Shown here piece after piece: positions 1 to 64,000 of a DNA stretch of 64,000 nt. Location: NCBI RefSeq assembly GCF_004152935.1, contig NZ_SETE01000002.1, positions 744,001-808,000 on the forward strand. Reading direction: 5' to 3'. The position numbers were made by a program, and so were the translations under genes. The notes under the pieces were generated by a model that was not told the DNA's origin, did not search any database, and saw only the letters and a list, made by a program, of their open reading frames with translations. Source of the DNA: Brumimicrobium glaciale. GTDB lineage: Bacteria; Bacteroidota; Bacteroidia; Flavobacteriales_D; Crocinitomicaceae. Within the stretch, counting starts at the first letter, position 1; each line of letters opens with the position of its first letter.

Positions 1-2
1 CT

Positions 3-1997
3 GTTCAAAATCTAGAGGTTTACCTAGGTTCAAATGGAAACCCTTGTGCAAGTCTAACAGGCGCTAAAATAACTTCTGGGACTTTAGCACCAAATGAGGT
101 CTGGGTAATAGGTACATCAGACTTAATAACAGCAGCATCCACAGGAAGTAATTTAGGGGGATCAACAACCTACGGCTTTAACTTCAATGGCAATGATGCA
201 ATAGAGTTATATCTCGATGGGGATTTAATGGATGTAATTGGAGAGTGTGGTTCAGACCCTGGGTCAAGTTGGAGTGGAAGCGGTGTTAGCACTGCTGATC
301 AAAATATTTCAATAAAACCTGGAATTTGTTCTGGATCAACAGCTCCATTAACTGACCCAAGCTTAAGATTTGAAAAAACTTCTAATGGAGTCATCACGAC
401 AGGTTTCGGAGACTCTCCTGCTTGCTCGCCTCTTTTTATTACAACATCATTTATACCAACAACTTTTACAGTCGCTTGTATCACAAGTTATACAGGAACA
501 GTTTCCTTCAATTCGAATGGTGATTATAACTCTGGTAATACTTTTAGTGTTCAAATTTCTGATTTAAGTGGTTCTTTTTCGAACCCAACAGTTATCGGTT
601 CAATTAGCCAAAGCGGAACAGACCCTGCTAATTCAATTTCCATAACAGTTCCTGCTAACTACTATTCAGGCACAGAGTACCGAATGAGAGTTGTGAGCAC
701 AGACCCAATAGTTAACGGAGCAAACAATGGACATGATATTGAAATAATAAATTCTTCTCCTTGTGATCCAACCATTCCAGATTTCGGTGGGATTATCATT
801 AACGAATTTTCGAATGGGCCATCTAGTTCACAAGAATATTATGAATTAGTTGTTGCAGGAGAATGTGGTGAAACAACTGATATTAGAGGCTATATAATTG
901 ATGACAATAACGGAGATTTTGGATCAGGAGGTATTGCTCCAGGTCATCTAAAAATAAGCAATCATGCGCAATGGAGCAATATTGAAGTAGGTTCTATCAT
1001 TGTAGTTTACAACTCTTCGACAGGTGAAAGAAATCCTCATATATCCTTGGATGATTTAACTGACTCTGACGCTGATTTAGTTTATATTATTCCATTCAAC
1101 GACCCAACTTACTTAAGCTTAGCCAATGAGTTCCCTAATTCATCCGATAATTCCTACAGCCCCGATGTGAATCCTCCACCTAACTTAACTAATTTTACAA
1201 ACAGAATTGGTTTTAACAACATTGCTGATGTCGCACAAACCCGTAAACCAAACGGCGATTATTTTTTCGGAATTTCTTATGGTGTCGGGAATAATGGTGG
1301 AGTTGACAATACAAAAATCAGCAATTCAGATTTAACAGAGAAAAACGTTTACTTCAATTCAGGAGATTTTAGGAATATAAATAATTGGAGCGTTGGGGAC
1401 GCTACTAATGATGGAACCACAACCGATGAAACTCCAGGAGCGGCAAACAACTCAGCAAATCAAGGATGGATTGATATGCTTAGGTCTTCAACAGGAAGTT
1501 GCGGTTTAGTGGCATTGCCTGTGAAGATGTTGAGATTTGAAGGAGAATTCATTAATAGAGAAGTCGAGTTATACTGGAAAACAGCTACAGAACTCAATAA
1601 TAACTATTACGAATTGTTTCACTCAAAAACAGGATATGACTTCGAGTCCATTGCCCTAATAGATGGACATGGAACTGTTAATTCACCAAAAGAATATAAT
1701 TTTAAGCATAGAAACTCTAGTTCTGGGATTCATTATTATCGTTTAAAGTCTGTTGATTATAATGGTAAAATTCATGAAAACGGGACAATTTCAGTTCAAA
1801 TCGAAAGAGACGAAATTCATTATGATTCCAATACACAAACTTTACATTTCCCTGGCAAAGGAGAGTATCATGTTTATTCAACTTCTGGTCAAAAAATTTT
1901 TAAAGCAGAAAACAAAGCTCAAATTTCTTTTTCTAAAAAGGGCTTTTTCTTGATTTATAATGCAGAAAGTGGTGTTGTGACGAAGATTGTTATCTAA
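3..1997 (+). CDS. T9SS-secreted lamin-tail-like protein, 5' partial
   Basis: The frame is open from base 3, so the gene starts before the window and only its C-terminal ~664 codons are present. The first visible part (residues such as AIELYLDGDLMDVIG) resembles a lamin-tail domain (LTD), a fold common in secreted Bacteroidota nucleases and surface proteins, and a second LTD-like stretch (IIINEFSNG...YYELVV) follows near base 790. Near base 1510 begins the LPVKMLRFEGE...VELYWKTATELNNNYYEL segment, the region that typically precedes a T9SS type A sorting domain. The final ~45 residues (EYHVYSTSGQKIF ... GFFLIYNA) are that sorting domain, so the product should be exported by Sec and then through the outer membrane by T9SS. 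No catalytic domain is visible in this portion. The next gene is convergent. Confidence 0.85.
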   Translation, partial: VQNLEVYLGSNGNPCASLTGAKITSGTLAPNEVWVIGTSDLITAASTGSNLGGSTTYGFNFNGNDAIELYLDGDLMDVIGECGSDPGSSWSGSGVSTADQNISIKPGICSGSTAPLTDPSLRFEKTSNGVITTGFGDSPACSPLFITTSFIPTTFTVACITSYTGTVSFNSNGDYNSGNTFSVQISDLSGSFSNPTVIGSISQSGTDPANSISITVPANYYSGTEYRMRVVSTDPIVNGANNGHDIEIINSSPCDPTIPDFGGIIINEFSNGPSSSQEYYELVVAGECGETTDIRGYIIDDNNGDFGSGGIAPGHLKISNHAQWSNIEVGSIIVVYNSSTGERNPHISLDDLTDSDADLVYIIPFNDPTYLSLANEFPNSSDNSYSPDVNPPPNLTNFTNRIGFNNIADVAQTRKPNGDYFFGISYGVGNNGGVDNTKISNSDLTEKNVYFNSGDFRNINNWSVGDATNDGTTTDETPGAANNSANQGWIDMLRSSTGSCGLVALPVKMLRFEGEFINREVELYWKTATELNNNYYELFHSKTGYDFESIALIDGHGTVNSPKEYNFKHRNSSSGIHYYRLKSVDYNGKIHENGTISVQIERDEIHYDSNTQTLHFPGKGEYHVYSTSGQKIFKAENKAQISFSKKGFFLIYNAESGVVTKIVI

Positions 1998-2035
1998 TTA
2001 TTAATGTTTAAGGATTAATGTTTAACGTGTTATGT

Positions 2036-2066
2036 ATTGAATCTCTACTGCGTATTGATTGAGGTT
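2036..2066 (+). repeat. Dispersed repeat 'CTACTGCGTA...TTGAGGTT', copy 1
   Basis: A ~31-bp intergenic word (TTGAATCTCTACTGCGTA then TTGAGGTT) that recurs at 25382-25413 on the same strand and, inverted, at 32786-32816. Copies 1 and 2 directly follow A+T-rich words of the TTAATGTTTAACG type. All copies lie in gene-free DNA. Confidence 0.6.
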
Positions 2067-2080
2067 AGTTGGTTTCTTTC

Positions 2081-2144
2081 TTCGTTCTCGCACTCTTTCT
2101 AGCTCTACAAACTTCGCTCTCACACTCTTTCCCACTCTACAAAC
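2081..2144. repeat. Two 32-bp tandem repeats
   Basis: Bases 2081-2112 and 2113-2144 are two abutting 32-bp units starting TTCG and ending CTCTACAAAC, with 27 of 32 positions equal by hand count. They lie between two convergent T9SS cargo genes. Two copies with no spacer are not a CRISPR. Confidence 0.75.
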
Positions 2145-2196
2145 AGTGATTCATGCAATCTTATCACTACGCAGTGAAGCAAACAATTGACAATTG

Positions 2197-5100
2197 TTAA
2201 TTATCAATTAAAACCCTAATTGGCTTTAATTCTGTGTTTGGGAAGACAATTAAATAGGTTCCTGATTGTAGATCAATTTGATTGAAATAAATTTGCTTCA
2301 CTCCTTCTTCGAGCTTAATATCTTGCGATAAAACTGTTCTTCCTGTTACGTCTATTATTTCTAATTGTGTCTTTATAGGTTTTTCTGTCCAAGTAATTTC
2401 TAGAGTGAATTCTCCATTCGATGGATTTGGATATACGACTACACTATTTTCACCAACTACACATGAGACACTGATTGGATCGAAGGCTTCAATTTCTCCG
2501 TCAAAATCGAATTGTGATAAGCGATAATAAGTAATGCCATTCCATGGATTTTTATCTATTTCTTTATAATCGATGTTATGGCTTGAATTCCCAGCAGCTT
2601 CAACCTTAGAAATAGTAGCCCAATTTACCATATCACGACTTTTTTCTACCGTAAAGTGTGACGAATTTGTTTCACTTGCTGTACTCCAATTGATATCCAT
2701 TTGTTTGTCATTTGCAGAGCAAACAACTTCGAAAGTAGTTAAGGTAACTGGCAATGCATTGTTGGAGCCACCTCCAAAACCAAAGTTTGACCAACCAATA
2801 ATTCCCGAACGAGAAACTGTTGGCATAGCCGTAGTTCCTGATGCTGCAATATGTGTTCCTGGTGCCAGCCAATTTCCAATCCCCACACGCTTCAACAAGG
2901 TCAGGTTCGTTAAATCATTTACAGTTGCATAACCTTGACCTGTCAAACTAATAGTATAAGCTGCTAGTATCAACTTCCCAGCTTCATTATCTATTTTCCA
3001 ATACCCTTGGTCTTCTGTTGTGGTGACATCAAAACCTGCCCCACCAGTATTAATAGCTAAAATGGGAAGACCAACATAACTCCCAATTGAAATCATTGGT
3101 GAATTAATGTATTCTACTGTCAAATGCCCTCCAATTGGCGCTAAGTTAAACTCAACTTTCGCATTTCTGTTTTTCAAACCTCCATCATCAAACCCCATAG
3201 GGAATAATCCTGATGCATCACCAGAGTTTGTTCCAGCAAACCAACGGCGCATTTTCCCTACAACGAATCCGCTGGTGTGGGTAAGTGTTCCTTTATTTGT
3301 TGTGCTTTCACCTAATTCAAGAAGATTCGCACCAGTTTGGATATTTCCACTTGACATTGTTAATGTATTATTTACGATTACATTTTGAGTTAAAGTAACA
3401 TTATGTGTTGCTGTTTCAGTATTTATAAATAAGTTTCTTACGTCTGTTGGAAGAGCAGTCCCTGTATTTTGACTTGCTTTTCCTATGTAATGATAATCAC
3501 CATAAGGAGAAGCTGAAGCAAATGTTCTGGTGCTAGTTTGAACGTTTCCTGTTGCTCCGGATGACATGATTCCAGCAGGAGAGGTAAGATACAATACACT
3601 TTGCAGTTGAGCGGTAAAAGAGTCTCCTGTTCCAATACTTAAGATTTGGTTTGCACCTCCAGAAGAATTAAAACCAAAGTCTAAGCTTGCTCCGTTTTTC
3701 ACAAGTAATGAACTATTATTACCAAATGTCAAGTCATTATTTTTCAATACTCTGGATCCATCCTCAATTTCAATTGGAATATATAGAACCGAAGTTGCTA
3801 TATCAATGTATTTTGAACTTCCTGCCGTTCCGCCTTTAAGGATGATTTTTTTAGTTCCATGATTCGTGAAGTTCGGCACTTGATCACCAATTTCAAAATT
3901 CCCATGAACAGTTAAGCTGCCAGTAGATGTTGTAACACCATCGTAAATTTCATGAAGTTTTAATTTATCATCACTTAAACAAACGAAATTTCCTCTAACA
4001 ACATAGTTATTTGAGAAACCATTTGTACCTGAAAATTTAGTTCCAAAATTGAACCAGCCGTCATAAATGGTGAGGTTACCATTTATAATAAATCCTGAAT
4101 AATTATTACTTGTTCCTGATATAAAAAAGGTAGGGGAAGTATTGAAAATTTCTAAATCATCTTCACATAAAGGCACTAATGGACTAGTACTCCCCGAAAT
4201 TAAAGTCCAATTGTCTGGTAGTTCTGCTTCAATTGATAAGTTTCCAAATTTATATCCTCCTATATTGTTTGAGATTTGAGATGATCCATTACTTAACAAT
4301 GATAAGTTTCCAGGAGATCCTACCGTCCAATTCCAGTTATTAATTACAACAAAAGAGCCTTGTTCGAAGTTTTCTTTTCCATTCCACAAAGGATGTGTAT
4401 TATCAATCGCATCATTATTAAGTTCAAGTATTCCGCCACTGCGCACTATTAAATTAGCGTTAGAATTCAATTGAATTTCTCCATTTAAAGTTAATTTACC
4501 TCCATCCCTAATTTCTAAAGTTTTACCCGTTTTAATAAAATCAACAAATGCTCCTGGGTTATCGCTTAGAATTAAGCTTCCACCACTTTTGATAATAATA
4601 TCATTATAACCACTAGATACGTTTGCACCACCATCAATAGATTGATTTTCAATAATAATTCGTCCACTAGGCACATTACTTTGTGGAGAATTAGCTCGTG
4701 CCGCCCACGTACTTCCATTAAACTCTTCCCAATCGCTATTGTAAGACAAACCAGTATAGTCAGCAGTTGTTCTCACATCTCCATTTAAATAAGCAAAAGA
4801 GGTGACATTTACTGCTACTGTTGTACTTCCAGCAATGAAATTTATACTTGCCGCTTGGTTAACAGTTAAAGTTTCTGTTCCAACAACAACTCCTGTAATT
4901 GTTGTTCCACTCAAAGTTGCATTTCCACCACCTGTGATGCTGTATGAAAAGGCTCCAGGAGATGTAGATGAAACATTTGACCCTGGTAAAACATAAGTTC
5001 CTCCAAGATTTATGCTTATTGCTGAAGTAGTGAAAACAGGAGTTGCTTTTGTGATATTAGCAGTCAGACCTGTTGGTTGATTCAGTGTGTAGTTTCCTGC

Positions 5101-7950
5101 ACCTCCTCCGCTCAAAGACAAACTTGCTGTAACAGCTTTTGCGTTTCCTACATTCGCATTTGCAAATGTTCCGCCTCCATTAAGTGTTACAACATCTGGA
5201 GAAATTACTCCTGACAATGTTCCACCTGAAATAGTTGCAGAATTTGTTCCATCATACACTTTATTATTTGCAGTAGAGCCTGAAACGGTTAAAGCAAATG
5301 GGGTGATATTTGCAGTTAGGGTAGGTATTGTTAGGGTATAATTACCCGCATGAGTTCCAACAAGGTTATACCCTGTTACCGTTAAACTTTTTCCTGTACC
5401 TATATTTTTATTCAAGAAAGTTGCTGAAGGCATACCAGTAGCTGGTAAATAAACAAAATCTGATCCGACAACACCTACTAAAACTTCAGAACCAACACCA
5501 GATAGACTCGCAGAAGTATTGCCATCATAAACTTTATTCATCCCTGAAATCCCCGTCATTGTAAGTGGTTTTGGGGTAATTGTCCAAACTAAAGTTTTTG
5601 AATCAGTTCCACCAGCATTTGTTGCTGTTATTGTGGAAGTAACTGTACCAACATTTGCGGTTGGAGTTCCAGAAATAATACCTGTAGATGCATTAAAAAA
5701 CAGTCCTGTTGGCAATCCAGTTGCACCATAAGAAGTTGGACTTTGTGAAGCAATAATTGAATAAGTAGTAGAACTTCCGTAAACAACTGATTGAGTTATT
5801 GCACTTGTTATAACCGGTGGAAAAACTGCCTGAACATCTCCTGAAAGATTAACAGTAATTGCAGTAGCAACTCCACCACCTGAAATTGAAATTACACTTG
5901 TATAGTTGGCCACCGATAATCCTGACTTTAATCGAACGTAAACTGTTTGAGCAGCTCCAGAATAAGAAGGTAAAGAAAGAGTTGTTATTGACCATGTTGA
6001 ATTGTCTAAAGAGAATTCATGGTTTGTATTGCTTAATGAAAGTGTTACATCTGTATTATCTAGATTACTTCCTGTTAAATCAAATGTTTGATTAGCGGAT
6101 GGTCCTGAACCAACAGTGTAGTCTAAGTTTGATAAGGTTGTTTGTGTGGTTGTTAGAGTTGGGGAAGATGGGCCGCAAAAGACTTGGACATTTTTTAAGT
6201 ACCATGGCGAAGCTGTAGAGGAAACCTTTCTAAACTTAATATAAACATTAGGATTAGATGAGTACGCAGATAGATCAACTGTGCAACTTGTGGTAGATCC
6301 AGAAGTTGTAGTAGAATGATCATAAGTTGCTATAATGGTGTAAGAACCACCTTGAGTTGTTGTCGAAATCTCAATTAATAAAGATTTTGCATTTGAATTA
6401 CCTGATCTTCTTAAATCAAAGGTTAATTGATTCGGATTAGATAATTGTAAAGTTGTGAGTTCTCCACTGGTGTTCCCAAAATTTGCTTCATTTGATGAAT
6501 ATGATATTGATGTTTCAGTCCAACCTACTGGTGTTGATGTAAAGTTAGCCTCATCCAAACAAGGCCCATTAACCACACTCAATGTTCCAACACTAGAAGT
6601 CACACTAGAACACGGGGAATTTGCCCCAACATTCACTCGATATTGATTTCCATCCATACCTAATGTAACACTTGTCAATGTTATTGAAGCAGATGTTTCC
6701 CCTGAAATATTTGCCCAACTTCCTCCGCTATTTGTAGAAACTTGCCATTGATATGAACTTGCATCACTTGCAGTAACAGAGAATGTAGCGTCTTGTCCTG
6801 CACTTTCAGATTGATTTGCTGGTTGTACTGAAATAACTGGAGCAAGAATAACAGTAGGGTTTACTGTTAAAGCATCCGACCAACATCCTTGACCAGATTG
6901 TGTTCTTAAATATATTGTTGTATTCGTAGTTACTGTTTTGGTAACATTTGCAGGGTCAGAAGTTGAAACACCTGAAGAACTTGTTTGCCAATAAGTGCTA
7001 TTTGTTCCTGCATTTGGAGTAGCTGCAAAAACAGTTGAACCACAAGATTGCGTGGAAGATGGAAGTGTTGGTGTAGTGGTTAAAGTTGTGGTTTCATTAG
7101 CAGTTGCAGGAGAAGTTACATTATAACAAGTTCCTGTAGTATTGTATTCAAAAACACTAGCATGGTAAGTTTTTCCACAATCTAAACCAGTTACAGTAAC
7201 TGAGTTTCCAGTGCCTTTATAAACAACAAATTCGTCTGTTGCAATTGTTGCTCCAGAACCAAATGTAGAATTTGCTGTGTATGAAGTTCCGCTTGTTGGA
7301 GAACCACTAAATGCTGATGTTTCTTTCATAACAACAATTCTTCCCGCTGTTCCATCTCCAGCAGTCCAAGATAAATTCATGGAGTTGTTGGTGATAGATG
7401 AGAAAGATGCTGCGGTTGCTTGGGTTGTTGGTTCGGTACAGGATGTGGCAGAGTATGATGTCCAAGAAATATCGTCTATTATAACTTGGGCACCTGTGGT
7501 TTGTAGTTTTAGTTCAACGCTTCCGGTAATATTCACTAATTGAGAATATATTACAGATGTATTCGACGAACTACTAACGCTTATATCTGAACCGATTTGA
7601 ACTCCATTGACAAACACTTTTATCCCCCTGGCACTACTACTAGTAAAACCTCTAACATACTCAAACGTTAGTGATCCCATTCCCCCTGTATATAAATGAG
7701 ATGTAACTTTTCCTGCTTTTGTACAAATTGCCCTCGAATTTAAAGTTTGGTCTGTCCTGGCATTATCTGCTGTCCAATCCACCCCATCAGTACCTGTCCA
7801 TGAACGACTGCTATAACTCCCGTTATTTGCAGGTATATTTGTGAAGTTCTCGTTTCCTTGCCCAAGAGCAACCCCACTCCCCATCAAAAACAGAGACAAC
7901 AAAATAAGCGAAAACCGCAGTAATTTCTTTCTAAATAAGATAGTTAACAT
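2197..7950 (-). CDS. Giant multi-domain T9SS-secreted adhesin-like protein (YDG domains)
   Basis: A 1,917-residue exported protein. I choose the ATG at 7950 because a classic signal peptide follows (RKK, a hydrophobic stretch, cleavage near VALGQ); an upstream in-frame start at 7989 would add 13 residues before it. Order: N-terminal domain found in Bacteroidota secreted proteins (SYSSRSWTGTDG), fibronectin-III/Ig-like regions, a putative Ig domain (GLPTGLFFNASTGIISGTP), two YDG domains near residues 800 and 895 (each with NKVYDG), a long low-complexity beta-rich middle, then LPVTLTTFE...INWSTASE and a type A sorting domain (VYPNPSNGEFTLEI ... SGTYLIVF) in the last ~80 residues. Predicted role is surface adhesion or matrix; no catalytic motif was seen. 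It is convergent with the preceding gene and shares no operon partner. Confidence 0.88.
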   Translation of the reverse strand: MLTILFRKKLLRFSLILLSLFLMGSGVALGQGNENFTNIPANNGSYSSRSWTGTDGVDWTADNARTDQTLNSRAICTKAGKVTSHLYTGGMGSLTFEYVRGFTSSSARGIKVFVNGVQIGSDISVSSSSNTSVIYSQLVNITGSVELKLQTTGAQVIIDDISWTSYSATSCTEPTTQATAASFSSITNNSMNLSWTAGDGTAGRIVVMKETSAFSGSPTSGTSYTANSTFGSGATIATDEFVVYKGTGNSVTVTGLDCGKTYHASVFEYNTTGTCYNVTSPATANETTTLTTTPTLPSSTQSCGSTVFAATPNAGTNSTYWQTSSSGVSTSDPANVTKTVTTNTTIYLRTQSGQGCWSDALTVNPTVILAPVISVQPANQSESAGQDATFSVTASDASSYQWQVSTNSGGSWANISGETSASITLTSVTLGMDGNQYRVNVGANSPCSSVTSSVGTLSVVNGPCLDEANFTSTPVGWTETSISYSSNEANFGNTSGELTTLQLSNPNQLTFDLRRSGNSNAKSLLIEISTTTQGGSYTIIATYDHSTTTSGSTTSCTVDLSAYSSNPNVYIKFRKVSSTASPWYLKNVQVFCGPSSPTLTTTQTTLSNLDYTVGSGPSANQTFDLTGSNLDNTDVTLSLSNTNHEFSLDNSTWSITTLSLPSYSGAAQTVYVRLKSGLSVANYTSVISISGGGVATAITVNLSGDVQAVFPPVITSAITQSVVYGSSTTYSIIASQSPTSYGATGLPTGLFFNASTGIISGTPTANVGTVTSTITATNAGGTDSKTLVWTITPKPLTMTGISGMNKVYDGNTSASLSGVGSEVLVGVVGSDFVYLPATGMPSATFLNKNIGTGKSLTVTGYNLVGTHAGNYTLTIPTLTANITPFALTVSGSTANNKVYDGTNSATISGGTLSGVISPDVVTLNGGGTFANANVGNAKAVTASLSLSGGGAGNYTLNQPTGLTANITKATPVFTTSAISINLGGTYVLPGSNVSSTSPGAFSYSITGGGNATLSGTTITGVVVGTETLTVNQAASINFIAGSTTVAVNVTSFAYLNGDVRTTADYTGLSYNSDWEEFNGSTWAARANSPQSNVPSGRIIIENQSIDGGANVSSGYNDIIIKSGGSLILSDNPGAFVDFIKTGKTLEIRDGGKLTLNGEIQLNSNANLIVRSGGILELNNDAIDNTHPLWNGKENFEQGSFVVINNWNWTVGSPGNLSLLSNGSSQISNNIGGYKFGNLSIEAELPDNWTLISGSTSPLVPLCEDDLEIFNTSPTFFISGTSNNYSGFIINGNLTIYDGWFNFGTKFSGTNGFSNNYVVRGNFVCLSDDKLKLHEIYDGVTTSTGSLTVHGNFEIGDQVPNFTNHGTKKIILKGGTAGSSKYIDIATSVLYIPIEIEDGSRVLKNNDLTFGNNSSLLVKNGASLDFGFNSSGGANQILSIGTGDSFTAQLQSVLYLTSPAGIMSSGATGNVQTSTRTFASASPYGDYHYIGKASQNTGTALPTDVRNLFINTETATHNVTLTQNVIVNNTLTMSSGNIQTGANLLELGESTTNKGTLTHTSGFVVGKMRRWFAGTNSGDASGLFPMGFDDGGLKNRNAKVEFNLAPIGGHLTVEYINSPMISIGSYVGLPILAINTGGAGFDVTTTEDQGYWKIDNEAGKLILAAYTISLTGQGYATVNDLTNLTLLKRVGIGNWLAPGTHIAASGTTAMPTVSRSGIIGWSNFGFGGGSNNALPVTLTTFEVVCSANDKQMDINWSTASETNSSHFTVEKSRDMVNWATISKVEAAGNSSHNIDYKEIDKNPWNGITYYRLSQFDFDGEIEAFDPISVSCVVGENSVVVYPNPSNGEFTLEITWTEKPIKTQLEIIDVTGRTVLSQDIKLEEGVKQIYFNQIDLQSGTYLIVFPNTELKPIRVLIDN

Positions 7951-8301
7951 AAGTATTTTAATATAGTTAGCACACGCAATATACTTCAAAAAAACATATC
8001 AAATATTAATTTGAAATTAAATAATTATTAATCTCTATATCATTACACTAGACTACTTGAATTCTATATACTTCACGGCTAATCAAATGGTTCTAAAATT
8101 AGAATCCATAATAAATAAGTAAACATTCGTGAACACAATTGGGAGTAACTTCATTCAATACATAGGTGAAAACATCTAATTCTTAAACAGAAAAATATGT
8201 ATTCATGAAATTCTCACCTTACATCATTCTTTTTACTTTTCTATTCACACATTCGCAAAAGACTTTTTAATACTCCCGTCTCATTAACGCATAGAAATTT
8301 C
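7951..8301. other. Intergenic region between divergent genes
   Basis: About 350 bases between the giant T9SS gene (minus) and the FemAB-like gene (plus). It should hold the promoters of both. I see no repeat, RNA or small gene in it beyond the weak -7 element reported separately. Confidence 0.5.
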
Positions 8302-8309
8302 TATCTTCG
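8302..8309 (+). promoter_or_regulatory. Candidate Bacteroidota -7 element
   Basis: TATCTTCG matches TAnnTTTG at 7 of 8 positions, 18 bases before the ATG at 8328. Transcription would begin around 8313-8316, which disfavours the TTG at 8313 as start codon and supports the ATG. Confidence 0.5.
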
Positions 8310-8327
8310 CCATTGAAGAAATATTTC

Positions 8328-9233
8328 ATGGAAACACGGTGGGTAAATCAAAAAGATATAAACAGAGCGGATTGGGATAATCTAGTTGGAAAAACTGAAG
8401 ATTCCAGTATTTATGTTAGCTCTTTTTATCTTGATGCAACGGCAATCGAATGGGAAGCTTATGTTGCGGATGATTTTTCGTTTGCAATTCCCGTTGGTGT
8501 TGTTAGAAAAGGAGGAATTACGAGGGTTTACCCTCCCCTATTTCAGAGATATATTGAACCGATTGGCGATATTTCGAAAATAAATTGGAATGCATTTGAG
8601 AAATCTTTGTTGAAACGTTTTCCTAAGGGAGATTTACAAGCTAAATCAGCAATTCTACCCAATACTCCATTTACCAATTACATTCATCAAGTTGTAGACA
8701 AAGAACGTTTCAAGCTAAAAACCCAAGCCAAGCGAATGATCAAACGTTTTGGTCAAACCAATTACGAAATTCGTGAGGAGAATATCAATACCGAAGAACT
8801 TTCTAAATTAATAGCAAAAGAACTTTCTAAGAAATTGCCATTATACGGTACAAAAGATGTTCAACATTTATTTGAAGTTGTAAAAAAGGCAGAAGAAAAA
8901 GGACTCCTTTACAAAGTTGGAGTTTTTGAAGGAGACATCTTGAAAGGTGGTTTAATCGGATTAAAATTCAACGGTCAATTACTCTACTTAAAAGGAACAG
9001 CATTAGAGAATCTTCAACAAGATGGCGCAATGTATGCATTGATGAATCATTTTATCAATCATGGATTAAGTCAAAACTGTACAATTGATTTTGGAGGTTC
9101 ACGCGTTGAAGGAATTCAATTTTTTAATCAAAGATTTAGTGGAGAAGATGTAGATTATTATAATTACACTTGGGACGGCTCTCCACTTTGGTTTAAGCTT
9201 TTATTTTCTCTTTACAGGAAAATAAAAGGGTAA
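8328..9233 (+). CDS. FemAB/GNAT-like acyltransferase family protein
   Basis: A 301-residue soluble protein with no signal peptide. The C-terminal half carries the features of a FemAB-type GNAT fold: a strand-rich VGVFEGDILKGGLIGLKF segment, then DGAMYALMNHFINHG and IDFGGSRVEGIQFFNQRF, the conserved D-F-x-G-S...G-I...F-N-x-x-F pattern of this group. Relatives transfer aminoacyl or acyl groups to cell-envelope precursors, but the substrate here is unknown. An in-frame TTG at 8313 would add five residues; the ATG fits the promoter position better. It stands alone: the upstream neighbour is divergent and a 400-base repeat-rich gap follows. Confidence 0.7.
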   Translation: METRWVNQKDINRADWDNLVGKTEDSSIYVSSFYLDATAIEWEAYVADDFSFAIPVGVVRKGGITRVYPPLFQRYIEPIGDISKINWNAFEKSLLKRFPKGDLQAKSAILPNTPFTNYIHQVVDKERFKLKTQAKRMIKRFGQTNYEIREENINTEELSKLIAKELSKKLPLYGTKDVQHLFEVVKKAEEKGLLYKVGVFEGDILKGGLIGLKFNGQLLYLKGTALENLQQDGAMYALMNHFINHGLSQNCTIDFGGSRVEGIQFFNQRFSGEDVDYYNYTWDGSPLWFKLLFSLYRKIKG

Positions 9234-9361
9234 ACCGAAGTGGGAAATTACGAATTACGAATTTTTTAATTACGAATTAAGAGAGATTCTCCTTCGATCA
9301 ATGGTTTTGATATTTTGACTAAGAATTAAACGTTAAAAAGGAATTCTATAATTGTTGAATG

Positions 9362-9437
9362 GAAAGAAAACATTCGTAATTAAAGGACAAACAACAATTC
9401 GTAATTCGTAATTGTTAATTTTTGAATTAAAAACAGC
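9362..9437 (+). repeat. ~76-bp direct repeat, copy 1
   Basis: Begins GAAAGAAAACAT and ends AAAACAGC; recurs imperfectly at 9531-9605. The copy contains AATTCGTAATTCGTAATT, which is the inverse of AATTACGAATTACGAATT at about 9245-9263, so the gap also holds an imperfect inverted repeat. No gene is visible between 9234 and 9632. Confidence 0.65.
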
Positions 9438-9530
9438 ACATTTAAGGAGGAAGTTTTAAAAGAGAACATCAATCTCAAATAAAATAACGACTTGAAAAGA
9501 AATCATTCTGATGATTGAGATTGCTCCATA

Positions 9531-9605
9531 GAAAGAAAACATCTTTAATTGAAGGAATAACGACAATTGTCATTTGTTAATTGTTAATTATCAATTGAAA
9601 AAAGC
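9531..9605 (+). repeat. ~75-bp direct repeat, copy 2, abutting a promoter
   Basis: Begins GAAAGAAAACAT and ends GAAAAAAGC, aligned with 9362-9437. It ends exactly where the TATCTTTG -7 element of the following operon begins, so this copy may provide the upstream promoter region. Confidence 0.6.
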
Positions 9606-9613
9606 TATCTTTG
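9606..9613 (+). promoter_or_regulatory. -7 promoter element (TATCTTTG)
   Basis: Perfect match to TAnnTTTG, 19 bases before the ATG at 9633; a TTG at 9581-9583 could serve as the -33 element. Likely drives the small membrane protein and the SPFH gene. Confidence 0.65.
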
Positions 9614-9632
9614 CACATCGTAATAACTATCA

Positions 9633-9833
9633 ATGAACATTAGAAATAGGCAAATTTTTAGAATTCTTTTTGGTTCCGTCATCATAGGGGGCTCCATCTA
9701 TGTTTCTATTCGCTTTTTGTTTAATTCACCACCATTTATAAAGATAATGGTGCTTATTGCATTGATTGCAGTTATATATTTAACAATCGATTACATCGTA
9801 AGAAAAGGTAAAAAAGACAGGTATGGAAACTAA
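9633..9833 (+). CDS. Small two-helix membrane protein
   Basis: 66 residues with two predicted transmembrane helices (about residues 9-28 and 36-54) and a basic C-terminus (RKGKKDRYGN). I do not recognise a family. The gene follows a perfect TATCTTTG promoter and its last 11 bases overlap the start of the SPFH protein gene, which implies translational coupling and a role beside that protein, for example as a membrane partner. This is inference from context only. Confidence 0.65.
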   Translation: MNIRNRQIFRILFGSVIIGGSIYVSIRFLFNSPPFIKIMVLIALIAVIYLTIDYIVRKGKKDRYGN

Positions 9834-10662
9834 ACAAATGGTAAGGTATGTAGCAATTGGAGCAGTCGCTTTAATTGTATTTGTAATATTTTTTAATTCG
9901 TGGACAGATGTTGAGCCAGGTGAGCAAGGATTTGTTTTTAAGCCTTTCAACACACCAAGTATCACTGAAAAGGATGCTTTTGTAGAAGGAACGTATTTTA
10001 TTCTTCCATGGAATGAAATGATTACTTATGAAGTAGTTAACAAGTCAAAACAATATGTTCAAAAAGTAATGGATGTCAATGGTACAGACGTTACAGTTGA
10101 AGTTTCAGTGAACTACAACATTATTCCAGCGAAAGTTGCGAATTTGCACATAAAACACCGTGAGAATTACACAATTTTCATTGATGATAAATCAAAAGGT
10201 GCGATTAAGGACGTTATTGGACGTTATACTTATGAGCAGGTTTACTCTACAAAAAGAGAGGCATTAGAGGGAGAAATTGAAGCTATTTTAGAAAGAGATT
10301 TCGAAGGAAACTTCTTGAACTTAAACTATGTTGAGATTGCAGACGTTAATCTACCAGATAACATTGCAGCTCAAATTGAGGAAAAAGAAACTCAGAAACA
10401 AAGAAACCTTACAGCTAAGGAAAAGCAAAAAGAGCAAGAATATTTAGCGAATGCTAGAATTGAGAAAGCAAGAGGAGATTCATCTTTGATCGTTTCTGCA
10501 ATCTTTAAAGCGGAAGCAATTCGTTTAGAGGCTGAGCAAATTTCTAAAAACCCACAATACATTGAATTGAAAAAATGGGAAAAATGGGATGGTGTTGGTT
10601 CTCCTTATGGAAACAGTAATGTGTTTGGAGATAAGGCAATTTCGATTTTAAAGTCAAACTAA
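9823..10662 (+). CDS. SPFH/band-7 (prohibitin-like) membrane protein
   Basis: 279 residues. A single N-terminal transmembrane helix (about residues 8-26, AIGAVALIVFVIFF) anchors an SPFH/band-7 domain (GEQGFVFKPFN through VNYNIIPAKVANLHI, about residues 30-150). A charged coiled-coil region rich in Lys and Glu follows (KEKQKEQEYLANARIEKARG), typical of prohibitin/HflK-like scaffolds that form rings in the membrane and regulate proteases or lipid microdomains. It overlaps the upstream small membrane gene by 11 bases and is followed by a good terminator. The domain call is firm; the specific function is unknown. Confidence 0.88.
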   Translation: METKQMVRYVAIGAVALIVFVIFFNSWTDVEPGEQGFVFKPFNTPSITEKDAFVEGTYFILPWNEMITYEVVNKSKQYVQKVMDVNGTDVTVEVSVNYNIIPAKVANLHIKHRENYTIFIDDKSKGAIKDVIGRYTYEQVYSTKREALEGEIEAILERDFEGNFLNLNYVEIADVNLPDNIAAQIEEKETQKQRNLTAKEKQKEQEYLANARIEKARGDSSLIVSAIFKAEAIRLEAEQISKNPQYIELKKWEKWDGVGSPYGNSNVFGDKAISILKSN

Positions 10663-10708
10663 GAAATAATTCAAGGATTGAAAGATTCAAGAATTTAATG
10701 AATATTTG

Positions 10709-10743
10709 AAAAGCGATTTACTTAGGTAGGTCGCTTTTTTTTT
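10709..10743 (+). terminator. Rho-independent terminator after SPFH gene
   Basis: AAAAGCGA at 10709-10716 pairs with TCGCTTTT at 10731-10738, followed by continued T to 10743. Confidence 0.75.
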
Positions 10744-10755
10744 GGTTTAAGGAAA

Positions 10756-10847
10756 GGAAGAATTACGCAAAGATTCGCAGAGGAGCAGAGATTCGCAGAG
10801 AAAAGAAGGGAAGAAAGAAAGGAAGAATTACGCAGAGTTACGTAGAG
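10756..10847 (+). repeat. Degenerate direct repeat (ACGCAGAG words)
   Basis: GGAAGAATTACGCAAAG at 10756 recurs as GGAAGAATTACGCAGAG at 10821, each continuing into CGCAGAG/CGTAGAG words. It lies in the 384-base gap between the SPFH and desaturase genes, where I see no further gene. Confidence 0.55.
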
Positions 10848-11012
10848 CAGAGCACTGCATTGAGCTTGTTGAATATGATTCAGAGAGAAAAGAAAGAAGT
10901 GATAATTATCAATTCAAAAGAAATCTAACGATTATACAAGTTCATCATTCATAGTTCATCATTCATAACTACTTAAGTCACTTCTGTTACACAAATACAA
11001 ACTACAATTCTG

Positions 11013-11020
11013 TATTTTTG
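11013..11020 (+). promoter_or_regulatory. -7 promoter element (TATTTTTG)
   Basis: Perfect TAnnTTTG match 26 bases before the desaturase start codon at 11047. Confidence 0.55.
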
Positions 11021-11046
11021 TCCTTAAATAAGTTTATTTTTATCAC

Positions 11047-11934
11047 ATGAACGAGTATATAGAATTATTTTCAAAGACTTACACCAATTATGCGAACTAC
11101 CTTTGGAAGACGATCAAAACTCCATTTACCGAGGGAGATTTTAATTTCTTCTATTTCGTAATTATCATTTCTTTGGTCGTTTGGGGATTAGAGTTGCTCG
11201 CTCCTTGGAGAAAAGAACAAAAGGCATTCAGGAAAGATTTCTGGTTGGATGGATTTTATATGTTCTTCAATTTCTTCATTTTCAACCTCCTACTCTACAT
11301 TGCTTTGTCCTCAGTTACCGTTGAATTCCTAAATAATTTATTGGCTCCTTTGGGCTATGAAGGCGGACATTTAATTGACTTATCAAATCTACATTGGGGT
11401 TTACAACTCTTCTTGTTCTTTATAATTGCAGATTTCGTACAGTGGTGCGTTCATGTTATGTTGCATCATGTTCCGTTCCTTTGGAAAATTCACAAAGTTC
11501 ACCATTCAGTTAAAGAAATGGGATTTGCTGCTCACATGCGTTACCATTTCGGTGAAACATTCGTTTATAATTCAATCAAATATATTTCTTTGTCGATGAT
11601 TTTCGGTTTCCAATTAGAATTAGCATTTATCGTTTATGCATCTGCAGTTGCTATTGGACATTTGAATCACGCGAATCTAGGTTGGGATTACGGTCCGCTT
11701 AAATACATTTTCAACAATCCTAAAATGCATATTTGGCACCACGCTAAAGAATTGCCTAAGGAACATCCTTACGGAATGAATTATGGTATTTCACTAAGTA
11801 TTTGGGATTATATTTTCAGAACAAACTACATTCCTTATGATGGTCGAGATATTGAAATAGGTTTTAACGATGACGAAAAATATCCTAAAGGATTCTTCCA
11901 ACAACTTATTGCTCCTTTCCAAAAGGAAAAATAG
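11047..11934 (+). CDS. Sterol desaturase / fatty acid hydroxylase family protein
   Basis: A 295-residue membrane protein of the fatty acid hydroxylase superfamily (PF04116), diiron enzymes that hydroxylate or desaturate lipids or carotenoids using O2. The eight-His pattern is visible: HVMLHH, HKVHH, HLNHAN and HIWHH, spaced as in the family. Four or five hydrophobic segments surround them (for example residues 32-48 and 75-95). The substrate cannot be read from sequence; bacterial relatives act on sterol-like, hopanoid or ornithine lipids. A small conserved membrane gene follows 87 bases later and may be cotranscribed. Confidence 0.88.
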   Translation: MNEYIELFSKTYTNYANYLWKTIKTPFTEGDFNFFYFVIIISLVVWGLELLAPWRKEQKAFRKDFWLDGFYMFFNFFIFNLLLYIALSSVTVEFLNNLLAPLGYEGGHLIDLSNLHWGLQLFLFFIIADFVQWCVHVMLHHVPFLWKIHKVHHSVKEMGFAAHMRYHFGETFVYNSIKYISLSMIFGFQLELAFIVYASAVAIGHLNHANLGWDYGPLKYIFNNPKMHIWHHAKELPKEHPYGMNYGISLSIWDYIFRTNYIPYDGRDIEIGFNDDEKYPKGFFQQLIAPFQKEK

Positions 11935-12021
11935 TAAGTAAGCAAGGAATATTGAGTTGTGAGTATTGAGAAGTGCTTTAAACTAATTTCTGGTTACCTT
12001 ATACTGAAATAAAATAAAATC

Positions 12022-12270
12022 ATGAATAAAAAGAAGAACAACAATATCGTTTTAGCATTACTTGCCTCATTGACTCTAGGCTTGGCTCCTTTTACTCCAG
12101 AACCTCATCTTTTCGGAAAATTAAAATGGGTTTTTGGCGGAGCAAATGGAATGCAACCAATGGATTGGTTTGATTTGTTAATGCATGGTGCTCCTTGGAT
12201 TTGGTTGATTGTGGAAATTATTAGATTTGGATTGAGTAAAAAAACTACTCCAGAAAGTAAGTCCAAGTAA
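12022..12270 (+). CDS. Small conserved membrane protein
   Basis: 82 residues with two hydrophobic stretches (about 8-24 and 51-67) separated by a distinctive polar loop containing LAPFTPEPH, GGANGM and DWFDLLMHGAPW. I recall this pattern from small conserved proteins of Flavobacteriia with no assigned function. The N-terminus is basic (NKKKNNN). It sits downstream of the lipid desaturase on the same strand, suggesting but not proving a shared membrane role. Confidence 0.7.
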   Translation: MNKKKNNNIVLALLASLTLGLAPFTPEPHLFGKLKWVFGGANGMQPMDWFDLLMHGAPWIWLIVEIIRFGLSKKTTPESKSK

Positions 12271-12416
12271 TGTGATTTCTTAAAGTTACAGCCTACCTTG
12301 GGCAAAGGTTTTTAAGATTTTATAAAATTTACCACCTAAAAAAGCAACTTTGTATTTTGATTGTCGTTTATTTACTAGCTCAGTGAACTGTATTCACAAG
12401 TTAAACAACAACAATT

Positions 12417-12752
12417 ATGAAGCTTACTATTTTATCTTTATTTATTTTAATGTGCTCTGTTGCTTTTTCTCAGCAATACGAAACTACTCCTTCAAAATAT
12501 GACAATGTTATTGATGAAGTCATGATTGAACAATCTTTTGATTTTGACGATCCAATTGTAAAAGATGCAAGAATTATTTTACATGATTTTCTTGTAGCCT
12601 TAGACCATATTTCTAAAGGTGAGGCCACAGACCCAAACCGTGAGCAATATTTTCTAGATTTCAATGAAGCTCTTAGAAAAGCAAATGAATTAAACTTAAA
12701 TCTCTCCATGTTTCAATATAACATTGAGGAAATTTCTAAAATGACCCACTAA
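12417..12752 (+). CDS. Small secreted hypothetical protein
   Basis: 111 residues with a clear signal peptide (MKLTILSLFILMCSVAFSQ, cleavage near residue 18) and an acidic helical mature part with no domain I recognise. The stop codon is two bases from the ATG of the next large T9SS gene, so the two are almost certainly one transcript. It could be a partner or periplasmic helper of that protein; this is inference. CAACTTTG at 12345-12352 is an imperfect -7 element. Confidence 0.7.
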   Translation: MKLTILSLFILMCSVAFSQQYETTPSKYDNVIDEVMIEQSFDFDDPIVKDARIILHDFLVALDHISKGEATDPNREQYFLDFNEALRKANELNLNLSMFQYNIEEISKMTH

Positions 12753-12754
12753 TT

Positions 12755-15394
12755 ATGAAAGCACTAATAAAAATATTTATCTCAATACTTTTAGTTGGAA
12801 CAGTCAACTCTCTATCAGCGCAATGTATAATAAATGAAGTTGAAATCACACCTGAATTATTAGGAGTATGTGAAGGAACTTCTGACACTATTACCTTTGC
12901 TGGAAACGGAACTTGTCCTGGAGTTTGGGAATATCAAGTAACAACATCATCTCTGGTTGTTCTTCAACCATGGTCTATCAATGATCAATATGGATTCTCG
13001 CCTGATTCAACGGATGTACTTAGTGTGTTTGCAAGGTGTACGACATGTCCTAGTACAATCGTTTCAGACACAATTTTAATTGAAGTTATTCCTGAGCCTG
13101 TTATTGTGGCTGATACTTTCGTTTGTTATGGTACAAACGTAAATTTTTTAGCTACAGGACCTGATCCTGGAAATATGTCTTGGTGGGATAGTGAAAGCGG
13201 AGGAACACAACTTTCGGCAACACCAAGTTACACTTCTCCACCAATGACAGCGAATGATACAGTATTTATGCAAGTAGCTGGAACAGTTACCAGTAATACA
13301 ACTCAGGGTTCAATTCTAATTACAGAAGCTGGATTAGAAGGATTTCCTGGGGCTACATCTGCCGATTATGTTGAAATCTCAAACCTTTATGCAAATTCTG
13401 TAAATACTACAGGATGGGTAGTCGCAATTAGTCACACCTACGGAAATATTAATACAGTAAATCCTATAATTTGGAACTTACCTTCTTCATTTTCTCCTTG
13501 TTCTATACTTTCGAAAACAGATGTGGGTGGTCAAACAAACTATTGGGGAAACAACATTATTTGGGCATCAGGACAACCTGGATGGGTTGCGGTCGTGGAT
13601 GATGTTGGAAACCTCGTTGACTTTATTGCGTGGGGTTGGACAGCCGCTCAAATAGCTGCATTCAATCCAACTATTAACGGTTTCAGCGTTACAATGGGAA
13701 CGCAATGGTCTGGAAATGGGTGTAACTCAGCATGTCAAACTACAGCAGGAACTCCTTATAGCCATTCACGTACAGGGAATTCAGACACAGACACTGCAGC
13801 AGACTTTATTTGTCAAGCCAGTTCTTTAAACGTACTTAACCCGCTGTTAAATTGTGGATGGACAACGGCTAATATTACTTGTCCTTATCCAGTTGCAGTA
13901 GTTATTGATTCACTTCCTTCTGCTTCTGCGCCAGACACAACATTTTTAGAATGTTATGCAGACATTCCAGTAGCTGATCCTGCAATTATTATTGATGAAT
14001 TTGATGACCATACAATACCTCCTACAGTAGTTTATATAGGAGAGGTTTCTGATGGGAATTTATGTCCGGAAACTTTAACCCGCACATATAGGGTTTTAGA
14101 TTCTTGCGCTAATTTTATAGAAGTAGAACATATTATTATAATTCATGACACTGTAGCTCCAATAATGGACCCTGCTCCTGCTGATGTATTCGTTTCATGT
14201 TATTCAGAAATTCCTTTAATGGTTTCGCTTAACTGGACAGATAATTGTCTCGGTTCAGGAATTGAATTAGGTATGGAAGTTTCAAGTGGTACAACATGTC
14301 CAGAAGTATTAACACGTACATGGACCGTAACAGATACTTGTGGAAACACCGCTACTGAAACGCAAGTCATTACGATATTTGACACCATTGCGCCAGTAAT
14401 TCAAAAGTCGCCTGCTGATTTATCAATACAATGCTATTCTGACTTACCGGTAATGGGTCCACTTAATTGGACAGACAATTGCGACGGAAACGGCGTTCTC
14501 AACGGAGTAGAAATTTCAGATGGTCAAACTTGTCCAGAAACGATCATTAGAACTTGGTCAATAGCAGACGGATGTGGAAATACGAGTATAGAAACGCAAA
14601 TGATTATCATTAACGACATTACTCCTCCAACAGCAAGTAATTTACAAACTTTACAATTGCCAGTTTTACCGCCAGCTGACATATCTGTAGTAACCGATGC
14701 TGCTGATAACTGTGGAATTCCAGTTGTGGAATGGGTAGGAGATAATACAAACAATGGATTCTGTCCAGAAAATGTGATCAGAACTTATAGTGTAACCGAT
14801 GATTGTGGAAATGTAACTCTCGTTACACGTAAATTTATAATTGGCGATAATATTCCAGACGTTTCATTCACTGCTGATCCAACTATACTTGATGATTTGA
14901 GTTCAGGATTAGTTGAATTTGATAACAATACTACAGGTGCAATGTACTACAGTTGGAATTTCGGGGATAATTCTCCACCAAGTAATGATTTCAATCCTAC
15001 TCACCTATTCGACAATAGCGTTACAACAAACTATATAGTTTGGCTTACTGCAACATCTGAATATGGTTGTGTAGACAGTAACTATATTAGAATAAGTGTT
15101 TTTCAGGAATTACTTTACTTCATTCCAAATGCATTTACACCAGATAATGATGAGTTAAACCAAACATTTAAACCAATATTCACATCTGGTTTTAACCCAA
15201 ATGAATATCATTTCGTGGTTTATAATCGTTGGGGAGAAACTCTTTTTGAATCATACAATCATGAAGTTGGATGGGACGGAACCTTTAAGGGTGAAATCTT
15301 GAAAAAAGGAACTTTTGTTTACAAAATTGTATTTGGTTTAGAAGCTGATGACAGCCGAGAAGTGATATCAGGTAATTTCATCTTAATAAGATAA
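12755..15394 (+). CDS. T9SS type B (gliding-motility-type) secreted repeat protein
   Basis: 879 residues. Signal peptide to about residue 23 (SLSAQ). An Ig-like domain (VCYGTNVNFLATGPDPGNMSW) is followed by a lamin-tail domain from about residue 185 (SILITEAGLEGFPGATSADYVEISN), then four HYR-like repeats between about residues 400 and 720, each with a Cys-Pro-E-x-x-x-R-T pattern (CPETLTRTYRVLDSC, CPEVLTRTWTVTDTC and so on), a PKD-like domain (YYSWNFGDNSPPS), and a C-terminal type B sorting domain (FIPNAFTPDNDELNQTFKP ... VVYNRWGETLFES ... GWDGTFKG). Type B domains are typical of gliding-motility-associated surface proteins. No enzyme motif was found. It is second in a two-gene unit and is followed by a strong terminator. 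Confidence 0.9.
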   Translation: MKALIKIFISILLVGTVNSLSAQCIINEVEITPELLGVCEGTSDTITFAGNGTCPGVWEYQVTTSSLVVLQPWSINDQYGFSPDSTDVLSVFARCTTCPSTIVSDTILIEVIPEPVIVADTFVCYGTNVNFLATGPDPGNMSWWDSESGGTQLSATPSYTSPPMTANDTVFMQVAGTVTSNTTQGSILITEAGLEGFPGATSADYVEISNLYANSVNTTGWVVAISHTYGNINTVNPIIWNLPSSFSPCSILSKTDVGGQTNYWGNNIIWASGQPGWVAVVDDVGNLVDFIAWGWTAAQIAAFNPTINGFSVTMGTQWSGNGCNSACQTTAGTPYSHSRTGNSDTDTAADFICQASSLNVLNPLLNCGWTTANITCPYPVAVVIDSLPSASAPDTTFLECYADIPVADPAIIIDEFDDHTIPPTVVYIGEVSDGNLCPETLTRTYRVLDSCANFIEVEHIIIIHDTVAPIMDPAPADVFVSCYSEIPLMVSLNWTDNCLGSGIELGMEVSSGTTCPEVLTRTWTVTDTCGNTATETQVITIFDTIAPVIQKSPADLSIQCYSDLPVMGPLNWTDNCDGNGVLNGVEISDGQTCPETIIRTWSIADGCGNTSIETQMIIINDITPPTASNLQTLQLPVLPPADISVVTDAADNCGIPVVEWVGDNTNNGFCPENVIRTYSVTDDCGNVTLVTRKFIIGDNIPDVSFTADPTILDDLSSGLVEFDNNTTGAMYYSWNFGDNSPPSNDFNPTHLFDNSVTTNYIVWLTATSEYGCVDSNYIRISVFQELLYFIPNAFTPDNDELNQTFKPIFTSGFNPNEYHFVVYNRWGETLFESYNHEVGWDGTFKGEILKKGTFVYKIVFGLEADDSREVISGNFILIR

Positions 15395-15433
15395 ACTTTT
15401 CTATTCATAGAAAAACCTGAATTTAAAAGAAGG

Positions 15434-15481
15434 GGATTAAAAAAGAAGATGTATTGCATTGTCTTTTTTAATCCTTTTTTT
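15434..15481 (+). terminator. Strong terminator after the type B T9SS gene
   Basis: GGATTAAAAAAGA (15434-15446) pairs perfectly with TCTTTTTTAATCC (15462-15474); an inner ATG/CAT pair extends the stem, and a T-run follows to 15481. Confidence 0.85.
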
Positions 15482-15596
15482 TATGCCTAAAACTTAGATT
15501 TATGATGTCCTGAATATTTATAGCATGAAGTTTTTTGATTATGGGATGGTCAAGTAAATATGGAAAATTCCTCTGTCAACACTTTCTAAAATGAAA

Positions 15597-15621
15597 AAGC
15601 CTCAACAAATCGTCGAGGCTT
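15597..15621. terminator. Terminator between convergent genes (glyS side)
   Basis: AAGCCTC (15597-15603) pairs with GAGGCTT (15615-15621), with A-rich sequence on the left and T-rich on the right, so it can act in both directions; it lies 60 bases past the glyS stop. Confidence 0.65.
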
Positions 15622-15680
15622 TTCTTTATCTTAATTCCTTATATTCCCTCACTACTGTGAAAGATTATAATCTTTAATTC

Positions 15681-17222
15681 TTATCCTTTTTGAAGTAACT
15701 TTTTTAAGCTTACTTTTTCTTCGATAATGTCATGCAAATCTGCAATTGCTACACGCACTTGCTCCATTGTATCTCTATCACGAATAGTAACTGTATTGTC
15801 TTCCAATGATTGGTGATCCACGGTTACATGGAATGGCGTTCCAATTGCATCTTGACGACGGTAACGTTTTCCTATTGAATCTTTTTCATCATATTGACAA
15901 TTGAAATCAAATTTCAATTCATCTATAATCTCTCTTGCTTTCTCAGGCAAACCATCTTTTTTCGTTAACGGCATAACCGCAACTTTATATGGAGCCAAAG
16001 CTGGTGGAATTGATAAAACAACTCTTTCAGAACCATCTTCTAAGGTTTCATTTTTCAATGAAGCACTAAAAATTGCCAAGAACATACGGTCTAATCCAAC
16101 AGAAGTTTCCACTACATAAGGAACATAGCTTTGTTTCAATTCTGGGTCAAAAAACTGTAGCTTTTTACCAGAATGCTCTTCGTGTGCTTTAAGGTCAAAA
16201 TCTGTTCTTGAGTGAATTCCCTCCAGCTCTTTAAAGCCCATTGGGAAATCAAATTCAATATCAGAGGCAGCATTTGCGTAATGTGCCAATTTAATATGAT
16301 CATGATCTCTGTAGAATTCCTCCCCAAGACCTAATGCTTTATGCCATTTATTTCTTTTCTCTTTCCAGTGTTCGTACCATTTAAGTTCTTCTCCTGGACG
16401 CACAAAATATTGCATTTCCATTTGTTCAAACTCTCTCATACGGAAGATAAATTGACGTGCAACGATTTCGTTACGGAACGCTTTACCAATTTGCGCAATT
16501 CCAAAAGGAATCTTCATTCTACCCGTTTTCTGAACATTCAAGAAGTTTACAAAAATTCCTTGTGCAGTTTCAGGACGCAAATAAATTGTTGAAGAATCAT
16601 CTGCTACAGAACCTAATTCCGTTGAGAACATCAAATTAAATTGACGTACTTCCGTCCAGTTTTTAGATCCAGAAACAGGACAGGCAATACCCAATTCATC
16701 AATCATGCTTTTCAACGCTCCTAAATCATCAGCGTCAAAAATCTTCTCCAATTGACCTTCTAATTCATCAATCTTATCTTGATTTCTTTTCACGTTTGGA
16801 TTAGTAGCCAAGAATTGCTCTACATCAAAGTCATCACCGAAGCGCTTTTTACCTTTCTCGACGTCTTTTGCGATTTTCTCACGGTATTTCTCAATATATT
16901 CCTCTACGAGAACATCCGCACGGTAACGTTTTTTAGAATCTTTATTATCGATCATCGGATCGTTAAAAGCCTCAGTGTGTCCAGAAGCTTTCCAAGTTTT
17001 TGGGTGCATAAAAATGGCAGCATCCAAACCAACAATTTCCTCGTTCATTTGAACCATTGCAGCCCACCAATATTTCTTAATGTTGTTTTTCAACTCAACA
17101 CCCAACTGACCGTAATCGTACGTTGCCGATAAACCGTCATATATCTCAGAAGATGGAAATACATACCCATACTCTTTTGCGTGGGAAATAACATCTTTTA
17201 GCTTGTCTTCACTCTTTTTCAT
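15681..17222 (-). CDS. glyS: Glycyl-tRNA synthetase (alpha2 type)
   Basis: 513 residues, the homodimeric class II enzyme that charges tRNA-Gly in the cytoplasm, as expected for Bacteroidota. Visible signatures: N-terminal catalytic core with the SSEIYDGLSATYDYGQLGVE motif, the glycine-enzyme segment TAQGIFVNFLN, class II motif 2 (FRNEIVARQFIFRMREFEQ), the YRDHDH segment, motif 3 (VETSVGLDRMFLAI) and the C-terminal anticodon-binding domain starting LAPYKVAVMPL. Length is normal. A perfect TAATTTTG element ends four bases before the ATG, so the mRNA is probably nearly leaderless. Convergent with the previous gene. Confidence 0.97.
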   Translation of the reverse strand: MKKSEDKLKDVISHAKEYGYVFPSSEIYDGLSATYDYGQLGVELKNNIKKYWWAAMVQMNEEIVGLDAAIFMHPKTWKASGHTEAFNDPMIDNKDSKKRYRADVLVEEYIEKYREKIAKDVEKGKKRFGDDFDVEQFLATNPNVKRNQDKIDELEGQLEKIFDADDLGALKSMIDELGIACPVSGSKNWTEVRQFNLMFSTELGSVADDSSTIYLRPETAQGIFVNFLNVQKTGRMKIPFGIAQIGKAFRNEIVARQFIFRMREFEQMEMQYFVRPGEELKWYEHWKEKRNKWHKALGLGEEFYRDHDHIKLAHYANAASDIEFDFPMGFKELEGIHSRTDFDLKAHEEHSGKKLQFFDPELKQSYVPYVVETSVGLDRMFLAIFSASLKNETLEDGSERVVLSIPPALAPYKVAVMPLTKKDGLPEKAREIIDELKFDFNCQYDEKDSIGKRYRRQDAIGTPFHVTVDHQSLEDNTVTIRDRDTMEQVRVAIADLHDIIEEKVSLKKLLQKG

Positions 17223-17226
17223 GGGG

Positions 17227-17234
17227 CAAAATTA
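17227..17234 (-). promoter_or_regulatory. -7 promoter element abutting glyS ATG
   Basis: TAATTTTG on the minus strand, separated from the glyS ATG by only CCCC. The transcription start would fall at or next to the start codon, implying a leaderless mRNA. Confidence 0.65.
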
Positions 17235-17296
17235 AACAATTTATCCTAATTATGAGTGATGAATGTTGAATGATAAACGGAACAAATTATGAATAT

Positions 17297-17399
17297 TTAG
17301 ATGCTAGACTTTTAGATGTTAGATTTTTAGATATTAGACAATAGACCTTTAGATGCTAGACTAAAAATTGTTAAGGCTTTAGGTGTTTGACTATTAGAT
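17297..17399 (+). repeat. Degenerate tandem repeat (TTAGATGCTAGAC)
   Basis: Words TTAGATGCTAGAC, TTAGATGTTAGAT, TTAGATATTAGAC and TTAGATGCTAGAC follow at 13-20 base intervals. This sits in the 370-base gap before the barrel genes. Irregular spacing and decay rule out CRISPR. No gene is visible in the gap; an AATTACGAATTAG word near 17530 resembles those at 9245 and 60760. Confidence 0.65.
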
Positions 17400-17592
17400 A
17401 AGATGACTGGATTCCTCGGCATTGTTATAAAAACCAGAACTTATTAAAAGAGATTCCAGACGTTTCAATTTACTTTTACTAGTCAATTACGAAAAAGAGG
17501 AACAATAAATTAATAGTATTTCGATTGGGAATTAATCAATTACGAATTAGAGAGATTCAAAAAGAATAATACTTTTACAGAAAAATATATAA

Positions 17593-18258
17593 ATGAAATT
17601 TCTATTACTTGTAGTCTTTACCCTTTTTATAAATTATACTTTTGCTCAACCCAAGGTTGTTACATTTGGTGGAGAGTCAGAAGACAGGAAATTTTCCTTT
17701 GTAGAATCTAATAATTTAAAATTCTCTATTCTTGAATTTGTTTCCTCAGATTACTCCTTTTATTATGAAAGAAAGATCCACAATAAATTATCATTTGAGG
17801 TGGGTGCAGGCGCTACTTATGGAGATTTTATTGGAAACTTCTTTACACCCACACCTGAGATTTCAGATAATATAGGCTTAGACAAAAGATTAGGTTACAG
17901 TTTTTCTGGAGCGCTTCGTTTTTATTTTAGTGAGGTGTTTGATGGCTTTTACGCTGCTCCAGAATTTAAGTACAGGTTATACAATTGGGAAAATGATATA
18001 TCCATTCCTAGTGAAGATAATTTCAATCCTGATCAATATATAACAGTTGCAGAAAGTAGAGCCCACACTATTGCACGTATAAATTTTGGGTTTTTCACCA
18101 CCACCTACAACAACTTCTCTTGGGATTTTCACTTCGGAATTGGAGTTAACAAGCGCACTGAAAATGTTTATACGTACGAAGCCAATCAAGTTAAAAATAT
18201 AAATTTACCGATTATTCCTCGTGTTAGTATAGGAATAAAAGTAGGCTATCTTTTTTAA
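17593..18258 (+). CDS. Outer-membrane beta-barrel protein (paralog 1)
   Basis: 221 residues with a signal peptide (MKFLLLVVFTLFINYTFAQ, cleavage after residue 18). The mature protein has alternating aromatic strands ending in a terminal aromatic (IGIKVGYLF), typical of an 8-10 strand outer-membrane barrel. It aligns along its length with the next gene: shared ILEFVSSDYSFYYE / LLEFTSSDFSLYYE, RLGYSFSGALRFYFSE / KLGYSFTAAIRFYPSE and DFHFGIGVNKRTE / DFHFGMGINSRTE. The pair, plus a decayed third copy at 19361, arose by tandem duplication. Ligand or function unknown. Confidence 0.8.
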   Translation: MKFLLLVVFTLFINYTFAQPKVVTFGGESEDRKFSFVESNNLKFSILEFVSSDYSFYYERKIHNKLSFEVGAGATYGDFIGNFFTPTPEISDNIGLDKRLGYSFSGALRFYFSEVFDGFYAAPEFKYRLYNWENDISIPSEDNFNPDQYITVAESRAHTIARINFGFFTTTYNNFSWDFHFGIGVNKRTENVYTYEANQVKNINLPIIPRVSIGIKVGYLF

Positions 18259-18369
18259 AAGACTCAAATAGTGTCCGCAAGAAAACTAAAGATTTTTAAG
18301 TCTTTGATAAGAAAAATTCAAAGACAAGGCTTGTGAAATTTTTGAATTGTCAGGAGTTTAAATTTATAA

Positions 18370-18425
18370 ATGCGATGCCCTGCGTTGTGCAGAGCCTGTC
18401 GAAGTAAGCCTGTCGATGGGACTGC
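18370..18425 (+). repeat. CTTGTCGA-type dispersed repeat
   Basis: GAGCCTGTCGAAGTAAGCCTGTCGATGGGA contains two direct copies of GCCTGTCGA. Related words CTGAGCTTGTCGATG (about 21619) and TCTCGACAAGCTCAG (about 24531) occur elsewhere in the window, always in gene-free DNA. The motif is familiar as a REP-like word in Bacteroidota genomes. It is noticeably more GC-rich than its surroundings. Confidence 0.5.
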
Positions 18426-18496
18426 AATTAAAAACAAGCATAACCCAGTATTTGGAGTATTCTTGCAAAGACTAAATAATAACAACACTGTAAAAT

Positions 18497-19147
18497 ATGA
18501 AAACAATACTTACATTTATTTTCGCACTGTCCTTCACTTTTATACATTCTCAACCAAGAACCATAACAGTTGATTCAGAACAATTAGAAAAATCAGATTA
18601 TCTAGAGTCAAATGCAATTAAACTGCACTTACTTGAATTTACTTCGTCCGATTTTTCACTTTACTACGAAAAAGCTCTTTTTAGTAAAATAAGTGCTGAA
18701 GTTGGAATAGGACTTACATTTGCAGATGATATTGGTCATATATCTTCACCAACTACAAACGGCCCAATCAATCCTGATAATAAATTAGGTTATAGTTTTA
18801 CAGCTGCAATACGCTTCTATCCATCAGAGATACTTAACCAATTTTACATTGCACCGGAATACAAATTCAGAAAATACAATTGGAACAGAGAATTCTCGAA
18901 CTATTTTGGATTTACGGATGTGGATGGAGTCAGAGCAGATGAAAGCAGAGTTCATTCTATTCCAAGAATAACATTTGGATATGTAGTCTATCTATTCGAG
19001 TATGTATTTGTCGACTTTCATTTTGGAATGGGAATTAATAGTCGAACTGAAACACTTTATAACCCATTCACGTCACAAATTGAGGTAAATAAGTTAAGTC
19101 CACGTCCAAAGGTAAATGGAGGATTCAAAATAGGGTTCATTTTTTAA
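18497..19147 (+). CDS. Outer-membrane beta-barrel protein (paralog 2)
   Basis: 216 residues, signal peptide MKTILTFIFALSFTFIHSQ. Same architecture as the previous gene, with matching blocks LGYSFTAAIRFYPSE, FYIAPEYKFRKYNW and the closing GGFKIGFIF. Divergence between the two is substantial at protein level, so the duplication is old. The 238-base spacer holds a short GC-richer repeat with GCCTGTCGA words. Function unknown; the aromatic C-terminus and strand pattern place it in the outer membrane. Confidence 0.8.
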   Translation: MKTILTFIFALSFTFIHSQPRTITVDSEQLEKSDYLESNAIKLHLLEFTSSDFSLYYEKALFSKISAEVGIGLTFADDIGHISSPTTNGPINPDNKLGYSFTAAIRFYPSEILNQFYIAPEYKFRKYNWNREFSNYFGFTDVDGVRADESRVHSIPRITFGYVVYLFEYVFVDFHFGMGINSRTETLYNPFTSQIEVNKLSPRPKVNGGFKIGFIF

Positions 19148-19360
19148 AAGCCCTTTTCACCTTGTTCTTTTCCAATTTCAATTCAAAAATAATTACTTCT
19201 ATATTTCTTAATTATGATGTTTTTAACTCAGCAATGTGACTGAAAAAATCATTCAATAACTTGAAGAAGATTAAAAAAAACCAAAATGCGTTTATGCATA
19301 AATTCAAAAAAAACGTTAATTACTTATTTCTTTTTGCTTCTTTTGTATAAAACTACATTT

Positions 19361-19684
19361 ATGAGAACACTATTTCTTCCAAGTTTCACTTTCTACTATT
19401 GTTCAAGCGTAACTAAATGTTGTTCCATTTTAACCTGAGACAACAAGTGAGTGCAATGGAAAAGTGTTAAAAAGCGCTATTGGGTTTAATCTTTTTGAAT
19501 GTATTACAAGAGAACATCCATTATATTACGAATGAGTTTTACCCAATAAGTTAACACTTGAAGCAAGTTTAGGAATAAATTATGGCTCAAAACCTTTAAC
19601 AATATAGAAACAGAAAAAATAAAAGAATAAACAAACACGAAACCACTTTTTGACATTGGTTTAAAAATTGATTACGTATATTAG
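19361..19684 (+). pseudogene. Decayed third copy of the barrel paralog
   Basis: Three collinear pieces match the intact neighbours. An ATG at 19361 opens a short signal-peptide-like frame. From about 19471 a second frame reads KSAIGFNLFECITREHPLYYE, then a TGA stop, then VLPNKLTLEASLGINYGS, matching the SNAIKLHLLEF...FSLYYE...KISAEVGIGLTFAD block. From about 19648, in another frame, KPLFDIGLKIDYVY and a TAG at 19682-19684 match the barrel C-terminus (GGFKIGFIF). Roughly 100 internal codons are missing. An in-frame stop, a frameshift and an internal deletion make this a dead gene. Confidence 0.75.
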
Positions 19685-19731
19685 AGCTTGAAAATTAGAG
19701 AATAACAATAAAAACCAAATAACAATTTAAC

Positions 19732-21324
19732 ATGAAGAGAATTTTTTTAAAGACAACCCTGCTATTTATGCTTTTTTCATTTAGCAGTAATTTCTACGCA
19801 CAAGAAGATATAGAAGTACTTATAGGAGAAGAAATTCGTTCTTATAGAAAAGAAACTATTGCATCAGTTCATCGTGGTGATGATGGCATAATTGTTCTTA
19901 AAGGAAAGTATTCACTTTTAGGCAGACCAGATTATTACCTAGAGATTTTTGACAACAACATGAACTTTGTGAGTCGAAATGAAATCGATCTTCCAGACCG
20001 AGATATTGAGTTTTCAGAAATGACTTACCTCAATGGTAAGATTTATTTCTTCATGGAGAAATACGATAAAAAAAGTAAAATAAATTACATCTACGGAACC
20101 ATACTTTCAAAAGATGGTAAGTTCGAGAAAGACATTTTTGAAATCACCCAATTCGAAGTTGAAAAGAGAAGAAAAACAAACGATTTCTTCACAGATATTT
20201 CAGCAGATTCATCCAAGTTTGTAATTATGGTTTCTCCACCAGAAATAGGTAAGGAACAAAAAGCAAAGAGACAATTTATCGTTTTAGATTTAGACTTTAA
20301 TGAAGTTGATAATATTGAATTAGATTTCCCTTTCTTAGAGAGAGATTTCAGAGTTGCTCGCTCGCACATGGACCCAATGGGAAATATCCACATGCTTTGT
20401 GAAATAGCAATTGAAGAATCAAAAAGAAGTTCGTTTTTCAGAAATGAAGAAAGAGAAGCACGTGTTTTTACACTTTACAAAGGAGCTACAGCAGTAGAAG
20501 AGTATAAAATCAATTTTTTAAATGAAGATGCTGGTTTTATCAGTCAAATAAAAATGAAAACTGATAAACTAGGCAGACTTCAATGTGCTGGATTTTACTC
20601 AGACAGAAAAGGAAATTCAACAAAAGGAGTATTTGTATTTACGATAGATCCTAGTACGAAAGAAATCAGTAATGTATCATCACAAGAATTTACAGATGAA
20701 TACTTGAATCAGTTTTTGTCCGACAGACAAGTGCGAAAAAAAGACCGTAAAAGATCAAAAAACAAAGAAAAGAACCCATACGAAAGACTCTATTATTACA
20801 AAGTTAGAGATCTAGTAATGAAAGAAGGTGGTGGTTTTTATATGGTAGCTGAATTTTATCTTCATACCACAACTACCACTACAGATGCGAATGGAAACAC
20901 TAGAGTAACGCATCACTACAGATATAATGACCTGATGGTGATTAATGTACTGGAGGACAATTCTATATCTTGGTTTTCAAGGGTTCCAAAATATCAATAT
21001 ACGACAAATGATAATGGGTACTATTCTGGAATTGTAATGGGATTAAACAACGATAACTCACTTAACATTTTGTTTAACGATGACCGTGATAATGCGAATG
21101 TGGTGGACCATGACAACAAAGGTAAAATGAAGTACAAAAGAATTAGAACCGTATTGGTTAAATTCGATAATGACGGAAATGCAACAAAAACGCCATTAAT
21201 CAATGCCAAAAAATCTAGTGCATTACTTGTTCCTGGATTAAGTCCAAAAGGAAAATCTAATGATATTATACTTTACTCAAATCTTAAGAAAAAGAACAGA
21301 TTTATTAATGTCAAATTGAGATAG
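19732..21324 (+). CDS. Secreted hypothetical protein
   Basis: 530 residues with a signal peptide (MKRIFLKTTLLFMLFSFSSNFYAQ, cleavage near residue 24). The mature part reads like a beta-propeller or sandwich: repeating strands (VHRGDDGIIVLKGKY, MTYLNGKIYFFMEKYDK, SRVPKYQYTTNDNGYYSG) and a very basic linker near residues 333-345 (DRQVRKKDRKRSKNKEK). No T9SS sorting domain is present, so it is probably periplasmic or loosely associated with the outer membrane. I do not recognise the family. Ends before a long inverted-repeat terminator. Confidence 0.75.
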   Translation: MKRIFLKTTLLFMLFSFSSNFYAQEDIEVLIGEEIRSYRKETIASVHRGDDGIIVLKGKYSLLGRPDYYLEIFDNNMNFVSRNEIDLPDRDIEFSEMTYLNGKIYFFMEKYDKKSKINYIYGTILSKDGKFEKDIFEITQFEVEKRRKTNDFFTDISADSSKFVIMVSPPEIGKEQKAKRQFIVLDLDFNEVDNIELDFPFLERDFRVARSHMDPMGNIHMLCEIAIEESKRSSFFRNEEREARVFTLYKGATAVEEYKINFLNEDAGFISQIKMKTDKLGRLQCAGFYSDRKGNSTKGVFVFTIDPSTKEISNVSSQEFTDEYLNQFLSDRQVRKKDRKRSKNKEKNPYERLYYYKVRDLVMKEGGGFYMVAEFYLHTTTTTTDANGNTRVTHHYRYNDLMVINVLEDNSISWFSRVPKYQYTTNDNGYYSGIVMGLNNDNSLNILFNDDRDNANVVDHDNKGKMKYKRIRTVLVKFDNDGNATKTPLINAKKSSALLVPGLSPKGKSNDIILYSNLKKKNRFINVKLR

Positions 21325-21384
21325 GGTTTTTATAATTGTTAATGTTTAATTATTAATGTTTAACGGTGTAGGTACTTTAAAATG

Positions 21385-21437
21385 CTAATCACGAGCTTCT
21401 TAGGAAAACTAGGAATATCGTGATTAGTGTTTTTTCT
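21385..21437 (+). terminator. Long-stem terminator
   Basis: CTAATCACGA (21385-21394) pairs with TCGTGATTAG (21418-21427), with a partly complementary loop (TTCTTAGG / CTAGGAA), followed by TGTTTTTT. It is 60 bases past the preceding stop. Confidence 0.65.
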
Positions 21438-21445
21438 AATAAATA

Positions 21446-21737
21446 TGGTTCTACCACGAATTTAGTGGAATATCGCTTGCCATTGAGAATAAACCCCAAA
21501 GACTTTTCTAGTAATATACTTTTTTAAAATCCGCGATTATCCGAGAACACCACTGGTGAAAAAATACGCGATCATCCCGATTAAAATGCGGAACAAGTTC
21601 CGCGTTGCTTGCAGTTCTGCTGAGCTTGTCGATGCATCTGTGTCATCCGCGTTCCATTTCAGCGCAACCAAAAAGATCAATCAAAGCTCTTGGATCTTCA
21701 TCTTGCATAAAGCTTATTATTTACAATAAACCATTAA
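21446..21737 (+). repeat. Dispersed intergenic element, copy A (292 bp)
   Basis: Starts TGGTTCTACCACGAATTTAG and ends CAATAAACCATTAA. The same sequence occurs at 33133-33353 with high identity; copy A has about 70 extra bases in the middle that include CTGAGCTTGTCGATG. Contains no open frame of note and no transposase. The rest of the 743-base gap (to 22067) holds further A+T-rich TTAAACATT-type words and no gene I can support. Confidence 0.75.
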
Positions 21738-22067
21738 TATTTAACGGGGAAAACAACTGTGAATCTGTTGATTAAAGCACATTGAAAAGATTAGAAACAA
21801 CTTTCTTAGGGGAATCAAAAACAGAGTATTTGATTGAAAAAAGAATAAGTTCAAAAGGATTTATCGACCGCCCAATCAAACCGTTAAAAATTAAATAACA
21901 ATTAGGGTTAACCACTTAAATCTCAAAAACGTTTAACAATTAAACATCTTGCGTAGTGAATCCCAAAACAGATTTTTTGATAGAAATAAAAACAAGTCCA
22001 CAACGAACTATTCACCAACAAGTCAAACCGTTATAAATCAAAAATTAATAATCAACCATTATAAAGC

Positions 22068-22571
22068 TTAATTTATAAGTCCGTTCAATAACTTTGTGAG
22101 ATTTGGGAAAGTGAATCTTTCTGTAGCGACTTCATTAGAAACCTCTCTGGTTGAAATATTCTTTAATTTATTATTAGAAGACTTATCATCGTTAAAAACT
22201 TTCATTGGTGAAATGGTTGACTCAGTCACCTTCTTCAATCTTGCTGAATAACGACTTTCTGCCATATTTCCAATAACGACAATCATCTTCTCAGTAGATG
22301 TTTTCTTTATATCGAAATACACTTTGATTTCGCTTGCAGGATTTTCTTCAGCAAAAGCAACTTCTACTTTTGATACACCACCTGTTTCATAAAGACTTTT
22401 TCTGATGGCTGCACCGCATCCTTTTTGGCACATCATTCCTTCGACTTCAAAGGTAGCCATGTGTGTTGGCGCGATATCCTCCTTACTCACAACCTCTTGC
22501 TGCGCAGCCTCTTTGCTCTCACATCCCAAAAGAAAAGACAGTAACATGATTAAAAATATCGTTCGTCTCAT
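22068..22571 (-). CDS. HMA-like metal-binding lipoprotein
   Basis: 167 residues from the ATG at 22571 (an ATG at 22580 would add three). The N-terminus is an SPII signal with lipobox FLLGC, so the protein is lipid-anchored. About residues 40-105 resemble a heavy-metal-associated (HMA) ferredoxin-like domain: MATFEVEGMMCQKGCGAAIRK then VSKVEVAFAEENPASEIKVYF. The usual metal-binding GMxCxxC is replaced by GMMCQKGC, with three residues between the cysteines. The last ~55 residues are a polar tail. It may buffer or deliver copper or another soft metal in the periplasm. It stands alone, divergent from the EamA gene. Confidence 0.75.
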   Translation of the reverse strand: MRRTIFLIMLLSFLLGCESKEAAQQEVVSKEDIAPTHMATFEVEGMMCQKGCGAAIRKSLYETGGVSKVEVAFAEENPASEIKVYFDIKKTSTEKMIVVIGNMAESRYSARLKKVTESTISPMKVFNDDKSSNNKLKNISTREVSNEVATERFTFPNLTKLLNGLIN

Positions 22572-22748
22572 AGGTAACATATTTTAACAAAAATAACAAA
22601 ACATTTACAACTCAACAAATCAATTTTATTTTAGTTCAGATAAATACTAATATAATCAAAATATTTAGATACCAATTGGTTGTGAAAACGAGAAGAGGCA
22701 CTAAAAAGTATTTAAAGGATTAATTGAACAAATATTAAAATCATCTAC

Positions 22749-22756
22749 TAATTTTG
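22749..22756 (+). promoter_or_regulatory. -7 promoter element abutting the EamA ATG
   Basis: Perfect TAATTTTG, followed by CAGA and the ATG at 22761; TTG at 22724-22726 is a plausible -33 element. Implies a leaderless transcript. Confidence 0.65.
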
Positions 22757-22760
22757 CAGA

Positions 22761-23687
22761 ATGAGAGCAAATTTAAAGTACTCGGCAATCCTTATTTTAC
22801 TTTCAATTGTTTGGGGAAGCTCATTTATTTTGATGAAAAGAGGAATGATCGACAAAGAAACTGGAGATCTAATTTTCAGTAGTAATCAAGTCGGAACTTT
22901 GAGGATGTTATTTGCTTCCACCGCACTACTTCCTATGGGATTGCGCTCATTAAAGATCATCACAAGTTATAAAATCGGAATCAGTTTAGCTGTTGTGTCT
23001 TTGGCTGGAAGTTTTATACCTGCATTTCTATTCACATATGCAGAAACGGGAATTAGCTCAGGATATGCTGGAATGTTAAACAGTACTGTTCCTATTTTTA
23101 CGTTGATTATTGGTGCATCATTCTTCCGTCAGCAGTTATTGAAAATGCAAGTTATAGGAGTTTTGATAGGAACAATTGGAATCATTATTTTAGTAAATGG
23201 AGTTTCAGTAGTGGACACATCCGGAACATATTTACATGTAATGGCGGTTGTTTTCGCAACGGTTTGTTATGGATTAAGCACAAACACAATGCGTTATAAC
23301 TTAAGTCATTTACATCCACTTAAAGTCACCTCTGTAGCATTTGTTTTCGCCTTTATTCCAGCTGTAATTTGTTTCTTTTATTTTGACACCACGACCACGA
23401 TAATAGAAAATGAACATGCATATAAAGCACTTGGATATATTTTAATACTTTCAATTGTTGGAACAGCGCTTTCATTGATATTATTCAACTACCTAATCAG
23501 TAAAACCTCAGCATTATTTGCCAGCAGTGTTACATATCTTATACCAATCGTTGCGGTCATTATAGGCTTTTCTGATGGAGAAACTTTAAGTTGGATTCAA
23601 GTTGTTGCAATGCTTATTATTTTATTGGGTATATTTACAGCGAATCGGATGAAAAAACAAAATGCAAATAAAAGCGAAGGTTTATGA
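22761..23687 (+). CDS. DMT-family (EamA) transporter
   Basis: 308 residues, ten hydrophobic segments arranged as two EamA repeats: residues ~8-140 (ILLSIVWGSSFILMKRG ... VLIGTIGIIILVNG) and ~155-300 (VVFATVCYGLSTNTMRY ... VVAMLIILLGIFTANRM). WGSSF near the N-terminus is typical of the drug/metabolite transporter superfamily, inner-membrane exporters of amino acids or other metabolites. The substrate is not readable from sequence. It precedes rplU by 70 bases, but rplU has its own TACATTTG element, so cotranscription is optional. Confidence 0.92.
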   Translation: MRANLKYSAILILLSIVWGSSFILMKRGMIDKETGDLIFSSNQVGTLRMLFASTALLPMGLRSLKIITSYKIGISLAVVSLAGSFIPAFLFTYAETGISSGYAGMLNSTVPIFTLIIGASFFRQQLLKMQVIGVLIGTIGIIILVNGVSVVDTSGTYLHVMAVVFATVCYGLSTNTMRYNLSHLHPLKVTSVAFVFAFIPAVICFFYFDTTTTIIENEHAYKALGYILILSIVGTALSLILFNYLISKTSALFASSVTYLIPIVAVIIGFSDGETLSWIQVVAMLIILLGIFTANRMKKQNANKSEGL

Positions 23688-23705
23688 TTTTAATAAATAA
23701 TTCAT

Positions 23706-23713
23706 TACATTTG
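23706..23713 (+). promoter_or_regulatory. -7 promoter element of rplU-rpmA
   Basis: Perfect TACATTTG, giving a 5' leader of about 40 bases before the rplU ATG at 23758, unlike the near-leaderless EamA gene upstream. Confidence 0.65.
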
Positions 23714-23757
23714 CAGTCCGAATTTTTATAGAATATTAATAATTAATTAAATTAGCT

Positions 23758-24069
23758 ATGTACGCAATTGTAGAGATAGCAGGGCAACAATTCAAAGTTG
23801 AAAAAGATCAACGTTTGTTTGTTCACCGTTTAGACGCTAAAGAAGGAGACAAAATCGACTTTGACCGTGTTTTATTGACAGGTGATAATGACAAAATTAA
23901 CGTTGGCGCCCCAGCTATAGATGGTGTAATTGTTTCTGCAACAGTAGAACGTCACCTGAAAGGAAATAAAGTAATTGTCTTCAAAAAGAAGAGAAGAAAA
24001 GGTTACCAGAAACAAAATGGTCACCGTCAACAATTCACAGAATTGACAATTACAGGAATTAAAGCATAA
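23758..24069 (+). CDS. rplU: 50S ribosomal protein L21
   Basis: 103 residues, full length for bL21. Starts MYAIVEIAGQQFKVEKDQ and contains the KGNKVIVFKKKRRKGYQKQNGHRQ segment, the hallmark basic C-terminal part that binds 23S rRNA domain II. Immediately followed by rpmA, the universal bacterial arrangement, 47 bases downstream. Confidence 0.98.
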   Translation: MYAIVEIAGQQFKVEKDQRLFVHRLDAKEGDKIDFDRVLLTGDNDKINVGAPAIDGVIVSATVERHLKGNKVIVFKKKRRKGYQKQNGHRQQFTELTITGIKA

Positions 24070-24116
24070 ACCTTGATTAAAGAATTTTATTCTTTAATTG
24101 TAAAAAACTAAATAAG

Positions 24117-24389
24117 ATGGCGCATAAAAAAGGAGTCGGAAGTTCGAAAAACGGTCGTGAATCGGAAAGTAAACGCCTTGGTGTAAAAATATTTGGTGGA
24201 CAAGCTGCGATTGCAGGAAACATTATTGTTCGTCAGAGAGGTACTAAACACCACCCAGGTGTAAACGTTGGGATTGGTAAAGACCACACCTTGTTTGCAT
24301 TAACAACAGGAGTTGTTGAATTCAGAAAGAAAAGAAATAACCGTTCTTATGTATCAGTTACACCTTTAGAGGAAACAACTGAAGCATAA
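24117..24389 (+). CDS. rpmA: 50S ribosomal protein L27
   Basis: 90 residues. Starts directly with [20 protein letters not shown], the flexible N-terminal tail that reaches towards the peptidyl-transferase centre; there is no Firmicutes-type cleavable extension. The [20 protein letters not shown] segment is the conserved core. Second gene of the rplU-rpmA unit and followed by a near-perfect terminator. Confidence 0.98.
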
Positions 24390-24410
24390 TTAAGGTATAC
24401 ATTTATTACA

Positions 24411-24442
24411 AATGCCATTCGAGAAATCGAATGGCATTTTTT
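24411..24442 (+). terminator. Terminator after rpmA
   Basis: AATGCCATTCGA (24411-24422), tetraloop GAAA, TCGAATGGCATT (24427-24438), then TTTT: a perfect 12-bp stem. Confidence 0.93.
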
Positions 24443-24486
24443 GGTTTATCACAAACTATCATGAGATGAAATATCGTTGTAACGGA

Positions 24487-24781
24487 ACTTCGAGATGCTG
24501 GAACGCGCGCCTTCGATGACTTCGGTGCCTTCTCGACAAGCTCAGTCACCGAAGAGTAATCCGTTGACTGTCTAAAGCAATTTAGGCAAAAGGAAAAACG
24601 TTTTGAAAAGAATGTAAAAGACATCAAAATAATTAGGTTATATCTTAGAATACTCAGTCACCGGAGCATGAAGTAGTCAAAAAACATTTCAATATTATAA
24701 TAAGCTAAATTATTAACACTCAATCTTCTATCATTTATTTAATAATTCCCAAAAGAGCAATCCGTTGACTGTTGAAAGCAA
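24487..24781 (+). repeat. Composite intergenic repeat block
   Basis: Contains CTTCGGTG (24520-24527) paired with CACCGAAG (24547-24554) around TCTCGACAAGCTCAG, and a 29-bp direct repeat (AAGAGTAATCCGTTGACTG... at 24552-24580 and AAGAGCAATCCGTTGACTG... at 24753-24781, three mismatches by hand). CTCAGTCACCG also recurs at about 24541 and 24654. No gene is visible in 24443-24904. Confidence 0.6.
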
Positions 24782-24904
24782 CAAGTTCCGAAGATATTTT
24801 CGATATCTTCGCCAGGCTGGTCAACAAAGAAAAGGCATTAAAAGCAGGCTGCGCAAATAATCTCGAATTATTTTCATAACTTTAATTTTATAAATTCCTC
24901 GAAA

Positions 24905-25294
24905 ATGAAAAACAAGATTGCCATAATTTTATCTGGATCATTACTCTTATTAATCGTCTCTTGTAATGTTAAAAGCATAGAGAAATACAATGAAGATTTC
25001 AAAGGAGAATGGCGCACAGAAGTCTACTACTCGCCAACAAAAGCAGATTCAATTCGGAATTTTCTAAATGTAGATGGAAGAGACGGTGGTTTTGGTGTAG
25101 CATGCGATAAAAATGATCCTTTTGAAGAATGTCTGTTCTTTCAAACAGGAAGAGTGAAGATCAATAAATCAACAAAAGCTATTCAATTTGGAAATTCAGT
25201 TTCTCAAATTCATTATGTAACACAAGAACCTTTTATTAATGATTTTGGAAAATGGGAATTGAGCTTGGATAGTATTAGGTATTTTAAGTATTAA
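24905..25294 (+). CDS. Hypothetical lipoprotein
   Basis: 129 residues. SPII signal with lipobox LIVSC at about residue 20. The mature part (EKYNEDFKGEWRTEVYYSPT ... FGKWELSLDSIRYFKY) is short, with a lipocalin-like opening (F-K-G-E-W-R-T) that suggests a small beta-barrel or sandwich, and two cysteines (VACDKND and FEECLFF) that could pair. I do not recognise the family. Monocistronic; TAACTTTA about 30 bases upstream is an imperfect -7 element. Confidence 0.65.
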   Translation: MKNKIAIILSGSLLLLIVSCNVKSIEKYNEDFKGEWRTEVYYSPTKADSIRNFLNVDGRDGGFGVACDKNDPFEECLFFQTGRVKINKSTKAIQFGNSVSQIHYVTQEPFINDFGKWELSLDSIRYFKY

Positions 25295-25381
25295 TTATAA
25301 TGTTTAATGGTTAATTATTAAGGGTTAACGGGGAGAGGTTTTCAATGTTTAATGGTTAATTATTAATGCTTAACGGCTTTA

Positions 25382-25413
25382 TATCGAATTTCTACTGCGT
25401 AAAAATTGAGGTT
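25382..25413 (+). repeat. Dispersed repeat 'CTACTGCGTA...TTGAGGTT', copy 2
   Basis: Matches 2036-2066. It is preceded at 25297-25373 by two rounds of TTTAATGGTTAATTATTAA...TTAACGG words, the same companion words as at copy 1. Confidence 0.6.
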
Positions 25414-25482
25414 ATATTTTCCAGAAGACAAACCAGTCAAACCACATTAAGCATTAAACCTTAAACATGAATAATTATTCAA

Positions 25483-25956
25483 TTATTCATGATGATAAGG
25501 TTCTCCTTTCAGAATGGTTAAAGCGCGATATAACTGCTCAATGAAGAACATTCTAATCATTTGGTGTGAGAAAGTGAGTTTGCTCAATGCAAGTTTGTCG
25601 TTAGCTCTTTCATAGACAGAATCACTAAAGCCATACGGTCCTCCTATTACAAACACCAAACCTTGACTTCCGGAGTTGAATTGTTTCTGGATGTATTTTG
25701 AGAATTTAACAGAGGTCATTTCCTTGCCTTTTTCATCAAGCAAGATCACAACATCATTTGGTTTAATGTTTTTGAGGATGGTTTCGGCTTCTAAGTTTTT
25801 TATTTCGTCTTCTGAACGTTTCTTGGCGTTTTTAATATCTGGCAATTCAACAGTTTCAAACGGAACGTAACGTTTTACTCTTTTCGTGTATTCTTTTTCG
25901 CCGTCTTCGAGAAACTTTTTACTTGTTTTACCAACATAAATCAACTTGATTTTCAT
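25483..25956 (-). CDS. rlmH: 23S rRNA (pseudouridine1915-N3)-methyltransferase
   Basis: 157 residues, full length. RlmH is a SPOUT-class enzyme that methylates pseudouridine 1915 in helix 69 of 23S rRNA. The trefoil-knot AdoMet site is visible at LVFVIGGPYGFSDSVYERA, and the conserved C-terminus MIRMFFIEQLYRA...GEPYHHE is intact. The start overlaps the end of the upstream DUF4783 gene by four bases, so they are cotranscribed and probably translationally coupled. Confidence 0.96.
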   Translation of the reverse strand: MKIKLIYVGKTSKKFLEDGEKEYTKRVKRYVPFETVELPDIKNAKKRSEDEIKNLEAETILKNIKPNDVVILLDEKGKEMTSVKFSKYIQKQFNSGSQGLVFVIGGPYGFSDSVYERANDKLALSKLTFSHQMIRMFFIEQLYRALTILKGEPYHHE

Positions 25957-26336
25957 TTCTGAGGGGTAATCGTTATAGATTCTATTTGATGTTGTGTATT
26001 TACATTCTTAAACTTAATACTCACACGAAAAACACTATTGGAATGATATTCGCCCATCGCAAAAGTGGATGCTCCGCTGTCTTTACCTTTAAAACCATAG
26101 GAAAAAGACTTGGGAGGATTATTTTTAAAAAAGTTATTTAAAACTTGAGTACCTTGAGATTTACTGTAGATTCCTTCGCTTCCTTCAATAGAAATTAGCA
26201 TTTTAGTAGTTCCTAAGTTCATTATTTTCGCTGCATTTCCTTGCGCAAACGCAGATTCTACCTCCTGGTAAGGAATAGTGAAAATTGCATTAAACGCAAA
26301 GAATAAGCTTAAGATAGATGTAATTATATAATTCAT
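25953..26336 (-). CDS. DUF4783 family exported protein
   Basis: 127 residues with a signal peptide (MNYIITSILSLFFAFNAIFTI). The rest matches what I know of DUF4783: EVESAFAQGNAAKIMNLGTTKMLISI, GIYSKSQGTQVLNNFFKNNPPKSF and a strand-rich end, an NTF2-like alpha+beta fold. Function unknown; in Bacteroidota it commonly sits next to rlmH or nadC, and here it overlaps rlmH by four bases. Confidence 0.8.
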   Translation of the reverse strand: MNYIITSILSLFFAFNAIFTIPYQEVESAFAQGNAAKIMNLGTTKMLISIEGSEGIYSKSQGTQVLNNFFKNNPPKSFSYGFKGKDSGASTFAMGEYHSNSVFRVSIKFKNVNTQHQIESITITPQK

Positions 26337-26421
26337 TGTTTTCTATTCGTTCCTTCACCCAGCTACAAATTTTATGCCTATAAAATCACACATTGATCTA
26401 TGCGCAAAGTCCGATAAGTTT

Positions 26422-27141
26422 TTATAGCTTTATTTGCGGCGATTGTCCAAATTCATCCCACCATTTATTAGGCAGAATCTTAGTTAATTCGTAAACTATT
26501 TTCTCGTTATCTGCCGACCAACGAACCATTCCATAACCTTTAGCGAACGTTCTTGTTATCATCACACTTTGCGCACTACTCTTTTTTGTAAAAGGATTAG
26601 CAAACAAAACTTTCACAGAATCTTCAATTATGATTGCAGGAACATTATCACCTAAAACGTTCACCATTTTATCTTCTTCTAAAACACGTCGCTTAGATTG
26701 ATAAATCATAGAAATAGAATCTAAATGAGATGGGAAATCGGAAATAAACTGAGTTTTGTCTTCATTGTTTTTTGGGAAAAATGTGAAAGAACTCAATTTA
26801 GCCTGTCTCTTCAAACCATCACCATCTACAATCATGTGATCCACAACTTTAAAGTTTTCTGTAAGATCATGTGTATATCCTTCCGTAATCTTCAAATCTG
26901 AATTATAGAACTCAACAATCAATGAAGTGTCTGTAGCAGATTCTGTACGATAAATACGAAGAACTTTTTCATCCAACGGCTCATTTACATTTGAAAAAAC
27001 ATAAATATAAGGTATCAAACTATCAGTTGGATAGAAGAAATTGGCATAAGTTGACTCTGCGATTTGCTCTTTTTCATCAACACTAGATTCACAAGAAACA
27101 ATTAACAAAAGAGCACTAATAATAAATAAAAACTGTTTCAT
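26422..27141 (-). CDS. Hypothetical lipoprotein
   Basis: 239 residues, SPII signal with lipobox LLIVSC at about residue 17. The mature part is strand-rich with ESTYANFFYPTDSLIPYIYVF near its start and NKWWDEFGQSP near its end. I do not recognise a domain. The ATG directly abuts the stop codon of the pseudouridine synthase gene upstream (TAA-ATG), so it is cotranscribed with it. Confidence 0.75.
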   Translation of the reverse strand: MKQFLFIISALLLIVSCESSVDEKEQIAESTYANFFYPTDSLIPYIYVFSNVNEPLDEKVLRIYRTESATDTSLIVEFYNSDLKITEGYTHDLTENFKVVDHMIVDGDGLKRQAKLSSFTFFPKNNEDKTQFISDFPSHLDSISMIYQSKRRVLEEDKMVNVLGDNVPAIIIEDSVKVLFANPFTKKSSAQSVMITRTFAKGYGMVRWSADNEKIVYELTKILPNKWWDEFGQSPQIKL

Positions 27142-28035
27142 TTAACTCATTTTTAAAAAAGAAACTTCTTTCTCTGTTAGGTGTCTAAATTGACCACGTG
27201 GCAAATCTTTTTTATCTAATCCAGCAAATTCAACACGGTCAAGCTTGACGATTTCATATCCCATCTTACCCATCATTAATTTCACTTTATTGCTCTTATT
27301 TGAGAAGATTTTAACCCCAATTTCATTGTGTCCTTTTCCATTAATGAAACTAGCTTCTTCAGCACTAAACATCATGTCATCAACAAACAAACCTTTGGTT
27401 AATTTCTCCAAATCTTCTTCTGACATTATTGTTTTCAAAACAACATGGAACAATTGTGAAACCTTAAACTTTGGATGCATCAATTTCTTCTCCATATCTG
27501 CATCATTGGTATACAAAATCAATCCACAAGCTAATCTATCCATTTTCCCAACAGGGTCAAGCATTTCTCTACTTGCTTTTTGGATTAAGTTATAAACAGA
27601 CTTTTTAGCTGGATCATCGCTGTATCTAACCCCAAAATCTTTTGGCTTATTAACCAAAACATATCTTCTAACATCGCGTTTTATCGCAGCGCCATCATAA
27701 CGAACAACATCAGATGGGTTCACTTTATATCCCAATTCAGTAATCACTGTTCCGTTTACACTAACAGTTCCAGATTCAATTAAAGTATCTGCCCCTCTTC
27801 GAGAACAAATTCCTGCATTGGATAAATATTTATTTAATCTTATTTTGTCATCAAACTTTGGCATAGGCTCCCCTTGGTTGTTGCGGTTCTTTTTCGGTAA
27901 TCCTGCTGCACCTTCTAAAACTTTTGCCTTCCCCTTATCTTTCGATAAATATTTACTCGGTTTACCGTCGTATTTAGACTTCCCTTTTCCACGTGTATCC
28001 CTGCTTTTTGGATTTTCTCCACTAATTTTACTCAT
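27142..28035 (-). CDS. RsuA/RluB-type rRNA pseudouridine synthase
   Basis: 297 residues. A basic, low-complexity N-terminal extension (about residues 1-65, rich in Lys and Gly) precedes an S4 RNA-binding domain (IRLNKYLSNAGICSRRGADTL, about 66-110) and the catalytic domain. The catalytic aspartate lies in PVGKMDRLACGLILYTND, the counterpart of GRLDxxTxGLLLLTND. The -K-M-D-R-L-A-C-G- version departs from the consensus at several neutral positions but keeps the Asp. Expected to modify a uridine of 23S or 16S rRNA; the exact site cannot be told. Driven by a perfect TATCTTTG element 18 bases upstream. Confidence 0.9.
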   Translation of the reverse strand: MSKISGENPKSRDTRGKGKSKYDGKPSKYLSKDKGKAKVLEGAAGLPKKNRNNQGEPMPKFDDKIRLNKYLSNAGICSRRGADTLIESGTVSVNGTVITELGYKVNPSDVVRYDGAAIKRDVRRYVLVNKPKDFGVRYSDDPAKKSVYNLIQKASREMLDPVGKMDRLACGLILYTNDADMEKKLMHPKFKVSQLFHVVLKTIMSEEDLEKLTKGLFVDDMMFSAEEASFINGKGHNEIGVKIFSNKSNKVKLMMGKMGYEIVKLDRVEFAGLDKKDLPRGQFRHLTEKEVSFLKMS

Positions 28036-28053
28036 ATTCTAATAATTATGGTG

Positions 28054-28061
28054 CAAAGATA
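28054..28061 (-). promoter_or_regulatory. -7 promoter element (TATCTTTG)
   Basis: Perfect match on the minus strand, 18 bases upstream of the pseudouridine synthase ATG. Likely promoter for the run down to rlmH. Confidence 0.65.
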
Positions 28062-28129
28062 GAGAAAGATAATTGACAATTGATAATTGTTAATTGATAA
28101 TGAAGAATTGTAGTTCAATAGATTGTAAT

Positions 28130-28210
28130 AATTCGTGGAATCGTGGTTTTGTTGATTTGTTGATTCGTTATTTTGTGGATTTGGGAATTTGTAGATCTGT
28201 GGATTTTAGT
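28130..28210 (+). repeat. Degenerate microsatellite-like repeat (TTTGTGGATT)
   Basis: TTCGTGGAATCGTGG..., TTTGTTGATTTGTTGATT, TTTTGTGGATTTGG, TTTGTAGATCTGTGGATTTT: an irregular ~8-10 base G/T-rich word repeated. A weaker GGATTCAGAGATTCAGAG repeat lies near 28500. No gene is credible in 28062-28573. Confidence 0.5.
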
Positions 28211-28573
28211 GTTGCGCCTTTAAATCAAATAACTAAGCTTTCGGAAAGGTTATATTCTTCCGAGATGCAAAAAAATGTTAGATGACAAAAGGTATTTAAG
28301 CTCTTCATTTATTAAGAATATATTTAATTTTCAGACCATTAAAAAATGGATGGCTTGCTCGAATTATTCGGGAGAGGAATGACACGCTTTTTTAACCAAT
28401 TCTAGTGGCGAATAGCGAATCGCCTTAAAACGTTCGTGATATTGATATTTTCGTCCTACACAATAATGATTATTCAATAATGGAATTATAAATTCAAGGA
28501 TTCAGAGATTCAGAGATTTGAGGATTTGTTAATTAGCAAATCGTATTAAAACATAGGTATCACTGTTTTTTAT

Positions 28574-28933
28574 TTACAATCGCGGATAAAATGCTTCTTC
28601 TATGTGTTCGATAAATGTTCCATGTGAATTATGAACTATAGAAATAATATCAAATTGTGCTTCAATATCGAGATCTCGTGAAACAATATACTGATGGGCA
28701 CATTTTATAATCTGGCGCTGTTTATGACGCGTTACTGATTTCCACGGCGGCCCGATTTCAGCAGTTTGTCTTGTTTTTACTTCTACGAATACAACTTTTC
28801 CAGGCAATGAGTAGATGATATCAATTTCATTTCTGTTGAATCGATAATTTGTGTCTGTAATTTTAAATCCGTTTTTTCTTAAAAACTGAAGGGCTTTTAG
28901 CTCTCCGAGGTCTCCTAATTCTTTGGTGGTCAT
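28574..28933 (-). CDS. yraN: YraN family (UPF0102) predicted endonuclease
   Basis: 119 residues from the ATG at 28933; upstream in-frame starts would add residues outside the family's usual N-terminus. The restriction-endonuclease-like core is clear: LGELKALQFLRKNGFKI, then the catalytic pattern NEIDIIY and VVFVEVKTRQ (E-x-D ... E-x-K), and KRQIIKCAHQYI-like helix. YraN proteins are widespread and of uncertain role, perhaps in DNA repair or replication-linked nucleic-acid processing. Monocistronic. Confidence 0.92.
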   Translation of the reverse strand: MTTKELGDLGELKALQFLRKNGFKITDTNYRFNRNEIDIIYSLPGKVVFVEVKTRQTAEIGPPWKSVTRHKQRQIIKCAHQYIVSRDLDIEAQFDIISIVHNSHGTFIEHIEEAFYPRL

Positions 28934-29060
28934 GATATTTTGATTTAAAGTTGACATTAAGTTCGGAAACATTATCAAAAGAAACAAGGTATTTGTATTA
29001 AAATTCATTTTCTAATCTTAATTACAATTTAGCCTTTCAAACTTTAGGATTATTTTAATT

Positions 29061-29249
29061 TTAATCCGCTTCCAACCAATCCCCTCCAATATCTTGACAA
29101 ACTCTATTATAATCTTTTGCGTCTGACCTGCTTAAGTCTTCGTGTATTTCCCAATTGCCTGATCTACCAATACTCTCAAATGAACAATAATAGTCCTTCC
29201 AACAAGAGGTCAAAGACAATCCTATTAACATCGAAAGCGGTAAAATCAA
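29061..29249 (-). CDS. Miniature lipoprotein of the LTSC-KKDY array, start codon lost (member 5)
   Basis: 62 codons from a TTG at 29249. It belongs with the four upstream genes: LPLSMLIGLSLTSC lipobox followed by WKDYYC and, ~35 residues later, C-x-x-x-GGDW. In the siblings the protein begins MKKVLF; here the equivalent codons read AGG-AAA-AAA-TTG, so the ancestral ATG seems to have become AGG at 29256-29258. The frame is otherwise intact to its stop, so this is either translated from TTG or a very recent pseudogene. Divergent at KK to WK after the lipid-bearing cysteine. Confidence 0.55.
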   Translation of the reverse strand: MILPLSMLIGLSLTSCWKDYYCSFESIGRSGNWEIHEDLSRSDAKDYNRVCQDIGGDWLEAD

Positions 29250-29490
29250 TTTTTTCCTAGTGCGCTTTTAGTAAGAAAATAAACTTAGAGAAAATTACTT
29301 GATCTTCTAAATGTAAGGCTATAGAAAAGCTTCGAAGAACTCCTGAAAAATTTAAATCAAAATATATTAAAAGACATTTTAAACTAATTCTTTTGATTTG
29401 TGACCTTTATTAGAATTGAGCAGTAAGGAGAAGTTAACGGAAATACGTTATTTATCATGAATTTGTTATTTCATTTTTTTAAAAATAAAA

Positions 29491-29516
29491 AAAAGTCAGT
29501 TTAAAAACTGACTTTT
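29491..29516 (-). terminator. Terminator of array member 4
   Basis: AAAAGTCAGTTT (29491-29502) pairs with AAACTGACTTTT (29505-29516); in the minus direction it is followed by a run of T. It lies about 30 bases past the stop of the lipoprotein gene at 29548. Confidence 0.85.
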
Positions 29517-29547
29517 CTCTTTATACATATTTGTAATAAATTCCTTA

Positions 29548-29781
29548 CTATTTGATTTTACAATCAGTTGAGGTTTTATAATCTCCAGATGTAACAGATG
29601 TAGACATGTTTTCACACTGATCTTTTGCATCATCTTTTTTATCATTAATAGTCACTGAAGTTGAAGAATCTGCGATACCTTCCATGTTTGTAGAAGTTAT
29701 ACACTCACAAGTGTAATCTTTTTTACAAGAAGTTAAAGACATAGCACCAAATAACAACCCAACAAATAATACTTTTTTCAT
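29548..29781 (-). CDS. Miniature lipoprotein, LTSC-KKDY family (member 4)
   Basis: 77 residues: MKKVLFVGLLFGAMSLTSC signal with lipobox, then KKDYTCEC and an acidic, Ser/Thr-rich mature part of about 58 residues. It differs from its siblings in having CEC after KKDY and two distal cysteines (DQCENM and STDCKIK), and lacks their terminal GTW. Own terminator directly downstream; TATATTCG at 29816-29823 (minus) is a 7/8 match to the -7 consensus. Function unknown. Confidence 0.75.
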   Translation of the reverse strand: MKKVLFVGLLFGAMSLTSCKKDYTCECITSTNMEGIADSSTSVTINDKKDDAKDQCENMSTSVTSGDYKTSTDCKIK

Positions 29782-30038
29782 AATTAGTAATTTAAATTAA
29801 TTTTTTAATAATGTACGAATATAATAAAAGCTAGAAACTTTAACAAATTTTAAAATGAATATCCAGAAACTTGAAAAACGGAAAGCTTTGCACGCCCCTA
29901 AGCAACTTAATTATTTGATGATCAATACATTTTGATTTTGAGTTGATATTGAGTTCGGAAATAATGGCTGATTCGACAAGACATTCGCCTCAAGCAATGT
30001 GAGATTTAAAGATATTCTTGACTATATGTGGAATGAAG

Positions 30039-30245
30039 TTACTTTACAGAGAAAGTACCCTGCACTAAATCACAATTTGCTTTGGCTGCAGCTTTGTCAG
30101 AATTCTTAACATTATCATAAGGGTGAGATTCAGTGATAGTCCCTCCTGATCCATTTGGATAAGAATAAACACATTCATAATCTTTCTTACAAGATGTTAA
30201 AGCCAGTCCTCCGAAAATCATTCCAATAAAAAGTATTTTTTTCAT
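30039..30245 (-). CDS. Miniature lipoprotein, LTSC-KKDY family (member 3)
   Basis: 68 residues from the ATG at 30245: MKKILFIGMIFGGLALTSC then KKDYECVYSYPNGSGG and, at the end, ANCDLVQGTFSVK. A longer frame to 30293 is open but would bury the signal peptide behind 16 residues. A TAGTTTTG element at 30251-30258 sits five bases before the ATG, supporting this start and a leaderless mRNA. Shared features with siblings: lipobox cysteine, KKDY-x-C, and a distal Cys five residues before a G-T-aromatic end. No clear terminator was seen. Confidence 0.75.
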   Translation of the reverse strand: MKKILFIGMIFGGLALTSCKKDYECVYSYPNGSGGTITESHPYDNVKNSDKAAAKANCDLVQGTFSVK

Positions 30246-30250
30246 AACAT

Positions 30251-30258
30251 CAAAACTA
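30251..30258 (-). promoter_or_regulatory. -7 element abutting array member 3
   Basis: TAGTTTTG on the minus strand, five bases before the ATG at 30245; fits TAnnTTTG fully. Confidence 0.5.
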
Positions 30259-30337
30259 AATAAAGAATCTACACCAATAACAAAATCAAACAATTAACTT
30301 CTAATAATATAGTTTCATTTTTCAAAATATAAAGCAC

Positions 30338-30371
30338 AAAAAAGAGGAACTCGCATGAGTTCCTCTTTTTT
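30338..30371 (-). terminator. Terminator of array member 2
   Basis: AAAAAAGAGGAACTC (30338-30352), loop GCAT, GAGTTCCTCTTTTTT (30357-30371): a perfect 15-bp stem with U-tract, 15 bases past the stop codon of the gene at 30387. Confidence 0.93.
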
Positions 30372-30386
30372 AATGCTGTAAACTAA

Positions 30387-30575
30387 TTACTTAGTTGTCC
30401 AAGTTCCACCTGCAGCTTTACACTGAGTTTCAGCTGTATCAGCTTGACTTTTCTTAAGGTCTGGATATTCAACATCTGCGAAAAATGCAGAATCAAATTT
30501 ACATACGTAATCTTTCTTACAAGAAGTTAACGCTAAACCTCCGAAAATCATTCCAATAAATAATACTTTTTTCAT
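30387..30575 (-). CDS. Miniature lipoprotein, LTSC-KKDY family (member 2)
   Basis: 62 residues: MKKVLFIGMIFGGLALTSC, KKDYVCKF, an acidic middle and a C-terminal TQCKAAGGTWTTK. The mature chain is only ~44 residues with two cysteines besides the lipid-bearing one, placed so that a disulfide could staple the ends. Preceded by a TAGATTTG promoter element 42 bases upstream and followed by a perfect terminator, so it is an independent transcription unit. Signal peptide nearly identical to member 3, pointing to recent duplication. Confidence 0.8.
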   Translation of the reverse strand: MKKVLFIGMIFGGLALTSCKKDYVCKFDSAFFADVEYPDLKKSQADTAETQCKAAGGTWTTK

Positions 30576-30617
30576 AACAATAGGGTATTTTTAGTAATTC
30601 AATAAATTAATTATCGG

Positions 30618-30625
30618 CAAATCTA
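30618..30625 (-). promoter_or_regulatory. -7 element of array member 2
   Basis: TAGATTTG on the minus strand, 42 bases upstream of the ATG at 30575. Confidence 0.5.
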
Positions 30626-30850
30626 TATAATTTTATTTAAACATTTAACTTTTTTTAAAACAAAAAACTAATTCTCAAACAAAAAAAATCTCAAAACACT
30701 AAAAACAAAATAGTTACATTCGCTTAATTCATTCCATATACTTTATATCCAGACGATATATTATTGAAAAACATGTTTAAGTCTACTGTTTTTAGTGCTT
30801 TAGCTTTTTTTTGGGAGCTCCACCTAATTTAAAAAATATATGAAATTAAA

Positions 30851-30872
30851 AAGGAGCTCAAAAGAGCTCCTT
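30851..30872 (-). terminator. Terminator of array member 1
   Basis: AAGGAGCTC (30851-30859), loop AAAA, GAGCTCCTT (30864-30872); the minus strand continues TTTTTAATTT. 22 bases past the stop of the gene at 30895. Confidence 0.85.
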
Positions 30873-30894
30873 AATATTTTTATCGAATGGTTTA

Positions 30895-31095
30895 TTAAAG
30901 ATCTAATGACCAAGTTCCTTTGATAATCCCAGTTTCACAATCTTTTTCCTGAGCGTCAGCCTCACTTTGAGTTAAATCTTTATATTCTGTAACAATTTTG
31001 GTGTCTCCAGAACCTACCTCACATTTATAATCTTTCTTACAAGACGTTAAAGCCATTGCTCCAAAAACCATCCCTACAAACAATACTTTTTTCAT
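30895..31095 (-). CDS. Miniature lipoprotein, LTSC-KKDY family (member 1)
   Basis: 66 residues: MKKVLFVGMVFGAMALTSC signal and lipobox, KKDYKCEVGSGD, then EKDCETGIIKGTWSLDL at the end. Mature chain about 48 residues, acidic. Like member 2 it keeps KKDY-x-C near the lipid anchor and a distal cysteine followed shortly by GTW. It has its own terminator. A conserved structural role on the periplasmic or surface face of a membrane is likely, but no function is known to me. Confidence 0.8.
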   Translation of the reverse strand: MKKVLFVGMVFGAMALTSCKKDYKCEVGSGDTKIVTEYKDLTQSEADAQEKDCETGIIKGTWSLDL

Positions 31096-31483
31096 AATAA
31101 TTCAGTGTATATTAAATAATATTAATCAGAGATAAAATTATATATACTTTATGTAGTCAATTGTTAAAATGATTTAAAGTCTCAAAATATAAGTTAATCA
31201 TTAGTTATTATTACTGCACCAATATGGACTGAATAAAGTACCATAGGTTTAGATGAGAATAAAATTCTATAACTATCAAAATAATTAGAAGTCAGACATT
31301 AGATTCTTTGTCTTTACTCTAATATCAAAATCTAATGATTGATATGAAGGCTGTAGAAGCTAAAGCGAGATGCATTAAAGCGCAAGTTTTTAACTATTTC
31401 TGAGATCAATAAATTTAAAAATACTTCCTATTGAATGTATTTATTTTAACAATAATATCTAACTTAGATTAAAACAAACGCAG
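31096..31483. other. Intergenic region with a small hairpin
   Basis: About 390 bases between divergent genes. CATTAGATT (31297-31305) pairs with AATCTAATG (31329-31337) around a 23-base loop. Nothing else is visible; promoters for both flanking genes should lie here. Confidence 0.4.
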
Positions 31484-32215
31484 ATGCTCGATAAAGTAAA
31501 CTTAGAAAAGATATTGTTTCTTGATATAGAAACCGTTCCACAGACTTATGACTTCAAGGATTTAGATGAAACTACTGCTGGATTATTTAATCAAAAAACA
31601 CGCTTTCAACAGAAGGATGGAAAAACGGTGGAAGAAATCTATGGTGAACGTGGAGGTATCTTGGCTGAATTCGGTAAAATCGTTTGTATTTCAGTCGGGT
31701 ATATTAACAAACCTAAATCTGGTGTTATTGTTAATAAAAAGATTAAACTAAAATCATTTTATCATGATGATGAAGAAACTTTATTGAAAAATTTTGCTGA
31801 CTTATTAAATGATTATTACAGTGATCCATATCATGTATTATGCGCTCACAATGGAAAAGAGTTTGACTTTCCATATATCGCTCGTCGCATGTTAATTCAT
31901 GGATTAAAGTTGCCTTTGCCATTAGACATTGCAGGTAAAAAACCTTGGGAAGTAAATCACATTGATACGCTTGAATTATGGAAATTCGGAGATTACAAAC
32001 ACTATACTTCCCTCCCATTATTGTGTCACATTTTTAAAATTCCAACACCGAAAGATGATATTTCGGGAGCTGATGTTGCAAGAGTTTACTATGAAGAGAA
32101 GGACCTTGAAAGAATAAAAGTATATTGCGAAAAAGACGTGGTAGCGTTGATTCAGTTATTTTTAAAAATGAAGGGTGATGGTTTGGTTGAAGAAGGTGAC
32201 ATTATTTATTCTTAG
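31484..32215 (+). CDS. DnaQ/PolB-like 3'-5' exonuclease
   Basis: 243 residues. Matches the predicted 3'-5' exonuclease group related to the PolB proofreading domain (PF10108). The DEDD-type catalytic residues are visible: ILFLDIETVP (exo I, near residue 10), AHNGKEFDFPYIARRM (exo II, near 120) and YCEKDVVALIQLFLKM (exo III, near 215). Likely acts on DNA or RNA ends in the cytoplasm; no polymerase domain is attached. The next gene starts 38 bases before this one ends, in another frame. Confidence 0.9.
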   Translation: MLDKVNLEKILFLDIETVPQTYDFKDLDETTAGLFNQKTRFQQKDGKTVEEIYGERGGILAEFGKIVCISVGYINKPKSGVIVNKKIKLKSFYHDDEETLLKNFADLLNDYYSDPYHVLCAHNGKEFDFPYIARRMLIHGLKLPLPLDIAGKKPWEVNHIDTLELWKFGDYKHYTSLPLLCHIFKIPTPKDDISGADVARVYYEEKDLERIKVYCEKDVVALIQLFLKMKGDGLVEEGDIIYS

Positions 32216-32642
32216 TGCTTTGTTTATTGCTCTGACTTCATGCGAAAGTGTCCGCAGCAAATCAGAAATCGAACAAGAAAAAGCTATTTCTAAAGAAGAT
32301 TTGATTTCCTCTTTTTTTATTCAGATTCAAAATTGGAATAATCAATCTATTCCTATAATAGACAGTTTAGGATTCGAAATAAGTAAAATGGATTCATCAC
32401 TTACTTTCTTGCCTTATTCAAATGATTATGAACCAAGCGCTTTCGGGTTTACGGCTAAAAACAAAAGTGATTTTAAAGCTTTTGAAGAAAGCACATATTT
32501 GAGTCAGGATGAATCAACGCAAATAGCTACTTATAAAGTTTGGCGTAAAAAATTGAATGATTTGGAGATTTTAGATTTGAGTATCGAGCCTCATCCGACT
32601 TTGAATTGGTTGTTTTTAGTGCGATTGCGTGGACAAGAGTGA
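32178..32642 (+). CDS. Hypothetical lipoprotein overlapping the exonuclease gene
   Basis: 154 residues from the ATG at 32178 (a GTG precedes it directly). SPII signal with lipobox IALTSC at about residue 22, then an acidic mature chain without a recognised domain (SESEIEQEKAISKEDLI-like helix, followed by a strand-rich half ending NWLFLVRLRGQE). Its first 38 bases lie inside the end of the exonuclease gene in a different frame, so expression is presumably coupled even though the two functions look unrelated. Confidence 0.75.
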   Translation: MVWLKKVTLFILSALFIALTSCESVRSKSEIEQEKAISKEDLISSFFIQIQNWNNQSIPIIDSLGFEISKMDSSLTFLPYSNDYEPSAFGFTAKNKSDFKAFEESTYLSQDESTQIATYKVWRKKLNDLEILDLSIEPHPTLNWLFLVRLRGQE

Positions 32643-32644
32643 TT

Positions 32645-32718
32645 TTAATTGTTAATTATAAATGTTTAATTATTAACGAAAAAAGAAGTTTTTCGAATGG
32701 CTTTTGGTCTTTGATTAA
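32645..32718 (+). repeat. Dispersed element TTAACG...TTTTTCGAATGG..., copy 1 of 4
   Basis: TTTAATTATTAACG, then AAAAAAGAAGTTTTTCGAATGG, then TTTTGGTCTTTGATTA. Copies at 32846-32911, 38881-38969 and 39007-39064. All are intergenic and the same strand. Confidence 0.65.
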
Positions 32719-32785
32719 TTCAATACTTCTTCTCTGTGTTATTTGACCAAAGATGAAAAAAATGCATGTAACTCCTTGATAAATC

Positions 32786-32816
32786 AACCTCAATTCCTGA
32801 GCAGTAGGGATTCAAT
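32786..32816 (-). repeat. Dispersed repeat 'CTACTGCGTA...TTGAGGTT', inverted copy 3
   Basis: Reverse complement reads TTGAATCCCTACTGCTCAGG then TTGAGGTT, matching 2036-2066 and 25382-25413. Confidence 0.5.
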
Positions 32817-32845
32817 TCTAAACCGCATTAACCATTGAAAAATAA

Positions 32846-32911
32846 CAATTAATTATTAATGTAAAAAAAGGTTTTTCGATTGGCTATTGGTCTTTGATTA
32901 AGTCAATAAGG
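32846..32911 (+). repeat. Dispersed element TTAACG...TTTTTCGATTGG..., copy 2 of 4
   Basis: AATTAATTATTAATG, AAAAAAAGGTTTTTCGATTGG, CTATTGGTCTTTGATTAAG. Shares its flanking TCAATAAGG with the TATAAGG after copy 3. Confidence 0.65.
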
Positions 32912-33132
32912 ATAAGTTCTAGCAATCGTAACAAAATTGATGATTAAACTTTCACTTAGACAAGCTCGCCTCGAGCAATAAAATGCAAAAACACACCGTT
33001 CTCCAACAAGATCCTTCAATCACTAAAGTCACATATTTTTTTGATTAAAGGATGACGGGACTAAGGCGGGTTTGGGTTGTAGTGATGTCTTCCCATATTA
33101 GAATTCCTTTATCAACTTGTTGCAAATGAATT

Positions 33133-33353
33133 TGGTTCTACCACGAATTTAGTGGAATATCGCATGCCATTGAGAATAAACCTTAAAGACTTTTCTAGTA
33201 ATATACTTTTATAAAATCCGCGATTATCAGAAAACACCACAGGTGAAAAAATCCGCGGTCATCCGCGTTCCATTACAGCGCAACCAAAAAGATCAATCAA
33301 AGCTCTTGGGTTTTTCATTTTGTATAAAGCTTGTTATTTCAATAAACCATTAA
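33133..33353 (+). repeat. Dispersed intergenic element, copy B (221 bp)
   Basis: Second copy of the 21446-21737 element: TGGTTCTACCACGAATTTAG ... CAATAAACCATTAA, shorter by about 70 internal bases. The whole 1,085-base gap from 32643 to 33727 contains only this, the TTTTTCGATTGG elements and scattered A+T-rich words; I find no supportable gene in it. Confidence 0.75.
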
Positions 33354-33702
33354 AATCAGGGTAGAACCATGAATTTTAATGAGAGATCATGCTGGTATTA
33401 AAGGATTAATCTTTTCATATTTGATCAAAGATTACAGATCCGAACTGTTATCTAAATTGAAGCCTTTTAATTCAATTATCATCTAGGTAAAATGTGACGA
33501 TGATTAGAACTGAGCGCAAGAACCGTATCACATTAATAATTACAAAAGTACTTTCGCGTTAACCATTGATAATTATAAATCCCTTTCCTAAATCAACAAA
33601 TTAATAGAATTTCCTCCAATCAACATAACCTTTTAATCACATTGTGTCAATTTGTTAACACAATATTAATAGTAATAAATACATTATTGATAGCTTTACT
33701 AT

Positions 33703-33710
33703 TATATTTG
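33703..33710 (+). promoter_or_regulatory. -7 element of the TetR-ABC operon
   Basis: Perfect TATATTTG, 17 bases before the TetR ATG at 33728. Confidence 0.6.
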
Positions 33711-33727
33711 CGGTAAATATAATAGAC

Positions 33728-34411
33728 ATGCAACAATTTCTTTCAAATATTCAAATCAAGGTAAACGATTACCTATTTCTAAAAGACCCTTCAAGCAGTG
33801 AGTTGGGTAAGAGAATAATTTCAGGAAGCGTAGAGTTAATGCATGAAATAGGATTTGAAGCTTTCACTTTTAAAAAATTGGCTAAAGAAATCAATTCTAC
33901 CGAAGCTTCCATTTATCGATATTTTGAAAATAAAAATAAAGTCTTATTGTATTTAACGATTTGGTTCTGGGGATGGACAGAGTCTAAACTTGTGTTTGCA
34001 ATTACTAATGTTGAAGACAAAGAACTAAAACTCAAAAAAGCAATTACAATAATTACTGAAGATGTTTTAGAAGACAGACGTTTTAAAGATATGAACGAGC
34101 GTAAACTTCAAAAAGTAGTTTATGACGAATCTGCAAAAGCTTACATCAACAAATTAGTTGATGATGAAAACAAGAATGGCGTTTTCGCTAACTACAAATC
34201 AGTAATACAACGTGTAAGTGACATTATTTTAGAAATCAATCCTGACTATCCTTATCCAAAAATGCTAGTTTCTACTATTATAGAAGGAACACATTTACAG
34301 CGGTTTTTTGTAGACCATCTGCCAGGATTAACGAGTCCGAAAACGAACAGTGACTCAGATGTAGTTCAGGAATTCTTTATCGATTTAGCTTTTAAAACCA
34401 TTAAAACTTAA
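33728..34411 (+). CDS. TetR/AcrR-family transcriptional regulator
   Basis: 227 residues. The N-terminal helix-turn-helix is clear: LMHEIGFEAFTFKKLAKEINSTEASIYRYFENKNKVLLYL, about residues 37-77 (written here only as landmarks GFEAFTFKKLAKEI and SIYRYFENK). The remaining helical region should bind an effector. First gene of an operon, three bases before the ABC exporter, so it most likely autoregulates and controls the three export genes downstream. The effector is unknown. Confidence 0.88.
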   Translation: MQQFLSNIQIKVNDYLFLKDPSSSELGKRIISGSVELMHEIGFEAFTFKKLAKEINSTEASIYRYFENKNKVLLYLTIWFWGWTESKLVFAITNVEDKELKLKKAITIITEDVLEDRRFKDMNERKLQKVVYDESAKAYINKLVDDENKNGVFANYKSVIQRVSDIILEINPDYPYPKMLVSTIIEGTHLQRFFVDHLPGLTSPKTNSDSDVVQEFFIDLAFKTIKT

Positions 34412-34414
34412 AAA

Positions 34415-36121
34415 ATGGAAGAAAGGCTTTCAATAACGAAACGATTTTGGCAACTTATTAAAGTAGACGGTAAAGAAATTAGAAATGTTTATTACTATTC
34501 ATTTTTTGCTGGATTAACCAGTCTTACTTTACCCTTAGGGATTCAATCAATTATTAACCTTATTCAAATTGGTCGAATCAATTCTGCTTGGATAGTGATG
34601 GTGATAATTGTGGTACTGGGATTTGCTGTAAAAGGAATTCTTCAAATATTGCAACTTCGAATTACGGAAAATATACAACAACGCATTTTTACAAGGGCCG
34701 CTTTTGAGTTTGCATATCGCATACCTAGAATCCGTTTAGAAGCTCTATTTAAAACATATACTCCAGAATTAGTCAATCGGTTTTTTGATGTAATGACCAT
34801 TCAAAAAGGAATGTCGAAATTATTGACCTCCATTTCAACGGCAGGAATCACTGTGTTTTTGGGCTTAATTCTACTTTCTCTTTACCATCCTTTCTTTATC
34901 ATATTTAGTTTTTTGCTATTGGCTATTCTGTATTTCATGTTTCAATTCATGGGAAGAAGAGGATTAAATACAAGTTTAGAAGAATCAACCCACAAATATA
35001 AATTGGCGCATTGGCTGGAAGAAGTTGGACGAACAAGCATAAGTTTCAAACTTGCAGGGAAGACAGATTATGCTTTAGAGAGATCAAATATCCATGCGGA
35101 AGATTATCTCAATGCCAGAGAAAAACATTTTAAGGTACTGGTTTCTCAATATTCATTACTGGTAATTTTCAAAGTGCTTATTGTTGCTGGATTATTGATT
35201 ATTGGTGGAGTTCTAGTAATGGAGCAACAAATGAATATTGGTCAATTCGTGGCAGCAGAAATTATCATTGTAATGATTATAAACTCAGTCGAAAAATTGA
35301 TTCGTGATATTGATACAATTTATGACGTACTGACAGGAATTGAGAAAGTTGCGCAAGTTACAGATATGCCACTAGAGAATGATGATGGGTTTGATCTGAG
35401 AGAGAATCTTCCTCAAGGTGGCTTGAATGTTAATATCAATAATCTAACTTTTACTTATCCTAACAACAGCATTTCGACATTAATTGATGTTGATTTTAAA
35501 GTAAAAAGCAATGAAAAAATTGCTTTAGTTGGCGGTATAAGTTCAGGAAAAGGAACAATATTGCAATTGATTGCTGGACTTTATGAAGTAGACCATGGAA
35601 ATATATCATTCAATGATTTATCTATTGGAAGCTTGAATTTAGAATCATTGAGGAGCGTAATGGGTTCCTATTTACAACAAGAAGACCTTTTCTATGGGAC
35701 AATTATTGAAAACATAATGGTTGGAAGAAAGTCCGCAACTCCAAAAAATGTGAGGTGGGCTATTGAAAAAGTTGGCTTAACCCAATTCATTGGAAAACTT
35801 CCTTTGGGATACAATACGATGATTTTGCCCAATGGAAAAACATTGCCTAAGGATGTAATTCAAAAATTATTAATTGCGAGAAGCATAGTTGACAAACCGC
35901 GTCTATTATTATTCGAGAATTCATTTGTTCAATTGAATGAAATAGATAAAGACAATATTATTAAGTTCCTATTTGACAAGAGCAATCAATGGACCATCAT
36001 TTTCATAACTAATGATGAGGAATTGATGCAAAGTTGTGATAAAGTAGTCGTAATGGATTCAGGTCGAATAAAAGGACAAGGAAAATACGAGCAGATTAAA
36101 TCATATTTAAATAATAATTAA
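34415..36121 (+). CDS. ABC exporter (fused permease-ATPase) with eroded ATPase motifs
   Basis: 568 residues. Residues ~20-300 form a six-helix type I exporter membrane domain (LTLPLGIQSIINLIQIG ...), ~335-568 an ABC ATPase domain. The Walker A is GGISSGKGT, with Gly where Ser/Thr coordinates Mg; the signature LSGGQ is replaced by LPKDV; Walker B reads LLLFEN (Asp to Glu, catalytic Glu to Asn); the switch His is replaced (FITND). The Q-loop (YLQQEDLF) is kept. Similar departures occur in related Bacteroidota proteins as I recall, so it may be a family trait. Forms a type I-like export system with the HlyD and TolC proteins that follow. Confidence 0.85.
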   Translation: MEERLSITKRFWQLIKVDGKEIRNVYYYSFFAGLTSLTLPLGIQSIINLIQIGRINSAWIVMVIIVVLGFAVKGILQILQLRITENIQQRIFTRAAFEFAYRIPRIRLEALFKTYTPELVNRFFDVMTIQKGMSKLLTSISTAGITVFLGLILLSLYHPFFIIFSFLLLAILYFMFQFMGRRGLNTSLEESTHKYKLAHWLEEVGRTSISFKLAGKTDYALERSNIHAEDYLNAREKHFKVLVSQYSLLVIFKVLIVAGLLIIGGVLVMEQQMNIGQFVAAEIIIVMIINSVEKLIRDIDTIYDVLTGIEKVAQVTDMPLENDDGFDLRENLPQGGLNVNINNLTFTYPNNSISTLIDVDFKVKSNEKIALVGGISSGKGTILQLIAGLYEVDHGNISFNDLSIGSLNLESLRSVMGSYLQQEDLFYGTIIENIMVGRKSATPKNVRWAIEKVGLTQFIGKLPLGYNTMILPNGKTLPKDVIQKLLIARSIVDKPRLLLFENSFVQLNEIDKDNIIKFLFDKSNQWTIIFITNDEELMQSCDKVVVMDSGRIKGQGKYEQIKSYLNNN

Positions 36122-36122
36122 T

Positions 36123-37475
36123 ATGCTGAACTTATCTAAAGAGTCCATCACTCAAAAAATACACAATAAGAGATTTAGTGCACTCCTCACAGTTGAGGGA
36201 AGAGTAGCCAATAGAGTTCTGCCTAGAATCCTTTCAGTTGCGTTGATCATTTTTACTATATTTCTTTTTGTTCCTTGGACGCAAAACATTCGCGGAAGTG
36301 GAAATGTGACGGCACTTTCTCCATCTTCTCGACCACAAATGTTGTATTCTATAATTCCAGGAAGAATTGATCAATGGTTTGTCCAAGAAGGAGATTTCGT
36401 AAAAAAAGGAGATACGATTATCAAGATTTCAGAGATTAAAGCTGAGTATTTTGACCCTCAATTATTAGAGCGAACATCAGACCAAGTAGAAGCATCAGAA
36501 AAGTCGGTTGAAGCCTATTCAGACAAAGTAAAAACCTTGGACGACCAAGTTGGAAATCTACGAGAAATTTTAAAGCTGAAGTTAGAACAAGCAAAAAACA
36601 AGCTTAAGCAAGCTCATCTTAAAGTACAAAGTGACAGTATAAAGTTTGAAGCTTCAAAGATGAATGAAGAAATTGCTAAAAATCAATTGGGTCGTTTTGA
36701 AACTTTGTTGAACGATGGACTAAAATCTCAAACTGATTTTGAAAATAGAAAATTAAAATATCAAAAGACTGTTGCTGAAAAAATAGGCGCAGAAAATGAT
36801 TTACTTGTTTCTCGCAACGATGTGTTCAATGCAAAGATTGAATTAAACTCTATTCGCAATGATAACAATATGAGTATTGCGAAGATTAATTCAGAGAAAT
36901 TCAGTACAGAATCGAATCAAATGAGTGCATTAAAAGAAGTGCGAAATTTGGAGAACAAATTGGCGAATTATAAAATACGTCAAGGATTCTATTATGTTAC
37001 CGCTCCACAAGACGGTTATATTACACAATCGATTTCAACAGGAATTGGAGAATTGATCAAAGAAAGTGACCAAATTGTGAGTATCATGCCTTCCAATGCG
37101 CCTTTAGCAGTTGAAATGTATGTTGAACCAATTGATATTCCATTAATCAAAAAAGGACAACAAGTAAGAATTCAATTTGATGGATGGCCTGCAATTGTGT
37201 TTTCTGGCTGGCCCAACAAAAGTTCTGGAACATTTGGAGGAACAGTTTATGCAATTGATCGATTTGCTCAACCGAATGGTACATTTAGAATATTGGTAGA
37301 ACCAGATACAACGAATGAAGAATGGCCTCCAGTACTAAGTATTGGTGGAGGAGCCAACAGCATGATTCTGCTTTCGGATGTTCCTATTTGGTATGAATTA
37401 TGGCGTCAATTCAATGGTTTTCCACCAGATTATTACACCAACGGAGCTAATCAGAAAAAGGTAAAAGATCAATAA
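36123..37475 (+). CDS. HlyD-family membrane-fusion adaptor
   Basis: 450 residues. One N-terminal transmembrane helix (about residues 38-55, LSVALIIFTIFLFVPW), a biotinyl-lipoyl-like half motif (GRIDQWFVQEGDFVKKGDTI), a long periplasmic coiled coil (about 110-270, rich in Lys/Glu), the second lipoyl half (YYVTAPQDGYITQSI), and a beta-barrel region (PIDIPLIKKGQQVRIQFDGWP). It should link the inner-membrane ABC protein to the outer-membrane TolC channel. Starts one base after the ABC stop and overlaps the TolC gene by one base. Confidence 0.92.
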   Translation: MLNLSKESITQKIHNKRFSALLTVEGRVANRVLPRILSVALIIFTIFLFVPWTQNIRGSGNVTALSPSSRPQMLYSIIPGRIDQWFVQEGDFVKKGDTIIKISEIKAEYFDPQLLERTSDQVEASEKSVEAYSDKVKTLDDQVGNLREILKLKLEQAKNKLKQAHLKVQSDSIKFEASKMNEEIAKNQLGRFETLLNDGLKSQTDFENRKLKYQKTVAEKIGAENDLLVSRNDVFNAKIELNSIRNDNNMSIAKINSEKFSTESNQMSALKEVRNLENKLANYKIRQGFYYVTAPQDGYITQSISTGIGELIKESDQIVSIMPSNAPLAVEMYVEPIDIPLIKKGQQVRIQFDGWPAIVFSGWPNKSSGTFGGTVYAIDRFAQPNGTFRILVEPDTTNEEWPPVLSIGGGANSMILLSDVPIWYELWRQFNGFPPDYYTNGANQKKVKDQ

Positions 37476-38875
37476 TGAAAAAGTTAATTCTACTTATCGT
37501 TTTAGCTTCTCTCAGCTTTCAATGGTCAGCTGCACAAGATTCATCCCGAGTTTTGGGACTTTCTGACTTTCTTAATATCGTAAGAGCATTTCATCCTTTG
37601 GGAAAACAAGCTAATCTTAGAATTGAATACGGAGAACAAAATTTGAAAGCCAATCGTGGAGCTTTCGATCCTTATGTTTATGGAGATCTTTACCAAAAAT
37701 ATTTTGATGACAAACAGTATTACGATTTATTAAATGCTGGAATGAAAATACCCACTTGGTTTGGAATTGAGATTGATGCTGGATATGAACAATCGGATGG
37801 AAATTTCGTAAATCCACAAAGAGGAACACCAGCCAACGGATTGGTTTATGCCGGGATATCGATTCCAATAGGACAGGATTTATTTATAGATCAACGAAGA
37901 GCAGATTTAAGAAAAGCACAAGTTTATCAAGAAATAACAAAAGCTGAGCAGCAAATCTTGTTGAATGATTTATTTAAAGATGCTATTTCAGCGTATTGGG
38001 AATGGGTTGGAGCCGCTCGAAAATATACAATTTATCAAGAAGGAAAAGCACTTGCATTAACAAGATACAGAGCAATTACTAGAGCAGCAATGATTGGCGA
38101 AAGTCCAGCCATTGATACACTTGAAGCTTATATTGAATATCAAAACCGAACAATTTCTTTACAAGATGCAGTTTTGGATTATCGCAATGCGAATGCACAA
38201 TTGGAAGTTTTTCTTTGGAATCAAGATGGTATTCCGTTGGAGTTATCTGTAAATGTTTCACCTCCACAAACTGATGATTTTGATTCTTCACTTGACGTTA
38301 ACTTAATGAGAAAACACTTGGATTCTTTGTTGAGTAATCATCCTAAAATGGCAAAAAACGAATTGTATTTAGACCAATTAAATATTCAAAGAAAACTGGA
38401 CTTGGAGAGATTAAAACCAAAATTCGATCTAAAATACAATGCCATAAATGAACCTTTAAATGGAGATATAGTTCAAGGTTATTCTATGAACAATTACAAT
38501 TGGGGAGTTTCATTTAAAATGCCAATTTTCCTAAGAAAAGAAAGAGGTCAGCTTCAAAAAACGAATATACATATTATGGAACAGCAATACGCCAATGACC
38601 AAATGGTGAGAACTATAGGTTTAAATGTGAATGCCGCATTGAATATTTGGGAAACGACACAAGAACAATTGAGCGGTTATTCAACTATTGTGAAGAGCAC
38701 AAACCGATTATTACAAGCTGAACAACAAAAATTTGAAGCAGGAGAAAGTTCATTATTCTTGGTTAATTCGAGAGAATGGAGTTACATCAACACGCAAGTG
38801 AAATTTGTAGATTTATTAATGAAATCACAAAAAGCATTTATGAATATTGAATACCAGTTGGGAAGGTTGGAATGA
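37475..38875 (+). CDS. TolC-family outer-membrane efflux protein
   Basis: 466 residues, signal peptide cleaved near SAAQD (residue ~20). Long helical hairpins with periodic Asn/Gln-rich repeats (AEQQKFEAGESSLFLVNSRE and the AYWEWVGAARKY segment) are typical of OEP/TolC channels. Last gene of the TetR-ABC-HlyD-TolC operon; its ATG overlaps the stop of the adaptor gene (TAATG). Confidence 0.9.
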   Translation: MKKLILLIVLASLSFQWSAAQDSSRVLGLSDFLNIVRAFHPLGKQANLRIEYGEQNLKANRGAFDPYVYGDLYQKYFDDKQYYDLLNAGMKIPTWFGIEIDAGYEQSDGNFVNPQRGTPANGLVYAGISIPIGQDLFIDQRRADLRKAQVYQEITKAEQQILLNDLFKDAISAYWEWVGAARKYTIYQEGKALALTRYRAITRAAMIGESPAIDTLEAYIEYQNRTISLQDAVLDYRNANAQLEVFLWNQDGIPLELSVNVSPPQTDDFDSSLDVNLMRKHLDSLLSNHPKMAKNELYLDQLNIQRKLDLERLKPKFDLKYNAINEPLNGDIVQGYSMNNYNWGVSFKMPIFLRKERGQLQKTNIHIMEQQYANDQMVRTIGLNVNAALNIWETTQEQLSGYSTIVKSTNRLLQAEQQKFEAGESSLFLVNSREWSYINTQVKFVDLLMKSQKAFMNIEYQLGRLE

Positions 38876-38880
38876 TAATG

Positions 38881-38969
38881 GTTAATTAATGATTAATTAT
38901 AAATGTTTAATTATTAACGCAAAAAGAGGTTTTTCGATTGGTTATTGGTTTTTGATTAAGACTATAAGG
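38881..38969 (+). repeat. Dispersed element TTAACG...TTTTTCGATTGG..., copy 3 of 4
   Basis: TTTAATTATTAACG, CAAAAAGAGGTTTTTCGATTGG, TTATTGGTTTTTGATTAAG. Directly follows the TolC stop codon. Confidence 0.65.
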
Positions 38970-39006
38970 CGCAGGTGAATTTGGGTTGAAAAACGTGGAA
39001 TAAAAT

Positions 39007-39064
39007 GGTTCATTGTTAACGCAAAAAAAGGGCTTTTCAATTGGCTTATATCTTTTTCATTAAA
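39007..39064 (+). repeat. Dispersed element, copy 4 of 4 (most diverged)
   Basis: TTCATTGTTAACG, CAAAAAAAGGGCTTTTCAATTGG, CTTATATCTTTTTCATTAA. From 39187 to 39277 follow several inverted TTAACCATTAATAATTAACC-type words. No gene is visible in 38876-39277. Confidence 0.55.
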
Positions 39065-39277
39065 CAAATACTAGAATTTTTATATTGGGTATTAGATTTT
39101 CAATGCACGAGATTTCTGAGATGGGAATTTCGTAATCCAGTCACATTTGGTTTTACAAAATCATGGCGTTACGCATTTACAAAAACCCTAACACGTTAAT
39201 AATTAATAATTTAACATTAATAATTACAAAACCCCTAACGCGTTAACCATTAATAATTAACCATTTAACATTAATAA

Positions 39278-40057
39278 TTAGAGATTTCCATAAATATCGT
39301 TCAGGACTCCCGCTAATCTTACGCCACCTTTAAGGAGTTGATTTTTCATTGTTCCCCAGTGTGCATATTGGTATTTGTATTCCCAAGCGTAGCCACTTTC
39401 GTATTCATAAATTCCGTCACGGAAAGGCATACACTGATGTGCCCAATCATCAACGCTATCTGATTGCCAGTTTACCAATTCTTCATGTGTGGGATGATTT
39501 ATAATATCAGTTAGTTCAGTATAACTGTATTTTTTACCATCGATAATTTCACTATCCCAGATTTTATGGAGATTTGAACTTCCGCCAAACCAAGACATTT
39601 TAACATCATTTCCTCCTTTATCATTTCCGTTTCCAACATGCAACGGTTGGTGAATATCTCCTACTAAATGAATCAGAATCATTAAATATTCCTTTTCTAG
39701 TTGTGGATCTAATCCTTCTTTTTTGAGTTGCTCAATTACAAAATTTATTCCTGAAATCGCATCTCCTTTTGGATTGACATTTGTTTCGCTGTATTTCATC
39801 CCGTTTGGAATTGTAACATAATGCCAAGGTTTTAAAGAATCATATTTTTTATCCGATTTAATATCATCCATCCAATTACTCACTTCAGCCAAAGTTTGAT
39901 TTCCCAAAACACTTTGAATTTTATGCTTTGTTGCCTCATTCAAATGCTTACTTGCCACTTCTCCGATTACACGGTGACCTAACATTCCCCAAGCTTTTCC
40001 CTCAAATGAAATTGCAAGAGAAAGGATAACTAATACAATAGAAAATAAATGCTTCAT
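39278..40057 (-). CDS. S1/P1-type zinc-dependent nuclease
   Basis: 259 residues with a signal peptide whose cleavage after ...FEGKA exposes Trp as the new N-terminus (WGMLGHRVIGEVA), exactly as needed because that Trp is a zinc ligand in P1/S1 nucleases. Other ligands are visible: WMDDIK, PWHYV, LIHLVGDIHQPLHVG and LHKIWDSEI. The trinuclear-zinc enzymes cleave single-stranded nucleic acids and 3'-phosphates. It should be periplasmic or secreted and may serve nucleotide scavenging. Monocistronic and convergent with the ABC operon; TAACTTTA (40077-40084, minus) is a near-consensus -7 element. Confidence 0.93.
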   Translation of the reverse strand: MKHLFSIVLVILSLAISFEGKAWGMLGHRVIGEVASKHLNEATKHKIQSVLGNQTLAEVSNWMDDIKSDKKYDSLKPWHYVTIPNGMKYSETNVNPKGDAISGINFVIEQLKKEGLDPQLEKEYLMILIHLVGDIHQPLHVGNGNDKGGNDVKMSWFGGSSNLHKIWDSEIIDGKKYSYTELTDIINHPTHEELVNWQSDSVDDWAHQCMPFRDGIYEYESGYAWEYKYQYAHWGTMKNQLLKGGVRLAGVLNDIYGNL

Positions 40058-40196
40058 TTTGTTTGAATTTTGTGGTAAAGTTAGGAGAAATATTAAAACT
40101 AAATCTCACTTTTCTGTCAGCTCCCTTTCATGTCAAAATTTTAACATTTAATTTAGAACTTATCTAAACAATACTCAATTCAGTCTGTTTAATGGT

Positions 40197-40204
40197 TAAC
40201 TTTG
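40197..40204 (+). promoter_or_regulatory. -7 element of the MarR-RND operon
   Basis: Perfect TAACTTTG, 26 bases before the MarR ATG at 40231. Confidence 0.6.
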
Positions 40205-40230
40205 TAAACTTTTAAAATAAAGTCAAAACA

Positions 40231-40716
40231 ATGACCAAAATTCAGAAGCAGATAACTCCAATAGGAAGTTTGTTTGCACTTTTAACGAAAAAATACATTA
40301 GTGTCTATAGTGATAAACTTAGTTCTTTACCGATAGACAGATATTATTATGCTTTTTGGGTAATTTCTGAAAATGACGGGGAAATCACTTCCAAAAGATT
40401 AGCGGAAATTTTACATACTGACAAAGTATTGGTGGTGCGTATTTTAAAACATTTGACCGACAATAAATTTATTGAACGGATACAACATCCAAATGATAAA
40501 AGATCGTTCCTATTGCATGTTACTGAAACAGGAAAAAAATACGTTTCGGCAGTTGAAAAAGCAATAAAAGAGACTGACCAAGAATTTATAGCGTACGTTA
40601 ATCCAGAAAACAAAGAGGTATTTCTTTCTGAGTTAACCAGTTTATCAAATAAGGTTGAACCAATTAATTGTGAGAGAATTTTATTGGATTACAAGAATTT
40701 AAAAAAGTTTAAATAA
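40231..40716 (+). CDS. MarR-family transcriptional regulator
   Basis: 161 residues. Winged helix-turn-helix core: ITSKRLAEILHTDKVLVVRILKHL (landmarks SKRLAEIL and VVRILKHLTD) followed by the wing IQHPNDKRSFLLHVTETG. MarR proteins bind phenolic or other small ligands and release adjacent efflux operons. It is seven bases ahead of the RND adaptor gene, so it likely controls that system. Starts at the only ATG fitting the promoter. Confidence 0.92.
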   Translation: MTKIQKQITPIGSLFALLTKKYISVYSDKLSSLPIDRYYYAFWVISENDGEITSKRLAEILHTDKVLVVRILKHLTDNKFIERIQHPNDKRSFLLHVTETGKKYVSAVEKAIKETDQEFIAYVNPENKEVFLSELTSLSNKVEPINCERILLDYKNLKKFK

Positions 40717-40723
40717 ATAGAAA

Positions 40724-41767
40724 ATGAAAATAAAAGCGCTTATCTTTTCACTTCCCCTATTCCTAGTCTTTTCATGTGGCGAAGAACCTGGATTAAAAAA
40801 TACCGATAGACAAATCGACTACATCAATGTTGATTACTTCGTGACTAAACTTGAGTCTTTTGAGGAAATCATTACAGTTCCTGGGAAAACTATGCCTTTT
40901 GAACAGGTAAGTCTTTACAGTGAAGTTAACGGAAGAGTGAAGAAAATTCACTTTGAAGAGGGAAATCTAGTTAAAAAAGGTCAACTTTTAGTTACAGTTG
41001 ATACAGATATTCTTCAAGCAGAAAGAAACAAGCTGAATGTTGATTTAGAATTGGCAAAAAAAGATGAAACGCGTAAAAAAACACTTTTAGAAAGTGAAGC
41101 AGGAACGCAAGAAGCTTTGGAACAATCTGAATCTCGCACAAATTCTTTAAAAGCACAAATTCAATCTTTGGACGTTCAAATTGGAAAAGGAAGAATCACA
41201 GCTCCTTTTGAAGGAACAGTTGGATTGAGAGGAATAAGTAAAGGAGCATTTATAACAACCAATGATTTAATCACTGTTTTAGCGCAAACAAATCAATTAA
41301 AGGTAGATTTCTCAATTGCACAGCGTTATGCTCATAAAGTTGAAAAAGGTCAAAAAGTAACTTTACGCCCGCCATCAGATTCTTTAAATCCGACTCCAGT
41401 TAGTGCAACAGTTTATGCAACGAGTCCGATTATTAATGAGAACACACAAATGTTAAACGTTAGAGCAAAAGTCAACAACGGAAAAAACATTGTTGCTGGA
41501 GGATTCGTAAATGTAGACTATAACTTAGGTGAAATACCGAACAGTATTAGTGTCCCAACTTCTGCAATTGTTTCTGTAATTGACGGACAAATTGTTTGGG
41601 CTTTTGAGAATGGAAAAGCTGTTCAACGAAAAGTGAATATTGGAAACCGTTCTAGTGATAAAGTTCAAATCTTTGGCGAAGTAAAACAGAATGATACCAT
41701 TGTTTTAACAGGACTTTTAGGAATGAGAGTAGGTATGTCAATCAAAGCGAAAAACGAAATTAAATGA
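40724..41767 (+). CDS. RND efflux membrane-fusion lipoprotein (MexA/AcrA-like)
   Basis: 347 residues, SPII signal with lipobox LVFSC at about residue 17, as in AcrA-type adaptors. Lipoyl half motifs (GRVKKIHFEEGNLVKKGQLLV and ITAPFEGTVGLRGI), a short coiled coil between them, beta-barrel and membrane-proximal domains (GQIVWAFENGKAVQRKV). Its final four bases overlap the start of the RND pump gene (ATGA), a sign of translational coupling. Confidence 0.94.
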   Translation: MKIKALIFSLPLFLVFSCGEEPGLKNTDRQIDYINVDYFVTKLESFEEIITVPGKTMPFEQVSLYSEVNGRVKKIHFEEGNLVKKGQLLVTVDTDILQAERNKLNVDLELAKKDETRKKTLLESEAGTQEALEQSESRTNSLKAQIQSLDVQIGKGRITAPFEGTVGLRGISKGAFITTNDLITVLAQTNQLKVDFSIAQRYAHKVEKGQKVTLRPPSDSLNPTPVSATVYATSPIINENTQMLNVRAKVNNGKNIVAGGFVNVDYNLGEIPNSISVPTSAIVSVIDGQIVWAFENGKAVQRKVNIGNRSSDKVQIFGEVKQNDTIVLTGLLGMRVGMSIKAKNEIK

Positions 41768-44700
41768 GTATTTCAACGTTAAGTATAAACCGTCCGGTAC
41801 TGGCAATGGTGATGTCCATTGTTATTATCATTTTCGGTGCAATCGGATTTTCATCTTTAGGAGTGCGCGAGTTCCCTTCTGTAGATCCACCAATTATTAC
41901 GGTAACCACCAACTATCCCGGTGCGAATGCCGATATTATTGAATCTCAAATTACTGAACCACTTGAAGAAGCGGTGAATCAAGTTCAAGGAATTCGTACC
42001 ATGACTTCCGTGAGTAGCGATGGCCGTAGTACAATTACTGTCGAATTTAACTTGGATTTAGATTTAGATAATGCTGCCAATGATATTCGAGATAAAGTTT
42101 CTGGAGCAATTAGAAATTTACCAGATGATGCAGATCCTCCCATCGTAGCGAAATCGGATGCTGATGCGGAAACAATTTTCACTTTATCAGTTCAATCGGA
42201 CAGTAGAAGTTTGTTGGAATTAACAGATATCGGAACCAATCTTTTCAAAGAGCGTTTACAAACCATTACTGGAATTAGTAGAATTTACCTTTGGGGAGAG
42301 AAGAAATATTCTATGAAATTGATGTTGGAGCCAAACAAAATGACGGCAAAAAACATCACAGCAACAGAAGTGAGAACTGCTTTACTGCGCGAAAACATCG
42401 AATTGCCATCTGGTAGAATTGAAGGAGATAATGTAGAAATGACCATTCGTACATTTGGTCGATTATCAACAGCTGAGGAATTCAATGACCTTATAATACG
42501 TGAAGAAAACGGTGAACTTGTTCGATTTAAAGATATCGGATCTGCAGAAATGCGTCCACAAAACGAAAGAACACTTTTACGTGGAAATGCAGGTGTACCC
42601 ATGATTGGTATTGCTATTCAACCACAACCGGGAGCCAATTATATTGAAATCGTGGATAAGATTTACGAGAAAATCAACGAGATCAGTGCCGATTTACCAG
42701 ATGATATTCATTTAGGTGTAGCAATGGATACGACGGAGAATATTCGTAAATCTATTGACGAAGTAAAAGAAACGGTAATCATTTCTTTCTTATTGGTTGT
42801 TTTGGTTGTATTCCTCTTTTTAAGAAACTGGAGAACAACATTGGTTCCAATTATTGCTATTCCAATTTCATTAGTTGGTACATTCTTCATCATGTATTTG
42901 ATGGGATTCTCAATCAATATCTTAACACTTTTAGCAATCGTTTTAACCACAGGACTGGTCGTCGATGATGCTATTGTTGTGATGGAAAACATCTATTCCA
43001 AGATTGAGAAAGGCATGAAGCCTAAGCAAGCCGCTATTGAAGGATCAAACGAGATAATTTTCGCAATTCTAGCAACAACCATTACATTAACAGCCGTATT
43101 TATGCCGGTCATCTTCTTGGATGGATTAACGGGTCGTTTATTTAGAGAGTTTGGGGTCGTCGTCGCTGGTTCAGTAATTATTTCTTCATTCGTTTCTTTG
43201 ACATTAACACCAATGATGTCGTCTAGAATGTTGAAAAAGACAGAGAATAAAAGTAAAATATTCTTAAGGTCTGAAAGATTTTTTGATGGATTAACGAGAG
43301 GTTACAAGCGTTCTTTGATTGCATTTATGAGAAGACCTTGGCAAGCGTTAATTTATATGGCAATAATCATTGCGTCAATTTTCGTCTTTGGAAGTCAGTT
43401 ACAATCTGAATTGGCACCAATGGAAGACAAAGGCCGATTAATGATTATGAGTACAGCGCCTGAGGGAACTTCATTTGAAAGAATGGATGAATTTCAGAAA
43501 GAGTTGATTGCTTTAGTGGATACGCTTCCAGAAAGAAAAGATATTCTTTCAGTAACCGCTCCAGGATTTGGATCTTCAGTTTCTACAAACGGTGGTTTTG
43601 TTCGTTTGAATTTAGTACCAAAAGGTGAACGTGAAAAGAGTCAAAATGATTTAGCCAACGAAATTAGTGGTAAACTAAAAGACTTTAATTTTGCTAGAAC
43701 TTTCGTGGTTCAAGAGCAAACAATTGGTGGTGGTAGAATGTCTGGACTTCCGGTTCAATATGTTCTTCAAGCGCCAACATTAGAGAAGTTAGAAGAAATT
43801 CTTCCTGACTTTATGGACAAAGCACGTCAAAGTCCGGTTTTCCAAATGGTAGACGTTAACTTGAAATTCAACAAACCAGAATTACAGGTTACAATTAACC
43901 GTGAAAAAGCGAGTACTGTTGGGGTTACTGTTTTAGATATTGCTCAAACAATGCAATTGTATTTCTCTGGTCAGCGTTATGGATATTTCATAAAGGACGG
44001 AAAACAATATGAAGTAATTGGTCAAGCACACAAGGAATTCAGAAATGAGCCGAGTGATTTACAGGAAATTAATGTACGTAGTAAAAGTGGACAGTTAATT
44101 CCATTGAGCAATTTAGTGGATATTAAGGACGAATCAAGTCCACCACAATTGTTCCGATACAACAGATATGTTTCTGCAACAGTTTCTGCAGCGCCAGTTC
44201 CAGGTATGACCATTGGCGATGGAATTACGGAAATGGATAAAATCGCTGAAGAATTATTGGACGCTTCATTTACCACATCACTTTCTGGAACATCGAAAGA
44301 GTTTATGGAAAGTGGAGGAAGTTTAATCTTCGCATTTGGATTGGCCTTAATACTTGTTTACTTAGTATTATCAGCGCAGTTCGAAAGTTTTAGAGATCCA
44401 TTCACCATTATGTTAACCGTTCCTTTGGCATTGGCTGGAGCAGTTCTTACTCTTTGGTTATTTGATCAAACATTGAACATTTTTAGTCAGATTGGAATTA
44501 TAGTTCTGGTCGGTTTAGTAACCAAAAACGGGATCTTGATTGTAGAGTTTGCGAATCAGCGGAAGAAGGCTGGTTTGACACTAAAATCTGCAATTATTGA
44601 TGCTGCATCAGAACGTTTTAGACCGATTTTGATGACATCATTGGCAACGATTTTAGGAGCGCTACCAATTGCATTGGCTTTGGGTGACGCAGCAACAAGC

Positions 44701-44856
44701 CGTGTTCCAATGGGATTAGCGATCATCGGAGGATTAACTTTCTCTTTGGTATTGACGCTTTATATCATTCCAGGTCTTTACATTTATATTTCTGCAAAAC
44801 AGAAGGAATCAGTAGCATCTTCAGAAACAACTGAAACTAAAGCAATAGAATCATGA
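41764..44856 (+). CDS. RND multidrug efflux permease (AcrB/MexB-like)
   Basis: 1,030 residues, full length for hydrophobe/amphiphile efflux-1 pumps. Twelve transmembrane segments in two halves; proton-relay residues are visible in TM4 (GLVVDDAIVVMENIY) and TM10 (GLVTKNGILIVEFANQ). N-terminal SINRPVLAMVMSIVIIIFG and PxxxxPxI start (VDPPIITVTTNYPGA) are characteristic. Acts as a proton-driven trimer capturing drugs or detergents from the inner membrane and periplasm. Overlaps both neighbours by four bases. Confidence 0.96.
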   Translation: MSISTLSINRPVLAMVMSIVIIIFGAIGFSSLGVREFPSVDPPIITVTTNYPGANADIIESQITEPLEEAVNQVQGIRTMTSVSSDGRSTITVEFNLDLDLDNAANDIRDKVSGAIRNLPDDADPPIVAKSDADAETIFTLSVQSDSRSLLELTDIGTNLFKERLQTITGISRIYLWGEKKYSMKLMLEPNKMTAKNITATEVRTALLRENIELPSGRIEGDNVEMTIRTFGRLSTAEEFNDLIIREENGELVRFKDIGSAEMRPQNERTLLRGNAGVPMIGIAIQPQPGANYIEIVDKIYEKINEISADLPDDIHLGVAMDTTENIRKSIDEVKETVIISFLLVVLVVFLFLRNWRTTLVPIIAIPISLVGTFFIMYLMGFSINILTLLAIVLTTGLVVDDAIVVMENIYSKIEKGMKPKQAAIEGSNEIIFAILATTITLTAVFMPVIFLDGLTGRLFREFGVVVAGSVIISSFVSLTLTPMMSSRMLKKTENKSKIFLRSERFFDGLTRGYKRSLIAFMRRPWQALIYMAIIIASIFVFGSQLQSELAPMEDKGRLMIMSTAPEGTSFERMDEFQKELIALVDTLPERKDILSVTAPGFGSSVSTNGGFVRLNLVPKGEREKSQNDLANEISGKLKDFNFARTFVVQEQTIGGGRMSGLPVQYVLQAPTLEKLEEILPDFMDKARQSPVFQMVDVNLKFNKPELQVTINREKASTVGVTVLDIAQTMQLYFSGQRYGYFIKDGKQYEVIGQAHKEFRNEPSDLQEINVRSKSGQLIPLSNLVDIKDESSPPQLFRYNRYVSATVSAAPVPGMTIGDGITEMDKIAEELLDASFTTSLSGTSKEFMESGGSLIFAFGLALILVYLVLSAQFESFRDPFTIMLTVPLALAGAVLTLWLFDQTLNIFSQIGIIVLVGLVTKNGILIVEFANQRKKAGLTLKSAIIDAASERFRPILMTSLATILGALPIALALGDAATSRVPMGLAIIGGLTFSLVLTLYIIPGLYIYISAKQKESVASSETTETKAIES

Positions 44857-46160
44857 GAGCACTAATTTTAAGTAGTTTATTATTACTTAGTTCATTGACA
44901 ATCGCGCAAGAAAAGCTCGGTTTAGAACAAGTAGTTAATCGTGTATTGACACAAAACTTTGGGATTCAGATTGCAAAAATCGATACTGAAATAGCAAAGA
45001 ACGAAAACAACATCGGAGCAGCTGGATATCTTCCAACAATTGATCTTCAAGCAACTCAAGATTTCACTGTTAGCACCGCACGACAAGAATTTATTAGTGG
45101 AGACATCAATGAAGCGACAAACGCAAATAACAGGGCTTTTAGTGCTGGTGCGATGCTGAATTGGACCTTCTTTGATGGATTCAAGATGTTTGCTACTGAC
45201 GAAAAATTAGATGAATTGGAACGTTACAGCGAGTTAAATTTGCGTGCTTCAATGGAAATGAAAATTTATGAAGCGGTTGTAAATTACTACACTTTACTTT
45301 CCTTACAAGAAATGGAAGAAGTGTACACTGGCGCAATTGAATTATCAAAAATGCGTAAAAATTATACTCAAAATCGATTCAATAGTGGAGCAGCAAATAG
45401 AATTCAGTTAATGCAAGCAGAATTGGATTTAACAGCTGATAGTGCAGCATATATTGCGAATCAACAATCTCAAGCACAAGTAAAAGCTGATTTAAGTAAG
45501 ATTTTACAACTTTCTGTAACGGACGACATCATCGTAGAAGGAAATTTAAGTGCAAGAGAAGAAAAGCAAGAATGGGAGGCAATTGCTGGACAATTCATGG
45601 AGCAAAACACATCCATCATGCAAGCAAAATCGAACATTGCTATTTCTAAATTATCAACGAAAGAAGCACAAAGTAGATTTTATCCTCAGTTGAGTTTTTA
45701 TGCAGCTTATGATTACGGGAACTCTGTGAATGAAGTTGGTTTCTTGGCATCAAATAGAAGTCATGGACCGAGTATTGGAATCACCGCAAAGTGGAGTATT
45801 TTGAATCACTTATCACGAGCAACAGAATTGAGAAATAGCCGATTGAATGAAGAACGCTCCCAATTGGTTTTACAAAACGACTCAATTAATGCGTTGGCAG
45901 ACTTGAGAAATTATTATCAAGTAATGCAATTTGCTGAGGAAAAGTTAATATTTGAACAAAGGAATATTTCTCAGACAGAATCGATTATTGAGATTTCTCA
46001 AACAGCTTTAGTTGCGGGAAGTATTACGCCTTTGGAATTAAGAGAAATTCAATACAGCGCGATTCAAGCAGAAGGAAGATTATTGCAGTCCCAGATAGAA
46101 TATCAGACGGCAAGGTTGAATATTTCTTTGTTGAGCGGTGGTTTTCAGAAATTGTTTTAA
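44853..46160 (+). CDS. TolC-family outer-membrane channel of the RND system
   Basis: 435 residues, signal peptide cleaved near TIAQE (residue ~19). Two OEP repeats with typical words NNIGAAGYLPTIDLQ and the duplicated STKEAQSRFYPQLSFYAAY. Starts inside the stop codon of the RND pump gene (ATGA) and completes the tripartite pump. Its role is the outer-membrane exit duct. Confidence 0.92.
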   Translation: MRALILSSLLLLSSLTIAQEKLGLEQVVNRVLTQNFGIQIAKIDTEIAKNENNIGAAGYLPTIDLQATQDFTVSTARQEFISGDINEATNANNRAFSAGAMLNWTFFDGFKMFATDEKLDELERYSELNLRASMEMKIYEAVVNYYTLLSLQEMEEVYTGAIELSKMRKNYTQNRFNSGAANRIQLMQAELDLTADSAAYIANQQSQAQVKADLSKILQLSVTDDIIVEGNLSAREEKQEWEAIAGQFMEQNTSIMQAKSNIAISKLSTKEAQSRFYPQLSFYAAYDYGNSVNEVGFLASNRSHGPSIGITAKWSILNHLSRATELRNSRLNEERSQLVLQNDSINALADLRNYYQVMQFAEEKLIFEQRNISQTESIIEISQTALVAGSITPLELREIQYSAIQAEGRLLQSQIEYQTARLNISLLSGGFQKLF

Positions 46161-46210
46161 GAAATAGGTTTTAACGCCACAAACGGCTAAATATTTATTT
46201 AGCCGCAAAC

Positions 46211-47506
46211 TTATCGAAGCAGTTCAGCAACCTGAGCTGCTTTGTAATTCCAAGACATTTTTTTGAGTTCGTCGTAATCTGTTTCGAAGGGAATATTGTT
46301 TTGATAATCCATCAACGCAGATTTTAAATATGCGTAAACAGCTTCTTTTTCTGAGCGTTCGAATGCTGCTCCAGCATTACATTTTATGATTGCTTTTGCA
46401 CTGTCTCCTTTTCCAATGCTGACGATTCGTCGACCTGATGCTAAATACTCAAATGTTTTCCCTGGGATAGTACCTTCTATTCCTGGTGTGATTAATAAAA
46501 GCACACGTGATTTCAACATCGCATGTACTGCCTGCTCGTGAGGAACTGGCGCATGGAATGATGCTTTATCGCCGAGATGTGAAGTAATTAATTCTTGTAA
46601 TCTTTCTGATACAACTCCAGTTGCTTTAAATTGAATTGGTGCATCTGGAAAGTCTTTAGCGAGTTGGCCAAGTGCTTCAAAAAACACATCAGGTTCGTAT
46701 TTATCTGAAACTGTTCCGATGTAGGAAGCCAAGAAAACATCTTTATCTGGATGAACCTCATCTTTCATTTTAAAATCATCTGGATCAAAAGCATTGGAGA
46801 TTATTTCAAATTTATCTGGTGTGACTTTATTTGTTTTGGATAAGAATGATTCTTTAAAACCTTCTCCAACAGTTATAATTCGATCAGATTCTTCAACAAC
46901 TTGTCTCTCCAATTTAAGATTTATGTTGTGCGAAATTTTAGAATGTTGAAGTAGATTATAATAATAAATATCTGTCCAAGGATCTCTAAAATCGACAATC
47001 CATTTTATTTTATCTTTTAATTTCCTTTTTAGTTTCAGTCCAATTAATTGCGTTGAATGTGGAGGAGAAGTTGTGATTACATTCTGAATGTTTTCATTTT
47101 GAATGATCTCCATTGCTTTTTTGTAAGCAAAGTTTTTCCAACCAATTCGCGGATCTGGAATAAATACGTTACTTCGAATTCCGCTTACGAGTTTTTGCTT
47201 CCAATGTTGATCATCGACATTCGAATAACCAGCTGTTGGAACATTCTTTTTTCCAACTAGTCGGCTGTACATATTTATAGGTTCAAAAGAATCTGATAAA
47301 TGAACTTTTACATTTGGATGAATGTCTTCTTTCAAGCTTTCGTCCAAATTAAAATAGCTCGCTTTTTCTGGATCAACAGATAAAACATGTACTTCGTGTC
47401 CAAGTTTGGCTAAGTATTTTGTTAGTTTCAACCAACGTTGCACTCCTGCTCCACCGCTTGGCGGCCAGTAATACGCGATAACAAGTACTTTTTTCTTTGA
47501 ATCCAT
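46211..47506 (-). CDS. GT4-like glycosyltransferase
   Basis: 431 residues. N-terminal Rossmann half with the donor-family opening KVLVIAYYWPPSGGAGVQRWLK and C-terminal half with PGIEGTIPGKTFEYLASGR, the E-x-x-x-x-x-x-E-like nucleotide-sugar-binding loop of GT4 enzymes. PDPRIGWKNFAYKKA and the NVFIPDPRIGW segment are usual in Bacteroidota capsule or LPS glycosyltransferases. A TATTTTTG element at 47529-47536 lies 22 bases upstream. No other polysaccharide genes are next to it, so the acceptor is unknown. Confidence 0.88.
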   Translation of the reverse strand: MDSKKKVLVIAYYWPPSGGAGVQRWLKLTKYLAKLGHEVHVLSVDPEKASYFNLDESLKEDIHPNVKVHLSDSFEPINMYSRLVGKKNVPTAGYSNVDDQHWKQKLVSGIRSNVFIPDPRIGWKNFAYKKAMEIIQNENIQNVITTSPPHSTQLIGLKLKRKLKDKIKWIVDFRDPWTDIYYYNLLQHSKISHNINLKLERQVVEESDRIITVGEGFKESFLSKTNKVTPDKFEIISNAFDPDDFKMKDEVHPDKDVFLASYIGTVSDKYEPDVFFEALGQLAKDFPDAPIQFKATGVVSERLQELITSHLGDKASFHAPVPHEQAVHAMLKSRVLLLITPGIEGTIPGKTFEYLASGRRIVSIGKGDSAKAIIKCNAGAAFERSEKEAVYAYLKSALMDYQNNIPFETDYDELKKMSWNYKAAQVAELLR

Positions 47507-47528
47507 TGGTTTGAATGATGTGGAGGTT

Positions 47529-47536
47529 CAAAAATA
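47529..47536 (-). promoter_or_regulatory. -7 element of the glycosyltransferase gene
   Basis: Perfect TATTTTTG on the minus strand, 22 bases upstream of the ATG at 47506. Confidence 0.55.
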
Positions 47537-47679
47537 AGAAATGAAATGTCAATTGACAATTCATAATTGATAATTGATAATTTTTACGCTCACGAGTTAC
47601 AAGCTCTCGGTAGCGTAAAACATATATTGGTCGCTTACGGGTTAGAACGTTAGCTTCGTTTCGGCTGAGGGGTAGCAGC

Positions 47680-47766
47680 GGCATCCTTTTTTGAAAAAAA
47701 AGATATAGCGGATGACCCGACCTAGATTTTCTTTTAAAGAAAAAGAAAATCTAGGGCAGCCCCAAA
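47680..47766. repeat. Intergenic element with two nested hairpins
   Basis: CATCC with TTTTTT pairs with AAAAAA and GGATG around 47681-47714; then CCTAGATTTTCTTTT (47721-47735) pairs perfectly with AAAAGAAAATCTAGG (47741-47755), a 15-bp stem with a 5-base loop, followed by GCAGCCCC. I recall similar 'CGGCATCC ... GATATAGCGGAT ... ' intergenic elements from other Bacteroidota. Possible terminator or structured RNA for the minus-strand DsrE gene at 47847. The rest of the 340-base gap shows only ATTGATAATT-type words. Confidence 0.6.
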
Positions 47767-47846
47767 AATAGAAAATCCAGCTCCTCAGGAAAACAGTGAT
47801 TACTATCTTTAAGAGAAACTGGATTCAATTTTAAACTTTCTAACTT

Positions 47847-48275
47847 CTACAATTCCATTCCGTAAAAACCTTTTTTCTTTAATTTCAGACTATACGCAAT
47901 TCCATTGTCAACTATGTCGATTCCAGCTGGAAGGTCTTTTGGATTTACACCAAATTTCTTTAATGAGAATCCACATGCGATAAGCTTTACGCCGCTCTTA
48001 TTTAATCGTTCTAAGTGTGATTCCATTTTCTTTTTGTCTGTTAAATCGCCTATGCTTTTTCCACAAAACACAACATGGAAAACCCCATAATCTGCCCCGT
48101 CTTCTTTTTTCATTTCTTCCGCGGCTAGAACTATTGGTTTAAGTTGACCAACTTTTTTGGTTAAAACAATATAGTTTTTCTTGTTTGTATCTATGTTGTC
48201 CAAGTTTTGAGCAACTGCTGTTTGCACAAAAGTAAATGCAAAAGCGAGGGTAAGTATTGTTATTATATTTTTCAT
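47847..48275 (-). CDS. Exported DsrE-family protein
   Basis: 142 residues with a signal peptide (FTFVQTAVAQ, cleavage after residue ~22). Residues ~35-140 match the DsrE/DsrF-like fold of sulfur-trafficking proteins: YGVFHVVFCGKSIGDL, then LIACGFSLKKFGVNPKDLP and a closing helix. Two cysteines (VVFC and LIAC) are placed where such proteins bind persulfides. Four bases downstream of the DoxX gene, so they are cotranscribed. An exported form suggests periplasmic sulfur-compound handling; inference only. Confidence 0.82.
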   Translation of the reverse strand: MKNIITILTLAFAFTFVQTAVAQNLDNIDTNKKNYIVLTKKVGQLKPIVLAAEEMKKEDGADYGVFHVVFCGKSIGDLTDKKKMESHLERLNKSGVKLIACGFSLKKFGVNPKDLPAGIDIVDNGIAYSLKLKKKGFYGMEL

Positions 48276-48279
48276 AATT

Positions 48280-48708
48280 CTATTTATTTAAAGTTGATTC
48301 CGATTTTTTTCGGAATTGAATGTCATTCATAGCGAAGAACAATAATCCACCAGCGAGTCCGATGTTTTTAAACAAAGGTTCCATAGATTGAACTTGTCCA
48401 ACTTGAATGGTTAAAGTTATTGGAATCAAAACCAAGATAAGCAATATGGCTGACCATTTGGTTTTAAAGCCAACTAAAAGCGCTAATCCTGCAATCAGCA
48501 TTACTATTCCCGAGGCGATAACGGCAACCTCTGGCGAACCCAGAAGTTCACCGATCGCTCCAAAATTGGCTTGCTCTATTCTTGAAACGGTTTTCTCCAC
48601 ATTAAATAAATGGTTCAAACTCGCAACAATAAAGATTCCACTTAACATCATTCGCAAAATAACTACCGAAGACTTTTTTACTTCGAATGTTGTTGTTTTT
48701 TGATCCAT
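48280..48708 (-). CDS. DoxX-family membrane protein
   Basis: 142 residues with four transmembrane helices (about 15-35, 55-75, 80-98 and 105-125) and the DoxX signatures VVILRMMLSGIFIVASLNH and GIVMLIAGLALLVGFKTKWSAI. DoxX proteins are linked to thiosulfate or sulfide oxidation and thiol redox at the membrane in other bacteria. It precedes the DsrE gene by four bases and lies next to a SoxB-like gene. Confidence 0.85.
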   Translation of the reverse strand: MDQKTTTFEVKKSSVVILRMMLSGIFIVASLNHLFNVEKTVSRIEQANFGAIGELLGSPEVAVIASGIVMLIAGLALLVGFKTKWSAILLILVLIPITLTIQVGQVQSMEPLFKNIGLAGGLLFFAMNDIQFRKKSESTLNK

Positions 48709-48764
48709 GTTTTCTAATTATCAATCCGATAGCTATCGGATGTTAATTATCAATTGCAAATTGC

Positions 48765-50405
48765 CTAGTGGAAATGATAATCTGTACCTGGCAATTGAGA
48801 CAATACATTATCTCCTAAATCTACTGCCTGCGCACGTCCATCTCTAACTGGTGAAATTGTTCCTTTTTCCTTAAGGTACTCTTCCAATACTTCGTGAGCT
48901 GTAAATTCTTTCACTTCAGTATCCGTTAAATTCGGCATCCTACATAACATGTGATCAGGTTCTCCTTCTCGACGACATGCAGAAACTGTGTAAATTCTCT
49001 TCAAATCTAAAAGCTCTTCACCTACTTTGATTTCAATTACACGCTCTCCTTTTTCTTTACTTGAATCGAATTTTAAAGTCATTCCAGAGAAACGAACTAA
49101 CCATCCACCAAATTTCTCTTTTGGATCCTTAGCAAATACGTTGTGAATTTCTTGTTCCATCCAATCATGAATTTGTTGACCTGATGCTTTCCCTGTTTTG
49201 ATGTATTCATTTACAGGAAGCATATTCCACAAGTATTCGTAAGTAATTGCTGCTTTCCCGTCTTTTCCTGGCACTAATGGTGGACTGAAACGGAATCCGT
49301 TAGAAATTGAAATATCAGCTCCAGTTTTCCATCTTGCAGCATCTGTAATGAAGTTATCCATTGGGTTTTCCACTACAAAATATCTGTACATAGGAGTTGA
49401 AGTGTATCCTAAAATACGACTAATATTCTCTTTATAAGGAGCTGTTTCTTCTTTAATTACTGCAGCTACTTTTTCGTCAGGTGCATAAATTTCAGGATCT
49501 ACTTCCATCAATTCATACCCTTCATAAGTGATTTTACCATCTTTAACTACCAATTGAAGTTTTCCTACAAATGAAGCAAAAGCTCCAGGTTCAGTAACTT
49601 TAGAGAACTCCCCTTGTAATGGTTCACGAATTCTTTCGTGTGTATCATTTCCTAAAATATAATCTACTTTGCTCAACGTTGGATCGTTCGACAAATCAAA
49701 TTGCTTTGAAATTCCGATGTGCGTTACCAAGAACAGGACATCTACTTTTTTATCGTCTTTTAATTCATTTACCAAAGCGGCTAAGTTTTCATGCACTTGA
49801 TCAAAGCGAATTCCTTTACTGAAAGATGGATTTTGGCGAACTGGAATATCTGGATCGTTGTATGAAATGAATCCGATTTTTACTCCTTTAACATCTTTGA
49901 TAAAGTACGGAGGGAAAATATATTCATTCGTTTCATCGTCATACATATTCGCTGCAATAACAGGAGTATCGTAAGCTTTTAAAACGCTAATCATTTTCTC
50001 TTTTCCATAAACTACTTCCCAGTTACCAGGAATTAAAAAGTCATAATTCATCGCTTTTACAACATTCGAGAAAGCACGTCCTTCAGAAAGTGCGGCAACC
50101 GCTCCACCTTGAATTAGATCTCCACCGTCCAAAATAATTGTTCCCTCAGGGTTTTTATTTCGCTCTGTATCAAATAGCGTTTTCATATTCGCCATTCCAC
50201 CTAAACGTCTGAAAGTAATTTCTTCGTTTTCCCAGAAAAGTTCGTCATGAACTTCCATCTGACCATGTATATCTGCTGTTTGAAGAATTGTAATCGTATC
50301 TCCACTATTGTCAGGAACAACTTTTGCTTCCATTGTTTCATTTGTTGATGATCCACAAGCAGTTAAAAAACCACCTGCAATTAGGATCGAAAATATCTTT
50401 TTCAT
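48765..50405 (-). CDS. SoxB-like metallophosphoesterase/5'-nucleotidase lipoprotein
   Basis: 546 residues, SPII signal with lipobox FLTAC at about residue 17. The calcineurin-like metal-binding motifs are present: LQTADIHGQME, ILDGGDLIQGG, THIG and GNDTHER. The central motif is GNWEVVYG instead of the usual GNHEFD; a W at that place is what I recall from the thiosulfohydrolase SoxB (GHWEF), so the protein is probably SoxB-like rather than an ordinary 5'-nucleotidase. The C-terminal 5'-nucleotidase domain is complete (DAARWKTGADISISNGFRF). With DoxX and DsrE alongside, a role in periplasmic sulfur-compound hydrolysis is plausible. Confidence 0.82.
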   Translation of the reverse strand: MKKIFSILIAGGFLTACGSSTNETMEAKVVPDNSGDTITILQTADIHGQMEVHDELFWENEEITFRRLGGMANMKTLFDTERNKNPEGTIILDGGDLIQGGAVAALSEGRAFSNVVKAMNYDFLIPGNWEVVYGKEKMISVLKAYDTPVIAANMYDDETNEYIFPPYFIKDVKGVKIGFISYNDPDIPVRQNPSFSKGIRFDQVHENLAALVNELKDDKKVDVLFLVTHIGISKQFDLSNDPTLSKVDYILGNDTHERIREPLQGEFSKVTEPGAFASFVGKLQLVVKDGKITYEGYELMEVDPEIYAPDEKVAAVIKEETAPYKENISRILGYTSTPMYRYFVVENPMDNFITDAARWKTGADISISNGFRFSPPLVPGKDGKAAITYEYLWNMLPVNEYIKTGKASGQQIHDWMEQEIHNVFAKDPKEKFGGWLVRFSGMTLKFDSSKEKGERVIEIKVGEELLDLKRIYTVSACRREGEPDHMLCRMPNLTDTEVKEFTAHEVLEEYLKEKGTISPVRDGRAQAVDLGDNVLSQLPGTDYHFH

Positions 50406-50590
50406 TCTAATTGTTTTTTTATTAAAATTTGAAACACTTCAATATTCAATTGAGTTATTTCAAATTATGTTGAGCTTTAATATAAGCTCTATTAATGTAT
50501 TGTTTTTCTTTGAAGGGATAATCCAAATCTGGTTAATAATTCGGAAAGGTTCTTCAGACCTATATTCATGCGAAGTGAATTTCGCAATAA

Positions 50591-50992
50591 TTAAACTGCT
50601 TGCAGGTAGACTTTAAATTGTTGATGTAAAAGATATAAAGGGGTTTTGTCTTTTACTGTAGAAGGAGATTGGTATTGACGTAAAGATAAATCTTGTTCAA
50701 TTTCCCAATTTATTCGTGAGTTGTGAACTTGTGCTGTTCCAAATGAAGGGAATTCAGGAGTTGTATTGCTGATTTCGTCTGGATGATCTCCAGTAGCATC
50801 TACAATTAATGTCGAACAAAGCTCCTCAAAGTTATTTGTGGTTTTGCTCTTATTGGTAACTCCAGTTTGACTCAAGCTGAGAGAATCCTGTATAGAATTT
50901 CGCACAGAACAAGGCGAGAAAACAAGTATCAGCCCGAAAGCCAATACTTGAAAATACAGTAAATAATTATTTTCTCTCTTTTTTTGATTCAC
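50591..50992 (-). CDS. Small membrane-anchored conserved protein
   Basis: 133 residues starting at a GTG (50992), since no ATG lies upstream or within the first 40 codons; a perfect TATCTTTG element ends four bases before it. One hydrophobic helix (LLYFQVLAFGLILVFSPC) then a polar region (SVRNSIQDSLSLSQTGVTNKSKTTNN). I recall this FSPC-x-V-R-N...NKSKTT pattern from conserved Bacteroidota proteins of unknown function. Placed between the SoxB-like gene and the OsmC pair. Cys in SPC and ELC could bind metal or form a disulfide. Confidence 0.6.
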   Translation of the reverse strand: MNQKKRENNYLLYFQVLAFGLILVFSPCSVRNSIQDSLSLSQTGVTNKSKTTNNFEELCSTLIVDATGDHPDEISNTTPEFPSFGTAQVHNSRINWEIEQDLSLRQYQSPSTVKDKTPLYLLHQQFKVYLQAV

Positions 50993-50996
50993 AATT

Positions 50997-51004
50997 CAAA
51001 GATA
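50997..51004 (-). promoter_or_regulatory. -7 element abutting the GTG start at 50992
   Basis: Perfect TATCTTTG on the minus strand, four bases before the GTG; transcription would start at or very near the start codon. Confidence 0.6.
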
Positions 51005-51081
51005 GGGGAACTGTTCTAGAATAAGGGTGACTAATGTTACAGTTGTAATGATTAATGGTAAATTATTAATTATTAACGTTT

Positions 51082-51480
51082 TTACGTCAGCGAAGCATTT
51101 ATTTCCATACCTGTTGTAAGCATTTTATGAATTGGACATTTTCCCGCAATGACCATTAATCTTTTCTTCTGATCTTCGTCTAAATTCCCTTCAAGTCTAA
51201 TATCGGTTTGAATTGATGGAATATCGTTTGACTTCTCTCCATCAATAAATTTTATCGAAGTATGCACAACTTGTAAATCCCACTCTTTTCTTTGCGCATA
51301 CATTTCCAAGGTTGCTGAAATACATGCTGCCAATCCAGCGATAAGAAATTCGTCTGGTGCCATGCCCTTATTTTTCCCACCTGATGCTATAGGTTCGTCT
51401 GCGAGTACAGTATGTCCAGATCCAGACTTTATTTCAATTTCGTAGTTTGATTTTTTTGTTTGGGATTCTATTGAAGTCAT
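51082..51480 (-). CDS. OsmC/Ohr-family peroxiredoxin-like protein (paralog 2)
   Basis: 132 residues. The two redox cysteines typical of OsmC/Ohr are at about positions 53 (GLAACISATLEM) and 115 (GKCPIHKML). OsmC proteins reduce organic hydroperoxides or bind sulfur/thiol compounds in the cytoplasm. It aligns without a gap to the gene at 51612 (85 of 132 identical by hand), an obvious tandem duplicate. Adjacent to the sulfur-related group. Confidence 0.92.
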   Translation of the reverse strand: MTSIESQTKKSNYEIEIKSGSGHTVLADEPIASGGKNKGMAPDEFLIAGLAACISATLEMYAQRKEWDLQVVHTSIKFIDGEKSNDIPSIQTDIRLEGNLDEDQKKRLMVIAGKCPIHKMLTTGMEINASLT

Positions 51481-51611
51481 TTTCTATTTAATTAATTCGT
51501 TATTATTTTAGCTAAACATAATCAATTAATGGTCAAATATCAATGGTTAATTTTTAATGCTAAAACAAGCTGCTTCAAGTATTAAACTCGTGGATTAGGT
51601 TTAAGAAACTT

Positions 51612-52010
51612 TTACATTAACGAAGAATTAATCTCCACTTCTCCAGCTAGTAATTTATGAATTGGACATTTGTTGGCGATTGTCATTAAACGTTCTTTTT
51701 GTTCTCTGTCTAAATCGCCTTCTAATTTAATGTCGCGGTGAATTGTTGGTAAGTCTCCTTTTTTATCTCCGCTAATGAATTTAATTTCCGTATGCACTTC
51801 TTTCAAATCCCATTCTTTTCTTTGGGCGTACATTTTTAATGTTGCTGAAGTACAAGCTGCCAAAGCTGCCATGATTAATTCATTTGGAGACATTCCCTTA
51901 TTTTGACCTCCCAATTCTTTGGGTTCATCAGCAGTTATGGTGTGTCCAGATGCTGATTTAATTTCTATCTCGTAATTTTCGTTTTGGGTTTTTGTTTTTA
52001 TGGAGCTCAT
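51612..52010 (-). CDS. OsmC/Ohr-family peroxiredoxin-like protein (paralog 1)
   Basis: 132 residues, cysteines at about 53 (AACTSATLKM) and 115 (NKCPIHKLL). Same length and start-to-end alignment as the gene at 51082, with differences concentrated near the N-terminus and residues 31-50. Keeping both copies intact suggests distinct substrates or regulation. Monocistronic, 131 bases ahead of its duplicate. Confidence 0.92.
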   Translation of the reverse strand: MSSIKTKTQNENYEIEIKSASGHTITADEPKELGGQNKGMSPNELIMAALAACTSATLKMYAQRKEWDLKEVHTEIKFISGDKKGDLPTIHRDIKLEGDLDREQKERLMTIANKCPIHKLLAGEVEINSSLM

Positions 52011-52331
52011 GATTTTTTGTATTAAAATGAAAATCCGATAGGAATCGGATGAAGAATTAAAAAGTTAAAATGAAAAGTTATAAATATAATCTTGAAGTTA
52101 AGAATTAAATGAGATAATTAAAAAATCAGGAATAAAAGAATTATGTATTGTGTATTCCTTGAACAGGTGTCAAAGCATAAGCAAGAGAGAAGGAAGCTAT
52201 TGAATCGATCGATGCACTTGGTCACTAAAGCGCTGAGATTCCTGAATGAATATAAACGATTTGTTTTATTAAATTAATTTGTTTTACATTTATTATAAAT
52301 TAGAGCACACCAATACTTTTCAAGAAAAACT
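52011..52331. other. Intergenic region, nothing identified
   Basis: About 320 bases between the divergent OsmC and lipoprotein genes. A TACATTTA word near 52289 may be part of the lipoprotein promoter. I see no repeat element or RNA here. Confidence 0.4.
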
Positions 52332-52811
52332 ATGAAAGCAAAATTTATATTTCCCTTTACCTTACTTCTAATAATTGGTTCTTCATGTGCAACTTCGACT
52401 CAAAAAGACAAAGTAGCTTTTAAAGTTTACTCACAAGAGGAGACTAAAATCATGAAAGTGAAAAGAAGCGGTGCAGTAATTGTTACTGGAGAAAAAGTTG
52501 GTTTCTTAAGAAATGACGGAGTTTTGACTGATCTTAAAAACGACACACTTGCATATAAAAATGCTGAGGGTGTTGTTTATTCTAAAACTCATCAAACCAT
52601 TGGAAAAATAGATAAAAACGATGCTATAGAAATAGATTCTTCAACAAAGTTGGTTTGGACAGCCGATGGAAAGCTTCAAATTAGAGACAATGAATTCATT
52701 CGTGTTGAACCTAATTTCAAAGCATTCTACCACAAAACCGCTTTTCTTTTCATCATTTATGCTTCAATCAACTCATCTGATGAAGAGATAGATATTGAGG
52801 AGAGTGAATAA
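52332..52811 (+). CDS. Hypothetical lipoprotein
   Basis: 159 residues, SPII signal with lipobox IGSSC (Cys at about residue 19). The mature part has a strand-rich middle (KIMKVKRSGAVIVTGEKVG, VVYSKTHQTIGKIDKND) and an unusual near-C-terminal hydrophobic stretch (TAFLFIIYASIN) before an acidic tail (DEEIDIEESE). I do not recognise the family. First in a rightward series of exported proteins. Confidence 0.7.
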   Translation: MKAKFIFPFTLLLIIGSSCATSTQKDKVAFKVYSQEETKIMKVKRSGAVIVTGEKVGFLRNDGVLTDLKNDTLAYKNAEGVVYSKTHQTIGKIDKNDAIEIDSSTKLVWTADGKLQIRDNEFIRVEPNFKAFYHKTAFLFIIYASINSSDEEIDIEESE

Positions 52812-53081
52812 GTTGAAAAGAGAGAGTGTTGAACAATGGAACTTTACCGGCAACTTGCGGTAGATTCGAATTCGTGTTTAAGATAATTACAGTGTAATTG
52901 TGATTCTTAAAATTCAATCAATGGTGAAAAATATTTTTTTAACGCACAAATGACGCTGCAAAAAAGCAAAACACTTTGGTACATCCCAAATTATAAGTAA
53001 CTTAGTTAGATGATTAAGAATGAGCACTATTGATTTAGTTATTCTTTATGAGACCATTACATAAAAGTAAACTACGAGACT

Positions 53082-53984
53082 ATGAAAATTTTTACATTAT
53101 TCATTTCGCTATTTATAATTTCAACGCAAATAATTGCACAATGGGAAGAATCCAATTACGATATTAATTTTGAGAATGATTTTGGACCTTCAACACTAAA
53201 TATTGACACCATTTCTAATCCTAATAATATTTGGCAAATTGGTCATCCACAAAAAACACTTTTTACAGACGCTTTTTCTGCGCCAAACGCAATTGTAACA
53301 GACACTCTAAATACATATCCTATTAATGACACATCTGTTTTTGTCATCACAAATGTTGCCGTCGGAATGGGTTTTGAATGGCCACATACTGTATCAATAT
53401 CTGCTAAATACTTTGTAGATTCAGATACTTTGACTGACTATGGAAACTTTGAGTTTTCACCGGACAATGGAATTACCTGGGTTAATTTATTAGATGATAC
53501 CGGTGCTTATGCATCATCAATTTATTGGAATGGGTACACACCAACCTTTACAGGAAACTCCAACGGATGGGAAACTTTCAAAGTGAATATTCAAGCCTTA
53601 GGCCCAATATTCAACATCACGTATGGCGATACTGTGTTGTACCGATTTACATTTATCAGTGATGGAGTTGAAACCAATAGAGATGGGTTAATGTTTGACA
53701 ACTTCCAATTTTATGACTACGTAGAAGATTTGGATGAATATCAAAATGACAATTTTATTTCTATTTTTCCTAATCCTGCTAAAAATGAACTTTTTATAGA
53801 AATAGAAAAAGTTAGTTTTAATAAAGCCATTCAAATTACAAACTACCAAGGTCAACTTATTTATGACAATACCAACTTTGTAGGAAACTCAATAAATATT
53901 GAAAACTTTGAGAATGGAGTATATTTTTTAAGGTATTCAGATGATAAAGGATATTCTATAAAAAGATTTGTAGTGAAGAATTAA
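53082..53984 (+). CDS. T9SS-secreted protein (type A sorting domain)
   Basis: 300 residues. Signal peptide (LFISLFIISTQIIAQ, cleavage near residue 19). The mature domain is a beta-sandwich with words FGPSTLNIDTISNPNNIWQIG and FEFSPDNGITWVNLLDDTG, resembling carbohydrate-binding or MAM-like folds in Bacteroidota. The last ~75 residues are a type A sorting domain (ISIFPNPAKNELFIEIEKV ... NGVYFLRYS). No catalytic residues were recognised. Standalone gene. Confidence 0.85.
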   Translation: MKIFTLFISLFIISTQIIAQWEESNYDINFENDFGPSTLNIDTISNPNNIWQIGHPQKTLFTDAFSAPNAIVTDTLNTYPINDTSVFVITNVAVGMGFEWPHTVSISAKYFVDSDTLTDYGNFEFSPDNGITWVNLLDDTGAYASSIYWNGYTPTFTGNSNGWETFKVNIQALGPIFNITYGDTVLYRFTFISDGVETNRDGLMFDNFQFYDYVEDLDEYQNDNFISIFPNPAKNELFIEIEKVSFNKAIQITNYQGQLIYDNTNFVGNSINIENFENGVYFLRYSDDKGYSIKRFVVKN

Positions 53985-54101
53985 GGTTTAAAGCGTATTT
54001 AAAAATTGTTTAAATGCTATAATAGCTAACGAAAAAAGAAAATAATTCCAAATGAACCTTAAATCTCTAAAAATGTACTTCAAGAGGTAAACAATTAGAT
54101 T

Positions 54102-55982
54102 ATGCGCTATTTATTCATAACATTCTTTCTACTTCTCCTCTGCCCTATTGGTTTATCGCAAGATTCTCTGGTTAAAAATAATTATTTTAAATTGGAATCT
54201 TATCATCCATTAGGTCATGGATTTGAGCTTATTCTTGACAAAGGATATTATGGTTTGATAGATTCTAACGACAATATTGTTTGTAAACCAAAATATGATC
54301 GAATAAATCAATTTATTGGCGATTTTTCAATTGTGGAATTGGATGGAAAAATGGGATTGATTAACAAAAAAGGTCAACCAGTTACTCCAGTCAAATACGA
54401 AAGAATTCATCCATTTGAAAACAATGTTGCTTTTGCCTATTTCAATGAAAACCGAGTTTATGTTGACACAAATGGTAGAGTGTTTTCTTATAATGCTCCT
54501 GGTATAGGTTGGGATTTCAATGATGGCCTGCAACCCACTTATCGTTCTCCATGGATGGTTTATATTAACGAAAGTCATAGTATAATTCTTAACGATGGCT
54601 ACAAACAAGCTTATCCTTTTGTAAATAATTATGCGATAGTTCAAAAGGATAGAAAGTTCCATATTATTGATACGCTGGGCACAATAACGAAGACTTTAAA
54701 GTACGAGTATGTTCATCAGATAAAAGATAGTTGTTATGCAATTGTGAATGATGGATCTAAAAATGGTCTGATAGATTTCAAAGGAAACGAAGTGATTCCA
54801 TGTAAATATGATCAGGTTCTCATGGATACTAAAGGTATTATTTTGGTTTCGATTGGTAATAAATGGGGCGCATACGATTGGAATTTCAAAAAGATAATTC
54901 TTCCCGTTTTTGATAAAATTCGTTACGCAAAGACCGAACGTGGATATTCAGAATCACCAATTCCTGGTCATGACAAAGTGGTTGTTGAAATGAATAATAA
55001 AAAGGGAATAATTGATTATAGAGGAAAAACGATTAAAGCATGTGAATATGATGACATTCAATTCCATGATGACTTTTCAATAATCACGGTAAAACAAAAT
55101 CCAAATAGAGATAATGGAATAAATGTATTTGAAAATAACTTTAAAGGCTATGAATTATCAGATAAAGATGGAAAACTATTAACCAAAAAGAAATTCGAAT
55201 ATCTTGTTCAATTAAATAGCAGATACTATGCTTTCAGTGAACTTTTAGGGAAATATGAACAATATGAATGGCAAAAAATCGGACTTGATAATATTAAACA
55301 AGACAATTCAATCTATTATACAAATCGATCTCTTTTCGACCTTCAGCAGAACAAGAAGATTCTTGGACAGTTCACCGATTTTCGATTGATTGGAGAAAAT
55401 ATTTTTGCCGTGAGAGATACAATTGCAAAACCCAGAGGAATGCTTACTAGGGAGAAGATAAAAGAATTTTATTCTAACAATCCACCTTTACCAAACGCCA
55501 ATGAATGGAAGTTAATAGATAAACGTGGAAATCAAATTGCTATTCCAGACGGATTAATCATTGATGAACCTTATTATAATCACATTACTGTTAAAAAGAA
55601 AATTGAAGAATCAAAAGAATATCTTTATGGTTTAATTGATACGAATGGTATAGAAATAGTTCCTGTTCGATACGAAAAATTCATACAATTGGGGTTCAAT
55701 TCTTATAAGGTGATGAAAAATGGATTATGGGGGATTTATTACTCATCAACTCAAATAGAAGTTCCTTGTCAATACGATGAAATCCTTAACCGTTTATACC
55801 AAAGTGGAATGTATCGCATAAGTCTAAACGGAAAGTGGGGTTACATTGATCCGCTTGGAAATATTGTAATTTCAATCATCCATGAAGAAAGTCAACAAAC
55901 ATTCACGAATGGAAAGTTGAGGGTTACTTTGGATAATGAGTTTTTTATGATTGATAAAAAAGGGGAGAGAATTGAGAATTGA
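54102..55982 (+). CDS. WG-repeat exported protein
   Basis: 626 residues with a signal peptide (FLLLLCPIGLSQ, cleavage near residue 19). The mature chain is built of WG (KWG) repeats: GYYGLIDSNDNIVCKPKYD, KMGLINKKGQPVTPVKYE, KNGLIDFKGNEVIPCKYD, KKGIIDYRGKTIKACEYD, LWGIYYSSTQIEVPCQYD, KWGYIDPLGNIVISI and several more degenerate ones. Such repeats form a beta-rich solenoid or propeller used for binding in the periplasm or at the surface. No enzymatic domain or sorting domain is present. Function unknown. Confidence 0.85.
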   Translation: MRYLFITFFLLLLCPIGLSQDSLVKNNYFKLESYHPLGHGFELILDKGYYGLIDSNDNIVCKPKYDRINQFIGDFSIVELDGKMGLINKKGQPVTPVKYERIHPFENNVAFAYFNENRVYVDTNGRVFSYNAPGIGWDFNDGLQPTYRSPWMVYINESHSIILNDGYKQAYPFVNNYAIVQKDRKFHIIDTLGTITKTLKYEYVHQIKDSCYAIVNDGSKNGLIDFKGNEVIPCKYDQVLMDTKGIILVSIGNKWGAYDWNFKKIILPVFDKIRYAKTERGYSESPIPGHDKVVVEMNNKKGIIDYRGKTIKACEYDDIQFHDDFSIITVKQNPNRDNGINVFENNFKGYELSDKDGKLLTKKKFEYLVQLNSRYYAFSELLGKYEQYEWQKIGLDNIKQDNSIYYTNRSLFDLQQNKKILGQFTDFRLIGENIFAVRDTIAKPRGMLTREKIKEFYSNNPPLPNANEWKLIDKRGNQIAIPDGLIIDEPYYNHITVKKKIEESKEYLYGLIDTNGIEIVPVRYEKFIQLGFNSYKVMKNGLWGIYYSSTQIEVPCQYDEILNRLYQSGMYRISLNGKWGYIDPLGNIVISIIHEESQQTFTNGKLRVTLDNEFFMIDKKGERIEN

Positions 55983-56171
55983 TCATTTTAAAAATGTGAG
56001 ATCATTTGTTATTTCAGTACTGATGTTAAAGTTTAAATTAAGCAGGTTCTGCAATTATTACTTATAATTGTGACAAGATAAATAAAGACTATTACCTGAA
56101 ATGTAAACTATCAGGATTATTAACAACTTTAAGAACGCTAAAAAACAATTAAAACTCAAATATCTAAAACT

Positions 56172-56894
56172 ATGAAACTGATTTCAACACTCCTTTTAGC
56201 AGTTACTTTCCTAACACATTTTTTATACGGACAAGAGCAAAAGAACTTTGAAGAGAAACCTTACATTGAAGTAATTGGTTATGCTGAAAAGAAAATAATT
56301 CCTGATGAAATTTATGTTTCTATTACTATTCGCGAAAGGGAGTCAGGTCGTGATAAAATTTCTGTAGAACAACAAGAAAAGGAACTCAAACAAGCACTTA
56401 CAGATTTGAAAATCCCTCTTGAAAATCTAACCGTATCAGACGCCCAAGCTGACTACATAAGAGTTAAATGGACAGTGAAAGATGTTATTTCTCAAAGTGA
56501 ATATGAACTTAAACTAGCTTCAGCTCAGCAAGTAGCTTCCGTTTTTGAAAAGCTGGACGATTTAAAAATTGACAATGCTTATATCTCAAAAGTAAGTAAT
56601 TCAAAAATCAAAGAATTCAAAAAAGAAGTCGAAATTGAAGCCATTCAAAATGCAAAATCTAAAGCAGATTATTTGTTGACGGCCATCGGACAAAAGACAG
56701 GAACAGCACTTATTATTAATGACAGAGGTTCAAATTCACCCGATTTTGCAAGTGAGTCCATTCAACTTCGAGGATCAAGAAGTTCAAACAATTACCTTTA
56801 CGAAGAACCTAAGCAGGAGAAATACTTAGGAACAATTCAGTTTAGAAAAATCAAATTAGAATCAACGATTTACGTAAAGTTTGAGGTAAAATAA
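56172..56894 (+). CDS. SIMPL-domain (DUF541) exported protein
   Basis: 240 residues with a signal peptide (LLAVTFLTHFLYGQ). The remainder fits the SIMPL/DUF541 fold: PYIEVIGYAEKKIIPDEIYVSITIRERE near the start, a long helix (EQQEKELKQALTDLKI), VSDAQADYIRVKWT, and the second repeat ending with the strand STIYVKFEVK. SIMPL proteins are periplasmic, often linked to oxidative stress, but biochemistry is unclear. Located within a run of exported proteins but with its own upstream gap. Confidence 0.82.
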   Translation: MKLISTLLLAVTFLTHFLYGQEQKNFEEKPYIEVIGYAEKKIIPDEIYVSITIRERESGRDKISVEQQEKELKQALTDLKIPLENLTVSDAQADYIRVKWTVKDVISQSEYELKLASAQQVASVFEKLDDLKIDNAYISKVSNSKIKEFKKEVEIEAIQNAKSKADYLLTAIGQKTGTALIINDRGSNSPDFASESIQLRGSRSSNNYLYEEPKQEKYLGTIQFRKIKLESTIYVKFEVK

Positions 56895-57005
56895 ATGAAT
56901 GAATTTTTTGAGGTTTATAGAATTGAAAAGTATTTGAATTTATAATAGCTAAAAGTTATTTTAATAATTTTTAAAAAAATAGAGCCATTTAATAACCAAT
57001 AAAAC

Positions 57006-58217
57006 ATGAATAAACTAATTGTACTTACGTTTTTTGTCTCACTATTTATCGGAAGTTCCTTATCACAAGATGAACCTAATGGCTATTTTCAATTTCCAAA
57101 AAACACTTATGTTAAAACAGATTTTGATTTTAAACTTGATAATGTAAAAAAAGTAAAATGTGAGCAAATTCTCTATTATGGAGATTCACTAATAAGAAGA
57201 AGGATGGTATCAGAAACAAAATTTGATAAATCTGGAGACACCATAGAAAATACAATTTACAAGTGGGAACCTGAAACGCAAGTTTTGAACTACAAAATAA
57301 AAGGTAATAAACGACGCAATTATATTGATGGTAAACTTATATCTACATTAAAATACAATGAAAAAGGCTCAATAATCTATAAATCAATTCTGAATGGAAA
57401 GAATTTCACCCACTACATTAGAGATTCTAACGACAATATAATTGAAGAATTTACTACAGATAAATTGAACATTTTTTCAAAAAAAACTTATCATTATGTT
57501 TATCAGACTTTCAATGATAAAAACTTATTAACCAGTAGAACAAGAAAAAGAGATGAACAGATTGTTTTTAAGGCCATTTATGAATACAATGATCAAAATC
57601 AAATTGTGTTAATTGATTATCCAATACATAATTTTGGCACTCCACATAAAAAGTTTTTTCTTTACGACGAAAGAGGTAATCTCATCAGTAAATCTTTATT
57701 AAAATATTCAGAAAAAGATACTGTGGAAATTTATGCATACATCCATGATTATCATAAAGCATATTATGAAGTTACGCAAGGATACCAATCGAAAATCAGC
57801 AATGAATTGATTAATGGTTATTTTACAGCCTACGATTATAAAGGGAATTTATTAAAACATGCCGAAAATTGGTTTATTAGGGAATTCACTTATTACCCTG
57901 ATAATAAATTAAAAACAACAAAGTATCACCACATAGTAAAGGGATATGTGACAAATAATTATTCTTATGAATACTTAGAAAATGGAAAACCTTTTATAGA
58001 AACAGATTTGCAAACAGGCAAAATCAGCAGATTGTGGTTTTATAAAGATGAAGGAGAAAAAGTGATTGAAAAAAAATATGAAAATGGTCTCTTAAAGGAA
58101 AAAACAAGCTACAATTATAACACAGATGATTATTTTATGGAAAAGAGAAAATATATTTTTGAAGAAAAAATAAATACCACTTTAGTTGAAAAATATGAAT
58201 ATACATTTTATAGGTAA
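57006..58217 (+). CDS. Exported YD/RHS-like repeat protein
   Basis: 403 residues, signal peptide (FFVSLFIGSSLSQ). The body has irregular ~20-25 residue repeats with YxYNDxGxI-like words: TLKYNEKGSIIYKSI, YEYNDQNQIVLIDYP, FLYDERGNLISKSL, YDYKGNLLKHAEN, FTYYPDNKLKTTKY. This is the pattern of YD/RHS or MORN-like beta-repeats, here short and without a toxin domain. Probably periplasmic or surface-bound; function unknown. The stop is 11 bases from an inverted-repeat element. Confidence 0.7.
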   Translation: MNKLIVLTFFVSLFIGSSLSQDEPNGYFQFPKNTYVKTDFDFKLDNVKKVKCEQILYYGDSLIRRRMVSETKFDKSGDTIENTIYKWEPETQVLNYKIKGNKRRNYIDGKLISTLKYNEKGSIIYKSILNGKNFTHYIRDSNDNIIEEFTTDKLNIFSKKTYHYVYQTFNDKNLLTSRTRKRDEQIVFKAIYEYNDQNQIVLIDYPIHNFGTPHKKFFLYDERGNLISKSLLKYSEKDTVEIYAYIHDYHKAYYEVTQGYQSKISNELINGYFTAYDYKGNLLKHAENWFIREFTYYPDNKLKTTKYHHIVKGYVTNNYSYEYLENGKPFIETDLQTGKISRLWFYKDEGEKVIEKKYENGLLKEKTSYNYNTDDYFMEKRKYIFEEKINTTLVEKYEYTFYR

Positions 58218-58227
58218 GCGCTTTTGA

Positions 58228-58446
58228 CTCGTGCTCTAATTCATAAATACCATCGCTTATTTATTCAATCATAAAAATTTTAAAAGGGTTTCATGAGCTT
58301 GCTTTGCTGCGGTTCACTCCTCTTTTTACTTTATCCTTCGTTAAAATTTTAAACCGTAACTATGGCTATGCTTGAAAATTTTGCCTTGTCTAAAGAAAAA
58401 ATTTAAGCTAAATTTAAGCATCGCTATTTATGAGTTACAGCACTAG
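58228..58446. mobile_element. MITE-like element with ~33-bp terminal inverted repeats
   Basis: The left end (58228-58260) and right end (58414-58446) are inverted: CTC-GTGCT-C-TAA-T-TCATAAATA and its counterpart CTA-GTGCT-G-TAA-C-TCATAAATA, with the rest GCTTA shared. The 153-base interior carries symmetric TAAAATTTTAAA words and no gene. Size, termini and lack of coding fit a miniature inverted-repeat element or a long cruciform. No target-site duplication was confirmed. Confidence 0.65.
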
Positions 58447-58521
58447 GAAAATAACCATGGCTTATTTTAATTTTTTTCATAAATTTGAATATCAATTAAA
58501 TACTCATTAAAAATTTAGCTT

Positions 58522-59307
58522 TTGAAAAAGTTCTATTTATTTATATGTTTTGTTTTTCTCCTGTTTAACGCAAGAAGCCAATTCACTTATATTAATGTTA
58601 GCGGAGGTTATGAAGGACTTTCATTATATTCTAATGCTGGATCAACCCTGACGGGAGTGAAGTCTTTTACAGCATCAGTTTCTGCAATTAGTCGTTTTAA
58701 ACGTCATTTTGGAGTTGGTTTTGAATTTTCATTACCAATAAGTCAAAACTTTGACTTTTCATTCAAAAATTCAGAAACAAGTAGCGGTGTTTTTTTTGAA
58801 AAAAAGGTTACAGATATTCTTATTAATGATGAATTTAACCGCTATTTTGCTTATCAATATAATTATAATGTTTCCTATCAAAGTATAATATCGTTGTTCG
58901 GAAGGATTTACTTTGATAGTTATTTGAATTTTTATACTGATGTAAATGTATCTAATTTAAAGGTTAGTGAAGCATTCACATTTGTTAGGCCTTATTATTC
59001 TTCTTATGGATCAGGTAACAATTTCATACCTGAAATTCCAGCAGAAAATATAAATTACACTGAAGAGTACAGCCTTATTTCACCGGGTTTAAGACTTGGT
59101 TTATCACCTCACATTACAGATCATTTATATCTCGATTTCAAAATAGGCGTAAACTTCATACTTTTTGATAAAGTTAGTTTTGAATACAGGGTTCCTTATG
59201 ATTATGGCAATTATGATAATCTTCACCAATATGTGATATTTGAAAGTCAAGCGAGCGGATTAAAAACAATATTTTCTACAAGTCTAGGTATAGGTTTTTA
59301 CTTTTAA
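58522..59307 (+). CDS. Outer-membrane beta-barrel protein with TTG start
   Basis: 261 residues starting at TTG. The first codons TTG-AAA-AAG give a textbook signal peptide (KKFYLFICFVFLLFNARSQ). I see no methionine anywhere after the start codon, so no in-frame ATG exists and a non-ATG start is required. The mature chain is a beta-barrel with aromatic girdle words (AYQYNYNVSYQ, LFGRIYFDSYLNFY) and a terminal aromatic (SLGIGFYF). Eight bases separate it from the PEGA-trypsin gene, so the two are an operon. Confidence 0.8.
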   Translation: MKKFYLFICFVFLLFNARSQFTYINVSGGYEGLSLYSNAGSTLTGVKSFTASVSAISRFKRHFGVGFEFSLPISQNFDFSFKNSETSSGVFFEKKVTDILINDEFNRYFAYQYNYNVSYQSIISLFGRIYFDSYLNFYTDVNVSNLKVSEAFTFVRPYYSSYGSGNNFIPEIPAENINYTEEYSLISPGLRLGLSPHITDHLYLDFKIGVNFILFDKVSFEYRVPYDYGNYDNLHQYVIFESQASGLKTIFSTSLGIGFYF

Positions 59308-59315
59308 ATACTATT

Positions 59316-60749
59316 ATGAAATACATTTTATCTTTTATACTCATCATTAGTTTTACTGGAGAATATTTCTCTCAATTTCGATATACTTTTGAAACTTTCC
59401 CTTCTAATGCTTCAGTAAAAATGAACAATGAAGAGATTTGTAAAACTCCTTGCGAATATGATTTCTACTGGAGGGAAGCCAAAAATAATCAATTGGTGTT
59501 TTCTGTTGAAAAAGAAGGTTTTTATCCTTGGAGCGATACGCTGACTAAGAAACCAAGAGATTTTGATTTCAGCTATAACAGTAAACTGAAAAGAATTTAT
59601 CCAGAATTAAAGTTTGACACGCTTACTCCTTTGGTAATTTTCGATAAACTAATTGTGACCTTCAAAGACGGTCAGGAACTTGGAAGTTATAAAAACAGAA
59701 CAGACAAAACAAAATCGATAAATTGGACTGGATCAACAAAAATTGGATCAGAAAAAGTTGAAGAACTCTTTTATGAAATTGCTAACAATGCAGGAATAAA
59801 CACGCCAATTCATCAAGTTTCAAAGCTTTTTAATGATGAAAACAAAAGATTAAATCCTCGATTTATGGTAGGTGTTGAAATCATTGATTTGGATATAAAA
59901 ATAATAAATGGGAAAGGATACTTTGACAACAATATTGTGATTGAATTCAATTGGAAAGTCAAAGATAGAGCGACAGATAAAATTGTATTAGATTATAAAA
60001 ATACAGGAGAAATTGAAAGCAGAAGCAGATACTTTTCAATAAGTCAGGAAAATTATGCAGCGCTAGAAGATGCTACGGTTGATTTTGTGAGCAATGACGA
60101 ATTTTATGAATTATTGAAAAGCACCAAACCTGAAAAAGAAATCGCTACTGTCTTAGACGAATTAACGATTGATTCTTTGGCGACAAATGAATTCTCAAGT
60201 TTTTCTGAAATGATAAAATATGCAAGTAAATCTTGTGTTACCATTGAAACAGAAAACGGACATGGAAGCGGATTTTTCATTGATAAATCTGGACTAATTA
60301 TGACTTCCTATCATGTCATAGAAAATGCCAACAAACTAAAAATTCATTTAAAAAACGGAATGACTTTCGATGCTGAAGTGATTTCTAAAGATAAAGCCTT
60401 TGATGTTGCAATAATCAAAATTCCTGGGAGCGGATATCAACCTTTAAAGCTAAATAGTTTGCCTATTGAATTAGGACAAGATGTTTCAACAATCGGAACA
60501 CCAACCGACATTGAGCTCGGTCAAAGTTTATCGAAAGGTGTGGTGAGTGGATTGAGAGAAATTGATGGAAAGGTTTTCAATCAACTCAATTTATCTGTGA
60601 GCCCAGGAAATAGTGGCGGACCATTACTCAATGAAAACGGAGAAGTAACTGGAATTATCTCATCAAAATTAATTGGTGAAGGAATAGAAGGAATTGCATT
60701 TGCTGTTCCTACGGAGAAGATTTTGGAGGTTTTGAGGATTGTATATTAA
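59316..60749 (+). CDS. PEGA domain plus trypsin-like (HtrA-type) serine protease
   Basis: 477 residues, signal peptide (LSFILIISFTGEYFSQ). Residues ~20-90 are a PEGA domain (FETFPSNASVKMNNEEICKTPCEYDF), common in surface binding. A middle region (~110-290) has no recognised domain. The C-terminal ~180 residues are a trypsin-2/DegP-type protease with the triad His in MTSYHVIE (~residue 332), Asp in FDVAIIKI (~363) and Ser in SPGNSGGPLL (~433). No PDZ domain follows. Exported; possible role in quality control or processing of surface proteins, with the cotranscribed barrel as substrate or partner. Confidence 0.88.
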   Translation: MKYILSFILIISFTGEYFSQFRYTFETFPSNASVKMNNEEICKTPCEYDFYWREAKNNQLVFSVEKEGFYPWSDTLTKKPRDFDFSYNSKLKRIYPELKFDTLTPLVIFDKLIVTFKDGQELGSYKNRTDKTKSINWTGSTKIGSEKVEELFYEIANNAGINTPIHQVSKLFNDENKRLNPRFMVGVEIIDLDIKIINGKGYFDNNIVIEFNWKVKDRATDKIVLDYKNTGEIESRSRYFSISQENYAALEDATVDFVSNDEFYELLKSTKPEKEIATVLDELTIDSLATNEFSSFSEMIKYASKSCVTIETENGHGSGFFIDKSGLIMTSYHVIENANKLKIHLKNGMTFDAEVISKDKAFDVAIIKIPGSGYQPLKLNSLPIELGQDVSTIGTPTDIELGQSLSKGVVSGLREIDGKVFNQLNLSVSPGNSGGPLLNENGEVTGIISSKLIGEGIEGIAFAVPTEKILEVLRIVY

Positions 60750-60885
60750 TCAATTAGGAATTTTAAATTACGAATTACGAATTTTCAGGATGTTGATTTA
60801 GACGAAGTTCTTGTAAATTTTAATATTGAGAATTTTAAATAATGAAGTAATTCCTTCAACTAGATTACAAAAACTCAAACTAAAT

Positions 60886-61476
60886 TCAAGGCAGAAGGCT
60901 ATCAATTAATTTTATTTCATTTGAATCTGGTTGATACAACTTAAATACACCTGGAACATTATCCGGTCTCGTGAATTTCATAATACAATTACCTTTTAAA
61001 AACTCAGTTCTGGGTGAAATATCCACAATACTATCTACAAATAAAGTATTGTTTTCGGTGAAATAACATGGCTTCATTGATTCAGAATAAGAGCTTAAAT
61101 AATAAGCTTCAAACATGTAATTTGTATCGGCTGTTGAATCTAAGTTGTTCGTAATCTTTTTCAATTCGAAAAGAATAAATTTATTCTCATGAGCCTCAGA
61201 ATAGTATTTATTCTCAACTTTTGTCGGGCTGAATAAAATACCATATTCTAAATTGACCTTATCTTTATCCCAAATGACTTTATGAAGTGAATTTCGAAAT
61301 TGAATTAAGCAAGTGGAATCCATAAATGTAATTTCCTTTTCAAAATCTATATACCCTGAAATGTTTGACTGCTTTAATTCATTTAAAACCACTTCCGTTT
61401 TATCTTTTTCAATTGAACATGAAAAAAAAGAAAAGCCAAAAATCAGTAGTAACCCTATTCTAATAATTAAACTCAT
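60886..61476 (-). CDS. Hypothetical lipoprotein
   Basis: 196 residues, SPII signal with lipobox FSFFSC at about residue 20. Mature chain is strand-rich (YIDFEKEITFMDSTCLIQF, KVNLEYGILFSP) with several extra cysteines (MDSTC, MKPCYF, KGNC). No domain recognised. Sixteen bases downstream of the next gene on the same strand, so they form a two-gene unit. Confidence 0.7.
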   Translation of the reverse strand: MSLIIRIGLLLIFGFSFFSCSIEKDKTEVVLNELKQSNISGYIDFEKEITFMDSTCLIQFRNSLHKVIWDKDKVNLEYGILFSPTKVENKYYSEAHENKFILFELKKITNNLDSTADTNYMFEAYYLSSYSESMKPCYFTENNTLFVDSIVDISPRTEFLKGNCIMKFTRPDNVPGVFKLYQPDSNEIKLIDSLLP

Positions 61477-61492
61477 ATCATTTTAATATTTC

Positions 61493-62119
61493 TTATCTAC
61501 ATTCGTCCAGTAACAGTATAGCTCTTTGCGGATCATATTTCCAATACTTAACTTTACACGTTTTAACTTTTTCAATATTTGGATATAGCTCTCTAAAGTA
61601 GGGAGGTAGACTTTGCGTTTTATCGACTGTTTTCCCGTTTAAGTTAAATTCAAATCTTATACCTGAAAAATCAGAGTCTAAGCTAAAAGGATTAGAATTT
61701 ATCAATTTTGTCACCTTTGCTTCTATTTCTAGAAAATCAATTTCTTCATCTTCTAATATAATAGGTCTCCATTCTATCACCTTGATCTTTTCGTAATTTT
61801 CTTTACTGTATAGTATCTCATACTTCTCTGTGTAAGTCAATCCATAGGGACTAAATGACGATGGAGCCATATACTCTTCTCCATTTACTTCGAAAGTAAA
61901 ATCTGTGTAGTTTGGTCGACCCGTTTTAATACTGCTGACAGTTCCAATAGTTGAGATTCCAACTTTATCCCAGTCAGGCTCTGGATCAAAATAATTACTG
62001 AGTGATTCTGTAATGAAGTTAAAAGAAAAAGTAATTACAATAATCCAAAGTAAAATAAAAATAACTTTCCCAATATTTCGAGTTACTTTGGATGCCAAGA
62101 TGCTTTTTATTCTGCTCAT
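61493..62119 (-). CDS. DUF3592-like membrane protein
   Basis: 208 residues from the ATG at 62119; an in-frame start at 62176 would put 19 residues before it. One N-terminal transmembrane helix (about residues 17-37, VIFILLWIIVITFSFNF) followed by a soluble part with two DUF3592-like blocks: GTVSSIKTGRPNYTDFTFEVNGEEY then YTEKYEILYSKENYEKIKVIEW, and a weaker second copy with RFEFNLNGKTVDKTQ. Such proteins are membrane anchored with an extracytoplasmic beta-domain; function unknown. Confidence 0.65.
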   Translation of the reverse strand: MSRIKSILASKVTRNIGKVIFILLWIIVITFSFNFITESLSNYFDPEPDWDKVGISTIGTVSSIKTGRPNYTDFTFEVNGEEYMAPSSFSPYGLTYTEKYEILYSKENYEKIKVIEWRPIILEDEEIDFLEIEAKVTKLINSNPFSLDSDFSGIRFEFNLNGKTVDKTQSLPPYFRELYPNIEKVKTCKVKYWKYDPQRAILLLDECR

Positions 62120-62413
62120 TATAAATAGTGTTCTGTAAAGATATAAGTTTTTGATTATGAGAATAACGGAATTCATAAGTTCTCACCCTTAATCCCTCTC
62201 CAAAAGAAGTAGACATCTACCGTTATCAAAGGCAGCTTTTCTACAATTAATTTGATAAATATTAAATTTCATAAACAAACTTAAAAACAAATTCTCTCTT
62301 AAAACAAAGATCCTAACAGTGCATTTCCTATAGGTATCAGGAGCAATGAGGCGCTATTGAATAGATTAGAATTCTCTAACTAACATTCATCTATTTTAAA
62401 AAAAATAACAATC
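62120..62413. other. Intergenic region, nothing identified
   Basis: About 290 bases upstream of the DUF3592-like gene. It must hold that gene's promoter, but I see no consensus -7 element, repeat or RNA. Confidence 0.35.
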
Positions 62414-62446
62414 AAAAAAAGCGTTCCCCAATCGAGAAACGCTTTT
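62414..62446 (-). terminator. Terminator of the right-edge T9SS gene
   Basis: AAAAGCGTT (62417-62425) pairs with AACGCTTTT (62438-62446); in the minus direction it runs into a T-tract (62414-62420). 26 bases past the stop codon at 62472. Confidence 0.85.
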
Positions 62447-62471
62447 CTAAAAATATTTAAATATCTTCTAT

Positions 62472-64000
62472 TTATTGCTTTACAATTTTGAATAATTTCT
62501 GTGATGTTTCATCATAAATACGAAGTGTATAGATTCCTTTATTAAGGTGATCGATTACTAAATTCGCATTACTTGAGTTTTTGAATACATCATTTTCAAC
62601 CAATACTATTCTTCCATTCATATCTAACATTTCAACTTTTAATGAAGTTGTATTAGAAGAATTTTGAATTGTTAAAATACTTGAAGCTGGATTTGGGTAA
62701 ACCGAAACATCAATCATTGATTCTGTGTTTATAGCTAGATAATCACAAGTTCCATCAACTGTAATGGTGTACGTTGCTGTATCTGCTGGACAATTACTAG
62801 AGGTATAAATAATATAACTAAACTCATAATCACCAGGAATTGAAGAAAGTGCTACTACTCCAGAAACTGGTGTATTCGTAAAATCAAACCAATTTCCTGC
62901 TGTACCTAAACTACTTAATGTATCAAAATCTATTTGCTCGTTCATACAAACAGTAAGAGAAGAGTCAACACCTGCATCATTTGAAGCGTTAATTGTTAAA
63001 TCCAAAGTTACAATTGAGTCACAACCATTTACTGCTCCTGCTAAAATTGTAAAAGTTGCGTTGTTATTTGATGCAGTATAAATCGTTCCATCAATCCAAG
63101 TATAACTTCCACAAGCTGCCTGAACATCTGTTCCTGTTGCAACGTTGTTAATCGTTAAATCTAATGTTACAATTGAGTCACATCCATTTGCCGCTCCTCC
63201 AACTATTGTGTGCATTGCATTTGTGTTTGATGAAGTGTAAGTCATTCCATCAATCCAAGTATAACTTCCACATGCAGTTTGAAAATCTGTTCCAGTTACC
63301 GAATTATTGATTGTCAAATTAATTGTAATAACTGAATCGCAACCCGCAGCATTCAAGATAGTATCCATATAAGATCCGCTTGCAGTATACGTATCATTCC
63401 CACTTGGAACTGTGTAACTTCCACAATCCGATACTGAGATTGTAGATACTGAATTACAAAGCGTTGCACAAACTGCATCTTCAAATCCAGGACTTCCCAA
63501 TACAGTTATTCCGTTTACTACAACAGAAGAGGAAGTAATTGAAGCATACCAATTTACTGGGTCAGTGTTATCTGAACTTGGGTCACAAAAAACAATGGAA
63601 GCCCCATTTCCATTTGCCTCTGCACCCGCCCAAGGAATAGTGTTATAATAATACACACTATCAATAGTTTGCGCTCCTCCAACTGTTGCAAGAACGATGG
63701 CTTCTCCTCCATTCGACAATGCTCCACTGTTCCATTCTATTGCAGTAGAATATCCATATACGTTTTGAATTGCCGAAGCATTTTTAGCTACAACAAGATA
63801 ATCGCCTGGATTCATAATAACCGCACCAAATGTATGTGAAACACCTTGCGTAAAAGACCAACCGGTAAGATCAACTGCAACAACATCGTTGTTATAGAGT
63901 TCAATAAACTCCAAAGAATCCGTTCCTGCTTCTGGTGGATTATACATAATTTCTGTAATCACAATGTCTTGAGCATTTACTAGACTTGTAAAAGCGAGCA
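62472..64000 (-). CDS. T9SS-secreted lamin-tail protein with tandem repeats, 5' partial
   Basis: The frame runs off the right edge; the last visible codons there read LAFTSLVNAQ, the end of a signal peptide, so only about ten codons are missing. Mature order: lamin-tail domain (IVITEIMYNPPEAGTDSLEF ...), a linker with SDCGSYT, then two nearly identical ~48-residue repeats (TACGSYTWIDGMTY and AACGSYTWIDGTIY, each ending NGCDSIVTLDLTIN) and one more diverged copy, then an Ig-like stretch, and a C-terminal type A sorting domain (VYPNPASSILTI ... GIYTLRIYD). Exported by T9SS; no enzyme motif in this portion. Followed by its own terminator. Confidence 0.9.
   Translation of the reverse strand, partial: LAFTSLVNAQDIVITEIMYNPPEAGTDSLEFIELYNNDVVAVDLTGWSFTQGVSHTFGAVIMNPGDYLVVAKNASAIQNVYGYSTAIEWNSGALSNGGEAIVLATVGGAQTIDSVYYYNTIPWAGAEANGNGASIVFCDPSSDNTDPVNWYASITSSSVVVNGITVLGSPGFEDAVCATLCNSVSTISVSDCGSYTVPSGNDTYTASGSYMDTILNAAGCDSVITINLTINNSVTGTDFQTACGSYTWIDGMTYTSSNTNAMHTIVGGAANGCDSIVTLDLTINNVATGTDVQAACGSYTWIDGTIYTASNNNATFTILAGAVNGCDSIVTLDLTINASNDAGVDSSLTVCMNEQIDFDTLSSLGTAGNWFDFTNTPVSGVVALSSIPGDYEFSYIIYTSSNCPADTATYTITVDGTCDYLAINTESMIDVSVYPNPASSILTIQNSSNTTSLKVEMLDMNGRIVLVENDVFKNSSNANLVIDHLNKGIYTLRIYDETSQKLFKIVKQ

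Follow-up and report, generated by a model that had tools for sequence, protein, structure and literature searches.

Small paired-cysteine lipoproteins in a tandem array, members of a Bacteroidota family often encoded beside a membrane thioredoxin-like protein

The minus strand of the window (the whole 64-kb stretch of DNA analysed) carries five consecutive lipoprotein-like open reading frames at positions 29061–31095, each with a lipobox LTSC followed by K/W-KDY-x-C in the translated ORF listing (Table 1). An earlier note on this DNA had described five such mini-lipoproteins, and all of them are present (66, 62, 68, 77 and 62–65 codons, from P0001 to P0005); for P0003, the listing also holds a longer ORF with a TTG start at 30293. 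Counted from the lipid cysteine, the mature chains span 44–59 residues, and 13 alignment columns are invariant across all five, including the lipid Cys, K at +3, D at +4, Y at +5, Cys at +7 and one distal Cys. As the note had stated, the distal Cys lies just before G-T/D-aromatic in four of the five, the exception being P0004, which has a CxC motif and a second, C-terminal Cys. The description of the mature chains as acidic fits three members and fails for P0002 and P0003 (net charges from P0001 to P0005 of −4, 0, 0, −3 and −6). A profile search of the same genome recovered the array members at E values of 1.4e-27 to 5.9e-32, the same rows having built the profile. Six genomes of the genus have between one and five copies at a common site; P0001 has aligned counterparts in four arrays (G002, G003, G004 and G005), and a PF10108-like exonuclease ORF stands beside the array in all five same-genus regions fetched.

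Table 1 Features of the lipoprotein array and its flanks (positions in the window)
Feature	Positions	Strand	Description
P0001	30895..31095	-	66-aa lipoprotein, 2-Cys form, CKKDYKC ... C ... GTW
P0001 intrinsic terminator	30851..30872	-	Terminator scan
P0002	30387..30575	-	62-aa lipoprotein, 2-Cys form; mature AlphaFold2 model pLDDT 90.2, predicted b-b-a-b
P0002 intrinsic terminator	30337..30372	-	Terminator scan
P0003	30039..30245	-	68-aa lipoprotein, 2-Cys form
P0004	29548..29781	-	77-aa lipoprotein, 4-Cys form, CKKDYTCEC ... C ... C; mature AlphaFold2 model pLDDT 89.9, predicted b-b-a-b-b
P0004 intrinsic terminator	29487..29520	-	Terminator scan
P0005	29061..29258	-	62–65 codons, 2-Cys form, W at +2 (CWKDYYC); AGG at start-codon position, probable decaying copy
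Flank: UPF0102 (PF02021) protein	28574..29008	-	Outside the system
Flank: predicted 3'-5' exonuclease (PF10108)	31484..32215	+	Outside the system

Six terminator-like sites were found on the two strands, compared with 0.7 in shuffled sequence, and three of the six are minus-strand sites behind P0001, P0002 and P0004, which confirms the claim that at least three members have terminators of their own; the same scan found none for P0003. Only two of the five array genes have the Bacteroidota −7 word TANNTTTG in the 90 bp before them (P0002, at −50, and P0003, at −13), which corrects the private −7 elements proposed earlier; among 16 genus genes 7 carry it, compared with 1.6 in shuffles. The P0003 copy is too close to act. 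P0005 is probably a decaying copy, because AGG stands where the other four have ATG, a stop lies four codons upstream, the next start (TTG at 29249) would remove the KK n-region and the scan detected no terminator.

By sequence comparison, no family in the Pfam, NCBIfam, PHROGs, PADLOC or PDB copies searched covers the array proteins; the view that they belong to no described family holds for these libraries, and nothing found suggests that they are fragments of a known larger family. Against Pfam, the five proteins and 63 full-length family members gave a best E value of 0.0047, for a single member, and no family was hit in more than five members. In scans of the mature domains of the 63 members against NCBIfam, PHROGs and PADLOC, no family matched more than one member, and a sequence profile of the family reached a best E value of 0.17 in the PDB. 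The motifs KKDYTC and CKKDY were found in none of the open-access papers searched. One look-alike by signal peptide is the PG1828 family lipoprotein (NCBIfam NF050142), likewise small: at E ≤ 0.1, it is matched by 32 of the 63 members in full length, the best E value being 1.5e-5; however, P0001, P0004 and P0002 score 24.5, 18.5 and 13.5 bits against a cutoff of 50, P0003 and P0005 are not among the listed matches, and none of the 63 mature domains matches. AlphaFold2 models of mature P0002 and P0004 predict a small b-b-a-b(-b) fold in which the cysteines sit in strand 1 and the helix, and in P0004 also in strand 4. Foldseek found no PDB match for either model at 0.001, and its best E value for P0004 in BFVD was 0.056.

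Within the order, 62 of 150 genomes contain the family, which was also detected in named Bacteroidota from other orders. It is not restricted to the strain, a case that the earlier note had listed against its reading; the multi-copy family with a conserved Cys pair that it had envisaged is borne out. In a sample of the phylum, the mature-domain profile found it in only 3 of 296 genomes, and a census with the full-length profile, scoring at most 15 candidates per genome, returned the same three. The value of 43 of 59 obtained at E ≤ 0.01 with the five-sequence full-length profile includes matches to the signal peptide only and is not a family count. The lipobox Cys, K at +3, Cys at +7 and the helix Cys are invariant in alignments of 63, 63 and 104 sequences that include the five window ORFs. 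Among 165 distinct members, K occupies +3 in 164, D or E +4 in 152, and Y, W or H +5 in 160, mostly an aromatic residue.

Cysteines that follow the lipid Cys number 2, 4 or 6, and never an odd number, in the 165 distinct mature members; two rows dropped before the count have odd numbers (L061:4787 with three, its end apparently frameshifted, and L066:2663 with five). The common form has four (the CxC pair, the helix Cys and a C-terminal Cys), and P0004 alone represents it in the window. CxC, with a variable middle residue, occurs in 144 of the 165, and it goes together with a Cys no more than eight residues from the C terminus: both are present in 143 members and both absent in 21, and the last Cys of the remaining member is 11 residues from the end. 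P0001–P0003 and P0005 fall in one clade without CxC and the C-terminal Cys, so the joint loss may be a single event and is weak proof of pairing. The Cys pair of these two-Cys members looks like a remnant of the four-Cys form.

The earlier note had read the array as a family of diversifying surface or periplasmic peptides and had named positive selection in the middle as support; in its surface version, such a family would be antigen- or adhesin-like. The conserved ends, the variable middle and the varying copy number at the shared site within the genus fit such a family, but 7 of 12 same-genus orthologous pairs had finite dS (0.84–1.79) and gave dN/dS of 0.09–0.46 for the mature part (the other five were saturated). 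Orthologues are therefore under purifying selection and diversification is not supported; values of 0.71–1.60 were confined to the comparisons between paralogues, of which there were four. Positions 1, 2 and 4 of the array also have counterparts in other genomes that alignment can recognize. As regards surface display, Lauber et al. (2016, PMC5080379) give C-X-K-(D/E)2 as the lipoprotein export signal of C. canimorsus and, in Capnocytophaga, report KD alone as a weak signal, with SiaC displayed on only 29.8% of cells. K at +3 and D/E at +4 of the present family occupy the positions of that signal, whereas +5 is mostly aromatic in place of the second acidic residue; by its sequence, C-K-K-D-Y resembles the signal in part only, which may also count against a surface family. 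We regard that reading as very improbable. Recent gene conversion as the source of the near-identical signal peptides is unsupported as well, because synonymous sites differ there too.

Cor and EexN proteins are small lipoproteins, and a further reading would make the array proteins phage-resistance or superinfection-exclusion lipoproteins of this kind, masking a surface receptor and spread by duplication and phages. Full-length members match Cor (phrog_1119) in 5 of 63 cases (E ≤ 0.01) and EexN (NF033894) in 9 of 63 (E ≤ 0.1), and on one viral contig (L190) a single member, in reverse orientation, is flanked by large ORFs, of which one belongs to a virion structural family; such a placement resembles that of a moron. 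Identity with either family was rejected: the full-length matches disappear when mature domains are compared (0 of 63 for Cor and for EexN, as for PADLOC). A search with one representative found nothing among 50,697 phage and 72,556 plasmid records; one of eight word matches in viral contigs was confirmed, but none in three more scans that used other members. The slow evolution of orthologues is also unlike an arms race, and we consider phage exclusion quite unlikely.

The neighbourhood in relatives offers a different lead. Among 80 named loci, which were selected for their resemblance to a single query with the partner in its own locus, 46 have a membrane-thioredoxin gene on the same strand as a family member and 14–460 bp downstream of it; in 34 no partner is seen, a few of these being cut by contig ends. 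One of the cultured relatives with the gene pair is Crocinitomix algicola (L080). In these loci, 46 of the 47 partner-type open frames follow a family member, and the exception (L086:4151) lies just before one. Blast clustering alone placed the partner in 45 loci and 34 independent groups, the next cluster reaching five groups. Across the 150 genomes of the order, 62 have the family, 68 the partner and 55 both, counts that ignore phylogeny. Outside the taxonomic family of the window, all 14 partner-positive genomes among 90 are family-positive. For at least 36 of 71 partner genes in the order, in at least 35 genomes, a listed family member is encoded on the same strand no more than 1 kb away; at least 34 of these partner genes are downstream and at least two upstream, and none is on the opposite strand among the family members listed. 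These figures come from all 150 listed family rows, part of which had given at least 33 downstream and at least three upstream.

The partner has CxxC and an invariant Pro 61 residues later in 38 of 38 aligned sequences. No thioredoxin domain exceeded the curated Pfam cutoff in ten partners (six had sub-threshold thioredoxin, redoxin or AhpC-type matches and four nothing); its probable thioredoxin-like nature is assigned from the CxxC motif, the Pro far behind it and low-scoring profile hits in the PDB. Two architectures were seen. Four of five long partners scanned (L134, L085, L159 and L158) contain MauE (PF07291) at 69–83 bits (cutoff 27), the domain being absent in the fifth, L081, and in all five short partners scanned; a C-x-C-x-G loop occurs in 17 of 21 long partners aligned, and short partners (192–247 aa) make up 20 of the 46 clustered. 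No partner adjoins the window array or the same-genus arrays fetched (L051–L055), and none lies in the 64 kb of the window. The genome itself has one unlinked, distant homologue (G000:C5:201841-202497) behind a DNA topoisomerase gene, which scores 129 bits compared with 121–257 for 25 lipoprotein-linked partners of the same taxonomic family (23 of them ≥159); similar copies occur in G006 and G008, both without the lipoprotein family.

That the family lies beside a thioredoxin-like, disulfide-type membrane protein in many relatives suggests a dedicated folding or redox system. The linkage could instead reflect shared regulation, for example under envelope redox stress, with no enzyme–client pair and an unrelated structural role for the lipoprotein. 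The genes are unlinked in the genus of the window and in other genomes, and in the order 13 genomes have the partner but no detected family member and seven the family but no partner-type (A7) match, as such a reading would have it; yet the adjacency recurs in the genomes and locus groups counted above, and two different membrane architectures with a like CxxC module adjoin the lipoprotein, which suggests that the redox domain matters, beyond any common promoter. Shared regulation is an improbable account. Alternatively, the lipoprotein might be a redox shuttle, its CxC an active site exchanging electrons with the membrane thioredoxin-like domain and passing them on at the outer membrane. The frequent CxC and the constant partner CxxC would suit this role, but the two-Cys branch without CxC still adjoins the partner in at least two loci (L130, and L027/L063, one locus fetched twice), and no member without CxC has the C-terminal Cys, as expected of a structural pair; we consider a shuttle unlikely.

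We favour, with somewhat better than even confidence, small disulfide-stabilized envelope lipoproteins tied to the membrane thiol oxidoreductase as its clients. The mature domain would be a b-b-a-b(-b) fold held by disulfides, whose formation and pairing we infer from the models and the cysteine pattern: Cys +7 would pair with the helix Cys throughout the family, and four-Cys members would have a further bond from the latter Cys of CxC to the C-terminal one. In model numbering, these pairs would be C10–C41 and C12–C59 in P0004, and C10–C37 in P0002. By analogy with MauE and methylamine dehydrogenase, the membrane partner most likely oxidizes or proofreads these disulfides after export; the client–enzyme relation, the redox direction and their validity for the window's own copies are what we infer. 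In the lineage of the window, the genes stand apart from any such partner and three have terminators of their own; the two-Cys branch would have dropped one disulfide. For the finished lipoprotein, a binding or structural role seems likelier than catalysis, because conservation falls mainly on the cysteines, KKDY and a few positions of the helix. More tentatively, and at less than even confidence, Bacteroidota may possess a dedicated lipoprotein disulfide machine in which every membrane thioredoxin-like enzyme serves a small lipid-anchored client of its own, encoded just upstream, and in which many of the enzymes could be recharged by a fused MauE domain. The oxidized client fold would be the functional product, and lineages like that of the window would since have uncoupled and multiplied the client genes. 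If true, there would be one-enzyme-one-client disulfide pairs for envelope lipoproteins in Bacteroidota, and annotation would become possible for a family that matches nothing in the Pfam and NCBIfam copies searched. The pairing of the genes makes joint testing of both partners easy.

The MauE domain is known mainly from methylamine dehydrogenase maturation, and the present lipoproteins, if clients, would give it a second, small and testable one. No listed title or abstract start in the open-access literature on MauE/MauD and related subjects concerned a lipoprotein–membrane thioredoxin gene pair. In PMC7794033, MauE is speculated to form disulfides in the methylamine dehydrogenase beta subunit and the function of MauD is described as unclear. 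The likeness to MauE/MauD and the small subunit of that enzyme lies in a MauE membrane domain and a thioredoxin-like protein beside a small exported protein with paired cysteines. In contrast to that system, the MauE and thioredoxin-like parts of the long partners form one protein, the short partners scanned have no MauE domain, and the putative client is, in place of a dehydrogenase subunit, a lipoprotein of as a rule ~42–65 mature residues.

Array ORFs encoding small lipoproteins of the CKKDY family
Feature	Position	Strand	Evidence
P0001 lipoprotein ORF	30895-31095	minus	ORF reading of window
P0002 lipoprotein ORF	30387-30575	minus	ORF reading of window
P0003 lipoprotein ORF	30039-30245	minus	ORF reading of window
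P0004 lipoprotein ORF	29548-29781	minus	ORF reading of window
P0005 lipoprotein ORF	29061-29258	minus	ORF reading of window

All five of the minus-strand lipoprotein genes that an earlier note placed at 29061-31095 were present as ORFs (table), and their alignment (A1) has 13 invariant columns, including the lipid Cys, K+3, D+4, Y+5, Cys+7 (numbered from the lipid Cys) and one distal Cys. Most of the two-Cys proteins of the window carry a G-T/D-W motif. Terminators lie behind P0001, P0002 and P0004 (six terminator-like sites on both strands versus 0.7 in shuffles), in agreement with the private terminators proposed for at least three members. At its start-codon position P0005 reads AGG rather than ATG, with a stop four codons before it; it also has W at +2 and no terminator detected by the scan of both strands, and is therefore probably a decaying copy.

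The peptides could be assigned to no family in the libraries searched, in line with the earlier note. Full-length members showed no consistent family in Pfam scans, 0/63 members matched in PADLOC, and sequence-profile comparison with the PDB gave a best E value of only 0.17. Weak matches of full-length members to PG1828 lipoproteins (32/63), EexN (9/63) and Cor (5/63) vanished for mature domains (0/63 for each), and these identities were rejected.

In its own genome, the five-sequence profile recovered the five array ORFs at E ≤ 1.4e-27; the next matches, from E 5.6e-4, mainly reflected signal-peptide coverage or a different lipoprotein. One different small lipoprotein (L070:4199-4402, minus strand; own genome C1:241294-241401), with a lipobox, KKCSEC and four further cysteines, was matched over positions 1-28 only. 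Relatives were numerous in profile searches of other genomes. For the census we used a mature-only profile (A4), which avoids the signal peptide: the family occurs in 8/10 genomes of the genus (E ≤ 0.001), 62/150 of the order and 3/296 sampled across the phylum (both E ≤ 1e-5), so that the family is not restricted to this strain, a restriction that the note had named, together with lack of expression, as counting against its view. Scanning a named-genome collection for the word CKKDYTC yielded 295 stretches and 214 relatives; the best 80 of these 214, which form our named loci, all carry Bacteroidota lineages in their record titles as deposited (Crocinitomix, Chitinophagaceae, Saprospiraceae, Flavobacteriales, a Bacteroidales MAG and others). 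We regard the family as undescribed; it is common within its own order, with a scattered occurrence outside it.

Four named genomes have tandem arrays of four or five members with differing lengths and loops (L121, L138, L146 and L157), with extra cysteines in L121:5430 and L157:4791. A lone member on a viral contig (L190:4977-5192, plus strand; IMG/VR IMGVR_UViG_3300010885_033467) is oriented against the large ORFs on either side of it and is a putative moron-like cargo gene; one of those large ORFs has a match to a PHROG virion structural family. In two genera, a further small lipoprotein (CNKDQAAVK-LDG-W) is encoded close to family members (L063:3717-4112 and L040:1883-2314).

The array site is common to the genus: in 5/5 relatives fetched it is flanked by an exonuclease ORF resembling the one at 31484, and in 4/5 an S4/pseudouridine synthase-like ORF (compare 27142) is found past the opposite side, G005 having a different gene there. 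The site carries 5 copies in the window's genome and 1, 3, 2, 2 and 2 in G001-G005. Mature-domain dN/dS was 0.09, 0.19, 0.32, 0.21, 0.31, 0.46 and 0.40 for the 7/12 orthologous pairs with finite dS (the remaining five were saturated), and 0.71-1.60 for four paralogue pairs. The array is a lineage-specific expansion whose orthologues are under purifying selection; the diversifying, positively selected peptide family envisaged earlier is not supported.

Not counting the lipid Cys before them, 143 of the 165 distinct mature members carry four cysteines, 19 carry two and three carry six; this count leaves out L061:4787 (three) and L066:2663 (five), the four-cysteine L067, L083:5246, three near-copies and L017 (another family), and L148, which contains a run of N. 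A CxC and a Cys within eight residues of the C terminus are both present in 143/165 and both absent in 21/165, the single exception being L061:2517 (CxC present, last Cys 11 positions before the C terminus). Because these 21 group together as one clade (support 0.81 on a tree of 164; one state change, where 100 label shuffles gave at least 18), the joint absence may go back to one event. L123 and L127:5339, which combine the two-Cys branch's longer helix with Cys-T/V-W in place of G-T/D-W, look like intermediates. AlphaFold2 models of mature P0004 (104-sequence alignment; pLDDT 89.9, pTM 0.65; strands 6-16 and 24-32, helix 34-43, strands 46-50 and 53-61) and P0002 (59 sequences; pLDDT 90.2, pTM 0.64; strands 6-11 and 20-25, helix 27-39, strand 43-46) had no Foldseek match in the PDB at 0.001. 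From the joint absence and the secondary-structure positions, we infer that the predicted disulfide pairs of P0004 are C10-C41 and C12-C59.

When 534 neighbour ORFs from the 80 loci were clustered, a single cluster stood out (45 loci in 34 independent groups, ≤457 bp from the lipoprotein; the next had five groups). Its 46 proteins, 26 long (293-339 aa) and 20 short (192-247 aa), look membrane-anchored and carry a thioredoxin-like domain at the C terminus. The CxxC, like a Pro 61 residues past it, does not vary among the partners aligned, 21 long ones (11 with CPHC) and 17 short ones (12 with CPYC or CPFC). MauE exceeded the Pfam cutoff in 4/5 long partners scanned; thioredoxin-type Pfam matches all fell below cutoff, as did the NCBIfam matches BT_3928 (the same four), TrbB (two short) and StoA (one long). 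PDB profile matches were weak, with best E values of 4.6e-4 and 2.4e-4; most were to thioredoxin-fold proteins (disulfide oxidoreductases, ResA, StoA, glutaredoxins and thioredoxins), with two designed membrane proteins further down for the long type. On profile rescan, a partner lay downstream of a family member in 46/80 loci and was matched in no locus lacking such adjacency; 1/47 partner frames (L086:4151) had no upstream member. A second, redundant set (49 loci scanned) had partners in 15/46 loci with a family match, all downstream. Across the 150 genomes of the order, 62 have the family, 68 the partner, 55 both, 7 the family only and 13 the partner only, all 13 belonging to the window's taxonomic family (Fisher p 2e-20, uncorrected for phylogeny). 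Measured against the 150 family matches listed, 36/71 partner genes (35 genomes) lie within 1 kb on the same strand, 34 downstream and 2 upstream, and 0/71 on the opposite strand. In relatives, this gene linkage strongly supports a thiol-redox partner.

Profile rescanning detected no partner beside the array in the window or in five same-genus arrays fetched. One or two homologues are present in every one of the 10 genomes of the genus; these are membrane proteins with CxxC motifs (CPFC, CPYC and the like), including G000:C5:201841-202497 (L194:1501-2169) in the own genome, with counterparts in the other nine. The homologue sits behind a topoisomerase-like ORF in 10/11 fetched loci (L194 being the one scanned with Pfam), among them those of G006 and G008, two genomes without the family; G009 has a second copy, upstream of a family member. 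The MauE-type profile had no match in the own genome at 1e-6. For the five window genes, a partner is therefore a guess.

As regards known systems, one account (PMC7794033) describes MauE as speculated to form disulfides in methylamine dehydrogenase and calls the role of MauD unclear. The family's K+3 (164/165) and D or E at +4 (152/165) recall the export signal C-X-K-(D/E)2, for which, according to PMC5080379, KD alone was weak; unlike that signal, the family has a mostly aromatic +5.
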